This document shows positions 1 to 64,000 of a DNA stretch of 64,000 nucleotides, piece by piece. The DNA is from Candidatus Poribacteria bacterium (GTDB taxonomy: Bacteria; Poribacteria; WGA-4E; WGA-3G): NCBI GenBank assembly GCA_003635315.1, contig PYJD01000042.1, positions 1-64,000 of the forward strand, read 5' to 3'. Both the position numbers and the translations under genes were made by a program. How positions within the stretch are numbered: the first letter of the stretch is position 1; each line of letters opens with the position of its first letter. The notes under the pieces are model-generated. The model searched no databases, was not told the origin of the DNA, and worked only from the letters and a program-made list of their open reading frames with translations.

Positions 1-23
1 AATAATGGGTTCCGAGTAGTCCC

Positions 24-49
24 ATATACTCCTTTTTTAAGGAGTATAT
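24..49. terminator. AT-rich hairpin, possible bidirectional terminator
   Basis: Perfect 11-bp inverted repeat (arms 24-34 and 39-49, 4-nt T loop). It is followed by only a modest T-rich stretch, so a terminator for a gene left of the window is possible but unproven. Confidence 0.35.
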
Positions 50-120
50 TAGTCAATTTGAGAAAAAAGTCAAGTGAAATAAATGATTATATAATTTGAA
101 TTAATGGTAAATTTTGAGAT

Positions 121-184
121 GTAGGAGGGAACTCCGATTCCCAAATATCACTGAGTTAAATCGCGATTCGGAGATCGCTCCTAC
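121..184. repeat. Dispersed imperfect palindrome (GTAGGAGGGA family)
   Basis: Arms 121-140 and 165-184 are about 85% complementary (GTAGGAGGGAACTCCGATTC against GATTCGGAGATCGCTCCTAC). A related half-copy lies at 13053-13074, so this is a dispersed, hairpin-forming intergenic repeat. The rest of 1-331 shows no gene. Confidence 0.6.
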
Positions 185-331
185 AGGGATTTTTGTGCCA
201 TTATTTTCAATGTTTACTATAAACTTCATAAGACATTCCTGCCCCTTATCAAAGTGACTCTTTAGAAACACTCGTAATGGAAACTAATTATACTGAATTC
301 GCATAACAATTTTTCAAATTTTATAGGTTTA

Positions 332-904
332 TTATTTTTCACATATGTTATATAATATATCTATATTGTTAAAAATGTTACACTTTTTGACACATTCTGT
401 GTCATTAGTAAAACGGCTGTCCGCCCTGTCACAGTCTGCGTTCAACGGTGTTTTTTTTAGAATAGTAAAATTTCTTAAATTGTGTAATTTTGTGTCTTTC
501 TTCTTTTTTTGGAGAATATCCGTTACAGACATTTGTAATACATTTTCTAAATAATAATATCTCATAATTGTAACATAACCTAATAGGTTTTTCTCAATTA
601 GATGGGATCCGCATAGACCATCCATGCAGCTTTTTTTCTTAGAAATGGTATTATTATGAATGTATTGGATAGTCATTTGATAGTTTCCTGTTTTGATGTA
701 AAAAGTTACGAAATCGTAACTTTTTTCTGTTACCCCAATTTTGGTATAGTCGCTGTTAGGTCTGTCCCTATCTATGTTTACAGCCAATTTACGATTTTTT
801 ATAAAAAAATAAAAAAGTTCTCTTGATAGCTTTCTTAACACATTATTCCGAATAAGATGTGTGACATTGACACTTGTATAACTGTGTATATTTTCTTTAA
901 TCAT
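332..904 (-). CDS. Hypothetical lysine- and asparagine-rich protein in a dispersed repeat
   Basis: I do not recognise this 190-residue protein. It is rich in Lys, Asn, Tyr and Ile and has no signal peptide or membrane segment. Evidence that it may be a real gene: an ATG start at 904, a well-formed promoter (965-993), and a homologous but frameshifted copy at 56198-56815 with mostly conserved amino-acid sequence, such as a SRELFYFFI.NRKLAVNID block near residue 27. A perfect 10-bp-stem palindrome lies inside the coding region at 701-724 and is kept in the second copy. Base composition is more AT-rich than neighbouring housekeeping genes, consistent with a selfish or transferred element. Alternatively the whole unit could be a non-coding repeat with a fortuitous reading frame. 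Confidence 0.45.
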   Translation of the reverse strand: MIKENIHSYTSVNVTHLIRNNVLRKLSRELFYFFIKNRKLAVNIDRDRPNSDYTKIGVTEKSYDFVTFYIKTGNYQMTIQYIHNNTISKKKSCMDGLCGSHLIEKNLLGYVTIMRYYYLENVLQMSVTDILQKKKKDTKLHNLRNFTILKKTPLNADCDRADSRFTNDTECVKKCNIFNNIDILYNICEK

Positions 905-1048
905 ATTGATTTATTTTATTTTAAGTTTTAGTTTGAGTAAAATATTAATAATTATCTATATGTTATTGTAACGTATATTTACGCTTGTGTCAATCTCTTT
1001 TTGTATATGTGATGTTTGTTTTTTAAATTTCTTCAATTTATTTTCAAA
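335..1048 (-). repeat. 0.7-kb dispersed repeat, copy 1 (carries gene 332-904)
   Basis: This stretch, read on the minus strand, matches 56053-56815 on the plus strand over the promoter, the coding region and part of the upstream AT-rich flank. The two copies are inverted relative to each other and about 55 kb apart. Similarity reaches upstream to about 1048, just before the start of the neighbouring gene at 1062. No transposase is encoded. The unit behaves like a small mobile or duplicated gene cassette. Confidence 0.6.
965..993 (-). promoter_or_regulatory. Sigma70-type promoter for gene 332-904
   Basis: Read on the minus strand: TTGACA (988-993), 17-nt spacer, TACAAT (965-970). The second copy of the repeat keeps the -35 and spacer length but has TGCAAT as its -10. 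Confidence 0.6.
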
Positions 1049-1061
1049 CTACGAAGGAATT

Positions 1062-1643
1062 ATGTTGCCTTCATCAATATATGAAGCCGGCAATAGTCAA
1101 CCTGATGGGTCAATAGCTGAAAATTGGATTGAAACAACAGATGGAGACACCATCTTGAATCATGCCGATTATATTGCCTACAATAGTGACTATGATGTAG
1201 ATAAAGCCAATGAATGGAATCTGGCAGAGAAAGTTAGCGTGTCAGCTGTAGACGCTAACATAGAATATGGTTTGACAAACCTGATGGATAATACTGCTAT
1301 TTTCCTTTATCCTCCTGTTCCAGATCCAGATGTGCCAGGATCAGAAATTGGTGGTCCAGTTTCAATGATTGTCACAACCGATGGAAGTGAGTTGACGCCA
1401 AGTTTAGTCGGATTTGACTCTTTCAGACCTATACCTTTGAAGCAACTTCAGGGTAAATGGTTCGTTGAGCAGGTTTTCGCCAGTGATACAGGTGATACTC
1501 AATCTGAATACGCAGATCCTGTCATAGTCCGTGACGGAAGCCTTGGGAGACTTGCGATTGTTCATGCTACGCGTGATCAGGACGGTCTCCTGAATGGAGA
1601 AGTTACAGCAGAGATAATTGCTAACTATCTTTATGCTAAGTAA
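1062..1643 (+). CDS. Hypothetical acidic protein
   Basis: 193-residue acidic protein of unknown function. The reading frame is open from 987, but its first 25 codons fall inside the repeat unit 335-1048. The ATG at 1062 is preceded by GAAGGA at a good ribosome-binding distance, so it is the preferred start. No signal peptide or membrane span is evident from this start. The sequence is rich in Asp, Pro and Val with short proline-rich turns (YPPVPDPDVPG) and a C-terminal segment resembling beta-sheet extracellular or structural proteins. It may be the 3' part of an older gene whose 5' end was replaced by the repeat insertion. No family assigned. Confidence 0.5.
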   Translation: MLPSSIYEAGNSQPDGSIAENWIETTDGDTILNHADYIAYNSDYDVDKANEWNLAEKVSVSAVDANIEYGLTNLMDNTAIFLYPPVPDPDVPGSEIGGPVSMIVTTDGSELTPSLVGFDSFRPIPLKQLQGKWFVEQVFASDTGDTQSEYADPVIVRDGSLGRLAIVHATRDQDGLLNGEVTAEIIANYLYAK

Positions 1644-1781
1644 AGGACATTTTCCCAATTGTCCACCTTGATTAGGTTAAGTAGGGAGGAAGTTTATATT
1701 TTACAAAGCAGTCTTCAAAAAAGTTGACTTTTTCCCAATAAAGTCTTCATACCAGATAGCCTCGTAAAAACATGAAAAAAG

Positions 1782-1810
1782 TTGACATTATCTCAGTTAG
1801 GGTGTATACT
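1782..1810 (+). promoter_or_regulatory. Strong sigma70-type promoter for the tRNA pair
   Basis: TTGACA (1782-1787), exactly 17 nt, TATACT (1805-1810). The first tRNA begins 16 nt downstream, as expected for a stable-RNA promoter. Confidence 0.8.
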
Positions 1811-1825
1811 ATATATCGTTCTCTT

Positions 1826-1911
1826 GGTCGAGTGGTGGAATCGGTAGACACAATGGACTTAAAATCCATCGCCCCTAAACAGGCGTGAGGGTTCAAGTCC
1901 CTCCTCGACCA
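1826..1911 (+). tRNA. tRNA-Leu (UAA)
   Basis: 86 nt. Acceptor GGTCGAG pairs with CTCGACC; the D arm TGGTGGAATCGGTAGACAC is typical of leucine tRNAs. The anticodon stem is ATGGA/TCCAT with loop CTTAAAA, giving anticodon UAA. A long class II variable arm and a GGTTCAAGTCC T loop are present. Discriminator A; the 3' CCA is not encoded. Confidence 0.95.
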
Positions 1912-1925
1912 TATTAACATCTTGC

Positions 1926-1999
<74 letters not shown>

Positions 2000-2104
2000 C
2001 TTCTTTTCTCTATCCTACCCTTAAATAAAATGAGAATTTGATTAGCAAAGGTAAGGTTTGACCTATTGTTAGGTTATGGCTTTGCCTTGGATCTATTTGC
2101 ATTT

Positions 2105-2259
2105 ATACCATTTCTAAATGAATAGTTCTCTTAAATTCACATGTAATACCATTTCTATTAATTTATGTCCCGTTACCTATTGTTAGAAATGAAGCGGAAT
2201 GTAGCACAAACTGGAAAGTTTATGTTACAAAGAGAGACATTCTATATCAGAAATGGTAT
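2105..2259 (+). mobile_element. MITE-like element, copy 1
   Basis: Non-coding, about 155 bp. Bounded by ATACCATTTCT motifs (2105-2115 and 2146-2156) and the inverted AGAAATGGTAT (2249-2259). Its reverse complement matches 28037-28190 closely along the whole length, and a divergent relative is at 43682-43809. No transposase is present, so it would have to be mobilised in trans. The rest of 2000-2502 holds no gene. Confidence 0.75.
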
Positions 2260-2502
2260 AACGACGTGGACAGGACATTCGATAACCTCACTTTACAATA
2301 TCTTTCATTACATATATGGTTAAAAGACAAAAGACAACTTGATCTTTTTTTTTGCAAAATGTTATTATATATTAAAGTAAGAAGTAAGTTGTACGATATA
2401 GAGGGTTATCGTACAGTCAGTTCAAATCAATAGACGTGTAAAACACTCTTACTTTCTATCTCAAAAATTCTTAAAACTGTAGTAACACTATGGAGGTATA
2501 AC

Positions 2503-3264
2503 ATGGTACGCGACATCATAACCGATAAGTGGATACTTGGTGGTATATTGATGCTAATTATCATTGCTGGTGGGTGTTATTTTTGGTACCAATACACCCT
2601 TGCACCGTATAGAGAAGAAGCTGCTAAGACTAAAGAAGCTGCTCGTAAATGGAATCTCACTCAGAAAGCAAGGAACACCAATGAGTCGCAACAGGCAGCC
2701 GAACAAACCCCTACGGATGGCACTATGCCAACCGGAGAGAAACCGAGTTCACCGAAACAATTACAAGTCGGTGACATGGTAGATGGGAGAATATACTTAG
2801 GAAAGGGACCTCCTTCACCAGAACTTCTTGCTGCATTCGGTGTTTTACCACCCTCTCAAGATGAGATTATTTCACCTTACGGGTTCGGACCTTATCCAGA
2901 ATTACCGGAAGGATTCGGTCCAATTACCTGGCCACGGAAGAGTGCTAATTCAGAATTGAGGATTCGTGTTAAGATCAAACTTCTAAAGCAAGGGGTACCT
3001 GTCGAAGGTTCTATTATGGAAAACGGTTTGGTATACCCGATCTTAAAAGGTGTCCGTTATGTTATCTGGGGTGAAACCGCCGGAAGACAATATTTGCGAA
3101 GGTCTCTGGGACATCCCGATGATGGTGATTACATGAGGAAAATAAAAAATGAGAAAAAGGCGCGCCGTGAGAGTATAACTGCAGCCGATTTTCCCGGTAT
3201 TAAACTTGTGCCTTTTGAAGAGGCTGGTATAGATCCCTATACCTTCTTGGATTTACCTAAATAA
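2503..3264 (+). CDS. Hypothetical membrane-anchored protein
   Basis: 253 residues. One transmembrane helix near the N-terminus (about residues 10-30, ILGGILMLIIIAGGCYFWYQ) is followed by a charged, Gln/Thr/Pro-rich linker (35-90). A Pro/Gly/Phe-rich region follows (100-145), then a basic C-terminal domain of about 100 residues. Topology suggests a single-pass protein with its bulk outside the cytoplasm. The ATG follows GGAGG at a good distance. It forms an operon with the next gene (11-nt gap). I do not recognise a family. Confidence 0.7.
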   Translation: MVRDIITDKWILGGILMLIIIAGGCYFWYQYTLAPYREEAAKTKEAARKWNLTQKARNTNESQQAAEQTPTDGTMPTGEKPSSPKQLQVGDMVDGRIYLGKGPPSPELLAAFGVLPPSQDEIISPYGFGPYPELPEGFGPITWPRKSANSELRIRVKIKLLKQGVPVEGSIMENGLVYPILKGVRYVIWGETAGRQYLRRSLGHPDDGDYMRKIKNEKKARRESITAADFPGIKLVPFEEAGIDPYTFLDLPK

Positions 3265-3275
3265 GGAGAAGAATT

Positions 3276-3953
3276 ATGAAACGTCTTATTGTTATTTGCC
3301 TGAGTTTTGTGATGCTTGGATGTGTCCTTACATTGATCTGGGCAGATGTCCGTTCAAGAAATGTCAGTAAAGAGTATGCAAAACATATCTCATCAGAGCT
3401 TGACGGCCCAGTATATGCTGAAGCTTATATCGTATCAGATTTAGACTATCCAGGAGAAGACTTCGGAATTGAGGGTAGATTTTTGGGTACCGGATTAGAC
3501 TACGAAGCGTGGGCGAGATTTGAGGGAGATAAACTTAACGATGATTACGAAGGCACGTATGCAGCGTATGCAGGAGTGCCTGGGGATCCTACCGGTGATT
3601 ACCAATCACGCACAGATTGGGATGAAGCAGTGGATGACGAAGTGGAGTCTACGGGTAGATACCATCTGCCCAAAAACCCTGAAGAATGGTCTGATTCAGA
3701 TAAAGAAAGATATGGAAATTGGAATGATATTCAGGCAGAAACAGATTTATCCTTATGTTCCGCCTGGGCAGACATTAATGGTGCAAGTCCAGCAAGACCC
3801 GGCAGGTGGGTCCGTGTAGATGTACCGTCAAATGAATCAGGGACCGAAATGGATTCTTGGTTAGAATGGCAACCTGGACGAGAGGCAGAATCCCATTCTG
3901 CCTCTGCAAATGCATGGAAGTGGCCAGATACTGATCCACATAATCACAATTAA
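3276..3953 (+). CDS. Hypothetical exported acidic protein
   Basis: 225 residues. An N-terminal signal sequence of about 23 residues contains VMLGC, so it may be a lipoprotein (Cys 16) or a cleaved secreted protein. The mature part is very acidic and rich in Asp, Tyr, Trp, Glu and Ser (for example DWDEAVDDEVESTGRY). AAGGAG precedes the ATG. It is the last gene of a two-gene operon with 2503-3264, followed by a clear hairpin terminator. No known domain recognised; the composition fits an extracellular protein. Confidence 0.65.
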   Translation: MKRLIVICLSFVMLGCVLTLIWADVRSRNVSKEYAKHISSELDGPVYAEAYIVSDLDYPGEDFGIEGRFLGTGLDYEAWARFEGDKLNDDYEGTYAAYAGVPGDPTGDYQSRTDWDEAVDDEVESTGRYHLPKNPEEWSDSDKERYGNWNDIQAETDLSLCSAWADINGASPARPGRWVRVDVPSNESGTEMDSWLEWQPGREAESHSASANAWKWPDTDPHNHN

Positions 3954-3980
3954 GTTTACATCATTCTAAAGCGGCAACCT

Positions 3981-4022
3981 AACATGTAGGTATCACTGTT
4001 TTGGTGTAGATACCTACATGTT
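3981..4022 (+). terminator. Rho-independent terminator after 2503-3953
   Basis: Perfect 14-bp stem (3981-3994 with 4009-4022) and a 14-nt loop, followed by TCATTTTTG. It lies 28 nt after the stop codon at 3953. Confidence 0.75.
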
Positions 4023-4124
4023 TCATTTTTGACTATTGTAATAGATACCAATAGTGTATTTGACGTTAATTCATCGCATTGGGTATTAACAAATCGTACT
4101 GAAATTTAGGTATATTTCCCTAAA

Positions 4125-4172
4125 TTGACGCCTATGGAGCGGTTCCAAACCGGTCCTACCGGGTTTGTTGGA
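4125..4172 (-). repeat. Dispersed GGTAGGA(G/C)CGGTTTGG repeat
   Basis: The reverse complement carries the same blocks as 55762-55841 and 56893-56973: a GGTAGGACCGGTTTGGAACC-type palindrome next to CATAGGCGTCAATTTA. The block order is rearranged relative to the other copies. The rest of 4023-4264 holds no gene. Confidence 0.5.
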
Positions 4173-4264
4173 TGATGTTTATATGTCATAAAATTTCTAA
4201 GAAATGGCATTACTTATCCATACTCTGGCATAATCTCTATCCTAATGCAGGTTTGAAATTAACA

Positions 4265-5329
4265 TCAGTACAATATACTTGTGTCATCGGATGCAAGAAC
4301 CGGGTATGGACTCATGTCGTAATTACCATCCAAGGAAATATCATCAACGAAAATAATCTTATCAAGCAAAGCGGATTGGTGCATTGCGAAAATTGTTTGG
4401 ATGATGTGTAGATTACTTTGTCCGTCGGTAATTGGCTTTGCACTTGTTTGCAAGCATTCAATAAAGTGAACCATTGCGTTTCCAAAACCATCTGGGAACC
4501 AGGTACCATCAATCTCAGGTTTGATTTCACGGGGTTCTGGATCTGTGAGATGGATTGTCATATCAGCACTATTTCCATAGATAGCACCTCTTGTGCCTTG
4601 AACCCGAATTTCTTCGTGGGGATGTTGAAGGTTATGACCAGTATTTCCCAGAAATGCCCAATTACATGAGAGTAATCCTTTTACACCATTTCTTGATTTG
4701 AAGAGTGCTACAGAAATGGTCTCTCCATCTTCAACGGAACGGTCGTGTCCATGTGCTTGACAGTAAACACTTTCATAATCACCGAACCATTTTTGGACAA
4801 GACTGATGTGGTGTACCTGCATTACAGGGATGATATGTTTGCCAGGGAAGGTCGTGAAGAAACCGTTGCACGTAATAGAAATATGGTAAATTTCACCGAG
4901 ATGTTCCGTGTTAATATAGGGTTCAATAGCAAGAAATCCCGGTGCAAAACAGGAATTTTGGTTTACCATAAGTTGTACTGCGTTCTTTTTACATATTTCC
5001 ACCATTTCAACAGCCTGTGGCATTGTCATTGAAAACGGCTTTTGACAGAAAATATGCTTTCCTGCTTGTGCTGCAGCATTAACAATCGGAGAACGGATCC
5101 AAGGATGGACTGCCAGATCAAGGATATCAACGGCATCATCTGCAATTAGGTCAGCAATACGGGTATAACGTTTGTGGATGTCAAATCTATCACCGGCATA
5201 GTGTAGACGTTCTTCATCTTTATCACAAATTGCTTCAACCCGTAAACCTTTCCGTTGATAGCCGAGTAGATGTGTTTGTCCTATCCCTAAGCCGATTAAT
5301 CCGATACCTGGGTCCTGTAAGTTTGTCAT
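4265..5329 (-). CDS. Gfo/Idh/MocA family oxidoreductase
   Basis: About 354 residues from the ATG at 5329 (MTNLQDPGIGLIGLGIGQTH). The N-terminal Rossmann fold has the NAD(P)-binding glycine-rich GLIGLGIG. Further on, the EKP-equivalent motif reads CQKPFSM, where the family usually has E-K-P; K is retained. A C-terminal alpha/beta domain follows (HGHDRSVEDGETISVALF). The family oxidises or reduces sugars, inositols and derivatives with NAD(P). An upstream in-frame ATG at 5392 would overlap the preceding gene, so 5329 is preferred. It lies directly downstream of another family member (5373-6635) and is probably co-transcribed. Exact substrate unknown. Confidence 0.88.
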   Translation of the reverse strand: MTNLQDPGIGLIGLGIGQTHLLGYQRKGLRVEAICDKDEERLHYAGDRFDIHKRYTRIADLIADDAVDILDLAVHPWIRSPIVNAAAQAGKHIFCQKPFSMTMPQAVEMVEICKKNAVQLMVNQNSCFAPGFLAIEPYINTEHLGEIYHISITCNGFFTTFPGKHIIPVMQVHHISLVQKWFGDYESVYCQAHGHDRSVEDGETISVALFKSRNGVKGLLSCNWAFLGNTGHNLQHPHEEIRVQGTRGAIYGNSADMTIHLTDPEPREIKPEIDGTWFPDGFGNAMVHFIECLQTSAKPITDGQSNLHIIQTIFAMHQSALLDKIIFVDDISLDGNYDMSPYPVLASDDTSILY

Positions 5330-5372
5330 GTGGTATGTTATAATGAGCAGGTTGAGTTTGTAATATAGATGC

Positions 5373-6635
5373 TTAAATTCCCAACCCAGCATCTATATCT
5401 TGTTGGTAGGTATTGATTGATTCGTCGATCATTTTATCAAGATGAACGATTTCTCCTGATACGCCAGATTCAAGCATAGCGTATGAGATTGCAACGGAAC
5501 GAGTGCCTTGGTATGCATCCACTTCAATAAGACGGTTACCAGCAATTGCTTCAGCGAAATCACCATATTCAATTGCAATGATTTTTGCGTCAGTATCTGG
5601 AAAAGGGTAACTATATCGCCATAGACGGTTACCATCAAACAGATCCGTTGTAACAGCATCAAGATGAAAATCTGGCACCAATTCTAATAAAGCTTCTTCG
5701 GTTATCGTTCCTTGACCATCAATTTGTAGTGATATAACACCACCACTTCTATCCCCTGGAAGTTCCATTGAACCTTGAGAACCGTGTATTTTTCTAATCC
5801 AACCGCCTTGTCCCCATGCACCATGATCTTCTATATATTGTCCAACAGCACCATTTTTGAAGGTTAGTGTTGCATATGCTGCATCTTCTGCTGTCGCTTC
5901 AAATTCAGCAGGCATTTTCCGTTGCCATTCTGTATAGACACCTGCGGGATTCGATCCCGATTCTCCCGATACTGCAGCTGGATTGTGTCGGATAGGTTCA
6001 TGAAGTCTGGTTTGTGCATATACAGTCTCAACTTCACCCAGAAGATACTCAATCATATCTGCATAATGGACACCAACATCCAGAAGAACACCACTTTGAT
6101 TTTTCTGATGTCGCCACACAGAAATAAGCATACGGTTTGAACCACCGATTGCGTGGTGAATAAGAAAACGTGGCTTGCCGATGACTTCAGCATCCAGGAG
6201 TGCTTTGGCAAGTCGATTAATTGGGTCCCGTCGATAGTTCTCTGCTACACTTAGGACAGCACTTGAATTTTCTGCAGCAGAACGGATCAAGTTACAAGCA
6301 CGCACGGTTAGCCCCATTGGTTTTTCTACCATGGTATGCCATCCGCGTTGTAATGTCTCAACTGCGATAGTATGGTGATATGGCGGTGTAGTTGTTACAT
6401 CAACCGCATCAACACCGACAGCAGTGAGTTCATCAAGGTTGCTGACAACAGCAGGTTTATGCCCAAACCGTTCCTCTGCTTTCGTAGCAAGGGATTCGGC
6501 ATTCTCAAGCACAGGATCACATGCACCCACAAGCGTAAACTTTTCCCAGCCAACACGATGTAGTTCTGCCAATCCGTACATGTGACGATGTCCCATACCA
6601 CCACATCCAACGATTGCTAATCGAATTGTATCCAT
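5373..6635 (-). CDS. Gfo/Idh/MocA family oxidoreductase
   Basis: 420 residues. Starts with the Rossmann motif AIVGCGGMGHRHMYG; the EKP motif is present (MVEKPMGL); the C-terminal domain carries LLDVGVHYADMIEYLLGE, where the D..H pair matches the catalytic region of the family. It is a cytosolic NAD(P)-dependent sugar or polyol dehydrogenase of unknown substrate. It precedes the oxidoreductase at 4265-5329, and the pair may carry out successive steps of one carbohydrate pathway. The start ATG at 6635 is 9 nt downstream of the lytic transglycosylase stop on the same strand. Confidence 0.92.
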   Translation of the reverse strand: MDTIRLAIVGCGGMGHRHMYGLAELHRVGWEKFTLVGACDPVLENAESLATKAEERFGHKPAVVSNLDELTAVGVDAVDVTTTPPYHHTIAVETLQRGWHTMVEKPMGLTVRACNLIRSAAENSSAVLSVAENYRRDPINRLAKALLDAEVIGKPRFLIHHAIGGSNRMLISVWRHQKNQSGVLLDVGVHYADMIEYLLGEVETVYAQTRLHEPIRHNPAAVSGESGSNPAGVYTEWQRKMPAEFEATAEDAAYATLTFKNGAVGQYIEDHGAWGQGGWIRKIHGSQGSMELPGDRSGGVISLQIDGQGTITEEALLELVPDFHLDAVTTDLFDGNRLWRYSYPFPDTDAKIIAIEYGDFAEAIAGNRLIEVDAYQGTRSVAISYAMLESGVSGEIVHLDKMIDESINTYQQDIDAGLGI

Positions 6636-6644
6636 ATTTTTTCC

Positions 6645-8225
6645 CTAATTATTTAGTAATGCTTCCAATCGATTTAGGTCAGTATTAAACAATGTCTTAT
6701 TGGATCTATATAGACTTTTACGTTTCAACACCTTATTGGCATAGATTCTACCTCTACTGATAAGAGGACCTCTCACTTTCACTTTGCCAGGACCGACATT
6801 GTATGCCCCAAGTGCTAAGGTTAAGTTATTTAGGTATTTCTCACGGAGCTTATTGAAATAGATAAGTCCTGTCTCAAGATTTTTTTGGGTATCAAACCGT
6901 TCATCTATAGTACGATCAAGTGTGGGATTAAGTTTGTTTGAGTAGTTTGGCACTCTTAATCCAAGTTCTCTGGCAGTTCCAGGGACCATTTGCATTAACC
7001 CACCCGCCCCAGATTTTGATACTGCAACAGGGTTAAATTTTGATTCGACATATATAATTGCCAACATCAGTTCAATTTCAATATTATGCTTTTTGGCAAT
7101 TTGAATACTCTTTTCTGTTGACGAATTGGGTTTAATTTCAACAATTGTAGGTTGTGAAATATCGGTTTTATCAGGCGATATCTTGATCGTGGTGTTAGTC
7201 TGTTTGGTTTTATCATCAGACTCTCGAGTTGTTTGAGTTTGTTTCGTAGAATTTGGGGTAGTAATTTCAGGGATAATTATTTCAGATTTCTGTCGTTTTT
7301 CTCCAAAAGTGATTCCAATTGAAAGTAGATGCCTGTAGTTTAAGTTGTCTTCATTTAGATAGGTATAATACGTCTCTTTACCCCATTGTTTGAAAGAGAG
7401 ACCAAGACTCCATGATCGAACAGGTGATTGAGAGTCAAAGGAGAAAAGCGATCCAACATTGGCTGAGATTGCCCCAGAAACGAACTCAATACTCGTGCCA
7501 AATCCGGGGGATGTTATATTATAGCAAGAATGCCATCTAATAACTGGATGAGGAATTATTGTTGTTCCAATAGATAAGTTAGGGTCAAAAGATCTTAACA
7601 CGATCCCATTCTGATCAGGAATAACCACACCATTAATATCACGATAATGAATACCGATAACAGAATACTGTGATAAATTCATGAGTGCACCAACATCATA
7701 ATTCGGTGCCCATAGGCTGGTTTTATAGGGAGCACGTGTATAACCTGTACTCGCACCTAACTTAATCGGACCAATTTTTCGACCATAGGAGAGAAGTGCT
7801 TGATTGTAGCCTATCTCAAATGTACCAATTGGGTTGGATGTATGGTTTACAAGGAACCGGTCATTATAATTAAGATCAAGGATGTTTATGCCAAAAGTAC
7901 CAATAGGATTGATAGGATAAGCAAAGGAGAGTGAACCTTGCGAGAGGTCATAAATGATATTCCCTGTATCAAGAGACGCAAGACCAGCAGGATTCCACAA
8001 CGGACTTGTGGCATCATTGACATTGCTAATATAAGCACGACTTAACCCAAGTCCCCGCGTTCCAACTGCAGGTCTATCTACCTGAGGTCCAATCTTGGGA
8101 GGATTATTGGTTGAATCTAAGAATGCGTTCTTAACAAAGAGGGATCCAGTGAACAGGATAAGTAAGATGGTAAAGATGTACCATCTTCGATCACTGGAGA
8201 TTAAGGTGGCGAGCCGGATTTTCAC
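6645..8225 (-). CDS. Outer-membrane-like domain fused to SLT lytic transglycosylase
   Basis: About 526 residues. An N-terminal signal anchor (WYIFTILLILFTGSLFVK) precedes a roughly 300-residue region resembling PorV/UPF0164-type outer-membrane proteins (GTRGLGLSRAYISNVNDATS, then many alternating beta strands with NPIG repeats). A Ser/Thr/Lys linker leads to a C-terminal soluble lytic transglycosylase domain. This has the catalytic Glu in IIYVESKFNPVAVS, the GAGGLMQMVPGTA motif and the LALGAYNVGPGKV motif. It should cleave peptidoglycan glycan strands from an envelope location. The GTG at 8225 is the preferred start (35-nt overlap with the M23 gene); an ATG at 8297 would overlap by 107 nt. 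The domain combination looks unusual. Confidence 0.8.
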   Translation of the reverse strand: MKIRLATLISSDRRWYIFTILLILFTGSLFVKNAFLDSTNNPPKIGPQVDRPAVGTRGLGLSRAYISNVNDATSPLWNPAGLASLDTGNIIYDLSQGSLSFAYPINPIGTFGINILDLNYNDRFLVNHTSNPIGTFEIGYNQALLSYGRKIGPIKLGASTGYTRAPYKTSLWAPNYDVGALMNLSQYSVIGIHYRDINGVVIPDQNGIVLRSFDPNLSIGTTIIPHPVIRWHSCYNITSPGFGTSIEFVSGAISANVGSLFSFDSQSPVRSWSLGLSFKQWGKETYYTYLNEDNLNYRHLLSIGITFGEKRQKSEIIIPEITTPNSTKQTQTTRESDDKTKQTNTTIKISPDKTDISQPTIVEIKPNSSTEKSIQIAKKHNIEIELMLAIIYVESKFNPVAVSKSGAGGLMQMVPGTARELGLRVPNYSNKLNPTLDRTIDERFDTQKNLETGLIYFNKLREKYLNNLTLALGAYNVGPGKVKVRGPLISRGRIYANKVLKRKSLYRSNKTLFNTDLNRLEALLNN

Positions 8226-9009
8226 TTCTGCCCTTATATCTGACTTCAAAATGCAGGTGTGGACCGGTTGAGAATCCTGTATTACCAGATAAGCCAATTA
8301 CTTGTCCTTGACGCACTATATCACCTTTAGATACGCGTATTCTTGACAAGTGTCCATAAGATGTAGTGTAATCGTCATCATGTTGTATAATGACAATTTT
8401 CCCATATCCTGATTTTCTTGAAGCATAGGTAACAATACCTGTTTTTGAAGCATAAACTCGTGTCCCATTAGAAGCACGAAAATCTATTCCTTCGTGAAGA
8501 CGGTAACGCCTTGTAATGGGGTGATGGCGATATCCATATTGTGATGTTACAACTAAAGGAATTTTTAATGGTTTCAAAAACCCAATTGTTACTTCACTTG
8601 GTATAAGAATTTGTTGACCGGGTTGGAGACGTTTTGGATTGGTGATAGCATTTGTTGTTTGAAGTTGTTTCCAATCTTCAACATTAAATCTCTTCGCAAT
8701 ACTATATAAAGAGTCCCCTTGTTCGACAGTATATACAGTGCCTTCAATGCTTCCACCCGCATCTACAGGTTTCGTTACACCAGGTATCGTAAGTTTTTGT
8801 CCAATTTGCAAGCGATTATAATCGTTATTTTTGAATTTGTTGGCTTGAGCAATGGACTTCATAGAAACATTATACTTTTGTGCTATCCCAGTTAATGTCT
8901 CTCCTCGTTTGACCTTATGTTGTAATCCAATAGAAGACGGTGTAAACGATGCTAAAACAACTACTATGGATAAAATAGTTAGTATAACTTGTCTGTAGTT
9001 TTTATTCAT
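8191..9009 (-). CDS. LysM-M23 murein endopeptidase
   Basis: 272 residues. An N-terminal signal or anchor segment (residues 5-24) is followed by two LysM domains (about 31-75, HKVKRGETLTGIAQKYNVS; and about 91-135, YTVEQGDSLYSIAKRFNV). The C-terminal M23 metallopeptidase domain has zinc-ligand motifs HEGIDF and HLHFE and the TSYGHLS motif, so all catalytic residues appear present. It cleaves peptidoglycan cross-bridges in the periplasm, or acts as an NlpD/EnvC-type factor. It overlaps the start of the lytic transglycosylase gene on the same strand, and the two hydrolases are probably translated together for cell-wall remodelling. Confidence 0.93.
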   Translation of the reverse strand: MNKNYRQVILTILSIVVVLASFTPSSIGLQHKVKRGETLTGIAQKYNVSMKSIAQANKFKNNDYNRLQIGQKLTIPGVTKPVDAGGSIEGTVYTVEQGDSLYSIAKRFNVEDWKQLQTTNAITNPKRLQPGQQILIPSEVTIGFLKPLKIPLVVTSQYGYRHHPITRRYRLHEGIDFRASNGTRVYASKTGIVTYASRKSGYGKIVIIQHDDDYTTSYGHLSRIRVSKGDIVRQGQVIGLSGNTGFSTGPHLHFEVRYKGRSENPARHLNLQ

Positions 9010-9175
9010 TTCTTACCTAATGTGGTATGCTAACCAGAACCTATCTATGTAACTGAGACTATATAGCATCGAATAGACCCTTGCATACTGTATGTGATAT
9101 GTGAGACGATCCTTATTGTATTTGGTTGTAGGAACTTTATCTTGTTAAAAATCATTGTTCCTTAGATTGCATGTT

Positions 9176-9703
9176 TTATCCGTCAACTACCTGTAGGAGT
9201 ATCTCTTTAGTATCTGAGAAAATTTGCGTGTCAGTTTGAATACCTGATGATCCAACTGAAACTACCTCGCTGATGACTGTCACAACAAGTTGCAATACTT
9301 CAACCCGTGTGCTATCTTCACCAATTGAGTTTGGCGCTGTCCACATCACAGGATTTTCGTTTGTTGATGAAAGTTCACCAAAACCTGTAATATTTAGCCA
9401 ATTTAATACGACACTTGTGCCTCTAACACCTTTAACAGATGCAGTTAATTCTACTTCTCCACCAGTTTTAACCGTCTTTTTCGTAACTGTAATCGTTACA
9501 TCTAACTTGTCTGCTTGGTTACCTTCATCAATTTCTTGAGTAGTATCCAGTTCAACAATTGAGCCGTCAGCGTCCGATTCCGCTAAGGTATCGGTGTCAG
9601 CCACAGGATTTTTCATGTTGCTGCCACCACAACCTGAGATGGAGAATATTAAGATAACTGCAAGGAGATATATTAATACTCGAAAATATTGAGATGTCTT
9701 CAT
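9176..9703 (-). CDS. Hypothetical lipoprotein with Ig-like domain
   Basis: 175 residues. A signal peptide with lipobox ISGC (Cys about 25) is followed by a Gly/Ser linker and an acidic Asp/Glu/Ala-rich stretch. A single beta-sandwich-like domain of about 100 residues follows (VTITVTKKTVKTGGEVELTASVKG), typical of bacterial Ig-like surface domains. Likely anchored to a membrane and facing the periplasm or outside. The gene stands alone between the M23 gene and the cytochrome c gene, all on the minus strand. Function unknown. Confidence 0.7.
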   Translation of the reverse strand: MKTSQYFRVLIYLLAVILIFSISGCGGSNMKNPVADTDTLAESDADGSIVELDTTQEIDEGNQADKLDVTITVTKKTVKTGGEVELTASVKGVRGTSVVLNWLNITGFGELSSTNENPVMWTAPNSIGEDSTRVEVLQLVVTVISEVVSVGSSGIQTDTQIFSDTKEILLQVVDG

Positions 9704-9901
9704 GATTTGCCCTCTTGCTTTAGCCTACAACCATTATACATACGTCAAATAAATAACGGATTGTATAGCAATAGGTTACAATATCAAACATCTCAGGCAT
9801 CTTATACATAGTAATCGGATGTACCGACCTATTATAATATAAGATGACGACAATTAATACGTATAATGCTGAAATAGGTTACAGAAAAATATTTAGAGGG
9901 C

Positions 9902-9940
9902 AAAAAGTGTCTTGGTAAAGATTAAATTATTACCAAGACA
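9902..9940 (-). terminator. Rho-independent terminator of the cytochrome c gene
   Basis: 11-bp perfect stem (9908-9918 with 9930-9940). Read on the minus strand it is followed by CACTTTTTG, and it lies 5 nt after the stop of 9946-10734. Confidence 0.8.
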
Positions 9941-9945
9941 ATAGA

Positions 9946-10734
9946 TTACCTGGCAGTGCTTTCCATTTGTTCTCGTAGGAAGGCGAGAAGGTCAGCGATA
10001 TCTTGATCACTGAGGATATCGTTAGCGTAGAACGGCATGAGAAATCCACCACCCCGTATTTTAGTTGCCCATCGAACCATAGTTTTATCGATGTCGCGCG
10101 GGGCTCTGGATTTAACAAGTTGACTTCCGATTCCTTGTTTGAAAGGAGTAGGGTGACAGACGACACATGCACGTCCGAAAAGTTCCCATCCTTTATCACT
10201 ATTACCTGCCATTGCAGCAATTTTTTCACCGGCTGCAGCTTTTCCTGCGGTATCTAACATTTCAATTTTAAACTGTGGTCCCTTATTGTCACCGGAAACG
10301 GCTCTAAAATATGCCATAAGGGCTTCAGCGTGTTCTTTCGGAATCGCAGTAGGGTTAACCTTATCTTCTGCGATCCGTTGTAGAAAGCGTTCATAACAGA
10401 AACCACCACCACCAGCTGCGCGTTCAAAATCAGCTCCAGAAATCATTCCGCCTTTTGCAGAACCACGCTGCGGGACACCGATGATACTATGACCAGCACG
10501 AATTAAACCATCTGGATTTGCCTCTTCATCAAAATCTGCATGACAGTTCGCACAAGTAAGACCAGTGGCGTTACCGGGTTTAGACCCGGGTTTTATAGTT
10601 CCTTTGAATGTTGGATCATGAAATAGTTCGCGTCCAAGTTGGGCTTTGTCTGACAATTGTTGTGCTTGAGTGAACACAATTAAGACTGCAATCAATACTA
10701 TGCCAATTGAAAGCGAAACAATCTTTCGCATCAA
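9946..10734 (-). CDS. Periplasmic diheme cytochrome c
   Basis: 262 residues. A signal peptide (about 1-24, ending AQA) is followed by two CXXCH heme-attachment motifs: CANCH (61-65) and CVVCH (190-194). The C-terminal domain has the MPFYANDILSDQDIADLLAFL tail typical of class I cytochrome c, with a probable distal Met ligand. It carries electrons in the periplasm and depends on the cytochrome c maturation system encoded at 33.4-36.9 kb and 42.9-44.5 kb. Single-gene transcription unit with its own terminator. The partner oxidoreductase is not in the window. Confidence 0.9.
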   Translation of the reverse strand: MMRKIVSLSIGIVLIAVLIVFTQAQQLSDKAQLGRELFHDPTFKGTIKPGSKPGNATGLTCANCHADFDEEANPDGLIRAGHSIIGVPQRGSAKGGMISGADFERAAGGGGFCYERFLQRIAEDKVNPTAIPKEHAEALMAYFRAVSGDNKGPQFKIEMLDTAGKAAAGEKIAAMAGNSDKGWELFGRACVVCHPTPFKQGIGSQLVKSRAPRDIDKTMVRWATKIRGGGFLMPFYANDILSDQDIADLLAFLREQMESTAR

Positions 10735-10896
10735 AAATCTCCTTATATTATTATTGAAATTAAGAATGATACACCTTGTATTTTATAGAATGTTTAGAAT
10801 GATGTCAAGAAAAAATGTTGTTAAATTAGGGTTTATCGCTCTTTATTATAAATTTAGTCATATTTTCTCATCGAAGTAATCCAATTAATGCATTTC

Positions 10897-11433
10897 TCAG
10901 ATCGATTCCAAGACTGCAATGTAGGGTAAATTTCGATAGAATTGTCCATAATCAAGTCCATATCCTACCACAAAGACATTTGGGATTTCAAATCCTAAAT
11001 AATCAATATGAACAGAGACCTGCCGACGAGAAGGTTTGTCAAGAAGGGTACAGATCTTAATGGTATTTGGGTTTAAGGTTTCAAGATGTTCGACGAGGAA
11101 TTTCAAGGTCTGTCCGGTATCAATTATATCTTCTACAATAAGAACATCTCTATTTTTTACATACTCACTACCAGCTCTGATGAACTGAATATTCTTTGAA
11201 GGTTCAGTACTGTTATGATAACTTGACGTTTGTAAGAACTCAAATCGGAGCGGTAGAGAAATTTCCCGGGCAAGATCAGCGAAAAATAGGGACGCACCTC
11301 TGAGTACACAAATTAGGACAAGTTCACGATTTTCATAGTCTTTAGAAATTTGCTTGCCGAGTTCCAAGATTCGTTCCCGAATCTGAGATTCAGATATCAA
11401 TACGGTTTTAGGGATAGGTGGGGTCTTATCCAT
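10897..11433 (-). CDS. hpt: Hypoxanthine phosphoribosyltransferase
   Basis: 178 residues. Converts hypoxanthine or guanine plus PRPP to IMP or GMP in purine salvage. The PRPP-binding loop VLIVEDIIDTGQTL is present, as is the family LICVLRGASLFFADL region and the C-terminal VGYGLDYGQFYRNLPYIAVL. The ATG at 11433 overlaps the end of tilS by 8 nt, so the two are translationally coupled; the longer open frame up to 11529 lies inside tilS and is not needed. The tilS-hpt order is common in bacteria, where it often precedes ftsH; ftsH is not next here. Confidence 0.95.
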   Translation of the reverse strand: MDKTPPIPKTVLISESQIRERILELGKQISKDYENRELVLICVLRGASLFFADLAREISLPLRFEFLQTSSYHNSTEPSKNIQFIRAGSEYVKNRDVLIVEDIIDTGQTLKFLVEHLETLNPNTIKICTLLDKPSRRQVSVHIDYLGFEIPNVFVVGYGLDYGQFYRNLPYIAVLESI

Positions 11434-12823
11434 AATGTAAATGCAGATATTTCTTTGTTTGTGATACGATTTTGAATCTGTCATTAGTGGTGAAACCGAT
11501 AACCCATAAAATTTCATCCCCACAGACAAGTAAAGGAATTTGATCTCTGTCCATACGTGGGACTTTTACATCTATCATGTAGTCTTTAATCTTTTTTGTT
11601 CCTTTCATTCCGTGTGGTTGAAATCGGTCACCGTATCGCCGATTACGAACTATTAAAGGTAAATTTATTTTTTCATAATCCAATATTACCTCGTAAGTTC
11701 CATCTGGCATAGAGAAATTGTCAGTTGGGAATGAGTCATATACATGTGCTGTGATATTAGCATTTACTTCTGGAATATACGTCTGTCCCGGTACAGCAAG
11801 CGAATATATAAAATTCCCAATCTCTGTAGACTTTCTCTCAAATATAAGTTGGTCATAAGCTCGTCTGAACAATAATCCGTTTGGTAAAGATAACATAGCA
11901 TTCGGTCTGTCACCATTGATAGCGTTTAGAATTGCTTGGTAATGATCAAATGAAAAGTCAGTGATTTTGCCTGCCATTTCAGAGAGGGCATGTCTTAGAA
12001 TCCGTCTTTGTAAGACAAGGTGTTTCTGTTGGAATGTACTCCTATCCAAGATAATATGAGGTTTATCGGAAGGAGGAAGTAGGCAATTTTCAAATGCTTC
12101 CCATGCTAAACTGTCAAGATATTCAGATTCAGTTCCCAATATTTCCGTGGTTTTGATCAATCCAGTTCTAATATTCGGATTGTAATTCTGTTCCAATAGA
12201 GGTAACAATTCATGTCGGATACGATTCCGTAGATAGCGTTGATCTGTATTTGTTGGGTCTTGTCGGGGTACCAGATTTTCTGAGTCAAGAAACATCTCAA
12301 TTTCTGATCGGGTGAATCCTGCCAAAGGTCTGATAAACTTTCCATCCCTAATTGGTAAAATACCTTTTAACCCACTTGATCCTCCACCACGAATCAAATT
12401 CATGAGTACGGTTTCTGCAATATCATCCTTATGATGTCCAAGCGCAACTTTGGTTGCCCCTGTTTCATCACAAACAGACTCAAAGAACTGGTAACGTGCT
12501 CTACGACCAGCAGCTTCAATAGAGAGTTTCCACTGTTTCATCAATTGTGGTAATTCAACTGTGTGTCCAGAGAAAGGTAATCCTAACCCTAACGCGTGTT
12601 CTTCTACGAATTTGGCATCTGAGGCAGAATCATCTCTAAGGTTGTGATCAAGATGAACAACATGAAGGTGGCAGTTTAGATGAGGGAGTAAGGTATGTAA
12701 CCCGTAGAGCAGTGCTATTGAATCAGCACCACCTGAGACTGCGACAAGTACAGTCTCTCCATCCTCGATCATTGAGTGCAGAGAAATGAAACGATACATC
12801 TCTTGCACAAAACGGGATTTCAT
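11426..12823 (-). CDS. tilS: tRNA(Ile)-lysidine synthetase
   Basis: 465 residues, typical of the long TilS form. The N-type ATP pyrophosphatase P-loop SGGADSIALL is at residues 30-39; the catalytic domain contains LGHHKDDIAETVLMNLIRGGGSSGLKG and the C-terminal region has the TilS substrate-binding domain (RNRRYGDRFQPHGMKGTKKI). It converts cytidine 34 of tRNA-Ile(CAU) to lysidine so that AUA is read as isoleucine. It overlaps hpt by 8 nt and is 22 nt from a CAU-anticodon tRNA gene on the same strand. Confidence 0.95.
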   Translation of the reverse strand: MKSRFVQEMYRFISLHSMIEDGETVLVAVSGGADSIALLYGLHTLLPHLNCHLHVVHLDHNLRDDSASDAKFVEEHALGLGLPFSGHTVELPQLMKQWKLSIEAAGRRARYQFFESVCDETGATKVALGHHKDDIAETVLMNLIRGGGSSGLKGILPIRDGKFIRPLAGFTRSEIEMFLDSENLVPRQDPTNTDQRYLRNRIRHELLPLLEQNYNPNIRTGLIKTTEILGTESEYLDSLAWEAFENCLLPPSDKPHIILDRSTFQQKHLVLQRRILRHALSEMAGKITDFSFDHYQAILNAINGDRPNAMLSLPNGLLFRRAYDQLIFERKSTEIGNFIYSLAVPGQTYIPEVNANITAHVYDSFPTDNFSMPDGTYEVILDYEKINLPLIVRNRRYGDRFQPHGMKGTKKIKDYMIDVKVPRMDRDQIPLLVCGDEILWVIGFTTNDRFKIVSQTKKYLHLHYG

Positions 12824-12845
12824 GAGGTGGACCTACAAAGAACAA

Positions 12846-12917
12846 TGCCGGTGCGGAGAGTCGAACTCCGGACAGCACGATTATGAGTCGTGTGCTCTAC
12901 CACTGAGCTACACCGGC
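12846..12917 (-). tRNA. tRNA with CAU anticodon (elongator Met likely)
   Basis: 72 nt. Acceptor GCCGGTG pairs with CACCGGC with discriminator A; D arm TAGCTCAGTGGTAGAGCA; anticodon stem CACGA/TCGTG with loop CTCATAA; T loop TTCGACT. It lacks the initiator C1/A72 mismatch and the three G-C anticodon-stem pairs. A tRNA-Ile2 to be modified by TilS cannot be excluded from sequence alone, and its position next to tilS makes this worth checking. Confidence 0.9.
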
Positions 12918-13052
12918 AGATTAAATCTAATTACTTAGTATAATACAAGACGGTAAGTTAAGTCAAGTCTTTTTGTTATGTTGGGTGTGTAAAGTTTTTG
13001 TGGAAACATGCAGATAGTATTTGTTGGAATGATGTCCGAATTGAGATCAATC

Positions 13053-13074
13053 GGGAATCGGAATTCCCTCCTAC
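13053..13074. repeat. Half-copy of the GTAGGAGGGA palindrome
   Basis: The reverse complement, GTAGGAGGGAATTCCGATTC, matches the left arm of 121-184 with one difference. It sits in the argG upstream region. Confidence 0.5.
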
Positions 13075-13138
13075 AAAGTATTTTTGGGTTAACAACCAAA
13101 ACTTTACATACCCTGTTATGTTCACAAGTGGGTTGGAA

Positions 13139-13167
13139 TTGTCATTATGGTTGAATGATGGTATAAT
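13139..13167 (+). promoter_or_regulatory. argG promoter (possible leaderless transcript)
   Basis: TTGTCA (13139-13144), 17-nt spacer, consensus TATAAT (13162-13167). The argG ATG begins only 8 nt after the -10 box, so the expected transcription start falls at or one nucleotide before the start codon. Confidence 0.65.
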
Positions 13168-13174
13168 TCAACTT

Positions 13175-14413
13175 ATGAATATACATCAATTAAAAGAACA
13201 AACTGTCGGGGCAGCTGTTTCAGGGGGTCTTGATAGTTGCACAATTACGAAGTGGTTAGTTGACAATGGAGTCAATGTCGTTTGTCTTACCGCAGACCTT
13301 GGTCAACCCGATGAAAGGAACGTTGATGAGATCAAGGATCGGATGTTAGCTTGCGGGGCACAAGAGGCGATCATTGTCGATGCAAAGGATGCACTTGCAG
13401 AAGAAGGACTCAAACTAATTCAATGTCAAGCGAAGTATGAAGGTGGATATTGGAATACTACAGGTATTGCTCGACATGTTACTGTAAAAGCGTTGTTGCC
13501 AGAGATGGAAAAACGGGGAATTTCTATATTGACTCATGGAGCAACGGGACGTGGCAATGATCAAGTGCGTTTTCAACTTGCTACGAATATGCTTAATCCA
13601 CACTTTTCTGTTTATGCACCCTGGCGTGATGCAGAGTTTCTAAAGCATTTCGGTGGTAGAAAGGAGATGATAGATTTCTGCCAAGAGCACGGTTTGCCGA
13701 TAACCGCTACACATGAAAAGCCTTATTCTACAGATGCTAATTTACTGGGATTAACCCATGAGGCTGGACGTTTAGAATCACTAAAGACACCTGCAGGGTT
13801 TATTACACCGGGAATGGGCGTTCATCCAAAAGATGCACCCGATGATGTGGAACACTTCTCTGTTACTTACGCTCGTGGTATCCCTGTTGAGATTAATGGG
13901 AGTCCGTGTACACCACTCATGAGTTTAGTAGAAGCAAATCGAATTGGGGGCCGGAATGGTGTTGGTATAGGAATTCATACTGTTGAAAATAGGTTTGTTG
14001 GGATAAAAAGTCGTGGTGTTTATGAATCACCTGGTATGGAGCTATTGGGTAGGTGTTATGAGTTCTTGCTACAATTGATTTTAGATAGACGTGCGCGTCG
14101 ACATTATGATGGTGTGGCAGATACAATTGCTGAACAGATTTACCAAGGTTATTGGTTTGATGCTGGTACACAGTCTATGTTAGGTTCAATTGAAACGTTG
14201 ACACGGTTAGCCAGTGGTACGATAACAGTGGCTCTGTATAAAGGCAATGTAGCATTTCATGCTGCTACCGGTGTTCCTCATTCGCTTTACTCAGAAGAAA
14301 CAGCTTCAATGGAAGACATTGGGGATTTTGATCATGCGGATTCGGAGGGATTCTTAGCAGTACTCGGTGTAGGTGCACGAGCATCTGCTATTGCAGGACA
14401 GATTGAAGAGTAG
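13175..14413 (+). CDS. argG: Argininosuccinate synthase
   Basis: 412 residues from the ATG at 13175. Joins citrulline and aspartate using ATP to form argininosuccinate in arginine synthesis. The N-type ATP-binding P-loop SGGLDSCTI is at residue 16; substrate-binding motifs NTTG, ATGRGNDQVRF and EANRIGGRNGVG are present, as is RGVYESPGME. The motifs LTADLGQPDE and YSTDANLLGLTHEA are closer to the E. coli-type branch than to the common shorter type. The open frame extends back to 12998, but that stretch contains the promoter and a repeat fragment. There is no Shine-Dalgarno sequence. No argH is nearby. Confidence 0.93.
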   Translation: MNIHQLKEQTVGAAVSGGLDSCTITKWLVDNGVNVVCLTADLGQPDERNVDEIKDRMLACGAQEAIIVDAKDALAEEGLKLIQCQAKYEGGYWNTTGIARHVTVKALLPEMEKRGISILTHGATGRGNDQVRFQLATNMLNPHFSVYAPWRDAEFLKHFGGRKEMIDFCQEHGLPITATHEKPYSTDANLLGLTHEAGRLESLKTPAGFITPGMGVHPKDAPDDVEHFSVTYARGIPVEINGSPCTPLMSLVEANRIGGRNGVGIGIHTVENRFVGIKSRGVYESPGMELLGRCYEFLLQLILDRRARRHYDGVADTIAEQIYQGYWFDAGTQSMLGSIETLTRLASGTITVALYKGNVAFHAATGVPHSLYSEETASMEDIGDFDHADSEGFLAVLGVGARASAIAGQIEE

Positions 14414-14437
14414 ATATTGGTAATTTCTATTCATACA

Positions 14438-15430
14438 TTAAGGCACTTCAATCTTTGAAAACAGTTGTGTGATAATGTTCTCAGCATCAATACCTTCGGC
14501 TTCAGCTTCATAGCTTAGAATTACTCGGTGCCTTAATACATCCATTCCAACTTCATGAATATCTTCAGGTGTAACATAACCGCGTTGAGAGAGGAAAGCT
14601 TGTGCCCTTGAAGCGAGTGCAAGGAAAATAGTTGCCCTTGGTGAGGCACCGTATTCAATAAGCGGAGTTAATTCATCTAATTGGTACGCCTCTGGTGCCC
14701 GAGTTGCACAGATAAGATCTACAATATAGGTTTCTAACTGTTCTGCCATATAGATATTACGTGTGAGTTCGCGAAATCTTATAATATCCTCACACGAAAC
14801 TACCTTCTGTATTTCATCAATCACTTCAGTTGTCATTCTTCGAAGAATTTGCAATTCTTCTGAATGTGATGGATAGTTCACCTTAACCTTTAACATGAAT
14901 CTATCTACTTGTGCTTCTGGAAGTGGATAGGTGCCTTCCTGCTCAATCGGATTCTGTGTCGCTAATACGATAAATGGATCATCAAGTGTATAAGTTTCAC
15001 CACCGATTGTGACTTGGCGTTCTTGCATTGCTTCAAGGAGCGCACTCTGTACTTTTGCTGGTGCTCGGTTTATTTCATCTGCAAGAACGACATTTGCAAA
15101 GATAGGACCTTTTTTCGTATAGAACTCACCTTTCTGCATATCATATATTTGAGTGCCAACAAGATCTGCAGGGAGGAGATCGGGTGTAAACTGTAGTCGT
15201 TTGAAAGAGGCATCAATAGTCTTTGCAAGTGCCGCTATAGCTGTGGTTTTTGCTAATCCCGGAACACCTTCGAGTAGTATATGACCATTACAGAGCAATC
15301 CAATAATTAACCGTTCAAGTAATATCCGTTGTCCTACGATGATTTTCCCTGCCTCGGTCAGTATTTTCTGTATTAGACCGCTATCTGCTTCAATACGGGT
15401 GTTCATCGCATCTAAATCGTAGTTTTGCAT
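14438..15430 (-). CDS. MoxR-family AAA+ ATPase
   Basis: 330 residues. Walker A GVPGLAKT, Walker B VVLADEINR, sensor ATQNPIEQEGTYPLPEAQVDRF, and a C-terminal lid with GASPRATIFL. MoxR ATPases act as chaperones for VWA-domain proteins and metal-cofactor insertion. It is the last gene of a same-strand run with a sulfatase (15493-16854) and a VWA membrane protein (16914-19238), the latter a plausible partner. Its 3' end faces argG convergently with a short gap. Confidence 0.93.
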   Translation of the reverse strand: MQNYDLDAMNTRIEADSGLIQKILTEAGKIIVGQRILLERLIIGLLCNGHILLEGVPGLAKTTAIAALAKTIDASFKRLQFTPDLLPADLVGTQIYDMQKGEFYTKKGPIFANVVLADEINRAPAKVQSALLEAMQERQVTIGGETYTLDDPFIVLATQNPIEQEGTYPLPEAQVDRFMLKVKVNYPSHSEELQILRRMTTEVIDEIQKVVSCEDIIRFRELTRNIYMAEQLETYIVDLICATRAPEAYQLDELTPLIEYGASPRATIFLALASRAQAFLSQRGYVTPEDIHEVGMDVLRHRVILSYEAEAEGIDAENIITQLFSKIEVP

Positions 15431-15492
15431 TATATTAGTGGGAGCTATGGGATGAAGGCATCAATATCTTTTAGCGATAATTGAATGCATTG

Positions 15493-16854
15493 TTATTGAC
15501 GGAAGAAGGGTTGTGTTTCACCTTCCTGAAAGGATTGTTCAAGCCAAGGATCTTTAGTTTTTTGTCGAAATTCAATGACTTTCCGCCGCATATCGTTGAT
15601 AGTATCCTGCAATTCAGGGTTATCAATTAGGTTGTTCGATTCTGCGGGGTCACTTTCCATATCAAACAACGCCTCACGGCTTTGATGGACGAATTCTTCA
15701 CGTTTACGTTCACCGAGATTTTGAATGTTATCGTCTCTAACAGCAGTCCATGAAATAGACCTGAAAAGATCACTCGGGAGTGGTGTTTCTAATTGATAGG
15801 CAAGATTCCGTACATACTTATACTTCCTTCCCCGTAAGACCCGATACGGATAGTAGTTTGTGATTTCATGGAAGCAGTGGGAGTAGTAGGTTTCTTCCCA
15901 TTGTCCATCCCCCGGATGTGGGCTATCGTCTTCAAGTATTGGTAGTAGAGATCTTCCGGGTAGCGTATCGTCTCCATCAGGATGTGAGACACCGCACCAG
16001 TCTAACATGGTAGGACAAAAATCAACCCAGTTGACAAGTGCTTGATTATGATGTCCATGATGTTTCTGCGTTGGACTGGCAATTAGTAGAGGGCAATGAT
16101 GTCCACTATCGAAACTGGAAGCTTTTGCTCCAGGGAATGGCATCGCATGGTCTGTTGTAACAAATACGAGCGTTTCGTCTGCCCGTCCGGACGCGTCCAG
16201 AGCATCTAAAGCAGCACCGACAACAGCATCCCATCGGGACACACTCTCATAATAGTCAGCCAGATCTTCGCGCACTGCCGGAACATCTGGTAGAAAATTG
16301 GGAACGATTATTTCCTCAGGCGAGTAAGGGTTGGGTTCAATTCCAGCGTGTTGTCGATCATTTCCGAATCCTTTTCCCGCGCGATGTGGATAGCTGCATC
16401 CGATATGGAGATAGAAAGGGGTGTTGTCGTTCTGTTGAAGAAATTCTCGTATTTTATCAGCAACATCCACAGGACTTCGAGCATCGACCCTCGGTTCATA
16501 ATCGAAAGGATAAACGCTTTTCGGTTCAACATGCTTTTTTCCTATACATGCTGTTGCAAAACCGTGTGCTTTTAATATTTTTGGAACTGACTGCATGTTT
16601 TCATGTGTTCGAAATCCATGTATACCATGACAGTGTCCGTATTGACCGTGGGTGTGACTATGTTGTCCTGTAAGAATACAAGCTCGACTTACGGCACAAG
16701 AAGGACTTGTACAGAATCCGTAGTCAAAAACGACACCACGTTCTGCAAATTCATCTATCCGAGGTGTCCGGATTATATCATTACCATAACACCTTGCAAT
16801 ACGGCTCCAATCGTCCGCAATTACAAACATAACGCTCTTGTAAGAATTATTCAT
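15493..16854 (-). CDS. Sulfatase (alkaline-phosphatase superfamily) with variant active-site motif
   Basis: 453 residues. Metal-binding Asp pair at 14-15 (FVIADDW), the sulfatase nucleophile region CAVSRACILTG at 53-63, GKKHVEPK, and TTDHAMPFPGAKASSFDSGH. It should hydrolyse a sulfate ester or sulfamate, probably on a polysaccharide. The usual formylglycine signature is C-x-P-x-R; here Val 55 replaces the proline, which may affect maturation by the formylglycine-generating enzyme. No signal peptide is visible, so it is probably cytosolic. It lies between the MoxR and VWA genes. Confidence 0.87.
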   Translation of the reverse strand: MNNSYKSVMFVIADDWSRIARCYGNDIIRTPRIDEFAERGVVFDYGFCTSPSCAVSRACILTGQHSHTHGQYGHCHGIHGFRTHENMQSVPKILKAHGFATACIGKKHVEPKSVYPFDYEPRVDARSPVDVADKIREFLQQNDNTPFYLHIGCSYPHRAGKGFGNDRQHAGIEPNPYSPEEIIVPNFLPDVPAVREDLADYYESVSRWDAVVGAALDALDASGRADETLVFVTTDHAMPFPGAKASSFDSGHHCPLLIASPTQKHHGHHNQALVNWVDFCPTMLDWCGVSHPDGDDTLPGRSLLPILEDDSPHPGDGQWEETYYSHCFHEITNYYPYRVLRGRKYKYVRNLAYQLETPLPSDLFRSISWTAVRDDNIQNLGERKREEFVHQSREALFDMESDPAESNNLIDNPELQDTINDMRRKVIEFRQKTKDPWLEQSFQEGETQPFFRQ

Positions 16855-16913
16855 AAATTGCTCTCAACTTATCGACTCGTATTGTGGAAGAATACATTAC
16901 CCTCATTACTATT

Positions 16914-19238
16914 TTATACCAACCCACCCCTCTTACGTAAAAACCACTCCAAACCGAGCAAAAGAAGGATGAGACCGAAAATCAGAGGTAGATCCCAAAT
17001 ATCCACATCCGTTATCTCCGAAGTGGCACTCTCAACAAGAGAGATTTGATTTACCAATTGAGGTGCTTCCGCAATAGGATAGTATTTCCCACCGGTCATG
17101 CTCGCGAGATTCGATAGCAGGGACATATTAAGTGCTGCATCACTAAACTCAGCATAAGAGGGTTTCACCTCAAAAAGTGCTTGCTGTTTTCCAAGATCTT
17201 CTCCAGCAAGAGTTCCAGTGGCTGTTACAGTATAATCACCGTTTCTGTTAGGTATGAATCTGGCAGTATATAGTCCATCTTTACCTAAAACTTGCTCAAG
17301 TGTAAGTTCTTTCCGTGTTCCTGTTTCATCAACAACAATTGCCCGTATTTTTGCCTTGTTGGTTAAAGCAAAGTTCTTATCCATAGCTGTTACTTCAATA
17401 ACAACAGGTTCCTTTAATGTATATTCAGTCTTGGGTATATCCAGTTTAATGGAGGATTGCGGTGCGGTTGTTAACCATTTTGCAACCTGTCGCCAAAAAC
17501 GTTCACTGCTATCATCTTTACTGTCTAAACCTGTTTGCCATCTATATGGATCGTTAGGAGTGAATACCATGACACGACCAGCATTGTAATTATGGGTTGC
17601 CATAAGAATACGGTTGCCAAATTCATTTCTGTCAGTAGGGTGTTCAGCGAGAATCGTAGCACCTGCCTTTGCACGTTTGACTTTGCTATAGCCGTACAGT
17701 TCAGGCATTTTTTCCCATCTTCGTAAGTTCTCAGTAGTGTTGTCTACCAACTCCAATAACGGGTCAGTTTGCCCTTCGGTAGTTAATTTGAACTTAAACA
17801 TCTTAGGTGTAGGCACTTCAGAAGGAGCAAGGTTTAATGGTACTTTCTCAGGTGGGTCTCCTAATTCTATCTCAACTGGTAATAATTCTGCGATGGGTGT
17901 ATTTAAATATGATTTAGCAATATCAGAATTTCCTAAAGATTGTGTGCCACCTAACATTAAGAAACCACCACCACGTGTACGGACGAACTCAACTGTATCC
18001 TCAAGTTGCTTTTTTGTGAAATTAGAAGCAGCAATATTTCCGAAAATGATTGCATCAAAGTTGAAGAGCATTTCCTTTGACTCAGGATAGAAACCGAAAT
18101 CTTCATCTGCACCACCTTGAGTCCCTCCGAAGCTTTGTTCACTGGTGATATAACGATCTGTTAGAACAATATTCGGATCATCTTGTAATGCGCGTTTAAT
18201 GAATTTAAATCCCCAATAGGGTCTGGAGACAAAGAGGATCTTTACACGTTTTGTGGGTGTTACTTTTAGTATGAAGGTTTTGTTGTTGTTTTGTGGGATG
18301 GCTTCGTCTACTTCAGGTAGAACTTGGACTTCATACTTTTGAGTCCCTGGTTGGCGCGGAGTGAATTTTAACGGTATCCGGACAGTCTCATTGTTCAGTG
18401 TGATGGGTAATGTTTTAACAACTCTACCATTTTCAATGAGTTGGAGGGTGGCTTTTTTCTGACTATTATCTGTCCGTTTCACTGTGGCAGATATTTCCAC
18501 TGGAAAATCTTCTTCTGCTGTACGAGGAACATCTACTTTCACTAATTCTATATCAGCGATACCTGTTTCTGATCCAATGCCAACAGTATGAACGGGGACT
18601 TTTCTTTCCCTTGCTTGCATCGCGGGTTTTTGAATGTCTATACCACTCCGATCTACCCCATCAGTAAAAAGGACGATACCGGATAGTGGTACTCCCTGCA
18701 TATCTGCTAATGCTTCTGTTACGGCATTAGGGATGTTGGTATTTTCTCCCTCTGCATCCATGAGAACTTCGTCTGGTATCCGTTTCGTATCTGTGTCAAA
18801 TGCAAAAAGTCGTGTCTTAAATTGATTCGCGTTTAGCTTGTCAATAAGACCGCCACCTTCATCCGGATTTTCACCGAATAGAAGTTTATTGGCTTGGTCT
18901 AATCGAGATGTGCCGTCCTCTGAATCGGTAATCTGCATACTCTTGGAACGATCTACCATGACTAAAAGGTACGAATCATCAGGGTTGTTTTGGTAAATTG
19001 TAAGAAAAGGTTTGAGCAAGCAGAAGGCGAGAAAACACAATACAAGTGTACGAAGAACGATTAGAAATCCATGAAAAAAACGTCCTGTTCTACCCTTGGT
19101 ACTCCGGTATGCCCAGATGGTTGCTGCAACAAGACCAACCATCAGAACAAAAATAAGAAGCCCCGGTATTGGAACACCAAACGAGAAATCCCCTTCTCGA
19201 AAGACATCTATCGGGTACTTCATAAGTTTTTCAAACAT
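16914..19238 (-). CDS. VWA-domain membrane protein
   Basis: 774 residues. Two N-terminal membrane helices (about 24-43 and 57-77), a von Willebrand factor A domain with intact MIDAS DRSKSM (D96, S98, S100), and SGIVLFTDGVDRSG. A beta-sandwich region and a glutamine-amidotransferase-like segment (RGGGFLMLGGTQSLGN) follow. A Big/CARDB-like domain and a C-terminal membrane helix (LPLIFGLILLLLGLEWFL) complete it. This layout is known from Bacteroidetes, Planctomycetes and related phyla and is usually paired with MoxR ATPases, as here. It probably works in the envelope; its exact role is unknown. Confidence 0.88.
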   Translation of the reverse strand: MFEKLMKYPIDVFREGDFSFGVPIPGLLIFVLMVGLVAATIWAYRSTKGRTGRFFHGFLIVLRTLVLCFLAFCLLKPFLTIYQNNPDDSYLLVMVDRSKSMQITDSEDGTSRLDQANKLLFGENPDEGGGLIDKLNANQFKTRLFAFDTDTKRIPDEVLMDAEGENTNIPNAVTEALADMQGVPLSGIVLFTDGVDRSGIDIQKPAMQARERKVPVHTVGIGSETGIADIELVKVDVPRTAEEDFPVEISATVKRTDNSQKKATLQLIENGRVVKTLPITLNNETVRIPLKFTPRQPGTQKYEVQVLPEVDEAIPQNNNKTFILKVTPTKRVKILFVSRPYWGFKFIKRALQDDPNIVLTDRYITSEQSFGGTQGGADEDFGFYPESKEMLFNFDAIIFGNIAASNFTKKQLEDTVEFVRTRGGGFLMLGGTQSLGNSDIAKSYLNTPIAELLPVEIELGDPPEKVPLNLAPSEVPTPKMFKFKLTTEGQTDPLLELVDNTTENLRRWEKMPELYGYSKVKRAKAGATILAEHPTDRNEFGNRILMATHNYNAGRVMVFTPNDPYRWQTGLDSKDDSSERFWRQVAKWLTTAPQSSIKLDIPKTEYTLKEPVVIEVTAMDKNFALTNKAKIRAIVVDETGTRKELTLEQVLGKDGLYTARFIPNRNGDYTVTATGTLAGEDLGKQQALFEVKPSYAEFSDAALNMSLLSNLASMTGGKYYPIAEAPQLVNQISLVESATSEITDVDIWDLPLIFGLILLLLGLEWFLRKRGGLV

Positions 19239-19663
19239 AAGTGTGTGTTACCCTTGTTAAACCTATACTATTAATTGAGATATTTTGTAATATGACAGAG
19301 TATATATTAATATTGTGCGTTTTTTATATTATACATTTAGAAAAGGGTTTCTTCAACCTTTTCTGAGGAATCGTTAGGATATTCACGGAATTAGATAAGA
19401 GTTTAAAGTAGGATGGATGAAGTTTTAATTCCTTAAATCCTGCCTTCACAACCGCGTGTGAAATAATTTGTGAGATCAAAGTATTTTGTGTAGGTGTTGA
19501 GGATCGAAACACTTACTACCAAATTCTGGGAACTCGTAGCGCAAAATGTCAGATTGTGCTACCAAAATGATACCTCCTCAAGACGGTTAATATTTTTTAT
19601 CTGAGTACCTTACTCCCTGTGTTTGCTTTCACTGTTGTGTCTATTCTGAGTTATGAACTATTT
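19239..19663 (-). other. Intergenic stretch with a possible gene remnant
   Basis: No intact gene. On the minus strand a strong GAGGAGG sequence near 19575 precedes a short TTG-started frame. After an apparent frame change this continues as about 60 codons (19324-19512, containing SNSVNILTIPQKRLKKPFSK). This looks like the decayed end of a gene next to the defence-like island; identity unknown. Confidence 0.3.
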
Positions 19664-21502
19664 TCAATTAGTTTTTTCAGATTCAACACACTCAGTTATC
19701 ACTTCCATTGCCCTGTTATTGTCCCCGAAAATAGTATCTTCCAATTTCTTATAAGTGCTGATACCGGGCTTGATACAAGAAGCCAATTGCCTTTGGAAAT
19801 GTCCAGTAGTTTCACCGCTTAGAACATTGGGTGCCGATTCACGAACTTTTCCATGTAAATCTTGTATTGCCCGTTTCATCTTGTCACTTTCTTTTCCGGG
19901 CCACGTTTCCTTCTCTTTTAGTATTCCATTCCATTCATTAAGCAGAAAATTTGGTTCTAATTGATGGTCTTCACAGAATTTACGAAGCACATCGGGTTGG
20001 ACAAAACAATGTTCAATAGTCCGAAATGGCAAAACCCTAATTCCCTTTTCTAAGTAATCCATCCGTATTGTTTCTGTATCTGATAGATCATCACGATCTC
20101 TTAGCCCAAGAATTTGTACATTCTTGTCTTTGACGAATTCAGTCATCTGAGTAGAAGAATCTATTTCATTAGCTACGTCCTCTTTTCCTCCGACGGACCT
20201 GAAATCAACAATTGGCCATCGTCCCTCGAAAATTTTCCTGTAATATACCTCATCTGAATATTCCCCACGCTTAGTTTCTTGCTCACCTTCACAAAAAATA
20301 ATTGCTTCGGGTAATAACCTATCTTTTAAGTTTCCTATTGAGTGTTCTAACACCCGAGATCGCATTTCATATGTTGGTTCAATGGGTCTCAGTGTTTCTT
20401 CCTGATCAAAGTTTTTCCCAGTGAAATCCAAGAAAGCAACCGCTGATGGGTCCTTATTATAAAGTTCCAGTGATTTTTCCAATATCTCAATTGAATGTGT
20501 AGAAATCCACAATTGTCCTTTATCCGGAGTTAATCTAAATAATTCTTCGATAAGCTTCCCCCGAACTACTGAAGCAACATGCAATTCAGGCTCGTCTATA
20601 ACATATATAACTTCATCACCAAATTCTCTTTTTATGACGAAATGATTTAAAACGAGGTCTACAACTGCACTTTCCCCAGAAGATAATTGATCTAAACTTA
20701 AAGTAATGGAGTCTTTTTCAAATATAAACCCACGATTATGTTTCAAGTCCCCGAGATTACTTAATTTCCAATTTCCACCTAATACAGCTTTTAAAGCCTC
20801 TTCAATGGGAACAAAAGTATCGCGAATAATTTGATTCCATCTGCTAAAATCCCCGCGGACTATAAAATCAGAGCTGTCTTTTATCCATTGAGAACATAGG
20901 GTGCGCCAATTATGAAGAAAAAATGGATCGCCATCAATTAATCGTTGCCAAGTACGTTGCTTTAGATCCGTCGAATCGTTCACTCCACCACTCTGTGTCC
21001 CTATATTTCGGTAGGGAGTTCTTACATTAAAACAATTTATCCAATCATCTTTGTTGCAATCTGTGTGATTATGGAAATCTATATTTATGAAATGTTCTCT
21101 AACCAAATCCAATGTTGCTTGAGTGCCATGATGTAGAAATTGAGGGATTACGTTCGGTGGATTTGCTAAACTTCTTGTATAGTACCTACCCTGAAAGTTT
21201 AACTGTGACAACCGTGTTTCTATGAGGATATCTTCTCTTGTTCGGATATCCGGCCCTATCTGCGGATACACTTTGTCAATTGTTTTATCTTGCTTGATAT
21301 AGTAATTAAAGTTTGAATTACTCCAAGGGATTTGATAAAGTCCATTGATTTTCCTGGCTACTTCCATAGATTCAATTAATGAGGATTTGCCACATCCATT
21401 TGGCCCTAACAGTACAACTAACTTCACTGTGTCCGACAAATTATCTATAGTCAAATTTGAAAACTTTTTGAAATTCTGTAGTTTGATATTTCTGATTTTC
21501 AA
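19664..21502 (-). CDS. AAA ATPase with C-terminal TOPRIM/DUF4435-like domain (OLD-like)
   Basis: 612 residues. ABC-type ATPase: Walker A GPNGCGKS (33-40), signature-like LDQLSSGESAVVDL, Walker B VIYVIDEPELHVA and the switch ISTHS. A C-terminal domain has acidic motifs IIFCEGEQE and LRDRDD resembling the TOPRIM/DUF4435 metal site of overcoming-lysogenization-defect-type nucleases. Such proteins are common in phage-defence loci. It lies just downstream of an inactivated hsdS and a DNA methyltransferase on the same strand, so it is probably part of a defence island. Nuclease activity is inferred. Confidence 0.8.
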   Translation of the reverse strand: MKIRNIKLQNFKKFSNLTIDNLSDTVKLVVLLGPNGCGKSSLIESMEVARKINGLYQIPWSNSNFNYYIKQDKTIDKVYPQIGPDIRTREDILIETRLSQLNFQGRYYTRSLANPPNVIPQFLHHGTQATLDLVREHFINIDFHNHTDCNKDDWINCFNVRTPYRNIGTQSGGVNDSTDLKQRTWQRLIDGDPFFLHNWRTLCSQWIKDSSDFIVRGDFSRWNQIIRDTFVPIEEALKAVLGGNWKLSNLGDLKHNRGFIFEKDSITLSLDQLSSGESAVVDLVLNHFVIKREFGDEVIYVIDEPELHVASVVRGKLIEELFRLTPDKGQLWISTHSIEILEKSLELYNKDPSAVAFLDFTGKNFDQEETLRPIEPTYEMRSRVLEHSIGNLKDRLLPEAIIFCEGEQETKRGEYSDEVYYRKIFEGRWPIVDFRSVGGKEDVANEIDSSTQMTEFVKDKNVQILGLRDRDDLSDTETIRMDYLEKGIRVLPFRTIEHCFVQPDVLRKFCEDHQLEPNFLLNEWNGILKEKETWPGKESDKMKRAIQDLHGKVRESAPNVLSGETTGHFQRQLASCIKPGISTYKKLEDTIFGDNNRAMEVITECVESEKTN

Positions 21503-21528
21503 TTTCGATTCCTTTCATTTTACGCATT

Positions 21529-22282
21529 TTACCACGCATAGATAACCTTCTCATCAAGCACCTTCAACGCTTCCTGCTCCAAGTTATAGGCTTCAGTCCG
21601 TTTTCCGTTCGCTTCCAAAACTGTGTCGTTTATTTTTCGCTGTGTGCTTTCATCGCGCAATAACGGGACCATGATTTCTGAAACCTGTGCATCATTGATT
21701 TCATCTACTACTGCCCCATAGATATACTGAGTTATCAGTGGATAGGCGTAGGCACTCGAAAACCACGCGTAAAGGTATCCCGCAATTTCCCTATTTGCAG
21801 GAACGACTCGGATGATGTGTTGATTTGCTGTCCAGCCTTGCAAATGTTTAGGAACTATTGTTACTTTTGTAATTGTCCCAACTACATGTAATGAGAGTCA
21901 TGTTTTCACGAAGTGTTAATTCATCCTTAATTCTGTTCCCGTGCTGTGTTAGAGACAGATATTTTTTGTTGTTTGGTTCTAACTCAAATATCTGTTTGCT
22001 CCAATAAAAGGGACACCGCTCCCTTCTTCAACATAGCCCCATATTTAATTGCAGTTAAATCATCTTTATATGATTCTTCAAAATCTCTACTAACCTTTTC
22101 AAATCTATATGTGGATCTGAGAGTGCTTGTTCCAGTATAAACTTTTCAACTTCAATAGATCGTTTCGGATCAAACTCTCTGAGTTTCCTAAATGCATCAA
22201 CATGATTAGATTTACACTCAAAAAATCTTTGAACGTCTTTAAATCTTGAATCTTCTTGTGTTGGTAGTGGTAGATGAGTTCA
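21529..22282 (-). pseudogene. Decayed type I restriction specificity subunit (hsdS-like)
   Basis: The intact C-terminal piece (21529-21843) carries GWTANQHIIRVVPANREIAG and the GAVVDEINDAQVSEIMVPLL motif of target-recognition subunits. Upstream the homologous frame continues as TIGKVTIVPKHLQ-like sequence. One frameshift separates it from the KYLSLTQHGNRIKDELTLRE region, and at least one more separates that from GSGVPFIGANRY, another conserved block. There is no intact start. No hsdM or hsdR is in the window, so the restriction system is broken or was reassigned. Confidence 0.75.
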
Positions 22283-22320
22283 ACCTATTTTGAATTAGGA
22301 CTATTCAGTAACTGACAATC

Positions 22321-24036
22321 CTAAAAATCAAATAACGTCGGCTGCATCTGTTTACCTGTCCACGGGTTTGCAAGCGATGGCAATTGCAGAATCCGATTCG
22401 GGTCTTGGTCGTTACGGAAATACTCTTCAACTGAAAAACACTGGATAGGTGGATACTCAGACACACCGATCTTGACAGGTTCTAACGTATGTGTCCAATT
22501 TCGTTGCGCGTTTTGCGCGTCAAGCGTGATAAGGATACCCATCGCTGCGTTTTCGTTGCGGACATTTGCATGAAGCCGATCATACTTTGCTTTTTGTGAG
22601 CCTGAGGCACCGGTGACCTGCACGATAATTGCTTTACGATCCATATTATCAGGTTTATAGTGTAGCATCCCGAATCCGTCTATACCATCATCACCAACTT
22701 TCTTTGGATTGGCAGCGAACCCGTCAATAAGCGAAACCGCCCAATCCTGAAATTTGAAATGATCAGTCTTTGCCAGTTGTGTCGCGGTGTCCATATCAAT
22801 AGGGATTCCTTGCACCGGAAAAGCGTCTCTACCATGCAGTTTGATGCGATGTTCATTGATTAAACGGAGCGCGAAAGGAAGGATATCAATACCGATAACA
22901 TCACGACCATTGATGAGAGCTGCTTCAACTGTCGTGCCGCATCCTGCAAAGGGGTCAAGCACAACATCGCCAGGGTTAGAGGAGGCTTTAATGAATAGTT
23001 CATAGAGTGCTATAGGTTTTTGAGTCGGAAAGTGGAGATTCTCTGTTGAATCACCTACATTTTCTATATCTGTTATAAGATCTTGTATCCTGCGCCCATG
23101 AGATATTGATAAATATCGCTTAAATCTTGGAACTTTACCTTTTTTAGTCTTAGGCCAATGGATTAGGTCCTTTTCGTCTAATATATCTAACTTTTCATGA
23201 ACTGAAAGTGATTCATAATTTTCAGGAGGTTCAATACCTGCAGGCCAAGATTCTCTGCGCGGTGCAGCCCAATGCCTACCCTTACCAACATCACTTGGAT
23301 TTATACCTCGCCAAGGTTTGCCAGATTCACCTTTTTGGGTAGCACCAGGACCAGTTAAAGTAATAGGTTGATAGAGTCCTCTTTCATCTTCATTTTTGAA
23401 ATGTTTCTTTATATACTCTGGTTTATATTCCGCGTGGATTGGATTCCATACATGTTGCCCGTCCTTGCGATAAAAAAGTATTGTATCATGAATTCTTCCA
23501 TATTGATTACTAATATGTGATTTAGTTCGCTGCCACACAATCTCGTTTAGATAGTTATCAATATTAAAAATAGCATCCATGATTAGTTTCAGGTAATGAC
23601 TCGCATACGGATCACAATGTAGATAAATGCTACCTCCGTCACTCAAAATGCGGTGCATCACAAACAATCGTTCTGCCATATAGGAAGTATATGACAACAT
23701 CTTGCTCTGCGGGATCAACACCTCAAACCCAGCAATCACTCTTGATGCGGGGTTTGCCACAGCATTTTTGAGCCGTTGCACACGTTCAGCTGATTGCTCA
23801 TCCCAGAGCCACACATCGTCAAAAGCCTTGATTTGTGCTTCAGTTTTCAACCCAGAGTCCTTGAAGATGTTATTGTATCTGCGGTCAGAGTTAAAAGGCG
23901 GGTCCAGGCAAATAAGGTTTACGCTGTTTTCGGGGAAATTTGCCATGATGTCAAGGCAGTCGCCGTAGTACAAGGTGTTTGGTTGGAATTGTATGTTCAT
24001 ATTTTTGTGCTTCATCAAAAATGTCAACTGCTCCAC
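22321..24036 (-). CDS. Beta-class DNA methyltransferase fused to Mrr-like domain
   Basis: 571 residues from GTG 24036; ATGs at 24015 and 24000 are possible. Catalytic motif IV DPPF (45-48) comes before the SAM-binding DPFAGCGTT (about residue 360), giving beta-class order for an N4-cytosine or N6-adenine methyltransferase. The C-terminal region, GDDGIDG followed by AIIVQVTG and AAMGILITLD, matches the restriction-endonuclease-like domain often fused to this family. The usual catalytic Lys of the Q-x-K motif is Thr here, so the nuclease may be inactive. It is downstream of two membrane-protein genes on the same strand. Confidence 0.9.
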   Translation of the reverse strand: MEQLTFLMKHKNMNIQFQPNTLYYGDCLDIMANFPENSVNLICLDPPFNSDRRYNNIFKDSGLKTEAQIKAFDDVWLWDEQSAERVQRLKNAVANPASRVIAGFEVLIPQSKMLSYTSYMAERLFVMHRILSDGGSIYLHCDPYASHYLKLIMDAIFNIDNYLNEIVWQRTKSHISNQYGRIHDTILFYRKDGQHVWNPIHAEYKPEYIKKHFKNEDERGLYQPITLTGPGATQKGESGKPWRGINPSDVGKGRHWAAPRRESWPAGIEPPENYESLSVHEKLDILDEKDLIHWPKTKKGKVPRFKRYLSISHGRRIQDLITDIENVGDSTENLHFPTQKPIALYELFIKASSNPGDVVLDPFAGCGTTVEAALINGRDVIGIDILPFALRLINEHRIKLHGRDAFPVQGIPIDMDTATQLAKTDHFKFQDWAVSLIDGFAANPKKVGDDGIDGFGMLHYKPDNMDRKAIIVQVTGASGSQKAKYDRLHANVRNENAAMGILITLDAQNAQRNWTHTLEPVKIGVSEYPPIQCFSVEEYFRNDQDPNRILQLPSLANPWTGKQMQPTLFDF

Positions 24037-24046
24037 GTTAGCAAAT

Positions 24047-24850
24047 CTAACGAAATATAGTAGCGATGTTTTGTAGGAGAGGCTGCAAATAATTCCACAG
24101 CCAATGAAGTAGAGGTTTTAAAATAGCGTTACCAAAGGCAAAATCTAAAATAACAAAAATAACCCCCACAACACCGATAATATAATTTTTCTTGCTGATA
24201 ATGTAATTTTTCTTGCTCCAGAATTCGCTACGACTTTGGTTATGAGGGTGTTCTGGAGTTTGATTATTATCCTTTTCCTGTATACTACTATCGTCTTTAG
24301 GTACATCTAATCCATTATCAAACCTAACTATTTGAACAGACTCTTCATCCATCTCATAACGGTATTTAGCGTTGTTTTGAGACAACCTATGGTTTAATTT
24401 CTCCAAGGCCTCCTTAAAAAAACTTATATGCCTATTACGAACAGATTCTTTGCGACTCCATAATTCGTTACCAGCGTGTGGATTCGGAATGATGTTATCA
24501 GGTATCATTATCTGAATGTGAACTATATCATATACTACTTTCAATAAGCATTCAATGACATTAAAAAATTTCTCTGATGGAACTTCTCGTAAAAAGTCAA
24601 ATACTTCATGACGATAATTAGCATTTTCAAAGCGCCTCATACCAAACTCATTCCATAAAAATATGTAAACTTCTTTGTAAATAACCTCTTCATAATTAAG
24701 AGGAAAAAATATATTAGGGAGCAGATAGCCCGGAGATATCCTCTCTACTAAATCATCTACAATGTTAACAATCTGCTCCCTCAACTTTGGAGAGACATCC
24801 AGTTCAGATTGTTGTCTTGCCCGATTTGAAAAAAATCGCAACGAACTCAT
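24047..24850 (-). CDS. AbiJ-NTD4-like protein with C-terminal membrane helix
   Basis: 267 residues. The first about 180 residues follow the AbiJ N-terminal domain 4 (STM4504/CBY_0614-like) pattern. FFSNRARQQSE and LREQIVNIVDD come first, then YIFLWNEFGM, FFNVIECLLKVV, ALEKLNHRLSQNNAKYRYE and a final VQIVRFDN. That domain is found in abortive-infection and other defence proteins. A Gln/Asn-rich linker and a membrane segment (about 225-243) follow where other family members carry an effector. Start ATG 24850 overlaps the upstream stop (TAATG), so translation is coupled. The family call is by pattern only. Confidence 0.55.
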   Translation of the reverse strand: MSSLRFFSNRARQQSELDVSPKLREQIVNIVDDLVERISPGYLLPNIFFPLNYEEVIYKEVYIFLWNEFGMRRFENANYRHEVFDFLREVPSEKFFNVIECLLKVVYDIVHIQIMIPDNIIPNPHAGNELWSRKESVRNRHISFFKEALEKLNHRLSQNNAKYRYEMDEESVQIVRFDNGLDVPKDDSSIQEKDNNQTPEHPHNQSRSEFWSKKNYIISKKNYIIGVVGVIFVILDFAFGNAILKPLLHWLWNYLQPLLQNIATIFR

Positions 24851-25332
24851 TAGGGATCCCCTTCAGTCTGTAACTCATCTTCAGCCCTTGTATCGTAAGG
24901 TCTCTCATCCTGATTTTCTTTTGGAACTTCATCAAGTGCATTAACTGTAGGAATACGCTTTTCCTTTTTCCTTCTATTAGAGAAAAAATAAGTAACTACA
25001 CCACCAAAAATTGCAGCTAAAATAATCAATAGAATTGCCGTAATCCATGTTGTGCGTTCTTCAACCACAGCCATTCTTGTATTGATATTATTCACGCTTT
25101 TCGTTAGTTCTTTTACATTATCTGTTAGTTCTTTTTGATTATCGCTTAATACCTTTACATTTCTGGTTAAGTCCTTCACGGCATCAACAAGTTCTCGTAA
25201 ATCTACTGTTTCAATATACTGTAAATCTTTTGGTTGTGTTGGTTTTTGCTGAGCGAACACAACAGAGGTAACACAAAGCATTAAGAGAATAGCAGTGGGT
25301 ATCCAAAAAATACTCCACACTTTACGCATCAT
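24850..25332 (-). CDS. Coiled-coil single-pass membrane protein
   Basis: 160 residues. Signal peptide (about 1-27, ending VFA), then an extracytoplasmic coiled coil of about 60 residues with heptad-like repeats (VKDLTRNVKVLSDNQKELTD). A transmembrane helix (about 96-118, ITAILLIILAAIFGGVVTYF) and a basic/acidic cytoplasmic tail follow. It is the first gene of the tightly coupled pair with 24047-24850 and may sense or anchor at the envelope. Not recognised as a named family. Confidence 0.65.
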   Translation of the reverse strand: MMRKVWSIFWIPTAILLMLCVTSVVFAQQKPTQPKDLQYIETVDLRELVDAVKDLTRNVKVLSDNQKELTDNVKELTKSVNNINTRMAVVEERTTWITAILLIILAAIFGGVVTYFFSNRRKKEKRIPTVNALDEVPKENQDERPYDTRAEDELQTEGDP

Positions 25333-25468
25333 AAATCTCCTATGTTACTTTTGCTTCAATATAACAAGAAAAACATAACAATAAACATGGTGGAGAACAG
25401 AAACCTCTGAATATCACACGCATATTCAGCCTTGATTCCGCCCTGCAAGTGATCTATGAAATAGAAGT

Positions 25469-26452
25469 TTAATTAGGCACGTGAATTCGTTGTCCGGTAT
25501 GAGCGGATTCGTGTAATGCATCAATAACACGCATATTGGCTAACGAATCAGATATGGGTAGTCGGAGAGGTGTGTTATTTTCTACGGCTTCACATAGGTT
25601 TAAAATTTCCGCTGCATAAGGATTTACACCGGAGACGGTGACAGTTTCTCCATTTACAGTGAATTGTGATTCCCCTTCACTGTTTCCCCATGCGCTTCCT
25701 ACAAAAATAGTTCCTTTTGTACCAGTAACCTCATAATTCTCACGCCATGTCCAGCCGAAACTACAGTCAAACTGACCAGTAATACCATCCCCAAAATCTA
25801 AAGTGCCGATGAGTGTTTCCCAGACATTATTAATCGGTTCATATTTGCCAGTTGCCCATGCGGATTGGGGTTCTTGACCAATAACATAGCGAATGATGTT
25901 GATGCAGTAGCACCCTAAATCCATAACCGCACCACCACCGAGATCCCCTCTTAATCGCCAATTCGTTCGATCCGTGAGTCCAGTTGAAAAAGTGGAACGT
26001 GCATACCGAACATCCCCGATTGCTCCCTCCTCTATTTTCTCTTTTACTGCCAAGGTTAGCGGATGGTGTCGGTACATAAACGCTTCCATCAGGAGAATGC
26101 CAGCATTTTCTGTAGCCTGAATCATCTGTTCAAGTTGGGATGTGTTCACCGTAATCGGTTTTTCAACGAGGATACCCTTAACGCCAGAACGTACTGCTTC
26201 AAGAACATTTTTGAGATGACTCGAGGGCCAAGTAGCAATTACAAGGACATCCGGATTCTGTTTTTCCAACATTTGTCGTAGGTCGTTATAGGTGTTCTCT
26301 ACATTATATTCTGTAGCAAAACGGGATAGTGCTTCAAATTTCTCATCACATGCCCCAACAATTTCGATTTCTGGTACATGACGCCATGCGTTTCCGTGCG
26401 CGGTTGAGATACCACCACATCCGACTATTGCGACGCGATATTTATTTGCCAT
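25469..26452 (-). CDS. Gfo/Idh/MocA family oxidoreductase
   Basis: 327 residues from ATG 26452, which has AAGGG upstream. Rossmann motif AIVGCGGISTAHG; EKP motif ILVEKPITV; GGGAVMDLGCYCINIIRYVIG in the catalytic domain. NAD(P)-dependent sugar or polyol dehydrogenase of unknown substrate. Downstream of a further family member (26510-27481) in the same direction with a gap of about 57 nt, so the pair is probably co-transcribed. Confidence 0.92.
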   Translation of the reverse strand: MANKYRVAIVGCGGISTAHGNAWRHVPEIEIVGACDEKFEALSRFATEYNVENTYNDLRQMLEKQNPDVLVIATWPSSHLKNVLEAVRSGVKGILVEKPITVNTSQLEQMIQATENAGILLMEAFMYRHHPLTLAVKEKIEEGAIGDVRYARSTFSTGLTDRTNWRLRGDLGGGAVMDLGCYCINIIRYVIGQEPQSAWATGKYEPINNVWETLIGTLDFGDGITGQFDCSFGWTWRENYEVTGTKGTIFVGSAWGNSEGESQFTVNGETVTVSGVNPYAAEILNLCEAVENNTPLRLPISDSLANMRVIDALHESAHTGQRIHVPN

Positions 26453-26509
26453 GGTTTTACCCTTGTTTAGATTATTATCAGAAAATGTAGGTGTAGAACG
26501 CATGTACTT

Positions 26510-27481
26510 CTACAAAGAAGAAATCTCTATAGGTTTATTCTGTTCAGCAGAGAGGTTTGCTGCGAGAGAGATTTCCAATGATTTTACTGCATCCGTATAT
26601 GGACTTAAGATCTCAGAGCTATCACCACTACGTACAGCGTTTACAAAAACTTCATCAATCGTGGGACCGGGTTCGTTCTTATCTACCCAGTTGCCATCTT
26701 CTTGAACAGATACTCTTCCCGGACTCCAATTTATAAGTTCACCATCATAGAGGATATCAAGTACGTTTGCGTTCTCCCAACCCCCAGCATAAGCCCAAGC
26801 AGCCGTGAGCGAACCGATAGCCCCGCTACTAAATTGAAGTGTAACGCTATTGCTATCAGGACAGTCGATTTCATTCAACGTGCGGTTTGCCTGCATTGCG
26901 TAAACAGTATCAACTTCTCCAGCAAGATTTCGCATCATATCAATGGTATGTGTTGCCTGTTCAACTAATTGTCCACCGGATTTATTCATTTGTCGCAACC
27001 ATCCATCAGGATTTCCACGACCACTTCCACACCAATATTTGCCGATGACCATGTTAATGGTGGTGTCTTTTAGGATGGATTCAGCTATCCGTGTTGAACC
27101 GAGATACCGTAGTTGATAACCAACACAGGTGATGAGTCCTGCTTTGGTTACTGCAGCTTCTATTTCACGTGCAATGTCGATATTTATGGCAACCGGTTTT
27201 TCAACAAAGAAGGGTAATCCACGTTCAATTACCGCTAATTCAGGTTGTCCATGTACAAAAACAGGCAGACTTAAATAGATGGCATCAAGATCATCGCGTT
27301 CTAACATTTCGCGATATTCTGTGTATGGATCAGCATTGTGTTTTTCAGCAGCATTTTCTGCTTTCTGAGCTACAATATCGCAAATAGAAACGATATTTGC
27401 ACCTTCCATATCTGATAACCGATTCATGTGTCCGTTAGCATTACCACCAGATCCAATAAAGCCAATTTTTATTTCTTTCAT
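26510..27481 (-). CDS. Gfo/Idh/MocA family oxidoreductase
   Basis: 323 residues. N-terminal GFIGSGGNANGHMNRL dinucleotide-binding motif, EKP motif FFVEKPVAI, and GGQLVEQATHTIDMMRNLAG with the catalytic His of the family. Cytosolic; substrate unknown. First of the pair with 25469-26452; the two are only distantly related in sequence, suggesting different substrates or successive steps. Confidence 0.92.
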   Translation of the reverse strand: MKEIKIGFIGSGGNANGHMNRLSDMEGANIVSICDIVAQKAENAAEKHNADPYTEYREMLERDDLDAIYLSLPVFVHGQPELAVIERGLPFFVEKPVAINIDIAREIEAAVTKAGLITCVGYQLRYLGSTRIAESILKDTTINMVIGKYWCGSGRGNPDGWLRQMNKSGGQLVEQATHTIDMMRNLAGEVDTVYAMQANRTLNEIDCPDSNSVTLQFSSGAIGSLTAAWAYAGGWENANVLDILYDGELINWSPGRVSVQEDGNWVDKNEPGPTIDEVFVNAVRSGDSSEILSPYTDAVKSLEISLAANLSAEQNKPIEISSL

Positions 27482-27516
27482 ATTCTACCTTTCTGTTGTT
27501 TGAAACTGAAACATGG

Positions 27517-27759
27517 TCAAACCTGCGAATCATGTTTTTCAGACAACTGTGAGTGCAGTTTGTCGATACCTATCTGTTCGTATAACAAATTGGGTAAATC
27601 TGCACATAAGTCAGCATGTTCAATTGTGATTGCAACAGGATTACCGTATGCATCAAGGTCTATGTAGATGTTTTCATTGATCTCTTTCGTTTCAAAAACG
27701 GGATGTGTTGAAAACTCAATAAGGGCAGTCCCAGTATCATGGTAATATTTAACTTTCAT
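27517..27759 (-). CDS. DUF2283 family small protein
   Basis: 80 residues. The pattern MKVKYYHDTGTALIEFS, then EINENIYIDLDAYGNPVAITIEHA, is that of DUF2283, a short beta-rich family of unknown function, sometimes next to DUF4258/toxin-like genes. No partner is visible here. The gap to the oxidoreductase downstream is 35 nt. Confidence 0.8.
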   Translation of the reverse strand: MKVKYYHDTGTALIEFSTHPVFETKEINENIYIDLDAYGNPVAITIEHADLCADLPNLLYEQIGIDKLHSQLSEKHDSQV

Positions 27760-27888
27760 TCTGAAATACCTTTAAAACTTCTATCAAAGACTGCATTATG
27801 AACTGTTTCCCCATCTTCAAGTAATACAATTTCTAAGTAATATTATGACATATCAACACCATTCACCCAACCCGGTAGGAGCGGTTTG

Positions 27889-28023
27889 ATGAAGATTAAG
27901 TTATTAATTCAGTAATTTCTTAACGGGTGATAAATCACCCTACTACGAACCAACCTGTTTGTAGTAAGGCAATTCATTGCCCGTCAATTACCCAAAGTAT
28001 TATTTAATCTTCATGAACCGCTC
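27889..28023. repeat. Compound inverted repeat (GGAGCGGTTTGATGAAGATTAA arms)
   Basis: Outer arms GGAGCGGTTTGATGAAGATT (from 27889) and its near-complement ending at CGCTCC (about 28023). Inner hairpins of GGGTGATAAATCACCC and GGCAATTCATTGCC type lie between them. It shares the GTAGGAGCGGTTT block with the repeats at 4125, 55762 and 56893. It is adjacent to the MITE-like element; 27760-28273 holds no gene. Confidence 0.55.
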
Positions 28024-28036
28024 CGAATATAACATA

Positions 28037-28190
28037 ATACCATTTCTGATATATAATGTCTCTGTTGTAGCATAAACTTTCCAGTTTGTGCCACATTCCG
28101 CTTCATTTCTAATAATAGGTAATGGGACAAAAATTAATAGAAATGGTATAACATGCGTATTTATGACACTTATTCACTTAGATATGGTAT
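28037..28190 (-). mobile_element. MITE-like element, copy 2
   Basis: Reverse-complement match of 2105-2259. Starts ATACCATTTCT (28037-28047), has the inverted end AGAAATGGTAT at 28139-28149 and a second, slightly changed end (AGATATGGTAT) at 28180-28190. Internal block GCGGAATGT...TTTGTGC is conserved. No coding capacity. Confidence 0.75.
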
Positions 28191-28273
28191 AACCTAATTT
28201 TGATACTAAATTTCACATTCAAATATTGGTATTTTACAACTGAAATTGATTGAAGTATAAGTAGTTGTCTTAA

Positions 28274-29485
28274 CTAACGTGCTTTAAAATTAACTTCTAA
28301 TGCTTTCTCAATATCATCCCGTGGATGAACACCAAATGACTCTTCAAAGTTCTTATCAAACGCAGCCTCTTCGTCTGGGTCAGGTTGTAATGGAAGTTTG
28401 ACAGGTTGACGATTCATTTGGATTGACCTATGTGCAGCAATTACCATCTCCTGATCTGCTCTACCCATCTCTCCTGTCCAGAGCGGTTTTGTATTTTCTC
28501 GGACAGCATGTCCGATACCGTCAAGCATAGTCGCAAGTGAAATTCCAGATTCGGTGATTTCTGTTTCACGGTAAGGGTTTATCCATTCAATTCTACCACC
28601 AAGAGATTCGGGGAGATCGACAAAAATACGTTGTAAAACTTTGTTTTCACTGTATTCTCTTTGGAATTCGTAGGTTTGTGCCCTTCCACCATTCTGGAGA
28701 TCTTCATCTGTGCATACGTTAACAGTTTCACCGCCAGATGCCCCTTGGTTGCCATTTGTAATGATTGTTCCGCGTTCACCACATGTCTCAAATCCAACAA
28801 GTTTGTTCCGTCCGAGACAACCGTTCTTGTTCCCTACCATGGCAATGCCAATTCCACTGTTTTCGAAATCGACTGAATAGAATTCTAAACCTTCATGAGT
28901 GAAATCCCGCTTTGCCCGGTCAATGTAAGGGACAACAGGCATTGAATGCCCTATACTACTGACCGATATTGGAGCAGCATTCATACGGCACCTTATTGCT
29001 GCGAGACCATGATAACCTGTTGTTGAAAAAAGCCTATAGCATTTATGGACTGGACCGATCACATTTTCCTGAATAAGTTTGCAGACAAACTGTTCTACCG
29101 GAACAAATGGGAAGTTTTCTGATGTTTGCAGTATGACCCCGTTTGATGCAGCATCGTCTATCATCATATCCATCAAACCGAGTGTCGGTGCCAGTCCTGT
29201 TTCAACGTTATGGGGTATACCACGACGGGACAGGTAACATGAAACAGTATGGTGTAACTGCACTGGAACAACAACATCGCAAACATCAGGTGACATCTCG
29301 TCAACAAGTTTGCGGACATCGGTGAATGCTTTAACACCAAATCTTGCGGCACCTGCTTCTGCTGATTCCTGATGCGCATCACATACTGCAACGATTTCAA
29401 ATGTGTCTTTGAGGGCAGCGGCTGTTGATAAATGTGCTGAACCGCGTCTTCCGTGACCAATTAATGCGTATTTTAAACGTGACAT
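28274..29485 (-). CDS. Gfo/Idh/MocA family oxidoreductase
   Basis: 403 residues. Rossmann start ALIGHGRRGSAHLSTAA, a divergent EKP position (NVETGLAPT), and a long C-terminal domain ending in PVKLPLQPDPDEEAAFDKNF. The glycine-rich motif is GHGRRG rather than the usual GxGxxG, and E-K-P is replaced by E-T-G, so this is a divergent member whose catalytic competence is less certain. Downstream of the WD40 and aldolase genes on the same strand. Confidence 0.8.
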   Translation of the reverse strand: MSRLKYALIGHGRRGSAHLSTAAALKDTFEIVAVCDAHQESAEAGAARFGVKAFTDVRKLVDEMSPDVCDVVVPVQLHHTVSCYLSRRGIPHNVETGLAPTLGLMDMMIDDAASNGVILQTSENFPFVPVEQFVCKLIQENVIGPVHKCYRLFSTTGYHGLAAIRCRMNAAPISVSSIGHSMPVVPYIDRAKRDFTHEGLEFYSVDFENSGIGIAMVGNKNGCLGRNKLVGFETCGERGTIITNGNQGASGGETVNVCTDEDLQNGGRAQTYEFQREYSENKVLQRIFVDLPESLGGRIEWINPYRETEITESGISLATMLDGIGHAVRENTKPLWTGEMGRADQEMVIAAHRSIQMNRQPVKLPLQPDPDEEAAFDKNFEESFGVHPRDDIEKALEVNFKAR

Positions 29486-29519
29486 ATCTTACACCTACTT
29501 CCTTTGAGATGTCTATCAA

Positions 29520-31397
29520 CTAATTGTCAAGAGTGAGATCCCACAATAAAACGGTGCCATCACTACTCCCACTCGCCATCAACTTACCATCAGGACTAAA
29601 CACAATGCTATTGATGGAATGTCTATGTCCTTGCAGTGTTGAAATTTGCTTTCCGGTATCCACATCCCACAACCATATTGTATCACCCCAATCCAAGCTA
29701 CTCGCCACCGTCTTCCCATCAGGACTAAACGCAACACACTTAACCGCATCCGAATGTCCATCCAATACACGAATTTGCTGACCTGAATTGGCATCCCACA
29801 ACCTCACGGTTTTGTCCCTACTTGCACTCGCAATCATCTTCCCATCAAAGCTATATGCAATGTCATAAATCCGATCCGTATGTCCATCCAACGTGTTTAT
29901 CTCTTTACCAGTAGACACATTCCATGATCGGATGGTTTTGTCAAAACTCGCGCTTGCCAACGTCTTCCCATCAGGACTGAACACAATATCACTAACTGGC
30001 TCCTTATGAACTGAAATCGTATTAAGACTTTCCCCAGTACGTGCTTTCCACATACGGATTTTACCATCTTCATTACCAGTAGCCACAATCATTCCATCAG
30101 GACTTAACGCAACACTGTGTATCCACTCATTTTCTCTAATTAACTTCTGTTGTATAGCGTTTGTCTGTAAATCCCATACACACAAGGTATCTCCCATACA
30201 ACCTCCCACCAATAACTTTCCATCTGCACTAATAGCTACGTTGTTAACTGCTCCCTTATTCCCCTTGATCTCACGAATAAATTTGAGAGTCTGGGGATTC
30301 CACAAATGAATGATAGGATCATGTTTACCAATCGCCAACAATGCGCTATCCGGACTGAATGCAACGCTATGAACAATCTGTGTATGATCACTGATTTTTA
30401 GGATCTCTTCACCTGATGTCACATCCCATAAACGCAATGAACCGTCCCGACTCGCACTCCACAGATTCCTACCATCAGGACTGAACGCAACACTTAACAC
30501 CCAAGAGTCATGCCCTTCCAAGTCTTGTAGATGTGTACCTGTCGGTACATGCCACATACGCAGTATTCTGTCTCTGCTTCCACCCGCAAGTATGTTTCCA
30601 TCAGGACTAAATGCAACGCACATCACAGACCACTCAAATCCCTCAAAAGTATGAAGGGGTTTACCCGTCTGTGTATCCCATAGTATCACGGTGTTGTCAT
30701 TACCAGCACTTGCCAACTTCTTTCCATCAGGACTAAACACAACATCAAAGGCATCTCTTGTATGTCCTAAATACCTCCGGATTATTTTTCCAGTCTGCAC
30801 ATCCCACAAGCATAAAGTTCCGTCAAAACTGGAACTTACTATTGTTGTATTATCCGGACTGAATGCTACATTATTTACTTCCCTCTCGTGTCCGTTCAGG
30901 GTCCGTAGAAGTGCCCCAGTGCGGGTGTCCCATAGAAGGACAAATGTATCTCCTCCTGCACTACCCAACAATTCACCATCGGGACTGAACACAACGCATC
31001 TTACCTCATCTTCATGTTCGACCAAAGTACGTAGCAGCATACCGGTGTGGGCATCCCATAAACGTATAGATTTATCAGAACTACTGCTTACCAACTTCGC
31101 ATCATCAGGACTAAAAGCAACGCTACGGACTATTTCAGTATGACCTGTAATCAACTGGAGTGCTTCACCCGTTTGAGCATCGTAAATCCATATTCCAATA
31201 CCGCACGCAACTGCTAATCGTGTGCCATCATTCGAATATGCTATGTCGCCTGTTAACGCACCTTTCCCGATTCGTGCTATTGTCCCTTCAGGTAAGTGTT
31301 GTAGATGCCAATCAGATTCTTCTTCTGCGATGCTCGTTTGTGGAAGGATGTGTATTGAATACCAAATTGCTAATAAGAGAATTAATGTCTTTTGCAT
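29520..31397 (-). CDS. Secreted WD40-repeat protein
   Basis: About 625 residues. N-terminal signal peptide (MQKTLILLLAIWYSIHI) followed by about fourteen WD40 repeats (VAFSPDG...LRLWDVTTG pattern, GH-WD spacing about 42 residues), enough for two seven-bladed propellers. No catalytic domain. WD40 propellers are protein-interaction scaffolds; export suggests a periplasmic or surface role. ATG 31397 is taken; a GTG at 31415 is possible. It follows the aldolase gene (stop 31425) closely. Confidence 0.88.
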   Translation of the reverse strand: MQKTLILLLAIWYSIHILPQTSIAEEESDWHLQHLPEGTIARIGKGALTGDIAYSNDGTRLAVACGIGIWIYDAQTGEALQLITGHTEIVRSVAFSPDDAKLVSSSSDKSIRLWDAHTGMLLRTLVEHEDEVRCVVFSPDGELLGSAGGDTFVLLWDTRTGALLRTLNGHEREVNNVAFSPDNTTIVSSSFDGTLCLWDVQTGKIIRRYLGHTRDAFDVVFSPDGKKLASAGNDNTVILWDTQTGKPLHTFEGFEWSVMCVAFSPDGNILAGGSRDRILRMWHVPTGTHLQDLEGHDSWVLSVAFSPDGRNLWSASRDGSLRLWDVTSGEEILKISDHTQIVHSVAFSPDSALLAIGKHDPIIHLWNPQTLKFIREIKGNKGAVNNVAISADGKLLVGGCMGDTLCVWDLQTNAIQQKLIRENEWIHSVALSPDGMIVATGNEDGKIRMWKARTGESLNTISVHKEPVSDIVFSPDGKTLASASFDKTIRSWNVSTGKEINTLDGHTDRIYDIAYSFDGKMIASASRDKTVRLWDANSGQQIRVLDGHSDAVKCVAFSPDGKTVASSLDWGDTIWLWDVDTGKQISTLQGHRHSINSIVFSPDGKLMASGSSDGTVLLWDLTLDN

Positions 31398-31424
31398 GTG
31401 TATTTTCTTGAGCACAAACGATAG

Positions 31425-32372
31425 TTAGTTGACACATTGGTAACCAACTTTTTCAAGCTCAGTTCGTATATTGTGTATTTCGTCAGATGATAGCTGACGT
31501 AAAGGTCGACGCATCGTCATGGATGGGAATTTACCCATCAACCATCTCGCACACTTCATACGTTGATGTGCATCACTACTCGGTTCACCGAAGTTATATA
31601 CAATTCGAGCTAATGTATCAACCTGATTGCGTGCCTTTCTTGCTCCCATTAGGTCATTATTTAAAGCTGCATGGACGACAGCCACCATCAACTCAGGGAC
31701 AAACCCAGCAAATCCGATAAGCGCACCATCACTCCCTTCTAATAGTGAGGCAAGTAAGTATTCATCATGACATGTAAGAATCGGAATATGAGGAGCAGCC
31801 TCCCTTAATTGTTCGTAATCCCATCGCCATCGTGCCATATCACGCGTACCCATCTTAATACAAACAACTTGAGGGATTTTAGTCATCTCTAACATCTCTT
31901 CAAGACTATAGCCTGCTTTTGTCCATGCAGGATACTGATGTACTATAATAGGAATATCTGCACCATCGGCAACGTCTTGAAAGTATCCAACTGCGGTTTC
32001 AGGTGTTCTTCCAAAACGTAACCAGTGATGTGCTGGCATTAATAGTATTGCATCTGCCCCTGCTTCCTTTGCTGCGATGGCATCATCAATCGCAGGAAGG
32101 CTGCCTTCGGCACTCACACCTGAAACCACTTTCACCCTATCACCAACGGCTTCAGCGGTGATTCTTGTTACTCGTTGTCGTTCCTCTATGCGGAGAGACA
32201 TAATCTCACCTGTATGACCATTACATACAACACCTTTTATACCGTCTACATCCGCGAGTTCCTGCATATATTTACGTAATCCAGTTTCATCTATTGATTC
32301 ATCTGAGTGGAAAGGACAAAGTGTCGCCGGGAATACACCTGCCCAAGGATGCTGTTGCCAATTAAGATTCAT
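31425..32372 (-). CDS. DHDPS/N-acetylneuraminate lyase family aldolase
   Basis: 315 residues. TIM-barrel class I aldolase: Schiff-base Lys 173 in CIKMGTRD, the conserved Tyr 147 in VHQYPAW, and NGHTGE at 51-56 in place of the usual G-x-x-G-E loop. Members cleave or make 2-keto acids (dihydrodipicolinate, sialic acid, keto-deoxy sugars). With the surrounding oxidoreductases a sugar-acid pathway is more likely than lysine synthesis. Upstream of the WD40 gene. Confidence 0.88.
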   Translation of the reverse strand: MNLNWQQHPWAGVFPATLCPFHSDESIDETGLRKYMQELADVDGIKGVVCNGHTGEIMSLRIEERQRVTRITAEAVGDRVKVVSGVSAEGSLPAIDDAIAAKEAGADAILLMPAHHWLRFGRTPETAVGYFQDVADGADIPIIVHQYPAWTKAGYSLEEMLEMTKIPQVVCIKMGTRDMARWRWDYEQLREAAPHIPILTCHDEYLLASLLEGSDGALIGFAGFVPELMVAVVHAALNNDLMGARKARNQVDTLARIVYNFGEPSSDAHQRMKCARWLMGKFPSMTMRRPLRQLSSDEIHNIRTELEKVGYQCVN

Positions 32373-32989
32373 GAGAATTCAAATACCTCCAGTTGTTCCA
32401 TGTAAAATCATTTCTCAATTTTTTATTGGATTTAACTATAGTCTATCAGTAAATATACAGAAATAAAAGAGAAATTGATGATATTTCGATTTCTGAAATA
32501 CACTATATACTTTGCAACATTCTTTTTAACAATGATTTCACACATTATTCTAAAAAATTGAAAATAAAATGAAGAAAATATCTGTATCTAACATCTAACA
32601 TTACCAAAAGCTACTTTTTCAGCACAAACTGGATGTGAAATCAACGGTATGAATACCTTAATGGCATTCCCCGTGCTACAGAATATTGGCTAACTATCAG
32701 CTATATGATATGAGGGGTTCCTACTTCAAAATCACAATCTTAATGAGAAATATATAAATAGAGAATAAAGCATGAATATCTATAAAAACGTCCTAAATAA
32801 AATAAATTCTTTATGTCAAAAAATCAACTATAATATGCAGGTTGAAATTGTCAAAATCTGTAAGGACACAAAAAACACAAAATCACACTTTTTGCAAATT
32901 CTTAAAAAGTTAATTCAAAGTGGAGTAAAGTCAGTCTATGACAGTGGTTAGAGGGGTAATTCACACCAATTTCAATCCTACAGAATGTA

Positions 32990-33019
32990 GGAAAAAGTGT
33001 AACTTTTTACACTTTTTCC
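32990..33019. repeat. Perfect 13-bp inverted repeat
   Basis: GGAAAAAGTGTAA (32990-33002), 4-nt loop, TTACACTTTTTCC (33007-33019). A hairpin or a protein-binding site; the AAAAAGTGTAA core recurs at 56760-56770. Confidence 0.6.
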
Positions 33020-33260
33020 ACGAATTGAAAAATTCAATATTTTCACGATTTTTTAGCTGGGAATTTAGGATTAAAGGTCTGTTTTTGCACCTTATTGGTT
33101 GTCCGCATATTAGGATTAAAAGTGCAATATTCGTCTAATATTTCTAAATGAAAACATCAGAGCATCAACGATATAAATATACCTAAACAAATGATGAATG
33201 TTCTTGTCCTAATGGTACGCACGGAATTCCGTATCAACATGTTCAATTCCACGCTATTTT

Positions 33261-33288
33261 TACTTGATTTTAAAAGGAAAGTCAAGTA
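33261..33288. promoter_or_regulatory. Possible operator palindrome upstream of ccmE
   Basis: TACTTGA (33261-33267) and TCAAGTA (33282-33288) are exact inverted half-sites with 14 nt between them, 133 nt before the ccmE start. Function not shown. Confidence 0.3.
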
Positions 33289-33420
33289 TCATTTTATAGA
33301 GAGAAAGTTCATTCCCTACCATTTTTATTGTTTGGAAAGGCAATAAAAATCCAATATAGTATACCCGTTGATTTTGGTTCGAGGGTGTTATTAGGTTTCG
33401 GGTTGTAGGAGGAAGTTCAC

Positions 33421-33852
33421 ATGAAGCAAAGACGGCTGAAGATTTTCGCTGCCAGCGCAATTTTACTCGTTGCCATGGTTTTCTTAGTGTTGGCAATGAC
33501 CGAAAAAACAAGTGTGTTGCATTTTACACCTGCTGAGCTTGTTGCCAATGCAACAGAAAATGATAAACAGAATTTACAGGTTGATGGTGTAATAGCAGAA
33601 GGTAGTTCTACTTGGGATGCAGCGAATTTCAAACTTACCTTTGCTGTGCGCGACCGTGAAAGTAGCGATACCGTTAATGTAATTTATGAGAATCGTCTCA
33701 AACCTGATAACTTTACAGACGGTGGCAGTGTTTTTGTAGAAGGTAAATATGATGCTGCAAAAAACAGGATTGTCGCTACGAAGTTAACAACCAAATGTGC
33801 CTCTAAATACGAAGGTGCTGAAAGTACTTCTTCCAAAAAGGGGTCCTCCTAA
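33421..33852 (+). CDS. ccmE: Cytochrome c maturation heme chaperone CcmE (CxxxY type)
   Basis: 143 residues. N-terminal membrane anchor (about 8-26) and an OB-fold periplasmic domain (LQVDGVIAEGSSTWDAANFKLTF ... VFVEGKYDAAKNRIVATKL). The heme-binding motif is C126-A-S-K-Y130, i.e. CxxxY instead of the usual HxxxY. CxxxY forms are known from Desulfovibrio and archaea (system I*-type). It carries heme from CcmABC to CcmF. Shine-Dalgarno AGGAGG precedes the ATG. First gene of the run to 38175. Confidence 0.92.
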   Translation: MKQRRLKIFAASAILLVAMVFLVLAMTEKTSVLHFTPAELVANATENDKQNLQVDGVIAEGSSTWDAANFKLTFAVRDRESSDTVNVIYENRLKPDNFTDGGSVFVEGKYDAAKNRIVATKLTTKCASKYEGAESTSSKKGSS

Positions 33853-33911
33853 ATCTTTCCTAACGAATACTCGGTTTTACTTCGCTGTAATCAGCATACT
33901 CAGGCATCAAT

Positions 33912-36026
33912 ATGTTCATAGAGGATCTTTTAGTAGGTGTACAAGGTGTGACCGCTGAACTTGGTCAGGCGGCAATTTTTCTTTCTTTATTATCTGCTCT
34001 GTGGGCAATTTTTTCCCTCTGTATTGGACTTATCAATAGAAGACTAAACTTTGTACGTAGTGGTCGAAATGCGGTTATTGCCACATTAATCCTCATCTCT
34101 ATTGCTACTTGTGCCTTGATCTTTGGGTTTGTAACCGATGACTTCTCTATGATGTATGTCGTTGAAGTCTCGAGTGCAGCACAACCCCTCCTTTATAAAA
34201 TAACTGCACTCTGGGGACACATGTCCGGCTCTCTCCTGTTTTGGCTTTGGTTGCTCACTGTTGCTGGTGGTGTTGTCGTTCTCCAAAACCGTCGATCTCA
34301 AGATTCACTTGCAGATTACGCTCTAATTCCTATTGCCATCGTTCAATTATTCTTCATTGTTTTGGTCACTGGGTGGATCGAGGGAGTTTACAACCCGCTT
34401 GCCCGTTTCCCAGATGGGCAAATCGCAGTTGATGGTAAGGGGTTGAATCCGTTACTACAAACACCAAGTATGGCATTCCATCCACCAACCCTTTATATTG
34501 GGTGGATTAGCCTGACTGTTCCATTTGCCTTTGCTGTAGCAGCTCTTTTGTCAGGTAGAATAGGAAGTGATTGGATACTTCGTTCTCGTAGATGGATGCT
34601 GTTTTCATGGATTATCCTTACAATTGGCATCACACTTGGTGGACATTGGGCATATCAGGAACTTGGATGGGGTGGTTATTGGGCATGGGATCCAGTTGAA
34701 AATGCATCTTTTATGCCGTGGCTACTTGGCACCGCATATCTACACTCCGTAATGATTCAAGAAAAAAGGAGCATGCTAAAGCTCTGGAATATCCTTCTCA
34801 TTACCTTAGCATTCCAATTTACGCTGATAGGTACATTTATTACCCGAAGTGGTATCATTACCTCTGTACATGCCTTTGCCCAATCTGATATGGGAGGTTA
34901 TTTCTTAGGTTTTATCTTACTGTCAACATTGGGTGTTATAGCATTGATCGTCTATAGGTGGGAACGACTAAGAAGTGAAAATCGTCTGGAATCCTTACTT
35001 TCTCGAGAGAGTTCTTTTATTCTGAATAACTGGTTGTTAGTGGGGCTGACCTTAATTATATTATGGGGTACATTATGGCCAATTATTTCTGAAGCAATCC
35101 AAGGTGAGAAAGCATCTGTGCCAGAGTCATTCTTTAATCAAGTTGTTATTATACCAGGTCTTATACTTCTATTTTTGACAGGGGCTGGTCCGGTCATCTC
35201 TTGGAAAAAGATTACGCCAAATAACTTCAAACGCATGTTTATACCACCAATTATTGTTGGTTTGATTGCAACAGGCATAGCATGGATTTACCTTGCTGTT
35301 AGGGGAATTTTAGAGATACCGAATCAGTTAGAAAGTAGTTTCTTCGCTCGATTACCTGAAGGACTTACTTTTAGTGGAGAGACGTTTCCTATTTTTTCAT
35401 TGCTTTGTGTTTTCGCAAGTGTATTTGTACTCTTTGCGATCGGTAGTGAATTCTATCGAGGGGCAAAACTTAGAACAAAACGTCAACAAACTACTTTTCT
35501 CAATGGGTTAGGACTGCTTATCAACCGCAATAAACGTCGGTATGGTGGGTATATAGTCCATATAGGAATTGTTATTGTCTATATCGGGATTATGGGGTCA
35601 AAGGGTTATTTTTTACTTGAATCTGCAAGTTTGAAACTCGGTGAATCAATGGGTGTTGGTTCTTATCAACTGACGATGCAGGATACCTTTCAAGAAGAAC
35701 ACCAAAACTATTTCAGAGCAGGTGTTGAATTCGGTGTGATGAAGGATGGTAACCAGAAAACAACCATGAGACCTGCACGACACTTTTACCATAAGGCAGG
35801 ACAAGGTGATCAGGATACAATTGAATCTGCTATCTATGGAATCGGTATGAACGAATTATATATTGCACTTGGACCATTGCCAGCTAAGATTGACAATGAT
35901 ACAGATGTGAATGTTCAAGTATATTATAATCCGTTGATCAGGGTCGTATGGATCGGTGTTGCTATTATGGTGTTGGGTGGTCTTATTGCGATTGCAGAAC
36001 GGTCAGAGAGTACAAAAAGCTCATAA
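33912..36026 (+). CDS. ccmF: Cytochrome c heme lyase CcmF
   Basis: 704 residues with about 14 membrane spans. The WWD heme-handling motif WGGYWAWDPVENASFMPW is at about residue 252, with flanking His residues (for example FHPPTLYIG and HWAYQELGWGG). It attaches heme to apocytochrome CXXCH sites in the periplasm, accepting it from CcmE. 59 nt after ccmE; followed by ccmH-like with a 12-nt gap. Confidence 0.95.
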   Translation: MFIEDLLVGVQGVTAELGQAAIFLSLLSALWAIFSLCIGLINRRLNFVRSGRNAVIATLILISIATCALIFGFVTDDFSMMYVVEVSSAAQPLLYKITALWGHMSGSLLFWLWLLTVAGGVVVLQNRRSQDSLADYALIPIAIVQLFFIVLVTGWIEGVYNPLARFPDGQIAVDGKGLNPLLQTPSMAFHPPTLYIGWISLTVPFAFAVAALLSGRIGSDWILRSRRWMLFSWIILTIGITLGGHWAYQELGWGGYWAWDPVENASFMPWLLGTAYLHSVMIQEKRSMLKLWNILLITLAFQFTLIGTFITRSGIITSVHAFAQSDMGGYFLGFILLSTLGVIALIVYRWERLRSENRLESLLSRESSFILNNWLLVGLTLIILWGTLWPIISEAIQGEKASVPESFFNQVVIIPGLILLFLTGAGPVISWKKITPNNFKRMFIPPIIVGLIATGIAWIYLAVRGILEIPNQLESSFFARLPEGLTFSGETFPIFSLLCVFASVFVLFAIGSEFYRGAKLRTKRQQTTFLNGLGLLINRNKRRYGGYIVHIGIVIVYIGIMGSKGYFLLESASLKLGESMGVGSYQLTMQDTFQEEHQNYFRAGVEFGVMKDGNQKTTMRPARHFYHKAGQGDQDTIESAIYGIGMNELYIALGPLPAKIDNDTDVNVQVYYNPLIRVVWIGVAIMVLGGLIAIAERSESTKSS

Positions 36027-36038
36027 GCGGGGTATTTT

Positions 36039-36551
36039 ATGACAATCTTCAATTCACGAAATATCGTGTGTATTTGTCTGGCTCTACTGGTAGGTAATTT
36101 GTCTATCGTGAGTAATACAGTTGTCGCAGATGAGAAAACAGAAGACACTAAGGCTTTTGATACCCAATTAAATGAACTTCTAACCACGGTTTACTGTTAC
36201 TGTGGATGTGTAAAAGAAACCATCCAAGCGTGTGTTTGTGTGACCGCACAAAATATAGAAGCAGATTTTCGAAACAGATTACTTGAAGGGAACTCGGTTG
36301 ACTTAATACGTACAGACTATCTTGAGAAATGGGGACCTGAATTTTCGGCAGTCATGCCTGCAAAAGGTGTGAATCTTATTGCATATATAATGCCAGCAGT
36401 TATTCTCTTAGCTCTCGGGGGTGTTATTCTGTTTATTCGACTACAATCAAGCGGTAATAAGGTCATACGAACACTTCCTGACAAACAGATTTCCGATGAA
36501 CTACAGCAAAAGGTCGAATCCGAACTTAAAAAGTATAAGGAACAGAATTAA
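36039..36551 (+). CDS. ccmH: CcmH-like apocytochrome thiol protein (Cys-rich)
   Basis: 170 residues. Signal peptide, then a periplasmic domain with C53-Y-C55-G-C57 and C65-V-C67 in place of the classic LRCxxC. The NIEADFRNRLLEGNSVDLIRT region typical of CcmH/NrfF follows, then one C-terminal membrane helix and a basic tail. It presents apocytochrome cysteines to CcmF. The extra cysteines are unusual. It ends at the ATG of the next gene (TAATG overlap). Confidence 0.85.
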   Translation: MTIFNSRNIVCICLALLVGNLSIVSNTVVADEKTEDTKAFDTQLNELLTTVYCYCGCVKETIQACVCVTAQNIEADFRNRLLEGNSVDLIRTDYLEKWGPEFSAVMPAKGVNLIAYIMPAVILLALGGVILFIRLQSSGNKVIRTLPDKQISDELQQKVESELKKYKEQN

Positions 36552-36895
36552 TGGTAGGTATCAGTTTTTTATTACTCCTATGGATCGGTATACTTGGGGT
36601 GATGTTGTTAGTTTATCTTTCCTATCCACTTTTTCAAAGTTCTGAACTTTCCTCAGAAATTAATCCTGCTGAATTGCGTATGCAGACTCTTGCCATTGAA
36701 CGTGAACAAAGCTATTCTGCATTGGTCGATCTTGAAGACGACTATGAATCAGGTAAACTTTCTGAAGAAGATTATAAGGAATTACGAGCTGCGTTATTGC
36801 AGGAAACTGCTCAAATCGTTAGTCAGCTTGAGGCAGCAGCTCAGATTGATGTGGAATCTGAAATTGAAAGGTATAAACGAGAAAAAGGTCAGTAG
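36551..36895 (+). CDS. CcmI-like small membrane protein
   Basis: 114 residues. One N-terminal membrane helix (about 7-26), then an Arg/Glu/Leu-rich helical domain with the CcmI N-terminal pattern (ALVDLEDDYESGKLSEEDYKELRAALLQE). It lacks the TPR part of full-length CcmI. It should help hold apocytochromes near CcmF/CcmH. Translation is coupled to ccmH (TAATG overlap). Confidence 0.8.
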   Translation: MVGISFLLLLWIGILGVMLLVYLSYPLFQSSELSSEINPAELRMQTLAIEREQSYSALVDLEDDYESGKLSEEDYKELRAALLQETAQIVSQLEAAAQIDVESEIERYKREKGQ

Positions 36896-36909
36896 GTTAA
36901 GGAACAGAT

Positions 36910-38175
36910 ATGGAAATTGAGAGTAAAATGAAAAATTGGGGTAAGATACATTCCAAATTATATATTAGTGTTCTGTTAACTATAGGTACTACATTTCTAT
37001 TAATGTCTCCTATCTATTCACAAGATGAGATGGGTGTTATTCATGGTAAATTGATAGATAGACAATTGAATACCCCCATCGCAAATCAAACCATTACGCT
37101 GAGTATACATAAAGGTGAAGATATCACACAACAGGATACGATGACTGACGCGGAAGGTATTTATCGTTTTGAAGGTTTAGCTATTGATGCCACCACACAT
37201 TATACTCTCACTACAACCTATAATGAGATTGAGCAGATAGAAAAAAATATCATGTTATCCACATTCGTACCGACCATTACTGTGGATATGAATATAGGTG
37301 GTAAGACTGATGATTCGTCAAAAATTCGTATAAAGTCGTATACTCTGGTTATCGGACCTCCACCTGAGGGACACCCTCCAGATGGTGCTATTTCAATTAT
37401 TGAAGCATTTGATGTAGAAAACACTGATGAATTACATTTTCAAATGGAGCATGGAAATAAAGAAGTTGGGTTTTATACAACACTCCCAAGAGATTTTGAA
37501 GCATTTCAACCTCATGCTCCTGCCGATTTAGTGTTAGATCCGAATACAAATAATATTATTCTCCCTAAATCTATACCACCTGGACCTACTCAAGTCGGTT
37601 TCACATACGTAACACATGTTCACAATAACAAAGTGGATCTCTCACGCCGCGTTCCTTTCCAGACCGATCAAGTTTCTATATTAGTTATAGAGGGTATAAA
37701 CTTAGTGCCTGTATCAAAACACTTTTTAAAAGCGAAGAGTGAGCCAATTCATAATAGAATATACAATGTCTATAGAACAAAACCTAACACCAACTTTCTT
37801 GAAGGGAATAAGGTAGATCTAAGATTGGGAATTCCGAAAGAAAGTATTGGACAGTTGGTGTTCATAGCGATTGCCTCAGCTTTAACTGGTGGTTTTCTGG
37901 TTGCTGCGATTTTCATGATACGCAGTACGCGTCGAACCTCTACAGAAACTGATGTTTCTGATACTTTACAACATGAGGTGGGTTGGCTACGTAAACTCAA
38001 CAATGATGATATTGAGCATGCAAGAACCGCACGGCTTGAATTTATAACTATACTTGACGAGCTACACGAAAAAAACGTCATCTCTGAAAGAATCTATAAT
38101 AGGTTCCGGCGGGAACAGACGGATCGTCTCACTGAAATTCTTGATCAACGTACAGAACGTGGGTTAGATAAATAA
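36910..38175 (+). CDS. Membrane protein with carboxypeptidase-regulatory-like domain
   Basis: 421 residues. N-terminal signal peptide or anchor (about 20-38), an MGVIHGKLIDRQLNTPIANQTI region typical of CarboxypepD_reg-like/transthyretin-like beta sandwiches, and a second beta-rich region. A membrane helix (about 318-337) and a charged cytoplasmic helical tail follow. AAGGA precedes the ATG. It directly follows the ccm genes (14-nt gap) and may belong to that operon. Exact role unknown. Confidence 0.7.
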   Translation: MEIESKMKNWGKIHSKLYISVLLTIGTTFLLMSPIYSQDEMGVIHGKLIDRQLNTPIANQTITLSIHKGEDITQQDTMTDAEGIYRFEGLAIDATTHYTLTTTYNEIEQIEKNIMLSTFVPTITVDMNIGGKTDDSSKIRIKSYTLVIGPPPEGHPPDGAISIIEAFDVENTDELHFQMEHGNKEVGFYTTLPRDFEAFQPHAPADLVLDPNTNNIILPKSIPPGPTQVGFTYVTHVHNNKVDLSRRVPFQTDQVSILVIEGINLVPVSKHFLKAKSEPIHNRIYNVYRTKPNTNFLEGNKVDLRLGIPKESIGQLVFIAIASALTGGFLVAAIFMIRSTRRTSTETDVSDTLQHEVGWLRKLNNDDIEHARTARLEFITILDELHEKNVISERIYNRFRREQTDRLTEILDQRTERGLDK

Positions 38176-38232
38176 GAGGTATAATCCTGAAAATAGAATA
38201 GATTGTGGAAATATTAAGGGGATATTTTTGTA

Positions 38233-38841
38233 ATGGGTAATGAAGAGAGAATCGCTGAGCTGATTGAAGATTTAGCAGAATTAGATGATGATGTTATCAA
38301 TGAAGCTAAAACAGAATTAATCAAAATTGGTGATACCGCTGTAACCCAGTTAATTGAGACACTTGCTCATAACCTATATGATGTTGTTGAAAATGCTGCA
38401 GATGTACTGGCAGCAATAGGTGAACCGGCAATTCCTACCCTGATGGATGAGATGGAGATAGCTGTAAGACACCATGCGCTCGCTATAAGCAGTACACTTA
38501 GTCGTATGGGTGAACAGGCAATCCCTGTTTTAGTTAATGCATTATCCAATACACTAAATGAAGATCTTCGGGAATATGCAGTTCGTGCGTTGAGTTCGAT
38601 GGGAGATACAGCAAAAAGTGCTATCCCTGCCTTGATTGAAGCATTAGATGATCCGGCTGATGAAGTGCGCACCTATTCTGCTTATGCCCTCGCTAACTTT
38701 GGAGAAGATGCCTCAGATGCTATACCGGCACTCGTTAAAGCATTTGATGATGATTCGGAACGTGTTAAACATCATGTCGCTTTTGCCTTAGAAAAAATTG
38801 GCACCCCTGAAGCACACGAAGCGCTTAGAGCGTTATTGTAA
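38233..38841 (+). CDS. HEAT-repeat protein
   Basis: 202 residues made almost only of HEAT/PBS-lyase-type repeats (IPTLMDEM, AIPALIEALDDPADEVRTYSAYALANFG, AIPALVKAFDDDSERVKHHVAFALEKIG). It forms an alpha-solenoid for protein binding; no enzymatic motif. No signal peptide, so cytosolic. 57 nt after the previous gene on the same strand. Confidence 0.85.
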   Translation: MGNEERIAELIEDLAELDDDVINEAKTELIKIGDTAVTQLIETLAHNLYDVVENAADVLAAIGEPAIPTLMDEMEIAVRHHALAISSTLSRMGEQAIPVLVNALSNTLNEDLREYAVRALSSMGDTAKSAIPALIEALDDPADEVRTYSAYALANFGEDASDAIPALVKAFDDDSERVKHHVAFALEKIGTPEAHEALRALL

Positions 38842-39246
38842 GAGTATGCTATTTTCCTGCCATTTTATTGATGAATCTCTGAATTCTAAATGCAGTAAGT
38901 ATTGATATAGTATGTAAAATTCTCATCCTGCCTCATCAAGCTTTTATTACATCTGGTAATTCTCGGACAATGAATATACATCTAAATTATCTACTTAATA
39001 TGTCATTTTCCAGAAGCATGCTACTCTGCTATTGAGGTAATTAGTTGTCTAATTTTTGCATGCTATAACATTATGATAAGTCAACGATGCAATAAATAAA
39101 ACTTGTAAACACATAGCAAATATGGTATAATTAGTAAAAGTCATTGATATGGATTATTACGAAATAAATATTATTTCATGAACAGAGGGTATTGAGAAAA
39201 GTATCAAACCAACAAACAGTTATGTTACAACCTGAAAGGAGCTAAG
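38842..39246 (+). other. Intergenic region upstream of the 2-oxoacid oxidoreductase
   Basis: 405 nt with no gene. It contains the promoter at 39103-39131 and a leader of about 110 nt before the ATG at 39247. Confidence 0.7.
39103..39131 (+). promoter_or_regulatory. Sigma70-type promoter for korA-korB
   Basis: TTGTAA (39103-39108), 17-nt spacer, TATAAT (39126-39131). Confidence 0.65.
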
Positions 39247-41040
39247 ATGGCAAAGTACGATTTTGTAGTCGCTGTAGGAGGGGCACCCGGACAAGGTATA
39301 GAAACACTTGGGAAAAGTCTGGGACAAATATGCGCACGATACGGTCTATACGTATACACATATAGCGCATATCAATCCCTTATCCGCGGCGGTCATACCT
39401 TCCTTACCATCAGAATCAGTTCTGAACCGGTCGAAAACCACGGCGATGAGATTGACCTTATTATAGCCTTGGATCGAGACAGCATAGAAAAACATGTACC
39501 ACACGTCAAACCCGGTGGAGCACTCATTTATAATATTGATGATGTAAAGCAAGAACCAGAACGAGACGACATTCAATTATGTGGTATTCCTTACAAAAAG
39601 TTCTCCAGTGGAATTGAAGATAGAAAATTACAAAAAACCATTTTGAATACGTGTCTACTCGCTACTGCCATGAACATGGTAGGTGCAGATTTAAAGGTGC
39701 TTGAGGAGATCATCATTAGTGCACTTCTCAAACGCAAAGGGCAGGAAGTCGTTGATGCAAATATCACGGTTGCAACTGCAGGGTACGAACACGCCGCTGA
39801 ACACTTCACAGGATTTGACGCTCAATTTGAAAAACAGGAACCTCCCCTTGCCTTTGTTGATGGGAATTCAGCAATGGCTATGGGCGGTGCTGCAGCCGGC
39901 GTTAAGTTCTATTGTGCATACCCCATGAGTCCATCAACTGGTGTACTACACTGGATGGCAGCCAATGCGCGTAATTTGAATATAATGGTTCGGCAATGTG
40001 AAGATGAAATAAGTGTAATAAACATGGTTATTGGTGCCGCACATGTTGGATGTCGCGCAATGTGTGCTACATCTGGCGGTGGATTTGCACTTATGTCAGA
40101 GGCTATCGGAAGTGCTGCCATGATGGAAATTCCCATCGTCGTCATCAACGTACAACGGGGCGGTCCATCAACAGGTTTGCCTACAAAAACAGAACAAGGT
40201 GATTTGTGGCAACTCCTCGGGGCAAGTCAAGGTGATTTCCCTAAGATAATTGTCGCTCCTACCAGTATCATGGATGGGTTTCATACCATGCCTGAGATTT
40301 TCAATCTCGTAGATAAGTTCCAATGTCCGGGTATGGTGCTTTCGGATCTTACGCTCTCTATGGGATTTACAACCTTTGATCCTGAAACTCTCAATTGGCA
40401 ACCAGAAATTGACCGTGGCGAATACATTACTGAACTTGACCAGACAGATGAAGAATACCTACGTTACAAGATTACTGACAGCGGAGTATCCCCACGTGCT
40501 ATCCCTGGAACTCCGGGACATGTCCATGTAGTCGCTACGGATGATCACGATGAAGACGGTGGACTTATTAGTGATGAATTTACAAATCCACATAAACGCC
40601 GGGATATCATGGAAAAGCGCCAACGGAAAATGGAAGGTATTGTTAAACTCCTTCCACCACCAACTTTTGAAGGACCTGAAGACGCAGAGATTACCCTCAT
40701 CGGGTGGGGATCTACAAAAGGGGTTATCAATGAGGCTGTACAGTTATTGAATGACGCTGGTACTACCGCTAACCAAATACATTTCAAATGGCTCTATCCC
40801 ATTGATGAGGATACAATTAACGCAGTACTCGAAAAAGCAACAAATCCTATTATTGTTGAGTGCAATTACACAGGACAATTTGCACGATTCTTGCGCAGTG
40901 AAACTGGATTTAAGGCAGATGGACATATACGGAAATATGATGGTGAACCGTTCATGCCACATCACATCGCAGACGGGGCACGTGAACTTCTAAAAGGTAA
41001 GACTGACCTATATGTCCCATATCAAGAAATTGTAGTTTAA
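39247..41040 (+). CDS. korA: 2-oxoacid:acceptor oxidoreductase, fused gamma-alpha subunit
   Basis: 597 residues. The N-terminal gamma domain (about 1-190, GGAPGQGIETLGKSLGQICA and RGGHTFLTIRIS) is fused to the alpha/pyrimidine domain (about 205-590, AMAMGGAAAGVKFYCAYPMSPSTG, RGGPSTGLPTKTEQGDL). With the beta subunit it converts 2-oxoacids such as 2-oxoglutarate plus CoA to acyl-CoA and CO2, reducing ferredoxin, or runs the reverse reaction. The 2-oxoglutarate assignment follows the family's common KorAB form; other 2-oxoacids are possible. First gene of the operon with two beta copies. Confidence 0.92.
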   Translation: MAKYDFVVAVGGAPGQGIETLGKSLGQICARYGLYVYTYSAYQSLIRGGHTFLTIRISSEPVENHGDEIDLIIALDRDSIEKHVPHVKPGGALIYNIDDVKQEPERDDIQLCGIPYKKFSSGIEDRKLQKTILNTCLLATAMNMVGADLKVLEEIIISALLKRKGQEVVDANITVATAGYEHAAEHFTGFDAQFEKQEPPLAFVDGNSAMAMGGAAAGVKFYCAYPMSPSTGVLHWMAANARNLNIMVRQCEDEISVINMVIGAAHVGCRAMCATSGGGFALMSEAIGSAAMMEIPIVVINVQRGGPSTGLPTKTEQGDLWQLLGASQGDFPKIIVAPTSIMDGFHTMPEIFNLVDKFQCPGMVLSDLTLSMGFTTFDPETLNWQPEIDRGEYITELDQTDEEYLRYKITDSGVSPRAIPGTPGHVHVVATDDHDEDGGLISDEFTNPHKRRDIMEKRQRKMEGIVKLLPPPTFEGPEDAEITLIGWGSTKGVINEAVQLLNDAGTTANQIHFKWLYPIDEDTINAVLEKATNPIIVECNYTGQFARFLRSETGFKADGHIRKYDGEPFMPHHIADGARELLKGKTDLYVPYQEIVV

Positions 41041-41055
41041 TAGGAGGATTAACCA

Positions 41056-41946
41056 GTGGCGAAAAAAGAAAGACCAATAAAAGGTGCTCCTACAGCGAAA
41101 GATTTCAAAGGTGATGTTAATCCCGATTGGTGTGCAGGTTGTGGGGATTTTGGAGTGTTGAGTGCCCTACAAATTGCTTATGCCAAAACAGGAAATGGCA
41201 TTCATGATCATCTAACAGTTAGTGGAATTGGATGTTCGTCTAACCTTCCCGGTTTTATCAACACTTACGGAATGCATACCTTGCATGGAAGATCTCTCGC
41301 AGTTGCTACGGGAGCTAAGCTTGGTAATCATGAGTTGAATGTTGTTGTTACAGGTGGTGATGGTGATGGCTACGGTATTGGGGGCAACCATTTTATTCAT
41401 ACCATGCGAAAGAATATCGATCTTCTTTACATTGTGATGAACAATGAGACTTATGGCTTAACTATTGGACAAGCGTCACCTACTACTGTGGTAGGTGAAA
41501 GTACAAAAAGTACACCCTTTGGTAACTTGGAAACACCTCTTAATCCTGTCGCTATGGCAATTGTCGCAGGTGCTACTTATGTTGCAAGAGGTTTTAGTGC
41601 TGAACGTACACAACTTGCAGAATTGATGTACGAAGGAATGCAACATAAAGGATTCTCCTTTATTGATGTTATCAGTCCTTGTGTGACATGGAAGGATGAT
41701 GAAATTTTTGATTTTTGGAAGGAACGGGTGAATTTTCTTGAAAATCATGATACGAGCGACAAAACTGCTGCCCTTGAACAGGCAGTCAAGACGGGTCATG
41801 ATACCCAAATAGGGTTATTTTATCATGACACAAGTCGCCTGTCATTGGATCAATCTGAACCCGTATTGGAAACTGGTCCTATGGTACACCAGACTGCAGG
41901 TGTTACACCAGAACAGGCTTCTGCTATTATCCAACGAATGATGTAA
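41056..41946 (+). CDS. korB: 2-oxoacid:acceptor oxidoreductase beta subunit, copy 1
   Basis: 296 residues, starting at GTG 41056. The thiamine-diphosphate binding motif GDGDGYGIGGNH and MNNETYGLT are present. The [4Fe-4S] cysteine motif near residue 26 reads CAGCGDFG, where copy 2 and most relatives have CPGCGDFG. It differs from copy 2 at 11 of 296 residues. 15 nt after korA. Confidence 0.93.
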   Translation: MAKKERPIKGAPTAKDFKGDVNPDWCAGCGDFGVLSALQIAYAKTGNGIHDHLTVSGIGCSSNLPGFINTYGMHTLHGRSLAVATGAKLGNHELNVVVTGGDGDGYGIGGNHFIHTMRKNIDLLYIVMNNETYGLTIGQASPTTVVGESTKSTPFGNLETPLNPVAMAIVAGATYVARGFSAERTQLAELMYEGMQHKGFSFIDVISPCVTWKDDEIFDFWKERVNFLENHDTSDKTAALEQAVKTGHDTQIGLFYHDTSRLSLDQSEPVLETGPMVHQTAGVTPEQASAIIQRMM

Positions 41947-41966
41947 TAAAAAAAAGGATTAACCTG

Positions 41967-42857
41967 ATGGCAAAAAAAGAAAGACCTATAAAAGGTGCTC
42001 CTACAGCGAAAGATTTCAAAGGTGATGTTAATCCTGATTGGTGTCCAGGTTGTGGTGATTTTGGTGTGCTTAGTGCACTACAAATTGCTTATGCCAAAAC
42101 TGGAAATGGCATTCATGATCATCTGACTGTCAGTGGGATTGGATGTTCCTCAAATCTTCCCGGGTTTATCAATACTTACGGAATGCATACGTTACATGGA
42201 AGATCTCTCGCAGTTGCTACGGGAGCTAAACTTGGTAATCATGAATTGAATGTTGTTGTCACAGGTGGTGATGGTGATGGATACGGTATTGGTGGCAACC
42301 ATTTTATCCATACCATGCGAAAGAATATCGATCTTCTTTACATTGTGATGAACAATGAGACTTATGGATTAACTGTTGGACAAGCCTCTCCTACTACTGT
42401 GGTAGGTGAAAGAACAAAAAGCACACCGTTTGGAAATATAGAAACACCCCTTAATCCTGTCGCGATGGCAATTGTCGCAGGTGCTACTTATGTTGCCAGA
42501 GGTTTTAGTTCTGAGCGTTCTCAACTTGCAGAATTGATGTACGAAGGAATGCAACATAAAGGATTCTCCTTTATTGATGTTATCAGTCCTTGTGTGACAT
42601 GGAAGGATGATGAAATCTATGACTTTTGGAAAGAACGAGTCAATTCCCTTGAGAACCATGATACGAGCGACAAAACTGCTGCGCTTGAGCAAGCAGTCAA
42701 GACTGGTCATGATACCCAAATAGGGTTGTTTTATCATGACACCACTCGTCTCTCATTGGATCAATCTGAACCCGTATTGGAAACTGGTCCTATGGCACAA
42801 CAGACCGCAGGTGTTACACCAGAACAGGCTTCCGCTATTATCCAACGAATGATGTAA
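41967..42857 (+). CDS. korB: 2-oxoacid:acceptor oxidoreductase beta subunit, copy 2
   Basis: 296 residues, ATG start 20 nt after copy 1. Same TPP-binding and Fe-S motifs (CPGCGDFG). Substitutions relative to copy 1 are scattered, many conservative (I/V, L/I, T/S, A/S). Many synonymous changes suggest the tandem duplicate has been retained for some time. A terminator follows. Confidence 0.93.
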   Translation: MAKKERPIKGAPTAKDFKGDVNPDWCPGCGDFGVLSALQIAYAKTGNGIHDHLTVSGIGCSSNLPGFINTYGMHTLHGRSLAVATGAKLGNHELNVVVTGGDGDGYGIGGNHFIHTMRKNIDLLYIVMNNETYGLTVGQASPTTVVGERTKSTPFGNIETPLNPVAMAIVAGATYVARGFSSERSQLAELMYEGMQHKGFSFIDVISPCVTWKDDEIYDFWKERVNSLENHDTSDKTAALEQAVKTGHDTQIGLFYHDTTRLSLDQSEPVLETGPMAQQTAGVTPEQASAIIQRMM

Positions 42858-42871
42858 GAGGAAACTACATT

Positions 42872-42904
42872 AGGGCAGGTATCCAAACCTGCCCTTTCTT
42901 TTTG
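42872..42904 (+). terminator. Rho-independent terminator of the korA-korB-korB operon
   Basis: Perfect 9-bp GC-rich stem AGGGCAGGT/ACCTGCCCT (42872-42880, 42887-42895) with a 6-nt loop and a TTTCTTTTTG tract. Confidence 0.92.
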
Positions 42905-42939
42905 TAGACACCTGGAATTCCATACCACTGTTATGTACT

Positions 42940-43659
42940 ATGCGTCTGGATGCTTTGCAGATAACAAAAAATATTGGACACCTAACAATTGTTAAGGATG
43001 TCACACTCTCCATTAACCCAGGAGAGGTTGTAGCGATTTTCGGTCCAAACGGTGCTGGTAAAACTACACTTATCAAGATTCTGTCAACTCTTCTTCGCCC
43101 AACATCAGGGAAACTTAAAATTGGAAACATTGATGCTATCGCTGATTATTTACAAGTACGGAACACATTAGGTGTTATTATACATGAGCAATTGGCTTAT
43201 CCTGTCCTAACACCATATGAAAATCTAAAGTTTTTTGGACAGATGTATCATGTTGAAGATTTAGAAACCCGTTGTAAGACATTATTAGATGAAGTCGGAT
43301 TAAATCGTTTTATTCATGAACCTATTCATACCTTTTCACGTGGTATGACACAACGGTTTATGATTGCTAAAGCCCTCCTTCACTACCCTTCAATTTTATT
43401 GCTTGATGAACCATTTTCTGGACTTGATGCATCTGCAAGACAAATTGTCATTGATCGAATTGCCAAAGAACAGCAAAACGATAGAAGTGTCGTGATTACA
43501 ACCCACAATATTGATTTGGGTTATCTTGTGGGAACGAGATTTCTTTTTATGATCAATGGAGAATTGGAAGAGATAGCTCAGAAAAATGAAATAGATAAAG
43601 AAACGTTACAGAAATTGTACGAAGTCAGGATGGTGGATACTGTTCAAAAGCGGTTATAG
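42940..43659 (+). CDS. ccmA: ABC transporter ATPase, CcmA-like (heme exporter)
   Basis: 239 residues. Walker A GPNGAGKTT (35-43), signature HTFSRGMTQR, Walker B ILLLDEPFSGLD, switch His in TTHN. The CcmA call rests mainly on the following CcmB-like permease; together with CcmC they release heme from CcmE. The next gene follows after a MITE-like element. Confidence 0.8.
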   Translation: MRLDALQITKNIGHLTIVKDVTLSINPGEVVAIFGPNGAGKTTLIKILSTLLRPTSGKLKIGNIDAIADYLQVRNTLGVIIHEQLAYPVLTPYENLKFFGQMYHVEDLETRCKTLLDEVGLNRFIHEPIHTFSRGMTQRFMIAKALLHYPSILLLDEPFSGLDASARQIVIDRIAKEQQNDRSVVITTHNIDLGYLVGTRFLFMINGELEEIAQKNEIDKETLQKLYEVRMVDTVQKRL

Positions 43660-43681
43660 GTGAGTTCAGTAAATTGAGATA

Positions 43682-43809
43682 ATACCATTTCTGGTAATTA
43701 AAATCTCATTAATAGAATCTCTTTAATGTAGCACAAACTTTCAGTTTGTGTAGTATTTCAAGACATAAATAACACCTAATCATGGGAGAATCATTTATTG
43801 AAATGGTAT
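43682..43809 (+). mobile_element. MITE-like element, copy 3 (divergent)
   Basis: Ends ATACCATTTCT (43682-43692) and GAAATGGTAT (43800-43809), with the internal GCACAAACTTTCAGTTTGTG hairpin typical of this family. It sits exactly between ccmA and ccmB; the ccmB ATG begins 4 nt after its right end. Confidence 0.65.
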
Positions 43810-43813
43810 AAGT

Positions 43814-44506
43814 ATGAAGGCACTTCGGCAAATTACCGCGTTGATTCGGAAAGATCTCAGACTCCAAATAGGCTCTAAGGAGACATTGGCATTAATTTTC
43901 GTTTTTTGTGTATTAGTTGTTCTTATTTTTGCTTTTGCTTTTGGTCCTATATTTCCCGATAAAATGGAACGTGGAAAGTTAACTGCCAGTGTGCTCTGGG
44001 CAGCATTCGTATTTGCCGGGATTATTACCCTAAATCGTTCATTTATTTTAGAACGAGCACATGGGGCATTACACGGTATTCGACTTACTGGGGTTGATGC
44101 TGGAAGTCTCTACCTATCCAAAGTTATCAGTAGTGTAATTTTCCTATTCCTATTACAAGTGGTGATTACTCCTATAGCCTTGCAGTTGTTAGATATATTT
44201 GATGTTGTAACGATTGAGATTTTACTGAAACTATTCGGGATACTTATTATAGGTACATTTGGTTTTTGCTCTGTTGGTGTGTTGTTAGCAGGAATATCAA
44301 CAAGCACCACCGGCGGTGAGAGTCTGCTTTCTGTCCTCCTTCTTCCGCTTGTAATTCCAATCATTATGTGCGGTACAAAATGCACAGTCTCTATTTTGAT
44401 AACTGGTGGATTAGAGGACAGGTTATGGTTGTATATGTTAATAGGTTCAAGCCTACTTTTTTTCGCGTCTGCCTACTTGCTTGCAGATGCTGTTATAGAG
44501 GAATAA
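43814..44506 (+). CDS. ccmB: Heme exporter permease CcmB
   Basis: 230 residues with about six membrane helices. It carries the CcmB pattern RKDLRLQIGSKETL at the N-terminus, FILERAHGALHGIRLTGVDAGSLYLSK, and LLLPLVIPIIM. Partner of CcmA. No ribosome-binding site is obvious because the element 43682-43809 abuts the start. No ccmC follows; the next gene is enolase. Confidence 0.9.
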   Translation: MKALRQITALIRKDLRLQIGSKETLALIFVFCVLVVLIFAFAFGPIFPDKMERGKLTASVLWAAFVFAGIITLNRSFILERAHGALHGIRLTGVDAGSLYLSKVISSVIFLFLLQVVITPIALQLLDIFDVVTIEILLKLFGILIIGTFGFCSVGVLLAGISTSTTGGESLLSVLLLPLVIPIIMCGTKCTVSILITGGLEDRLWLYMLIGSSLLFFASAYLLADAVIEE

Positions 44507-44574
44507 TAGTGGTTCAAATATCAGAAAGAGATGATTGACTCTGGTAACATACCCACTCATATCGGAATTAATAG

Positions 44575-45894
<1,320 letters not shown>

Positions 45895-45906
45895 CTTCTA
45901 TATCAA

Positions 45907-45935
45907 CATTGGGACGGTCATATATTGTCCCAATG
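45907..45935 (+). other. Hairpin after eno
   Basis: 9-bp perfect stem CATTGGGAC/GTCCCAATG with an 11-nt loop, but no T-tract. It may attenuate or protect the transcript between eno and the next gene. Confidence 0.45.
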
Positions 45936-45953
45936 TCCTGTAATGGTATTCTT

Positions 45954-46241
45954 ATGCGTATCTTTAGAGTTATTCTACTTATCGTGGCTTTGGCTTTACT
46001 TGCTGTCAGCGTCAGACAATTTATGAATGGTTATAGTGCATGGCAAGATGCACAAAATCTTGAAGAGGATTTTCAAAAGGAAATTCTAAGACTTGAAAAT
46101 AGACGAGATGAACTAAAAAAACAGGTCGAATTACTAAAGGATGACACCCTCACGAAAGAACGCCTTGTAAGAAAAAGGTTTGGTTATGTTAAACCTGGGG
46201 AAATAAAAATAAAGGTCATAAAACCTACACCTGCTAAGTAG
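45954..46241 (+). CDS. FtsB/DivIC-like septum-formation initiator
   Basis: 95 residues from ATG 45954 (the frame is open to 45909, but 45954 begins the membrane segment). One helix (RIFRVILLIVALALLAVSV), a coiled coil (about residues 28-65), then ERLVRKRFGYVKPGEIKI, the FtsB/DivIC C-terminal signature. It should act in the FtsQLB divisome complex. The eno-ftsB order is conserved in many bacteria. Confidence 0.85.
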   Translation: MRIFRVILLIVALALLAVSVRQFMNGYSAWQDAQNLEEDFQKEILRLENRRDELKKQVELLKDDTLTKERLVRKRFGYVKPGEIKIKVIKPTPAK

Positions 46242-46455
46242 TCTTACCAACGATATCTGTTCCTGAATTAGCACTAAATACCCACTACCTGACCATACTC
46301 CTTAAACGCTTTGCAAAATACGTATATATCAGTTATAATGTGATAAAACATGATACGATAATACGTAAAAATTCACTCTCCGAACCTTTTTCTTGTAGGT
46401 TTGGCATAATCCAATCTAAATATACTGGAGTGATACCGTCAAAGTAGGAAGAATT

Positions 46456-47826
46456 ATGAACTCGGAAAATAGACACCCAAGTCCTTTACCTAAGTTGATT
46501 GCTATATGCGGTCTTCTTTTACTGTTTATTCTTGCCGTAAATGCTATGCGGGTTATTGAAAAGAGAAGGAGACCTACCCCGACACACAACCTTGAAGTAA
46601 GGGAAACTAATACACAACCATTACCAAATCCACAACCTATTAACGCAGAACCTAAGGAAAAGAATTCAAACTCTGTAAGACGTAGAGATGTACTTACTAC
46701 GAGACGAGGACCTGATGGTTTTAATCTCTATCGCTATTGGTGGCGTGGTGGTGCAGCTGTTTATGTGGCTGAAATGGACCGTAATGCTGAAGATCTGAAG
46801 TTTGATGTTGAGCTTGCTAATGGACAAATACTCAGAAGGGAAACAGTATCCAGCGCAACACGACGGCTAAAAAGAAAAGGGATACAGTCTATAGCAGGTG
46901 TTAATGGAAGTTTCGGTATACGCGAGGATAACTGGGGACGAGGTGGGATGATCTTTAACCTCCATATACAAAATGGTGAACTTGTTAGCATCCCAAAACT
47001 CATCAATAGATGGGGGTATTCACCACCGACACCTTGGGGGGAAACAAGTTTTGGCGTCACACCAGATGGTGAATTCCTTATGGATGCAGTTCAATTAAAC
47101 GGCAGTTTTCACGTTGGAAATGACACCCTTGTTATAGACGCAATTAACCAGATCTGTGATTCCTATTGTCCGGTAGTCATTTTTACACCACGTTTTGGTA
47201 GATCAACTTTGACCAGACGATGCTATGAATTTACACTCAAGAACCTCACACTTCCAATTACTGGAAAGTATAAGAGTAAGTTTGTTGTTACGGATGTAAA
47301 TTCAAGAGGGAACAGTATCATACCCTCTGATGGCGTTGTTTTAGCAATTGAACCACGTTTAGCAAGAAGTTGGTATAAAAAGATTACCGAATTTACAAAA
47401 GGTGAATTAGAAATTGCTCTTACACCCAAAAAGTGGCAAACAGTCAACGAAGGAATTGGCGGGAATCTACGACTATTACGAGATGGAAGAATTGAACCCG
47501 AACTTGTGCGGTTTAACCGTACCCGAGGTGGCAGTGCAATCGGACATCATAACGGAGCACAACGACATCCAAGGAGTGCTTTAGGTTTCAACGATGAAAA
47601 ATTGTTCCTGATTGTTGTTGATGGCAGACAACCCGGGTATAGTATGGGAATGACACTATACGAAATGGCAGATTTCTTCAACGACATAGGAGTCAAAAAT
47701 GCCATAAACTTTGATGGAGGGAGTTCCTCCGCATTGTGGACATTAGGGGAAATAGTCAATGAACCCGCACACGGTTATGAACGACCTATCTTCAATGTAG
47801 CTGTGATTCGTAGGAATGATGAATAA
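46456..47826 (+). CDS. Phosphodiester glycosidase family (NAGPA/DUF2233) protein
   Basis: 456 residues. N-terminal membrane anchor (about 14-30), a Pro/Asn-rich linker, and a catalytic domain with AINFDGGSSSALW and SIAGVNGSFGI, typical of NAGPA-like phosphodiester glycosidases. It also carries RHPRSALGF. In other bacteria the family removes GlcNAc-phosphodiesters or modifies envelope glycans. Likely periplasmic. It overlaps the next gene. Confidence 0.88.
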   Translation: MNSENRHPSPLPKLIAICGLLLLFILAVNAMRVIEKRRRPTPTHNLEVRETNTQPLPNPQPINAEPKEKNSNSVRRRDVLTTRRGPDGFNLYRYWWRGGAAVYVAEMDRNAEDLKFDVELANGQILRRETVSSATRRLKRKGIQSIAGVNGSFGIREDNWGRGGMIFNLHIQNGELVSIPKLINRWGYSPPTPWGETSFGVTPDGEFLMDAVQLNGSFHVGNDTLVIDAINQICDSYCPVVIFTPRFGRSTLTRRCYEFTLKNLTLPITGKYKSKFVVTDVNSRGNSIIPSDGVVLAIEPRLARSWYKKITEFTKGELEIALTPKKWQTVNEGIGGNLRLLRDGRIEPELVRFNRTRGGSAIGHHNGAQRHPRSALGFNDEKLFLIVVDGRQPGYSMGMTLYEMADFFNDIGVKNAINFDGGSSSALWTLGEIVNEPAHGYERPIFNVAVIRRNDE

Positions 47827-48244
47827 CTACAGAATATATGGATGTGTTCTTTTAACAATCCTGCTCTTTGTCGCCTGCACAAATAGAAATACGCCACAAG
47901 GGGTAACGGAGGACTTTATCTATAATTACTATAAACACGCAAACCAAGGAGCCTCCCTCAAATTGTGTGCTGGTAGAGCTGAAGAAAAACTTCATGCAGA
48001 AATTGCGCGAGTGCAAGAGGTGCGTTCTCAGGATCAACCTGTCACGGACATGCCACAAATTGATTATCAACAGACAGGAAAAGAAAGATCAACTGAAGTT
48101 GAAGGGGTAATACACGAATTATTTAACTATAAATTGACAATTAAGAGTCGAGATGGAAGAACAACACATTCTCGAAATGTTGTGATTACCACTGAAAATA
48201 TTGATGGACAGTGGAAAGTAGTCAATTTTGATGAGTATGAATGA
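47816..48244 (+). CDS. Small lipoprotein, DUF4878-like
   Basis: 142 residues. Signal peptide with lipobox FVAC (Cys about 21), then a compact domain resembling DUF4878/nuclear-transport-factor-2-like lipoproteins (TPQGVTEDFIYNYYKHAN ... VVITTENIDGQWKVVNF). It overlaps the glycosidase gene by 11 nt, so it is translationally coupled. Function unknown. Confidence 0.75.
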   Translation: MMNNYRIYGCVLLTILLFVACTNRNTPQGVTEDFIYNYYKHANQGASLKLCAGRAEEKLHAEIARVQEVRSQDQPVTDMPQIDYQQTGKERSTEVEGVIHELFNYKLTIKSRDGRTTHSRNVVITTENIDGQWKVVNFDEYE

Positions 48245-48288
48245 TGTAAGAAATACGGGGAATACAAAGATTTGCCTATGGAGAATTT

Positions 48289-49413
48289 ATGAAAACTGGT
48301 AAGGTTGCTATTTTTACACAACCTCAAACCCCGTTGGAATTTAGGGAATATCCGATTCCATCTGTAACACCTGATGACATGCTTATACGAATCCGAATGG
48401 CAAATATATGTGGTTCGGATTTACATTTTTGGCGTGGACACGGTCCGAAAATCGATAGTGGTATTCCACAAGTTCTGGGACACGAAATGATTGGCACAAT
48501 TGAAAAAATGGGCAGAAATGTCAATGCTGACAGTATTGGACAACCATTAGAAGAGGGTGATCGCATTGTGTATTCATATTTCAAACCATGCCAACGTTGT
48601 TGGATGTGTCTCAACGGTAAACCCGGATGTCCTAACCGTTACCGTGATTGGCTTGGGGTTTCCAGTGATCAACCACCACACTTCCATGGTGCCTACGGTG
48701 AGTACTACTATATGAAAGCGGGACATTGGGTGTTTAAAGTTCCTGATGATCTGGCAGATGAACTCGTTTCACCAATTAACTGCGCTTTATCGGAAGTAAT
48801 CTATGGATTAAACCAAATAGGTATCACTCTCGGAGATACGGTTGTAATTCAAGGTGCAGGTGGATTAGGACTTTATGCTACTGCTGTTGCCAGAGAGATG
48901 GGCGTAGGAAAAATAATTGTACTGGATAGACTTCCTGGACGTCTTTCGCTTGCACAAGAATTCGGTGCAGATTATACCCTAAATGTAGAGGAAATTGGAA
49001 TAGAAGAACGTGTCAATTATGTACTTGATCAGACGGGTGGTATTGGTGCTGATCTTGTCGCAGAATTTGTCGGTTCACCACGTGTACTCGCTGAAGGTGT
49101 TGAAATGCTCCGGTGGGGTGGTCGTTATTTATGGATAGGTAATATAAATCTTGGATTCCCAACCGAAATTGACCCGGGCAATATTGTACGGTGCAGCAAG
49201 ACAATCCGTGGCGTCATCGTTTATGAACCGTGGGTTATACCACGGGCACTTAATTTCCTTAGCCGTACACGAGATAAATATCCATTCCATAAAATCATAT
49301 CAGACACCTTCGATTTTGAGAATATAAATGATGCATTTTCCTACGCCGATGGAGGTTCTGCCATTAGAGTTGGATTAGACTTCAATACGAGTTCTGAAAC
49401 TAACAACAGATAG
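48289..49413 (+). CDS. Zinc-dependent medium-chain dehydrogenase
   Basis: 374 residues. Catalytic zinc ligands in ICGSDLHF and LGHE, four structural-zinc-type cysteines (CQRCWMCLNGKPGC), and the NAD(P)-binding GAGGLGLYAT. Oxidises an alcohol or sugar alcohol (threonine- or sorbitol-dehydrogenase-like subgroup). Substrate unknown; it fits the sugar-processing theme of the window. GGAG precedes the ATG. Confidence 0.92.
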   Translation: MKTGKVAIFTQPQTPLEFREYPIPSVTPDDMLIRIRMANICGSDLHFWRGHGPKIDSGIPQVLGHEMIGTIEKMGRNVNADSIGQPLEEGDRIVYSYFKPCQRCWMCLNGKPGCPNRYRDWLGVSSDQPPHFHGAYGEYYYMKAGHWVFKVPDDLADELVSPINCALSEVIYGLNQIGITLGDTVVIQGAGGLGLYATAVAREMGVGKIIVLDRLPGRLSLAQEFGADYTLNVEEIGIEERVNYVLDQTGGIGADLVAEFVGSPRVLAEGVEMLRWGGRYLWIGNINLGFPTEIDPGNIVRCSKTIRGVIVYEPWVIPRALNFLSRTRDKYPFHKIISDTFDFENINDAFSYADGGSAIRVGLDFNTSSETNNR

Positions 49414-49422
49414 GAAACTCGT

Positions 49423-50565
49423 ATGAATCCACAAATCAAAAAGCCTACCTCACTATATATCCATATACCGTTCTGTGCAACGAAATGCTACTATTGTGCA
49501 TTCAATACCTATTCTTTCCATAAAGAACAAGCAAATGCTTACTTAGATGCACTTAGCACAGAGATGCAAATCTATACACCACAAACCAGTCAATTACAAA
49601 CAATCTTTATTGGAGGGGGAACACCATCAATCCTCTCTGCAAACAGTTTAGACCGTTTATTTACCGATATATACACTAAATTTCAGATATCTACAGATGT
49701 TGAGATCACCGTTGAATGTAATCCAGGAACAGTTGATGCAGAAAAATTAGGAGTAATGAAAAAAGCATGGGTAAACCGATTAAGTTTCGGTTTACAAGCC
49801 ATGCAGGACGAGATATTACATCAGTTAGGACGGATACATACCGTCAATGAATTCTACGACAGTTATCATCTGGCACGCGAATTCGGTTTTGACAATATTA
49901 ACATCGATCTCATCTTTGCTCTGCCAGAACAGACAATGGAAATGTGGCAATTCACACTAACAGAAACAATATCCTTAGAACCCGATCATATCTCCACCTA
50001 TAATCTTGTTATGGAAGAGTCAACACCGTTTTATGACTGGTGGAAAAATGGCGACCTCATCCTCCCATCCGAAGATAAAGAAGCGGATATGTTTCAATAT
50101 ACAATTGACACACTCATTAAAAACGGATATTTACACTATGAAATCTGTAACTTCGCTAAACCAAACCAGGAAGTGAAACACAACCTTGTATATTGGAATA
50201 ATCAAGAATATATAGGGTTAGGTGTTGGGGCGTGTGGATATATTGAAGGTGTGCGATATACCAACATAAAAGGGATACCACCCTATATTCAAAAACTCCG
50301 TGAACTGAAGAAACCGATTGCAGATACTGAAATTCTTACTGGGAAAGCAGAAAAAGCAGAAACCCTTATGCTATCACTACGGAAACGAGAGGGAATTTGT
50401 ATAAGGGATTATACGTTGCGTTTCGGTGAATCAATTGATGTAGAATTTGGAGAAGTTATTCAAAAATGGAAGGATTTAGAGTTGTTAGAACAAACGCAAA
50501 CCCATCTCCGGCTTACGGATCGTGGTCTCTTATTGGCAAATGAAGTGTTTGTTGAATTGATGTAA
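49423..50565 (+). CDS. hemW: Radical SAM heme chaperone HemW
   Basis: 380 residues. Radical SAM CxxxCxxC motif C18-C22-C25 (IHIPFCATKCYYCAF), GGGTPS, the HemW IECNPG-type motif (VECNPGTVD), and the C-terminal HemW winged-helix domain (RKREGICIRDY). Formerly called HemN-like; it inserts heme rather than acting as coproporphyrinogen oxidase. 9 nt after the dehydrogenase. Confidence 0.92.
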   Translation: MNPQIKKPTSLYIHIPFCATKCYYCAFNTYSFHKEQANAYLDALSTEMQIYTPQTSQLQTIFIGGGTPSILSANSLDRLFTDIYTKFQISTDVEITVECNPGTVDAEKLGVMKKAWVNRLSFGLQAMQDEILHQLGRIHTVNEFYDSYHLAREFGFDNINIDLIFALPEQTMEMWQFTLTETISLEPDHISTYNLVMEESTPFYDWWKNGDLILPSEDKEADMFQYTIDTLIKNGYLHYEICNFAKPNQEVKHNLVYWNNQEYIGLGVGACGYIEGVRYTNIKGIPPYIQKLRELKKPIADTEILTGKAEKAETLMLSLRKREGICIRDYTLRFGESIDVEFGEVIQKWKDLELLEQTQTHLRLTDRGLLLANEVFVELM

Positions 50566-50609
50566 TTCTACTTCTTATACCAATTCTATTTATTATTCTG
50601 GTATTCTTT

Positions 50610-50886
50610 GTAGGTCGGGTAAAGGTACGAAACCCATAGGTGTCAACTTAAGGAATTTCTAATCATATTTGATTGATTTATACCCTCTTGTAGGTCGGGT
50701 AGAGGTACGAAACCCGACGAATTCCATACGCGGATTCGGCGTTGATTTGGACATGAGGCGCTTATATATATAAATACAGGAAATGTTGGACTTCACCTAC
50801 GATTCAACACAACCTACAAGGACATGCAATCACTAAGTTGACACCTATGGATAGAGGTACGAAACCCATAGGTGTCAACTTAAGGA
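50610..50886. repeat. Repeat cluster (GGTACGAAACCC family)
   Basis: Three copies of a GTACGAAACCC block (about 50625, 50705 and 50857). Two share GTAGGTCGGGTA(A/G)AGGTACGAAACCC, and two share CCCATAGGTGTCAACTTAAGGAAT. The second carries a GGATTCGGCGTTGATTTGG tail that recurs at 55890 and 56023. Non-coding. Confidence 0.7.
50835..50881. repeat. Perfect 16-bp inverted repeat
   Basis: AAGTTGACACCTATGG (50835-50850) and its exact complement (50866-50881) around a 15-nt loop containing GGTACGAAA. A candidate RNA hairpin or recognition site. Confidence 0.65.
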
Positions 50887-50910
50887 ATCTTGTAATGCAG
50901 AAGACCTCCT

Positions 50911-51077
50911 TAGTTCCTTTGGGGTGGAATGTTTATAGACAAACGTTGATCTCATCCTCTTTAGTTCCGTAGGAACGGAATGTCTATAGAAGTACGAATT
51001 CACACAGTCTTGAGTTCCATCGGAACGGAATGTCTATAGAAAAATGCTAACCGGCACACTTGAGTTCCGTAGGAACG
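50911..51077. repeat. CRISPR-like array with exact 50-bp period
   Basis: Four units start at 50911, 50961, 51011 and 51061, exactly 50 bp apart. The consensus is about 30 bp (T(T/G)AGTTCCGTAGGAACGGAA then TGTCTATAGA), with a GTTCC-GTA-GGAAC palindrome. Three unique 20-bp gaps (50941-50960, 50991-51010, 51041-51060) separate them. The first unit is degenerate; the last is partial. Not a standard CRISPR (short gaps, no cas genes in the window). Confidence 0.75.
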
Positions 51078-51261
51078 ACATAACCAATAAACATATCGTC
51101 ACTACGGTGATTGAAAACCATCAAAATTGATTTATCTGTAGATACCACTTTTGGGTATCAACAGATAAATCCCTATTAACCTAAGACACTTAAAACGAAA
51201 TAACTCTGCCTATGGGTACGACGTACTTGACACCCCGCAAAAAGTATGACAGAATACCCGT

Positions 51262-51771
51262 ATGCCGCGCAAAAACAAAATCCTCAACATTGGTGATGCT
51301 GCCCCATCATTCTCCCTGCCGTCCCATAGAAGACAAGCAGTCTCCCTCACATCCTACCGCAATAATCAGCACATAATATTAGCCTTTTTTAGGGGTACAT
51401 GGTGACCAAACAGTCGCCGTCAGTTGACTGCCATACAGGAACATACAGACGATTACGCACTATACAATGCAACCCCAATAGCTATTGCTGGACAATGGCC
51501 CCGAGAACTACGCGGATATGCAGAACGCAACGGAATTACCTACCCACTCTTAGTTGACAAAGACCGAAAAACTATAAAAAACTATGGTGTCTACCATTGG
51601 CTTAGCTTTGAGGCATATAATATCGCAAGACCTGCAACCTTCATTATTGACATAAAAGGCATTATACAATATATGTATATCGGATCACACCAATTCGACT
51701 TAGTAGATCAAACTGAAGTTATAAACTACCTAAAGTCCTTAAATACAGACAACGGACTGCAGATTTTATAG
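51262..51771 (+). CDS. Redoxin (AhpC/TSA-like), probable selenoprotein with TGA at codon 48
   Basis: 170 codons, open apart from a single TGA at 51403-51405. Translation with Sec48 reads GDAAPSFSLPS (11-21), then LAFFRGTW-U-PNSRRQL, where relatives have Cys at this position (RGTWCPxCRRQ). It continues as a normal thioredoxin fold (NATPIAIAGQWPRELRGY, ITYPLLVDKDRKTIKNYGV, RPATFIID). The second Cys position is Ser 51. The sequence on both sides of TGA stays intact and in frame, so selenocysteine is much more likely than decay. A small hairpin follows the TGA. No selA, selB, selC or selD is in the window. Confidence 0.85.
51411..51430 (+). promoter_or_regulatory. Candidate bacterial SECIS hairpin
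   Basis: CAGTC (51411-51415) pairs with GACTG (51426-51430) around a 10-nt loop, starting 5 nt after the in-frame TGA. A bacterial SECIS is expected just downstream of UGA, but the stem is short, so this is tentative. Confidence 0.35.
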
Positions 51772-51898
51772 AAGTCTATAAACTATTCATTAGGTGGATA
51801 GAGTATACATTCATGCCCTACCCAGAAGACGCTCAGATAGTGATTTATTGTAGTGTTTTCTAACAATATCATAACATATTACAGTAGATAAAATGATT

Positions 51899-51926
51899 TT
51901 GAATTACAGTAAATGTGTGGTATACT
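51899..51926 (+). promoter_or_regulatory. Promoter of the riboflavin operon
   Basis: TTGAAT (51899-51904), 16-nt spacer, TATACT (51921-51926); ribD starts 37 nt downstream with AGGTGA before its ATG. No FMN-riboswitch motif is visible in 51772-51962. Confidence 0.6.
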
Positions 51927-51962
51927 ATAAGACGCATACAGCATTGTAGGTGAAGCAGTAGA

Positions 51963-53081
51963 ATGAACGAGTCGCACATTGCCTTTATGAACCGCGCACT
52001 TACATTAGCAGAGATAGCAAAGGGACGTACAAGTCCAAATCCCCTTGTCGGTGCAGTGGTCGTTAAGGATGGGAAAATAATTGCTGAAGGATATCATAAA
52101 AAAGTCGGTGGACCACATGCCGAAATCCACGCTTTAGATGCAGCTGGAGAAAAAAACCATGGTGCTACACTCTATGTTACCCTTGAACCTTGTTGTCATT
52201 GGGGACGAACACCTCCTTGCACAAAAGCAATCATCAATTCTGGAATTGCCAATGTTTATGTCGCACATTTAGATCCAAACCCGAAAGTTGCTGGAAAGGG
52301 TATACAAGAGTTAGAGAAGGCAGGTATAAAAACCAACGTTGGCGTATGTGCAGAAGCCGCGAAGATACTGAATGAAGTTTACATTAAACATATTACAACT
52401 GGATACCCGTTTGTCATCTTAAAAACGGCGATGAGTCTTGACGGTAAAATCGCAACTACGACAGGGGAATCGCAATGGATTACTTCTGAATCATCCCGTC
52501 AAAAGGTACATGAAATACGGGATCAGATAGATGCAATTATTGTAGGTGTTGGAACGGTTCTAAGCGATAATCCTACTCTTACCACAAGACTCCCAGATAA
52601 GAAGGGAAAAGATCCAATACGGATAGTTTTAGATTCACATGCAAGAACACCTTTAACCGCAAGAGTTATTAACCCTAATAGTCATGCAAAGGTGATCGTT
52701 GCTGTTACACCTCAAGCATCGAAAGAAAAGGTTGCTAAACTCGAAAAAAGGCATGCCGAAGTAATTGTCATTCCCGAAAAAGAAGGACGAGTCTGTTTCA
52801 AAACGTTGATGCAAACATTAGGAGCACGTGGAATTACAAGTGTGTTAGTGGAAGGTGGAGGAAAAGTTAACGCAAGTGTATTAGAATCAGGTATGGTGGA
52901 TAAAGTCATGTGTTTCATTGCTCCAATATTCATCGGAGGTAGACAGGCACCAGGTATAATAGATGGAGATGGGATCAACCGATTAATAGATGCTCCTGAA
53001 CTTCAAAGACTTACAGTCACCAAACTTCATAAAGACTTGCTGATTGAAGGGTATTTCACTCAGAAATGTTTACAGGGATAA
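51963..53081 (+). CDS. ribD: Bifunctional pyrimidine deaminase/reductase RibD
   Basis: 372 residues. Deaminase zinc site H52-A-E54 with C77 and C86 (PCCHWGRTPPC), then the reductase domain (TAMSLDGKIATTTGESQWITS, VGVGTVLSDNPTLTTR). Carries out steps two and three of riboflavin synthesis. It overlaps ribE by 16 nt. Confidence 0.96.
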   Translation: MNESHIAFMNRALTLAEIAKGRTSPNPLVGAVVVKDGKIIAEGYHKKVGGPHAEIHALDAAGEKNHGATLYVTLEPCCHWGRTPPCTKAIINSGIANVYVAHLDPNPKVAGKGIQELEKAGIKTNVGVCAEAAKILNEVYIKHITTGYPFVILKTAMSLDGKIATTTGESQWITSESSRQKVHEIRDQIDAIIVGVGTVLSDNPTLTTRLPDKKGKDPIRIVLDSHARTPLTARVINPNSHAKVIVAVTPQASKEKVAKLEKRHAEVIVIPEKEGRVCFKTLMQTLGARGITSVLVEGGGKVNASVLESGMVDKVMCFIAPIFIGGRQAPGIIDGDGINRLIDAPELQRLTVTKLHKDLLIEGYFTQKCLQG

Positions 53082-53710
53082 TTGAGGAAATTGGAAAGAT
53101 TTCCCAAATACAACCGCAATCCGGGGGTGTTACAGTCAAGATCAATGCGCATACTATTCTTGAAGATACAAAAATTGGGGATAGTATTGCTGTTGACGGT
53201 CCTTGCCTTACTGTCAGAGTACTTGAAAAAGACGGATTTGTTGCTGATATCAGTGAAGAAACCTGCCGCAGAACCACATTACGGTCATGTAAAGTTGGCA
53301 CACAAGTAAATCTGGAACGCTCCCTACGGTTACAGGATCGACTCGGTGGACATTTGGTTTTAGGACATATTGATGAAGTAGCTACTATCAGTGGGTGGAA
53401 ACACGAAGGCACATCAGTCATTATGGAGGTTACTGTTGGTGAGAATGTAAGACCTTACATCGCATATAAAGGTTCAATCGCTGTTGATGGTGTAAGTCTA
53501 ACAATAGCAAATGTTCTGGAAAATAGATTTGAAGTGGCACTGATTCCACATACCCTACAAGTTACAACCTTTGGTGAAAAGCAAGTCGGTGACGCTGTGA
53601 ACATAGAAGTTGATGTAATGGCACGATACGTTGAAACCCTAATGCGAAACCAAGCGACACCTACACAGACACTAAATTTAGAATTTCTTCAAAAACATGG
53701 GTACAGTTAA
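53066..53710 (+). CDS. ribE: Riboflavin synthase alpha chain
   Basis: 214 residues with two lumazine-binding repeats: MFTGIIEEIGKISQI at the start, IAVDGPCLTV, then IAVDGVSLTIANV in the second half. Dismutates two dimethylribityllumazines to riboflavin. Starts inside the end of ribD; 24 nt before ribBA. Confidence 0.96.
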   Translation: MFTGIIEEIGKISQIQPQSGGVTVKINAHTILEDTKIGDSIAVDGPCLTVRVLEKDGFVADISEETCRRTTLRSCKVGTQVNLERSLRLQDRLGGHLVLGHIDEVATISGWKHEGTSVIMEVTVGENVRPYIAYKGSIAVDGVSLTIANVLENRFEVALIPHTLQVTTFGEKQVGDAVNIEVDVMARYVETLMRNQATPTQTLNLEFLQKHGYS

Positions 53711-53734
53711 AGATAAAGAACGCGAGACTTCATT

Positions 53735-54952
53735 ATGAATTTTAGTACTATTCCTGATGCCCTTTCTGCCATTAAAGATGGAGAAATGATTATCGTTGTT
53801 GATGAACCAGATCGCGAAAATGAAGGTGATCTCATTATGGCTGCCGAAAAGGTGACTGCCGAGTCCATCAACTTTATGGCAAAATACGGGCGCGGACTTA
53901 TATGTCTTCCGACATGTACAGAACGCCTTACCGAGCTTCAACTTAATCCAATGGTCATGGATAACACTGCACAGATGCAAACGGCATTTACTGTGACAAT
54001 TGATGCAAAGGAAGTCACCACTGGAATTTCTGCACAGGAACGCGCTTTTACCATTCGCAAATTTGTGGATGAAGATGCTGTGCCTTCTGATTTTGTCAGA
54101 CCCGGACATATTTTCCCTCTTGAAGCACAACCCGGCGGTGTACTCCGACGCGCTGGACATACAGAAGCTACGGTCGATTTAGCACGACTCGCTGGTCTCT
54201 ACCCCGCAGGTGTCTTATGTGAAGTTCTCAATGATGATGGAACTATGGCACGGGTTCCTGAATTGTTTGAATTCGCAAAAGAACACAATCTCAAGATTAT
54301 TACTATTTCAGATCTTATCGCATATCGTAGACACACAGAAACACTCATTAAAAAGGTCTCAACAGCTACAATCCCTACTATACATGGAGAATTCAAACTT
54401 CACGCCTATGAAAGCAATGTCGACGGTTCACCATCTCCAATCGATTCTGCTGAAACACATGTCGCACTAACTAAAGGAAATATAACAGATGAAAATCCTA
54501 TCCTTGTCAGAGTTCATTCGCAATGTCTCACAGGAGATGTGTTCGGTTCACTTCGGTGCGATTGTGGTGAACAACTCCAAATTGCCCTCGGAAATATTGA
54601 GAAAGAGGGTAGAGGTGTATTATTATATATGCGACAAGAGGGTAGAGGTATGGGACTCAAAGATAAGATTCGGGCTTATCATCTTCAAGATAATGAAGGC
54701 TTGGATACTGTTGAAGCCAATGAACGCCTCGGGTTCCCACCCGATTTACGGGATTACGGAATCGGGGCACAGATCCTCGTAGATTTAGGCGTAAAAAAAA
54801 TGCGAATAATGACAAATAATCCTCATAAAGTCAAAGGATTATCTGGCTATGGATTGGAGATCGTTGAACAAATCCCGTTGCAAACTACTCCCAACTCATA
54901 TAATAAACATTACCTACAGACAAAACGCACAAAACTGGGGCATCTTCTCTAA
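53735..54952 (+). CDS. ribBA: Bifunctional DHBP synthase/GTP cyclohydrolase II
   Basis: 405 residues. N-terminal DHBP synthase ([37 protein letters not shown]) and C-terminal GTP cyclohydrolase II. The latter has [20 protein letters not shown] with the zinc cysteines, [13 protein letters not shown] and [18 protein letters not shown]. Supplies both precursors of riboflavin. Third gene of the operon. Confidence 0.96.
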
Positions 54953-55192
54953 ATACTCAGGTGCATCAAAATCCAAATATCATCTCATGTAGAATATGAC
55001 TGATAAATAATATATAAGAGCATCCTTTTTTCAACATATATTGTAATTACAGTATTCACATTTACAAATATGGGGTGAGGAGGTAGTCGGTTAACTCGCA
55101 ACTGTTTTCAAGCACATTCAATAATTAAGCCAGTGTGGAGGTAATCCCAATTGTTAATCAACTTTGAAGTTGAAAACTTGTAGGAAATAATT

Positions 55193-55672
55193 ATGCCAAA
55201 TATATATGAAGGTAACCTGAATAGCACAGACCTTAAAATCGGTATTATTGTAAGTCGATTTAACAGTTTTATCACCACTAAACTATTGGATGGAGCACTT
55301 GATGCCATTAAACGTCACGGTGGTAATTTGGATGATGTTGATGTGGTGTGGATACCCGGAGCATTTGAAACTCCCCCTATTGCTAAACAACTCGCTGAAA
55401 GTGAACGGTACCATGCACTTATTTGTATTGGGGCAGTAATACGCGGTTCTACACCCCACTTCGATTATGTAGCAGGTGAGAGTGCCAAAGGTATTTCACA
55501 AGTTTCATTGCAGACAGGGATTCCGGTTATCTATGGGATTATTACAACAGATACAATTGAGCAGGCTATTGAAAGGGCAGGAACAAAGTCCGGGAACAAA
55601 GGAGCCGAGGCTGCAGTAACCGCAATTGAAATGGCGAATCTATGTAAACAGCTTAACTCCCTTGATAAATGA
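55193..55672 (+). CDS. ribH: Lumazine synthase
   Basis: 159 residues. IVVSRFN-equivalent [40 protein letters not shown] and NKGAEAA. Forms 6,7-dimethyl-8-ribityllumazine and can assemble icosahedral shells. Separated from ribBA by 240 nt without a recognisable element; probably the last gene of the operon. Confidence 0.95.
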
Positions 55673-55761
55673 TTATTCTTAGATAGTATACAACCTGCAG
55701 GATGGAAACGTATAACTCAGGTATTTCATAAATAGAATATCGGTTGGTTGAGGTACGAAAC

Positions 55762-55841
55762 CCATAGGTGTCAATTTAAGGAAAACAACCTTTGTAACCC
55801 CAGACCTGGTAGGAGCGGTTTGGAACCGCTCTGGATTTTAG
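55762..55841 (+). repeat. 80-bp dispersed repeat, copy A
   Basis: CCATAGGTGTCAATTTAAGGAAA ... TAGGAGCGGTTTGGAACCGCT ... TTTTAG; matches 56893-56973 with few differences. Contains the AGCGGTTTGGAACCGCT palindrome. Lies between ribH and the broken repeat gene. Confidence 0.75.
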
Positions 55842-55914
55842 TCAGATACAGGGTTGAAGAACGAAACCCACCGAATTCCATACGCGGATTCGGTGTTGAT
55901 TTGGACGAATTCCC

Positions 55915-56022
55915 GGGGAATGCCTAATGGCATTCATACCTGGGAATGTCTAAATGACATTCATACCTGGGGAATGTCTAAATGACATTCATACCGTTGA
56001 TTCCTTGATTCCTTGATTCCGC
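55915..56022 (+). repeat. Tandem repeats with internal hairpins
   Basis: Three units of about 27 bp (55915-55940, 55941-55967, 55968-55995) of GGGAATGTCTAAATGACATT-type, each with a GAATGTC/GACATTC hairpin. They are followed by a short TTGATTCC triplet repeat (55997-56022). Non-coding. Confidence 0.65.
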
Positions 56023-56052
56023 GGATTCGGCGTTGATTTGGACATGAAACCC

Positions 56053-56815
56053 TGTTTAAAAAAATAAATTGAAGAAATTAAAAAAACAGACATCATATAT
56101 ACGAAAAGAGATTGACACAAGAGTAAATACACGTTGCAATAACATATAGAGAACTACTATTATACTTATACTAATAATTAATATAGGATAAATCAATATG
56201 ATTAAAGAAAATATACACAGTTATGCAAATGTCAATGTAACACATCTTATTCGGAAATAATATGTTAAGAAATCTATCAAGAGAACTTTTTTATTTTTTT
56301 ATAGAAAATCGTAAATTGGCTGTAAACATAGACGGGGACAGACCTAACAGCGACTATACTAAAATTGGTGTAACAGAAAAAAGTTACGATTTCGTAACTT
56401 TTTTACATAAATACAGAAAACTATCTAATGACTATCCAATACATTCATAATTATCTTAAAAACAAAAACAGCATCACCTATACTTTTTCTGAGAAAAAAA
56501 GTTCTATTGATGGTTTATGGGGTTGTTATCTATTAGGATACGTCCTAAAATATTACGTCACAATAATGAGATATTATTATTTAGAAAATGTATTACAAAT
56601 GTCTGTATCGGATATTCCCCCAAGAATTATAAAAAATAAAAAAGAAGAACGACACAAAATCATACAATTCAAGAATTGTTACTATTTAAAAAAAAAAACC
56701 GATGAACGCAGACTGTGAAAGGGCGGACAGCCGTTTTACTAATGACACACAATGTGTCAAAAAGTGTAACATTTTTAACATAATAAATATAAATTATTAC
56801 TTATGTGAAAATTGA
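56053..56815 (+). repeat. 0.7-kb dispersed repeat, copy 2
   Basis: Match, in opposite orientation, to 335-1048 (flank, promoter and coding region). The promoter keeps TTGACA and 17-nt spacing but has TGCAAT. Contains the broken gene 56198-56815. Confidence 0.6.
56198..56815 (+). pseudogene. Frameshifted copy of hypothetical gene 332-904
   Basis: Starts MIKENIHSYANVNVTHLIRK and then breaks: an extra A near 56258 shifts the frame. The other frame continues with LSRELFYFFIENRKLAVNID and further matching blocks. Later insertions and deletions give more frame changes. The conserved 24-bp palindrome (56379-56402) is intact, as is the end (AATGTGTCAAAAAGTGTAAC). Probably inactive. Confidence 0.65.
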
Positions 56816-56892
56816 AAGCAGATATAATAGAGGGTTTTTTATACTAAGTTCTATATAATTAGTTCCCATTACGAACACTTTTTTAGTCGCAA

Positions 56893-56973
56893 CCATAGGC
56901 GTCAATTTAAGGAAAGACAACCGTTGTAACCCCACACCTGGTAGGAGCGGTTTGGAACCGCTCTGGATTTTAG
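56893..56973 (+). repeat. 80-bp dispersed repeat, copy B
   Basis: Direct-repeat partner of 55762-55841. The two flank the broken gene and tandem repeats, as if this region arose by insertions into repeats. Nothing recognisable lies in 56974-57192. Confidence 0.75.
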
Positions 56974-57192
56974 AGATCAACCTTGTATACCACAAAACAG
57001 AGGTATGAATTTTAAATAGCATTCAACGGGTTGTTGTTTGATGTAAACTGATTAATTGGTGAGTTTAGCCACAGACTGAAACCTGTCTAAAAAGAATACT
57101 ATTGACCAAATCGGCAGCACCAGCAGTGCGAAAGGTGTATAAAACATTGGTAAAAGAAAATACGAAAATTGTCCAAACTATAGTAAAACATA

Positions 57193-57795
57193 ATGGTTGC
57201 AATAATAGATTATAAAGCCGGTAATCTCACAAGTGTTGCTCGAGCTTTAGATAGACTCGGATATAAAAACGAGATAACCGATAATCCTGATACAATAGCA
57301 AATGCAGAACGTGTTATTTTTCCCGGTGTTGGTGCCGCAAAAGCAACAATGGAAAACTTGCAGTCGCGTTCCCTTGACAACATCCTCAGAAAATATTATA
57401 AATCCGGTAAACCGATGTTAGGAATCTGTATCGGTATCCAAATCCTATTTCAACATAGTGAGGAGGAGGATACAGCATGTCTTGGTTTGTTACCCGGGTA
57501 CGTCAAAAAATACCCCAATCAAAAACGACTAAAAGTGCCTCAAATTGGATGGAATGAAGTATGGCAGATACAACCTCACCCCATATTTGAAGATGTCCCA
57601 AACCCAGCACACTTTTATTTTGTTAACGCATACTATCCTGAACCAGAGATGAAGAAAACGATCATTGGAAAAACTACCTATGGTCTCGAATTCTGTAGTG
57701 CGATTGCACATAACAACCTTATCGCCACGCAATTTCATTTAGAGAAAAGTGGACGGGTCGGATTAAAAATGTTAGAAAATTTTCTGAAAATGTAG
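57193..57795 (+). CDS. hisH: Imidazole glycerol phosphate synthase glutaminase subunit
   Basis: 200 residues. Class I glutamine amidotransferase with nucleophile Cys 79 (GICIGIQ) and catalytic His/Glu in ATQFHLEKSG; GVGAAKATMENL and PQIGWNEV are HisH-specific. Supplies ammonia to HisF in histidine synthesis. hisF is not in the window. Followed 44 nt later by the histidine kinase gene. Confidence 0.92.
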   Translation: MVAIIDYKAGNLTSVARALDRLGYKNEITDNPDTIANAERVIFPGVGAAKATMENLQSRSLDNILRKYYKSGKPMLGICIGIQILFQHSEEEDTACLGLLPGYVKKYPNQKRLKVPQIGWNEVWQIQPHPIFEDVPNPAHFYFVNAYYPEPEMKKTIIGKTTYGLEFCSAIAHNNLIATQFHLEKSGRVGLKMLENFLKM

Positions 57796-57839
57796 ATCTA
57801 ATCTAATTGTTCATAATCCGATACTCACAGCAAATAGCT

Positions 57840-59393
57840 ATGAAAGCTTTTTTATTAGTATTCGGTGTAATATGCGTTAATATTATCGTTTATGTCTCAG
57901 GGTGGCATCAGTATTATTTCACAGTTTCACACCTTTATTATGGTGTGATTATGTTGGCAGCCCTGTATGCAAGTCAACGCAAACAACAGATTCTCCTCGG
58001 ACTAACAACAATAGCTAATTGGGTCTATGTATTGCGATTTCCACAACAGGCTGAAGGTATTGCAATAGCGTTCTTATATCCTGTTGTAGCATTCCTCTTA
58101 GGGAGAACTATCCGCCAATTGCAGATTCAACGTTTGAATCGTACCAAAGAGATGGATAGAATCAGTATTGATATTGCTACATTGGAAAAACGGGTACGGG
58201 ATTTATCAATCGTCTTTGAAGTGAGTCAAGCAGCCAATGATGCTCTCGAATTTGATGAACTTTTTCAACGGATTATTGAGATTCTATCGGAACGACTCGG
58301 AATTTATCGGGGTACACTAAACCTTTATGATGATGGTATAGTGGTAACATCCTCTGAGGTAATTTTAGGTTTAACCGCAGCAGAGCAAAAACGTGGAACT
58401 GATCACCAAATAGAGGAGATCGAGAGAAAAGTACTCGCAGATGGTGAGGCGCGGGGTGTACCGCAGTATCGGATTCCTCGTTCTTCGGTAGAATTGTATC
58501 CACCAGAACAGGTGGAATCGAAAGATAATATCGATTTCTGGTGTCTACCAGTTATTGTAGAAGAACAAGTTATTGGAACTTTAAGAATTGACAAGGCAAA
58601 AGATGAGTTATCAGCATCAGAAGACCTACAGGTATTGGAAATTATCGCCTCAATCATTGCACAGAGAGTAAAAATACAACAAACCATTGATGCCTTAGTT
58701 CAAGCAGAACGGTTGGCAGCACTTGGGAAATTGGTAACTACCATTGCTCACGAAGTCCGAAATCCACTTGGAAGTATTCGATTGGCAACACAACTTCTAA
58801 GCGAACCTTCCGATAGATTTGAAAAACTACCTATAGAGGAACAAGAAGAGATAGCTGAGTATACCTCAATAATTATTAAAGAGGTAGACCGGTTAAACCG
58901 ATCTATAGAGCAGCTATTGGCGTTTGGTAAGCCAGCAACAACTGACGCAGAACTTTGTGATATACGGAAATTACTTGATAATTGTCTTGCCACCTATCAA
59001 CCTGAATTAGATAGACACAATATTGAAGTTATATGTGAGTTTGATGAATGTTCATCGGTGTATCTAAATCAGGATGGAATAACACAGGTAATCTTCAACC
59101 TCTTTTCTAATGCAATTGAAGCAATGGAAACTGGTGGGACGTTAACAATTAAAACTTACACGGAGAAAGAAGCCAAAACCGTTTTCATCAGAATACAAGA
59201 TACCGGGCAAGGTATTTCACAGACTGACATACCGAACTTATTTGATGCCTTTTATACAACAAAACAGAAAGGCACAGGACTTGGACTTTACATTAGCCGT
59301 AAGATCTTAGCAGAACACGAGGGGAATATTGAAGTGGATGCATCACTTTCAACTGGCACTGCTTTTATTATATCTCTTCCCTGTGTAATTTAG
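57840..59393 (+). CDS. Sensor histidine kinase with GAF domain
   Basis: 517 residues from ATG 57840 (a TTG at 57807 is possible). Several N-terminal membrane helices (about 1-90), a coiled coil, a GAF domain (about 115-275), HisKA with phospho-acceptor His 304 (IAHEVRNPLGSI), and a HATPase domain (NLFSNAIEAM, DTGQGIS, KQKGTGLGLYISRK). Autophosphorylates and passes phosphate to a response regulator, most likely the NtrC-type protein 73 nt downstream. Signal unknown. Confidence 0.92.
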   Translation: MKAFLLVFGVICVNIIVYVSGWHQYYFTVSHLYYGVIMLAALYASQRKQQILLGLTTIANWVYVLRFPQQAEGIAIAFLYPVVAFLLGRTIRQLQIQRLNRTKEMDRISIDIATLEKRVRDLSIVFEVSQAANDALEFDELFQRIIEILSERLGIYRGTLNLYDDGIVVTSSEVILGLTAAEQKRGTDHQIEEIERKVLADGEARGVPQYRIPRSSVELYPPEQVESKDNIDFWCLPVIVEEQVIGTLRIDKAKDELSASEDLQVLEIIASIIAQRVKIQQTIDALVQAERLAALGKLVTTIAHEVRNPLGSIRLATQLLSEPSDRFEKLPIEEQEEIAEYTSIIIKEVDRLNRSIEQLLAFGKPATTDAELCDIRKLLDNCLATYQPELDRHNIEVICEFDECSSVYLNQDGITQVIFNLFSNAIEAMETGGTLTIKTYTEKEAKTVFIRIQDTGQGISQTDIPNLFDAFYTTKQKGTGLGLYISRKILAEHEGNIEVDASLSTGTAFIISLPCVI

Positions 59394-59466
59394 TACTCTG
59401 GGTTCTGGATACTTATGAACTATTGGCTTTTACTGATAACAGATATAGAATAAACGAGATATAATT

Positions 59467-60894
59467 ATGTCTTACGCAATCCTCATAGTTGATGATGACA
59501 ATAGTCTACGACAAGTCTTAAGTGCTGCTCTCAATAAGGCTGGATATAACACTATCAAAGCTCGAAATGGGAAAGAGGCTATTGAGTGTGTACGCAAAAA
59601 TGAGATTGATGTCATACTACTTGATATCTTCTTAGGGGATGTGGATGGACTTGATTTGATAGAATCTATTCAAGAGATAAATCCAACTGTTGCAATCATT
59701 ATAATTACTGGACACGGTACAACACAAACCGCTATTGAAGCAGCAAAGAGACGCGCTTACGGCTATCTTACGAAACCTGTTGATCGTGAAGAATTGCTTG
59801 ATTTAGTTGATCGTGCAGCATCGGCAGTGAGCATTACAAAAGAGGAAACAGACGATACACAAGAAGCAGAATCCATTGATTCTCAAGGAAGAATGGTTGG
59901 AAAGAGTCCAGCTATGCAGGTTGTATATCAAATAATCGGACGGGCAGCTGTCAGTGACGAAACCGTTCTAATTATGGGTGAAAGTGGTACTGGCAAAGAA
60001 TTGGTCGCGGAACTTATACATAAAAATAGTCCGCGTACTGAAAACCCTTTTATTGTCGTAGATTGTAGTGCGATACCTCCCAGTCTAATTGAAAGTACAC
60101 TTTTTGGACACGTTAAAGGGGCATTTACCGATGCACACGCCGATAGGAAAGGTAAATTTGAACAAGCTGATAGCGGTACGATATTTCTTGACGAAGTAGG
60201 AGAATTACCTATTGATGTCCAGATGAAATTGTTGCGAGTTCTACAAGAACGAGAGATAGAACCGGTCGGTAGTAATGATACACGCTCGGTAAATGTACGG
60301 ATTATTGCTGCAACTAACCAAAAACTTGATACTGCCATTACAGAAAAAACTTTTAGAGACGACCTGTACTACAGATTGAATGTCGTTCCAATTTCTTTAC
60401 CACCTCTAAGAGAACGTAGAGAGGATATTCCAGATTTAATTGACTTATTTACAAGTCGATTTGCACAGGAATATCAAATACCAAAAATCGGGATCTCTTC
60501 AGAGACAATTGACAAACTAATCGAACATGAATGGCACGGGAATGTTCGTGAACTCGAAAACGCTATAAAACGCGCACTGGTCATGTGTTCCGGACAGATG
60601 TTACTCCCTGAACATTTTTCAGAAATCTTGGATAAACCGGTTCTGGAAACGAACTTAAATAATCAAAATCTGGATTTGCAAATGATATCACTACTTCAAG
60701 GACAAATAGCACATTTGTTAGAATCTAATGAAGATGATGGACAACTATATGCTAAAATTCGAGCTATTTTTGAAAAACCGCTTTTCGAGATTGTACTCGA
60801 GCATACTGATGGGAATCGGAGTAAAGCCTCTGAGATCCTCGGCATCAACCGAAATACACTGCACACAAAATTAAATGAATACGATATTAAATAG
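59467..60894 (+). CDS. NtrC-family sigma54-dependent response regulator
   Basis: 475 residues. Receiver domain with phospho-acceptor Asp 53 (VILLDIFLGDVDG), AAA+ domain with Walker A GESGTGKE and the sigma54-contact loop written GAFTDA (canonical GAFTGA), Walker B GTIFLDEVGELP, and a C-terminal Fis-type helix-turn-helix (NRSKASEILGINRNTLHTKL). Activates sigma54 promoters when phosphorylated by its partner kinase upstream. Target genes unknown. Confidence 0.94.
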   Translation: MSYAILIVDDDNSLRQVLSAALNKAGYNTIKARNGKEAIECVRKNEIDVILLDIFLGDVDGLDLIESIQEINPTVAIIIITGHGTTQTAIEAAKRRAYGYLTKPVDREELLDLVDRAASAVSITKEETDDTQEAESIDSQGRMVGKSPAMQVVYQIIGRAAVSDETVLIMGESGTGKELVAELIHKNSPRTENPFIVVDCSAIPPSLIESTLFGHVKGAFTDAHADRKGKFEQADSGTIFLDEVGELPIDVQMKLLRVLQEREIEPVGSNDTRSVNVRIIAATNQKLDTAITEKTFRDDLYYRLNVVPISLPPLRERREDIPDLIDLFTSRFAQEYQIPKIGISSETIDKLIEHEWHGNVRELENAIKRALVMCSGQMLLPEHFSEILDKPVLETNLNNQNLDLQMISLLQGQIAHLLESNEDDGQLYAKIRAIFEKPLFEIVLEHTDGNRSKASEILGINRNTLHTKLNEYDIK

Positions 60895-61027
60895 AGTTGA
60901 ATCTTCAATACAACAGAATTGGTGTCGATTCCGATCAATGCCTAATATTTCTTATACGGATTCCCATGGGTTCTATAATTCACCAAGATCTAAAAATAAT
61001 GAAGAAAATTAATAAGAGATTACACTA

Positions 61028-61315
61028 ATGGATATAGGAAAAGTAATTGGTACGGTAGTCGCAACACGTAAAGATCCAAGTTTAGATGGGACACGTCTAC
61101 TTATTGTCCAACCATTGGACGAGAAACAGAATCCTATCAAAACGCCAATCGTCGCAGTCGATACATTAAAAGATGCAGGAGAAGGGGAAATTGTCTACTA
61201 CGTCACTGGAGGGGACGCTGTAGGTGTGCTACCCGGAAAACGAATGCCTGTGGATGTGGCAATTGTCGGACTTGTTGATACTATTTCACTACTTGAAGAA
61301 CAAAGTAATACATAA
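61028..61315 (+). CDS. EutN/CcmL-family microcompartment vertex protein
   Basis: 95 residues. GKVIGTVVATRKDPSLDGTRLLIVQPLD and TPIVAVDTLKDAGEGEIVYYVTGGDAV match the pentameric BMC vertex fold. Such proteins cap the vertices of a polyhedral protein shell. No BMC hexamer gene or encapsulated enzyme is in the window. 64 nt before a second vertex gene. Confidence 0.92.
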   Translation: MDIGKVIGTVVATRKDPSLDGTRLLIVQPLDEKQNPIKTPIVAVDTLKDAGEGEIVYYVTGGDAVGVLPGKRMPVDVAIVGLVDTISLLEEQSNT

Positions 61316-61378
61316 TCATAATATCGCCAAGCCTGTAGTTTGTATTACTATGACATTATCAGAATTCAGAAGGTTTTT

Positions 61379-61672
61379 ATGTATCTCGCAAAAGTAATTG
61401 GCAAAACTGTATCAGTACTAAAACATCCTGCGTATGAAAACCGGACGTTACTACTTGTCCAACCCTTAAGTTTAAGATCACAAGTTGTACGAACACCAAC
61501 GATTGCTGTGGATTACGTCGGCGCAGGCGAAGGGGATACCGTGATTGTTGGTGCTGGTCCCGGGGTTGCACAAGAAGTATTCGGTATAGAAAATGCACCT
61601 ATTCGAGAACTAATTATGGGAATTGTTGATCATTTTGATGTAACTTTACCGGAGGAAACAAATGATACATAA
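61379..61672 (+). CDS. EutN/CcmL-family microcompartment vertex protein, second paralogue
   Basis: 97 residues from ATG 61379, preceded by AGAAGG. MYLAKVIGKTVSVLKHP, NRTLLLVQPLSLRSQ, TIAVDYVGAGEGDTVIVGAG. Clearly related to the preceding gene but divergent; the two may form vertices of different shells or have different roles. It overlaps the next gene by 11 nt. Confidence 0.92.
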   Translation: MYLAKVIGKTVSVLKHPAYENRTLLLVQPLSLRSQVVRTPTIAVDYVGAGEGDTVIVGAGPGVAQEVFGIENAPIRELIMGIVDHFDVTLPEETNDT

Positions 61673-62321
61673 ACACACAATGAGATTACAAAATGTTTTA
61701 CACATTGAATTTACATCGTCATTTACCATTTGTCGAAATATCTTCCTCAGTGTCCTCTTACTTTTTGTCTGTTTGCAATTGAATGCTTGTCGTCTCGCAC
61801 AGGTTTTATCAACTCAATACAGTGAGAATATAGCAACTGCAAATTATGGAACTGAAGCAAACCATCCCGGTTTAAATGATGGCAATTTAGAAACTATAGC
61901 AACCCTACCCGCAAAGAATGATCGGAACTTTATCATACGTTTTGCTGAAATACATCCAGTTCGTAAAATTATCATTCATAACGGAAATCTATTCCGATTT
62001 CAGATGGAATATCTTAATTCTGAAACAGATAAATGGGAGGCTTTTCATTCTGTTATCCAGCGACGAAACTTAGAAGGCAAACGCGCTCAACCCACCTTTG
62101 TTATTGACAGGTTAGATATTGAAACGAAAATGATTCGCATTGCTGTAAGTCGCACTGTTGATGACATCATCGTCAATAAAGTTGTCGTAGATAAAGGAGA
62201 CAAAGTGGTAAATAGACGAATGACTATTGGCAATCAATATTATCCTCACTATCGAGTGGTGCGACCATCAATTGCACAAGTACGAGAAATCGAAATATAT
62301 CACCTTGCAAAAAATAATTAA
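61662..62321 (+). CDS. Lipoprotein with discoidin-like domain
   Basis: 219 residues. Signal peptide with lipobox LNAC (about residue 37, after a long N-terminus), then a single beta-sandwich resembling F5/8-type C (discoidin) domains (NYGTEANHPGLNDGNLETIATLP, IIRFAEIHPVRKIIIHNGN). GGAGGA precedes the ATG inside the previous gene, so translation is coupled. It may bind carbohydrates or surfaces. The link to the microcompartment genes is only positional. Confidence 0.7.
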   Translation: MIHKHTMRLQNVLHIEFTSSFTICRNIFLSVLLLFVCLQLNACRLAQVLSTQYSENIATANYGTEANHPGLNDGNLETIATLPAKNDRNFIIRFAEIHPVRKIIIHNGNLFRFQMEYLNSETDKWEAFHSVIQRRNLEGKRAQPTFVIDRLDIETKMIRIAVSRTVDDIIVNKVVVDKGDKVVNRRMTIGNQYYPHYRVVRPSIAQVREIEIYHLAKNN

Positions 62322-62363
62322 TTACCACTGTATTCTCTAATCTACTACTCACTAATAATTCCC

Positions 62364-64000
62364 ATGATAAGACATTTTATATATCCTACAACTGTTTTAC
62401 TGTTTTTTGCGATTATTGCGTTTTGTGCTGCCCTACCTGTAGAAACAGTACCATTTAGTCAGACTAACAAAAAGCATACCATCGGAAGGATTGAATTGGT
62501 GAATGCATCCTCACGTGGTGTGACAATACAGATCGCTATTGAAAAGTCAGACCTGAAGATTGAAATCGAGGAACAGAACGGTCAACAATACCAGACTCTC
62601 TCCTTTCCAAATTGTCGGTATAATATAGAAAAGGGCATACCACGCCTACCTATGCAAACTACCTTAGTAGGAGTTCCGTCTGACGTGAGTTTCACGGTAC
62701 ATATAGTTGATAGCGGTGATTTCAGCACATATAAACTCACACATAGAATAGCAAACAGTAGAGACGGCTATATTAAAGAGTTATCTAAACATGGAATCAA
62801 ATCAGAGAGAATATATACTGCCAATCAATATATACCACGAAACATTGCTGAAATTGGGACTGCAGGATGGATACGTGAGAATCGAATTCTACCCATTCAA
62901 GTTAATCCTGTACAATATAATCCTGTCACTGGTATGGTTAAACTTTATCATCGACTTGTAGTTGAAGTACGGTTCAACAGATTAGCGAATGCACCTTCAG
63001 CAATTCCGAGAATACCTCGTCCAGAATCATCAGTTTATGAAGGTATGTTTGAGAATCTTCTTATTAATCCAGAAACCGCGAATCAGTGGCGTTCCACAGA
63101 CGCGGGAAAATTCCTAAATAATGGATCTGCTGTAGACCTACATCTAACAGACCCATCCTTCTTTTCTTTACCCGCAGGTGACCGGTACAAGATCATTATC
63201 AACAAATCAGGAATGTATCGTATTACAGCAAGGGATTTAGCTGCAGCTGGTGTTGATCTGCCTGCAATAAAATCTTCTACATTGACACTATCTAACAAAG
63301 GTAGACATATACCAATTTTAGTTCGAAACGCGACCAGCGGACAAGAAATATCAGAAACTGGAGACAATTTTAGCGGATTCGATCCAGAAGGTGAAATCAT
63401 ATTTTACGCAGAACGCCATACGGGTGAAAAAACTTATATAGATCCTTATTCTGATGAAAATGTTTATTGGTTATCGTGGAATGCTGGACCAGGACTCCGC
63501 ATGGAAACCAAGACCATTTCTGTAGATTCATCAATACGATATCAACCAAGAAATTTTCTCACAAGGGTACATTTTGAACAGGATAACCAGTTTCGTAGAT
63601 TTAAGGATTTTGGACTATCAGCAGGTAGCGATTATGATGATTTTGGTGAAGGACTTCAAGAACGTCACTTCCTACTTAATTCCTTGCCAGACCTGCCAGA
63701 TGATAGTTGGTTTTGGGTACAACTCAGTGCACCAACAAAACGAGATTTTGCTTTTACAATTAACGGTGTTGCTGGAACCGGAAATAAAGCGACTCTACGG
63801 ATTGCTCTACATGGGAGATCTGTCGATACACATTTTGCAGAATTATGGTTAAACAATGATATTAATATCGGGAGTTCAAGCTGGAAAGGGGATATTGAAT
63901 ACCTATTTGAAAATACTACTATTTCACAGTCTTTTCTCAAAAATGGTAGAAATACATTAGGAGCTGTACTTCCTGGAAGCCAAGCTTTAGATCTCCTCAT
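62364..64000 (+). CDS. Gingipain-propeptide (C25) secreted protein, partial
   Basis: At least 545 residues, open to the end of the window. Signal peptide (about 1-22), then a C25 propeptide-type region: KGIPRLPMQTTLVGVPSDV, NPVQYNPVTGMVKLYHRLVV and SPLP-like beta strands. This is followed by a beta-rich domain with IIINKSGMYRITARDLAAAGVD. Similar to the N-terminal part of PorU/gingipain-type proteins. The catalytic C25 domain would lie beyond the window. No frameshift was seen. The gene start is 42 nt after the previous stop. Confidence 0.85.
   Translation, partial: MIRHFIYPTTVLLFFAIIAFCAALPVETVPFSQTNKKHTIGRIELVNASSRGVTIQIAIEKSDLKIEIEEQNGQQYQTLSFPNCRYNIEKGIPRLPMQTTLVGVPSDVSFTVHIVDSGDFSTYKLTHRIANSRDGYIKELSKHGIKSERIYTANQYIPRNIAEIGTAGWIRENRILPIQVNPVQYNPVTGMVKLYHRLVVEVRFNRLANAPSAIPRIPRPESSVYEGMFENLLINPETANQWRSTDAGKFLNNGSAVDLHLTDPSFFSLPAGDRYKIIINKSGMYRITARDLAAAGVDLPAIKSSTLTLSNKGRHIPILVRNATSGQEISETGDNFSGFDPEGEIIFYAERHTGEKTYIDPYSDENVYWLSWNAGPGLRMETKTISVDSSIRYQPRNFLTRVHFEQDNQFRRFKDFGLSAGSDYDDFGEGLQERHFLLNSLPDLPDDSWFWVQLSAPTKRDFAFTINGVAGTGNKATLRIALHGRSVDTHFAELWLNNDINIGSSSWKGDIEYLFENTTISQSFLKNGRNTLGAVLPGSQALDLL

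Follow-up and report, generated by a model that had tools for sequence, protein, structure and literature searches.

A redoxin gene of Candidatus Poribacteria, located at 51262–51771 on the forward strand of the 64,000-nucleotide stretch analysed here (the window), very probably encodes a genuine selenoprotein in which a thioredoxin-type loop is carried on a peroxiredoxin-like fold and which, we infer, would react with the help of an external thiol. That its in-frame TGA at 51403–51405 encodes selenocysteine (Sec) we regard as nearly certain on the comparative evidence set out below; we hold the proposed mechanism with clearly less confidence. The gene adds a well-supported and deeply conserved predicted selenoprotein to an uncultured, sponge-associated phylum. 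The features referred to in the text are as follows.

51262–51771, + strand: predicted selenoprotein gene, AhpC/TSA-type redoxin of 169 residues with Sec at 48 and a terminal TAG (frame reading; orthologues in 44 of 59 genomes)
51403–51405, + strand: TGA codon, predicted to be read as Sec (residue 48; TGA in 43 of 44 close orthologues)
51400–51414, + strand: active-site motif W-U-P-N-S (UxxS), from the orthologue and homologue alignment
51412–51414, + strand: Ser51, at the place of the resolving Cys in homologues outside Poribacteria (alignment)
51416–51431, + strand: putative SECIS hairpin, with arms 51416–51421 and 51426–51431 and apical AGTT 51422–51425
51412–51426, + strand: synonymously constrained stretch, codons 51–55, enclosing part of the putative hairpin
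51631–51633, + strand: Pro124 in NIARPATF, opposite the conserved Arg116 in the AhpE alignment
51424–51771, + strand: TTG-start truncated ORF of 115 aa, reported by a Sec-unaware caller (ORF list)

A redoxin gene interrupted by a single TGA codon

The frame at 51262–51771 begins MPRKNK, runs through RGTW, the TGA and PNSRRQL, and ends in LQIL before a TAG at 51769–51771; the TGA is its only internal stop. Three residues past the TGA stands a Ser, and cysteine is absent from the window copy. The sequence-only reading had described a single TGA inside an otherwise intact redoxin frame, and this was confirmed, since one PF00578 (AhpC-TSA) domain spanning residues 10–138 runs across the codon (E = 1.5e-26 with the TGA translated as Cys and 8.2e-25 as X; 93.2 and 87.6 bits, respectively, against a cut-off of 26). 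When the window was scanned for TGA-interrupted frames with at least 35 codons before the TGA, at least 45 after it and little overlap with other ORFs, three were recovered, and only 51262–51771 was protein-like before and after the stop, the other two having been assessed by visual inspection. A standard gene caller would report a shortened gene, as had been anticipated, the naive ORF starting at TTG 51424; the loss is of 54 residues rather than the 48 first supposed.

Relatives were sought in 59 genomes, with a close orthologue defined by E below 1e-60. Some match was present in 57 genomes and a close orthologue in 44: the genome of the window itself, 16 of the 17 others of its genus, all 17 in the rest of the family and 10 of 14 in other families of the order; none occurred in the 10 genomes from elsewhere in the class. 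A scan of a named genome collection gave 472 relatives, of which the best 80 were retained; the titles of the first 54 of these are all Candidatus or uncultured Poribacteria, and the remaining 26 loci lie outside the phylum. A scan of viral contigs found no relative, and 107 plasmid records contained a match, every one of them below 60% identity.

The active-site loop lacks a resolving cysteine

Poribacteria orthologues read GTW-U-PNSRRQL, with C replacing U in the Cys form, whereas a Cys stands three residues past the site in all 26 homologues outside Poribacteria (among the best 80 of 472), a residue that neither search pattern demanded. Because Ser closes the W-U/C-P-N-S motif of the orthologues where the outside homologues have Cys, the protein is best described as a seleno-redoxin without a resolving Cys. 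In a 50-row alignment no Cys column other than that of Sec is invariant, and a by-eye tally of the 54 named Poribacteria copies among the best 80 of 472 gives 28 with no Cys at all. Of six remoter homologues fetched from the order and class, five have UPxC and one has CPVC. The conserved Ser supports the earlier suggestion that Sec would act without a second Cys. We consider the chances about even that the orthologues form a Poribacteria-specific, essentially cysteine-independent family, in which Ser replaces the resolving Cys while several families of one order have retained Sec; if so, the protein would be a Sec-only catalyst fully dependent on an external thiol, with a chemistry closer to that of glutathione peroxidase than to that of a peroxiredoxin.

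An AlphaFold2 model of the protein (pLDDT 90.2) and its structure matches, of which Bcp4 and AhpE are the closest, place it within the peroxiredoxin fold. AhpE, the 1-Cys peroxiredoxin of Mycobacterium tuberculosis, is 26–28% identical to it, but the active-site residues differ: Sec48 aligns with the Thr of TxxC, Ser51 with the peroxidatic Cys and Pro124 with Arg116, so that the sequence alignment shows neither the TxxC (or TxxU) motif nor the active-site Arg of canonical peroxiredoxins. Pro124 is presumably the cis-Pro of a thioredoxin-type site. Sec-containing peroxiredoxins of the TxxU type belong to the same fold family; where they have T the window protein has Sec, and where they have U it has Ser. 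Thiol-disulfide oxidoreductases of the ResA/TlpA type also gave profile and fold matches, and ResA has a GTWC-type loop; the window protein, however, is without the second Cys and fits peroxiredoxin-like chains better. Judged by sequence, then, the protein combines a peroxiredoxin-like fold with the active site of a thioredoxin-type seleno-redoxin that has no resolving Cys, and it falls outside the canonical peroxiredoxins.

Selenoproteins with related features have been described. In the available portions of two sources, Prx-like thiol:disulfide oxidoreductase selenoproteins are tabulated under PF00578 as UxxC/UxxU, and a separate AhpC/TSA (peroxiredoxin-like) UxxS entry is given under PF13911/cd02970, with MDX2448127.1 as its example (PMC9312934, PMC13188914). 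As tabulated there, the former share the Pfam family of the window protein and have Sec at the thioredoxin-type first position, whereas the Poribacteria orthologues have Ser second; their motif is UPNS, or CPNS in the Cys form, and neither UxxC nor UxxU occurs. The UxxS entry, as far as the table describes it, has the motif in common and is likewise peroxiredoxin-like; the window protein is set apart from it by Pfam match rather than by sequence comparison. The full window protein had no match to PF13911 up to E = 10, and the C-terminal piece alone scored 12.7 bits against a cut-off of 27. The SelL-related and PrxU NCBIfam families also fell below their cut-offs (NF040769, 32 of 120 bits; NF040737, 22 of 270 bits). 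Prx-like UxxC selenoproteins, and UxxS in an arsenate reductase, are described in the accessible parts of two other papers (PMC1088965, PMC2398784). UxxS selenoproteins, one of them Prx-like, have thus already been tabulated, and the Poribacteria redoxin is a clade-specific variant.

The product would be a small, probably cytosolic redoxin with a W-Sec-Pro-Asn-Ser loop. Most likely its selenol would attack an oxidised substrate, for which peroxide is our first choice, and would then form a selenenic acid or a mixed selenosulfide, from which an external thiol would regenerate Sec. Because residue 51 is Ser instead of the resolving Cys, no intramolecular selenosulfide can form between it and the selenol. 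A different function, conceivable if somewhat improbable, is that the selenoprotein serves mainly in thiol-disulfide exchange by a monothiol mechanism, such as the release of glutathione or other small thiols from proteins, and not in peroxide reduction. The thioredoxin-type W-U-P-x-S loop and the Pro at the position of the AhpE Arg would suit such a role, and CxxS proteins with thiol-exchange roles are known in other folds; against it, the neighbouring genes, which we take to be HemW-like (upstream) and RibD-like (downstream), give no hint of a partner or substrate. It is unlikely that the selenoprotein works like a canonical 1-Cys peroxiredoxin whose peroxidatic residue, at its customary position, is Sec, because the alignment misses both the peroxidatic position and the Arg, even though the fold and the nearest solved structures, including the 1-Cys AhpE, are those of peroxiredoxins; peroxidase activity could be achieved by another geometry.

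Conservation of the TGA codon

Sec at residue 48 is the reading best matched by the codon found at this site in relatives. Among the 44 close orthologues it is TGA in 43 and TGT (Cys) in one (L048). The sequence-only reading had held that other stops or frameshifts here in close homologues would favour a pseudogene or sequencing error; no TAA, TAG or frameshift occurs at the site in any of the 44. The 54 Poribacteria loci among the best 80 of 472 have TGA in 53 cases and TGT in one (L093). The two genome sets overlap and many loci are the same record, L093 having the same coordinates as L048; merged, their 98 entries reduce to 62 distinct sequences, 61 with TGA and one with TGT. The 26 loci outside Poribacteria have a Cys codon in 22 cases and TGA in four, a Cys share that is biased because one of the two search patterns demanded Cys at the first position. 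Relatives had been predicted to have Cys where the window gene has TGA, and this holds for the L048 orthologue and for a Brevibacillus protein with RGTWCPNC (L134).

Codon substitution patterns were consistent on the two sides of the TGA, with dN below dS on both in the pairs for which both rates could be computed, dS being saturated in three comparisons. A single stop codon can arise in a metagenome-type assembly, and 4 of the window's 41 long ORFs do stop at TGA; but the proposal that this TGA is an ordinary stop, marking a pseudogene or a sequencing or assembly error, is rejected as extremely improbable, since 43 of 44 orthologues from separately assembled genomes have TGA and never TAA or TAG, purifying selection persists past the codon and the genome has Sec machinery.

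The four TGA-containing loci outside Poribacteria (L135, L138, L140 and L143, with titles naming Acidobacteria, Acidobacteriales, Acidobacteriota and an uncultured actinobacterium) have the codon at the same site, within UPNC or UPHC. Sec at this position is therefore not confined to Poribacteria. One genome of the window's own genus, G014, is 96% complete and without a close orthologue; together with the one Cys orthologue, this indicates that neither the gene nor its Sec is indispensable. A natural Sec redoxin without a resolving Cys and its natural Cys version would offer a comparison pair for asking why selenium is kept.

Selenocysteine machinery and other candidate selenoproteins

The window is contig C42 of a genome of 4.33 Mb that is listed as 90.2% complete. 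A search for selA, selB, selC and selD had been proposed as a check, and it was successful: profile matches, all above curated cut-offs, were obtained for selB (368 bits, in an open frame of 654 aa), selA (599 bits) and selD (366 bits), and the one tRNA-Sec above cut-off (76.5 bits, anticodon tca) adjoins selB on contig C41. The selD gene of this genome has an in-frame TGA of its own. Genome-wide reassignment of TGA to Trp or another residue, which an in-frame TGA by itself would suit, has next to no likelihood and is rejected, because TGA terminates 4 of the 41 window ORFs of at least 200 aa, in which TGG is used 208 times, because the Sec site is Cys and never Trp in the TGT orthologue and the 22 outside homologues, and because tRNA-Sec and SelB are present.

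Five other redoxin genes of the genome have in-frame TGA codons: L015 (G000:C10:281211), L016 (C30:14832), L017 (C10:282446), L018 (C34:116999) and L020 (C31:66614). The motifs among them include WUPFC, GUPHC, GUGAC and YUPVC, and L020 contains two peroxiredoxin-like domains in tandem with a TGA in each (TGGU and GRSU). With the window gene and selD, the genome thus has at least seven candidate selenoprotein genes. Six selenoproteins is the threshold for calling an organism selenoprotein-rich in the accessible part of PMC5029168, and by that figure this genome would lie above it. For a sponge microbiome with symbiont bins from various phyla, SelA and SelB are reported in most of these bins (PMC5649159, as available in part). 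A search of mainly open-access literature found no paper linking Poribacteria with selenoproteins; Poribacteria may carry several Sec redoxins per genome, and the phylum goes unmentioned in the accessible portions of the selenoprotein papers found.

A putative SECIS hairpin downstream of the TGA

Reading of the UGA as Sec by the ribosome would involve SelB, tRNA-Sec and, probably, a hairpin that follows the codon closely. Bacterial SECIS hairpins have a G in the apical loop. Nucleotide-level comparisons make a SECIS element for the window gene likely but not proven. Looking for a conserved stem-loop after the TGA had been suggested as a check, and the outcome is mixed: a constrained stretch and a conserved helix geometry speak for such an element, whereas covariation favours neither side and the hairpin of the window copy itself is weak.

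Codons 51–55 (SRRQL), a run picked out after viewing the per-codon constraint list, show stronger synonymous constraint than any other of 64 five-codon runs, with a mean ratio of 0.39. Gln54 is CAG in 61 of 61 sequences, Leu55 is TTG in 54 and TTA in seven, and Arg52 and Arg53 are each CGC or CGT in 60 of 61; over codons 49–60 the synonymous constraint gave a Mann–Whitney p of 0.063. Folding energy relative to synonymous recodings was lowest, among 37 windows, at codons 45–56 and 49–60 (mean z of −1.10 and −1.04). A six-pair helix around AGTT, or around a five-base loop one step on, forms at least five pairs in 59 of 61 sequences, a statistic that allows two registers and concerns a helix selected on the very set of related sequences in which it was counted; when the codons were recoded synonymously 200 times, the share of such sequences averaged 18% and never exceeded 30%. 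This geometry was also tried at 142 other places in the gene, and the highest share, at one of them, was 79%. In its preferred register the helix is paired in 78.7% of cells, as against 18–73% when slid.

Covariation of the preferred helix was at shuffle level, though pair 18/25 varies (C-G, U-G, U-A and A-U). The window copy can form five of the six pairs, with one C-U mismatch; taken alone it folds no better than shuffles (z = −0.42), and the strict hairpin rule does not detect it. Set at 4 bp, that rule detects a hairpin in 27 of 61 orthologues, as opposed to 18% at other positions of these genes; set at 5 bp, it does so in 11 of 61, as opposed to 4%. At 5 bp it was satisfied by four of the eight in-frame TGAs tested in the genome, against 323 of 14965 control positions (2.2%). 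In the redoxin genes L015–L018, six-pair hairpins without a mismatch, each with a GTT or GGT loop, lie 22–27 nt past the TGA. It counts against the preferred hairpin that RNAalifold, on a 105-nt alignment of 44 sequences, gave a different helix, which spans the TGA; this helix was not adopted because its pairs are nearly invariant and so carry little information. A register at 9–14/24–29 pairs in only 19% of cells.

Downstream of its TGT codon, L048/L093, the only Cys orthologue, still folds into a hairpin, and another genome of its genus (L053) retains TGA. The persistence of the hairpin is consistent with a recent change from Sec to Cys.

Gene neighbourhood and upstream repeats

The downstream, RibD-like gene was found in at least 32 of 43 relative loci and the upstream, HemW-like gene in at least 10 of 43, flanks being short or cut. 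The intergenic region upstream of the redoxin gene contains two sets of repeats. Three copies (65–95% alike) of a 40-nt repeat (GGRTARAGGTACGAAACCC...) lie at 50617–50888. At 50907–51091 a 34-nt repeat that contains a palindrome (GTTCCGTAGGAAC) occurs in four degenerate copies, at spacings of 51, 50 and 50 nt; their layout is CRISPR-like, but they are intergenic and lie immediately upstream of the redoxin gene.
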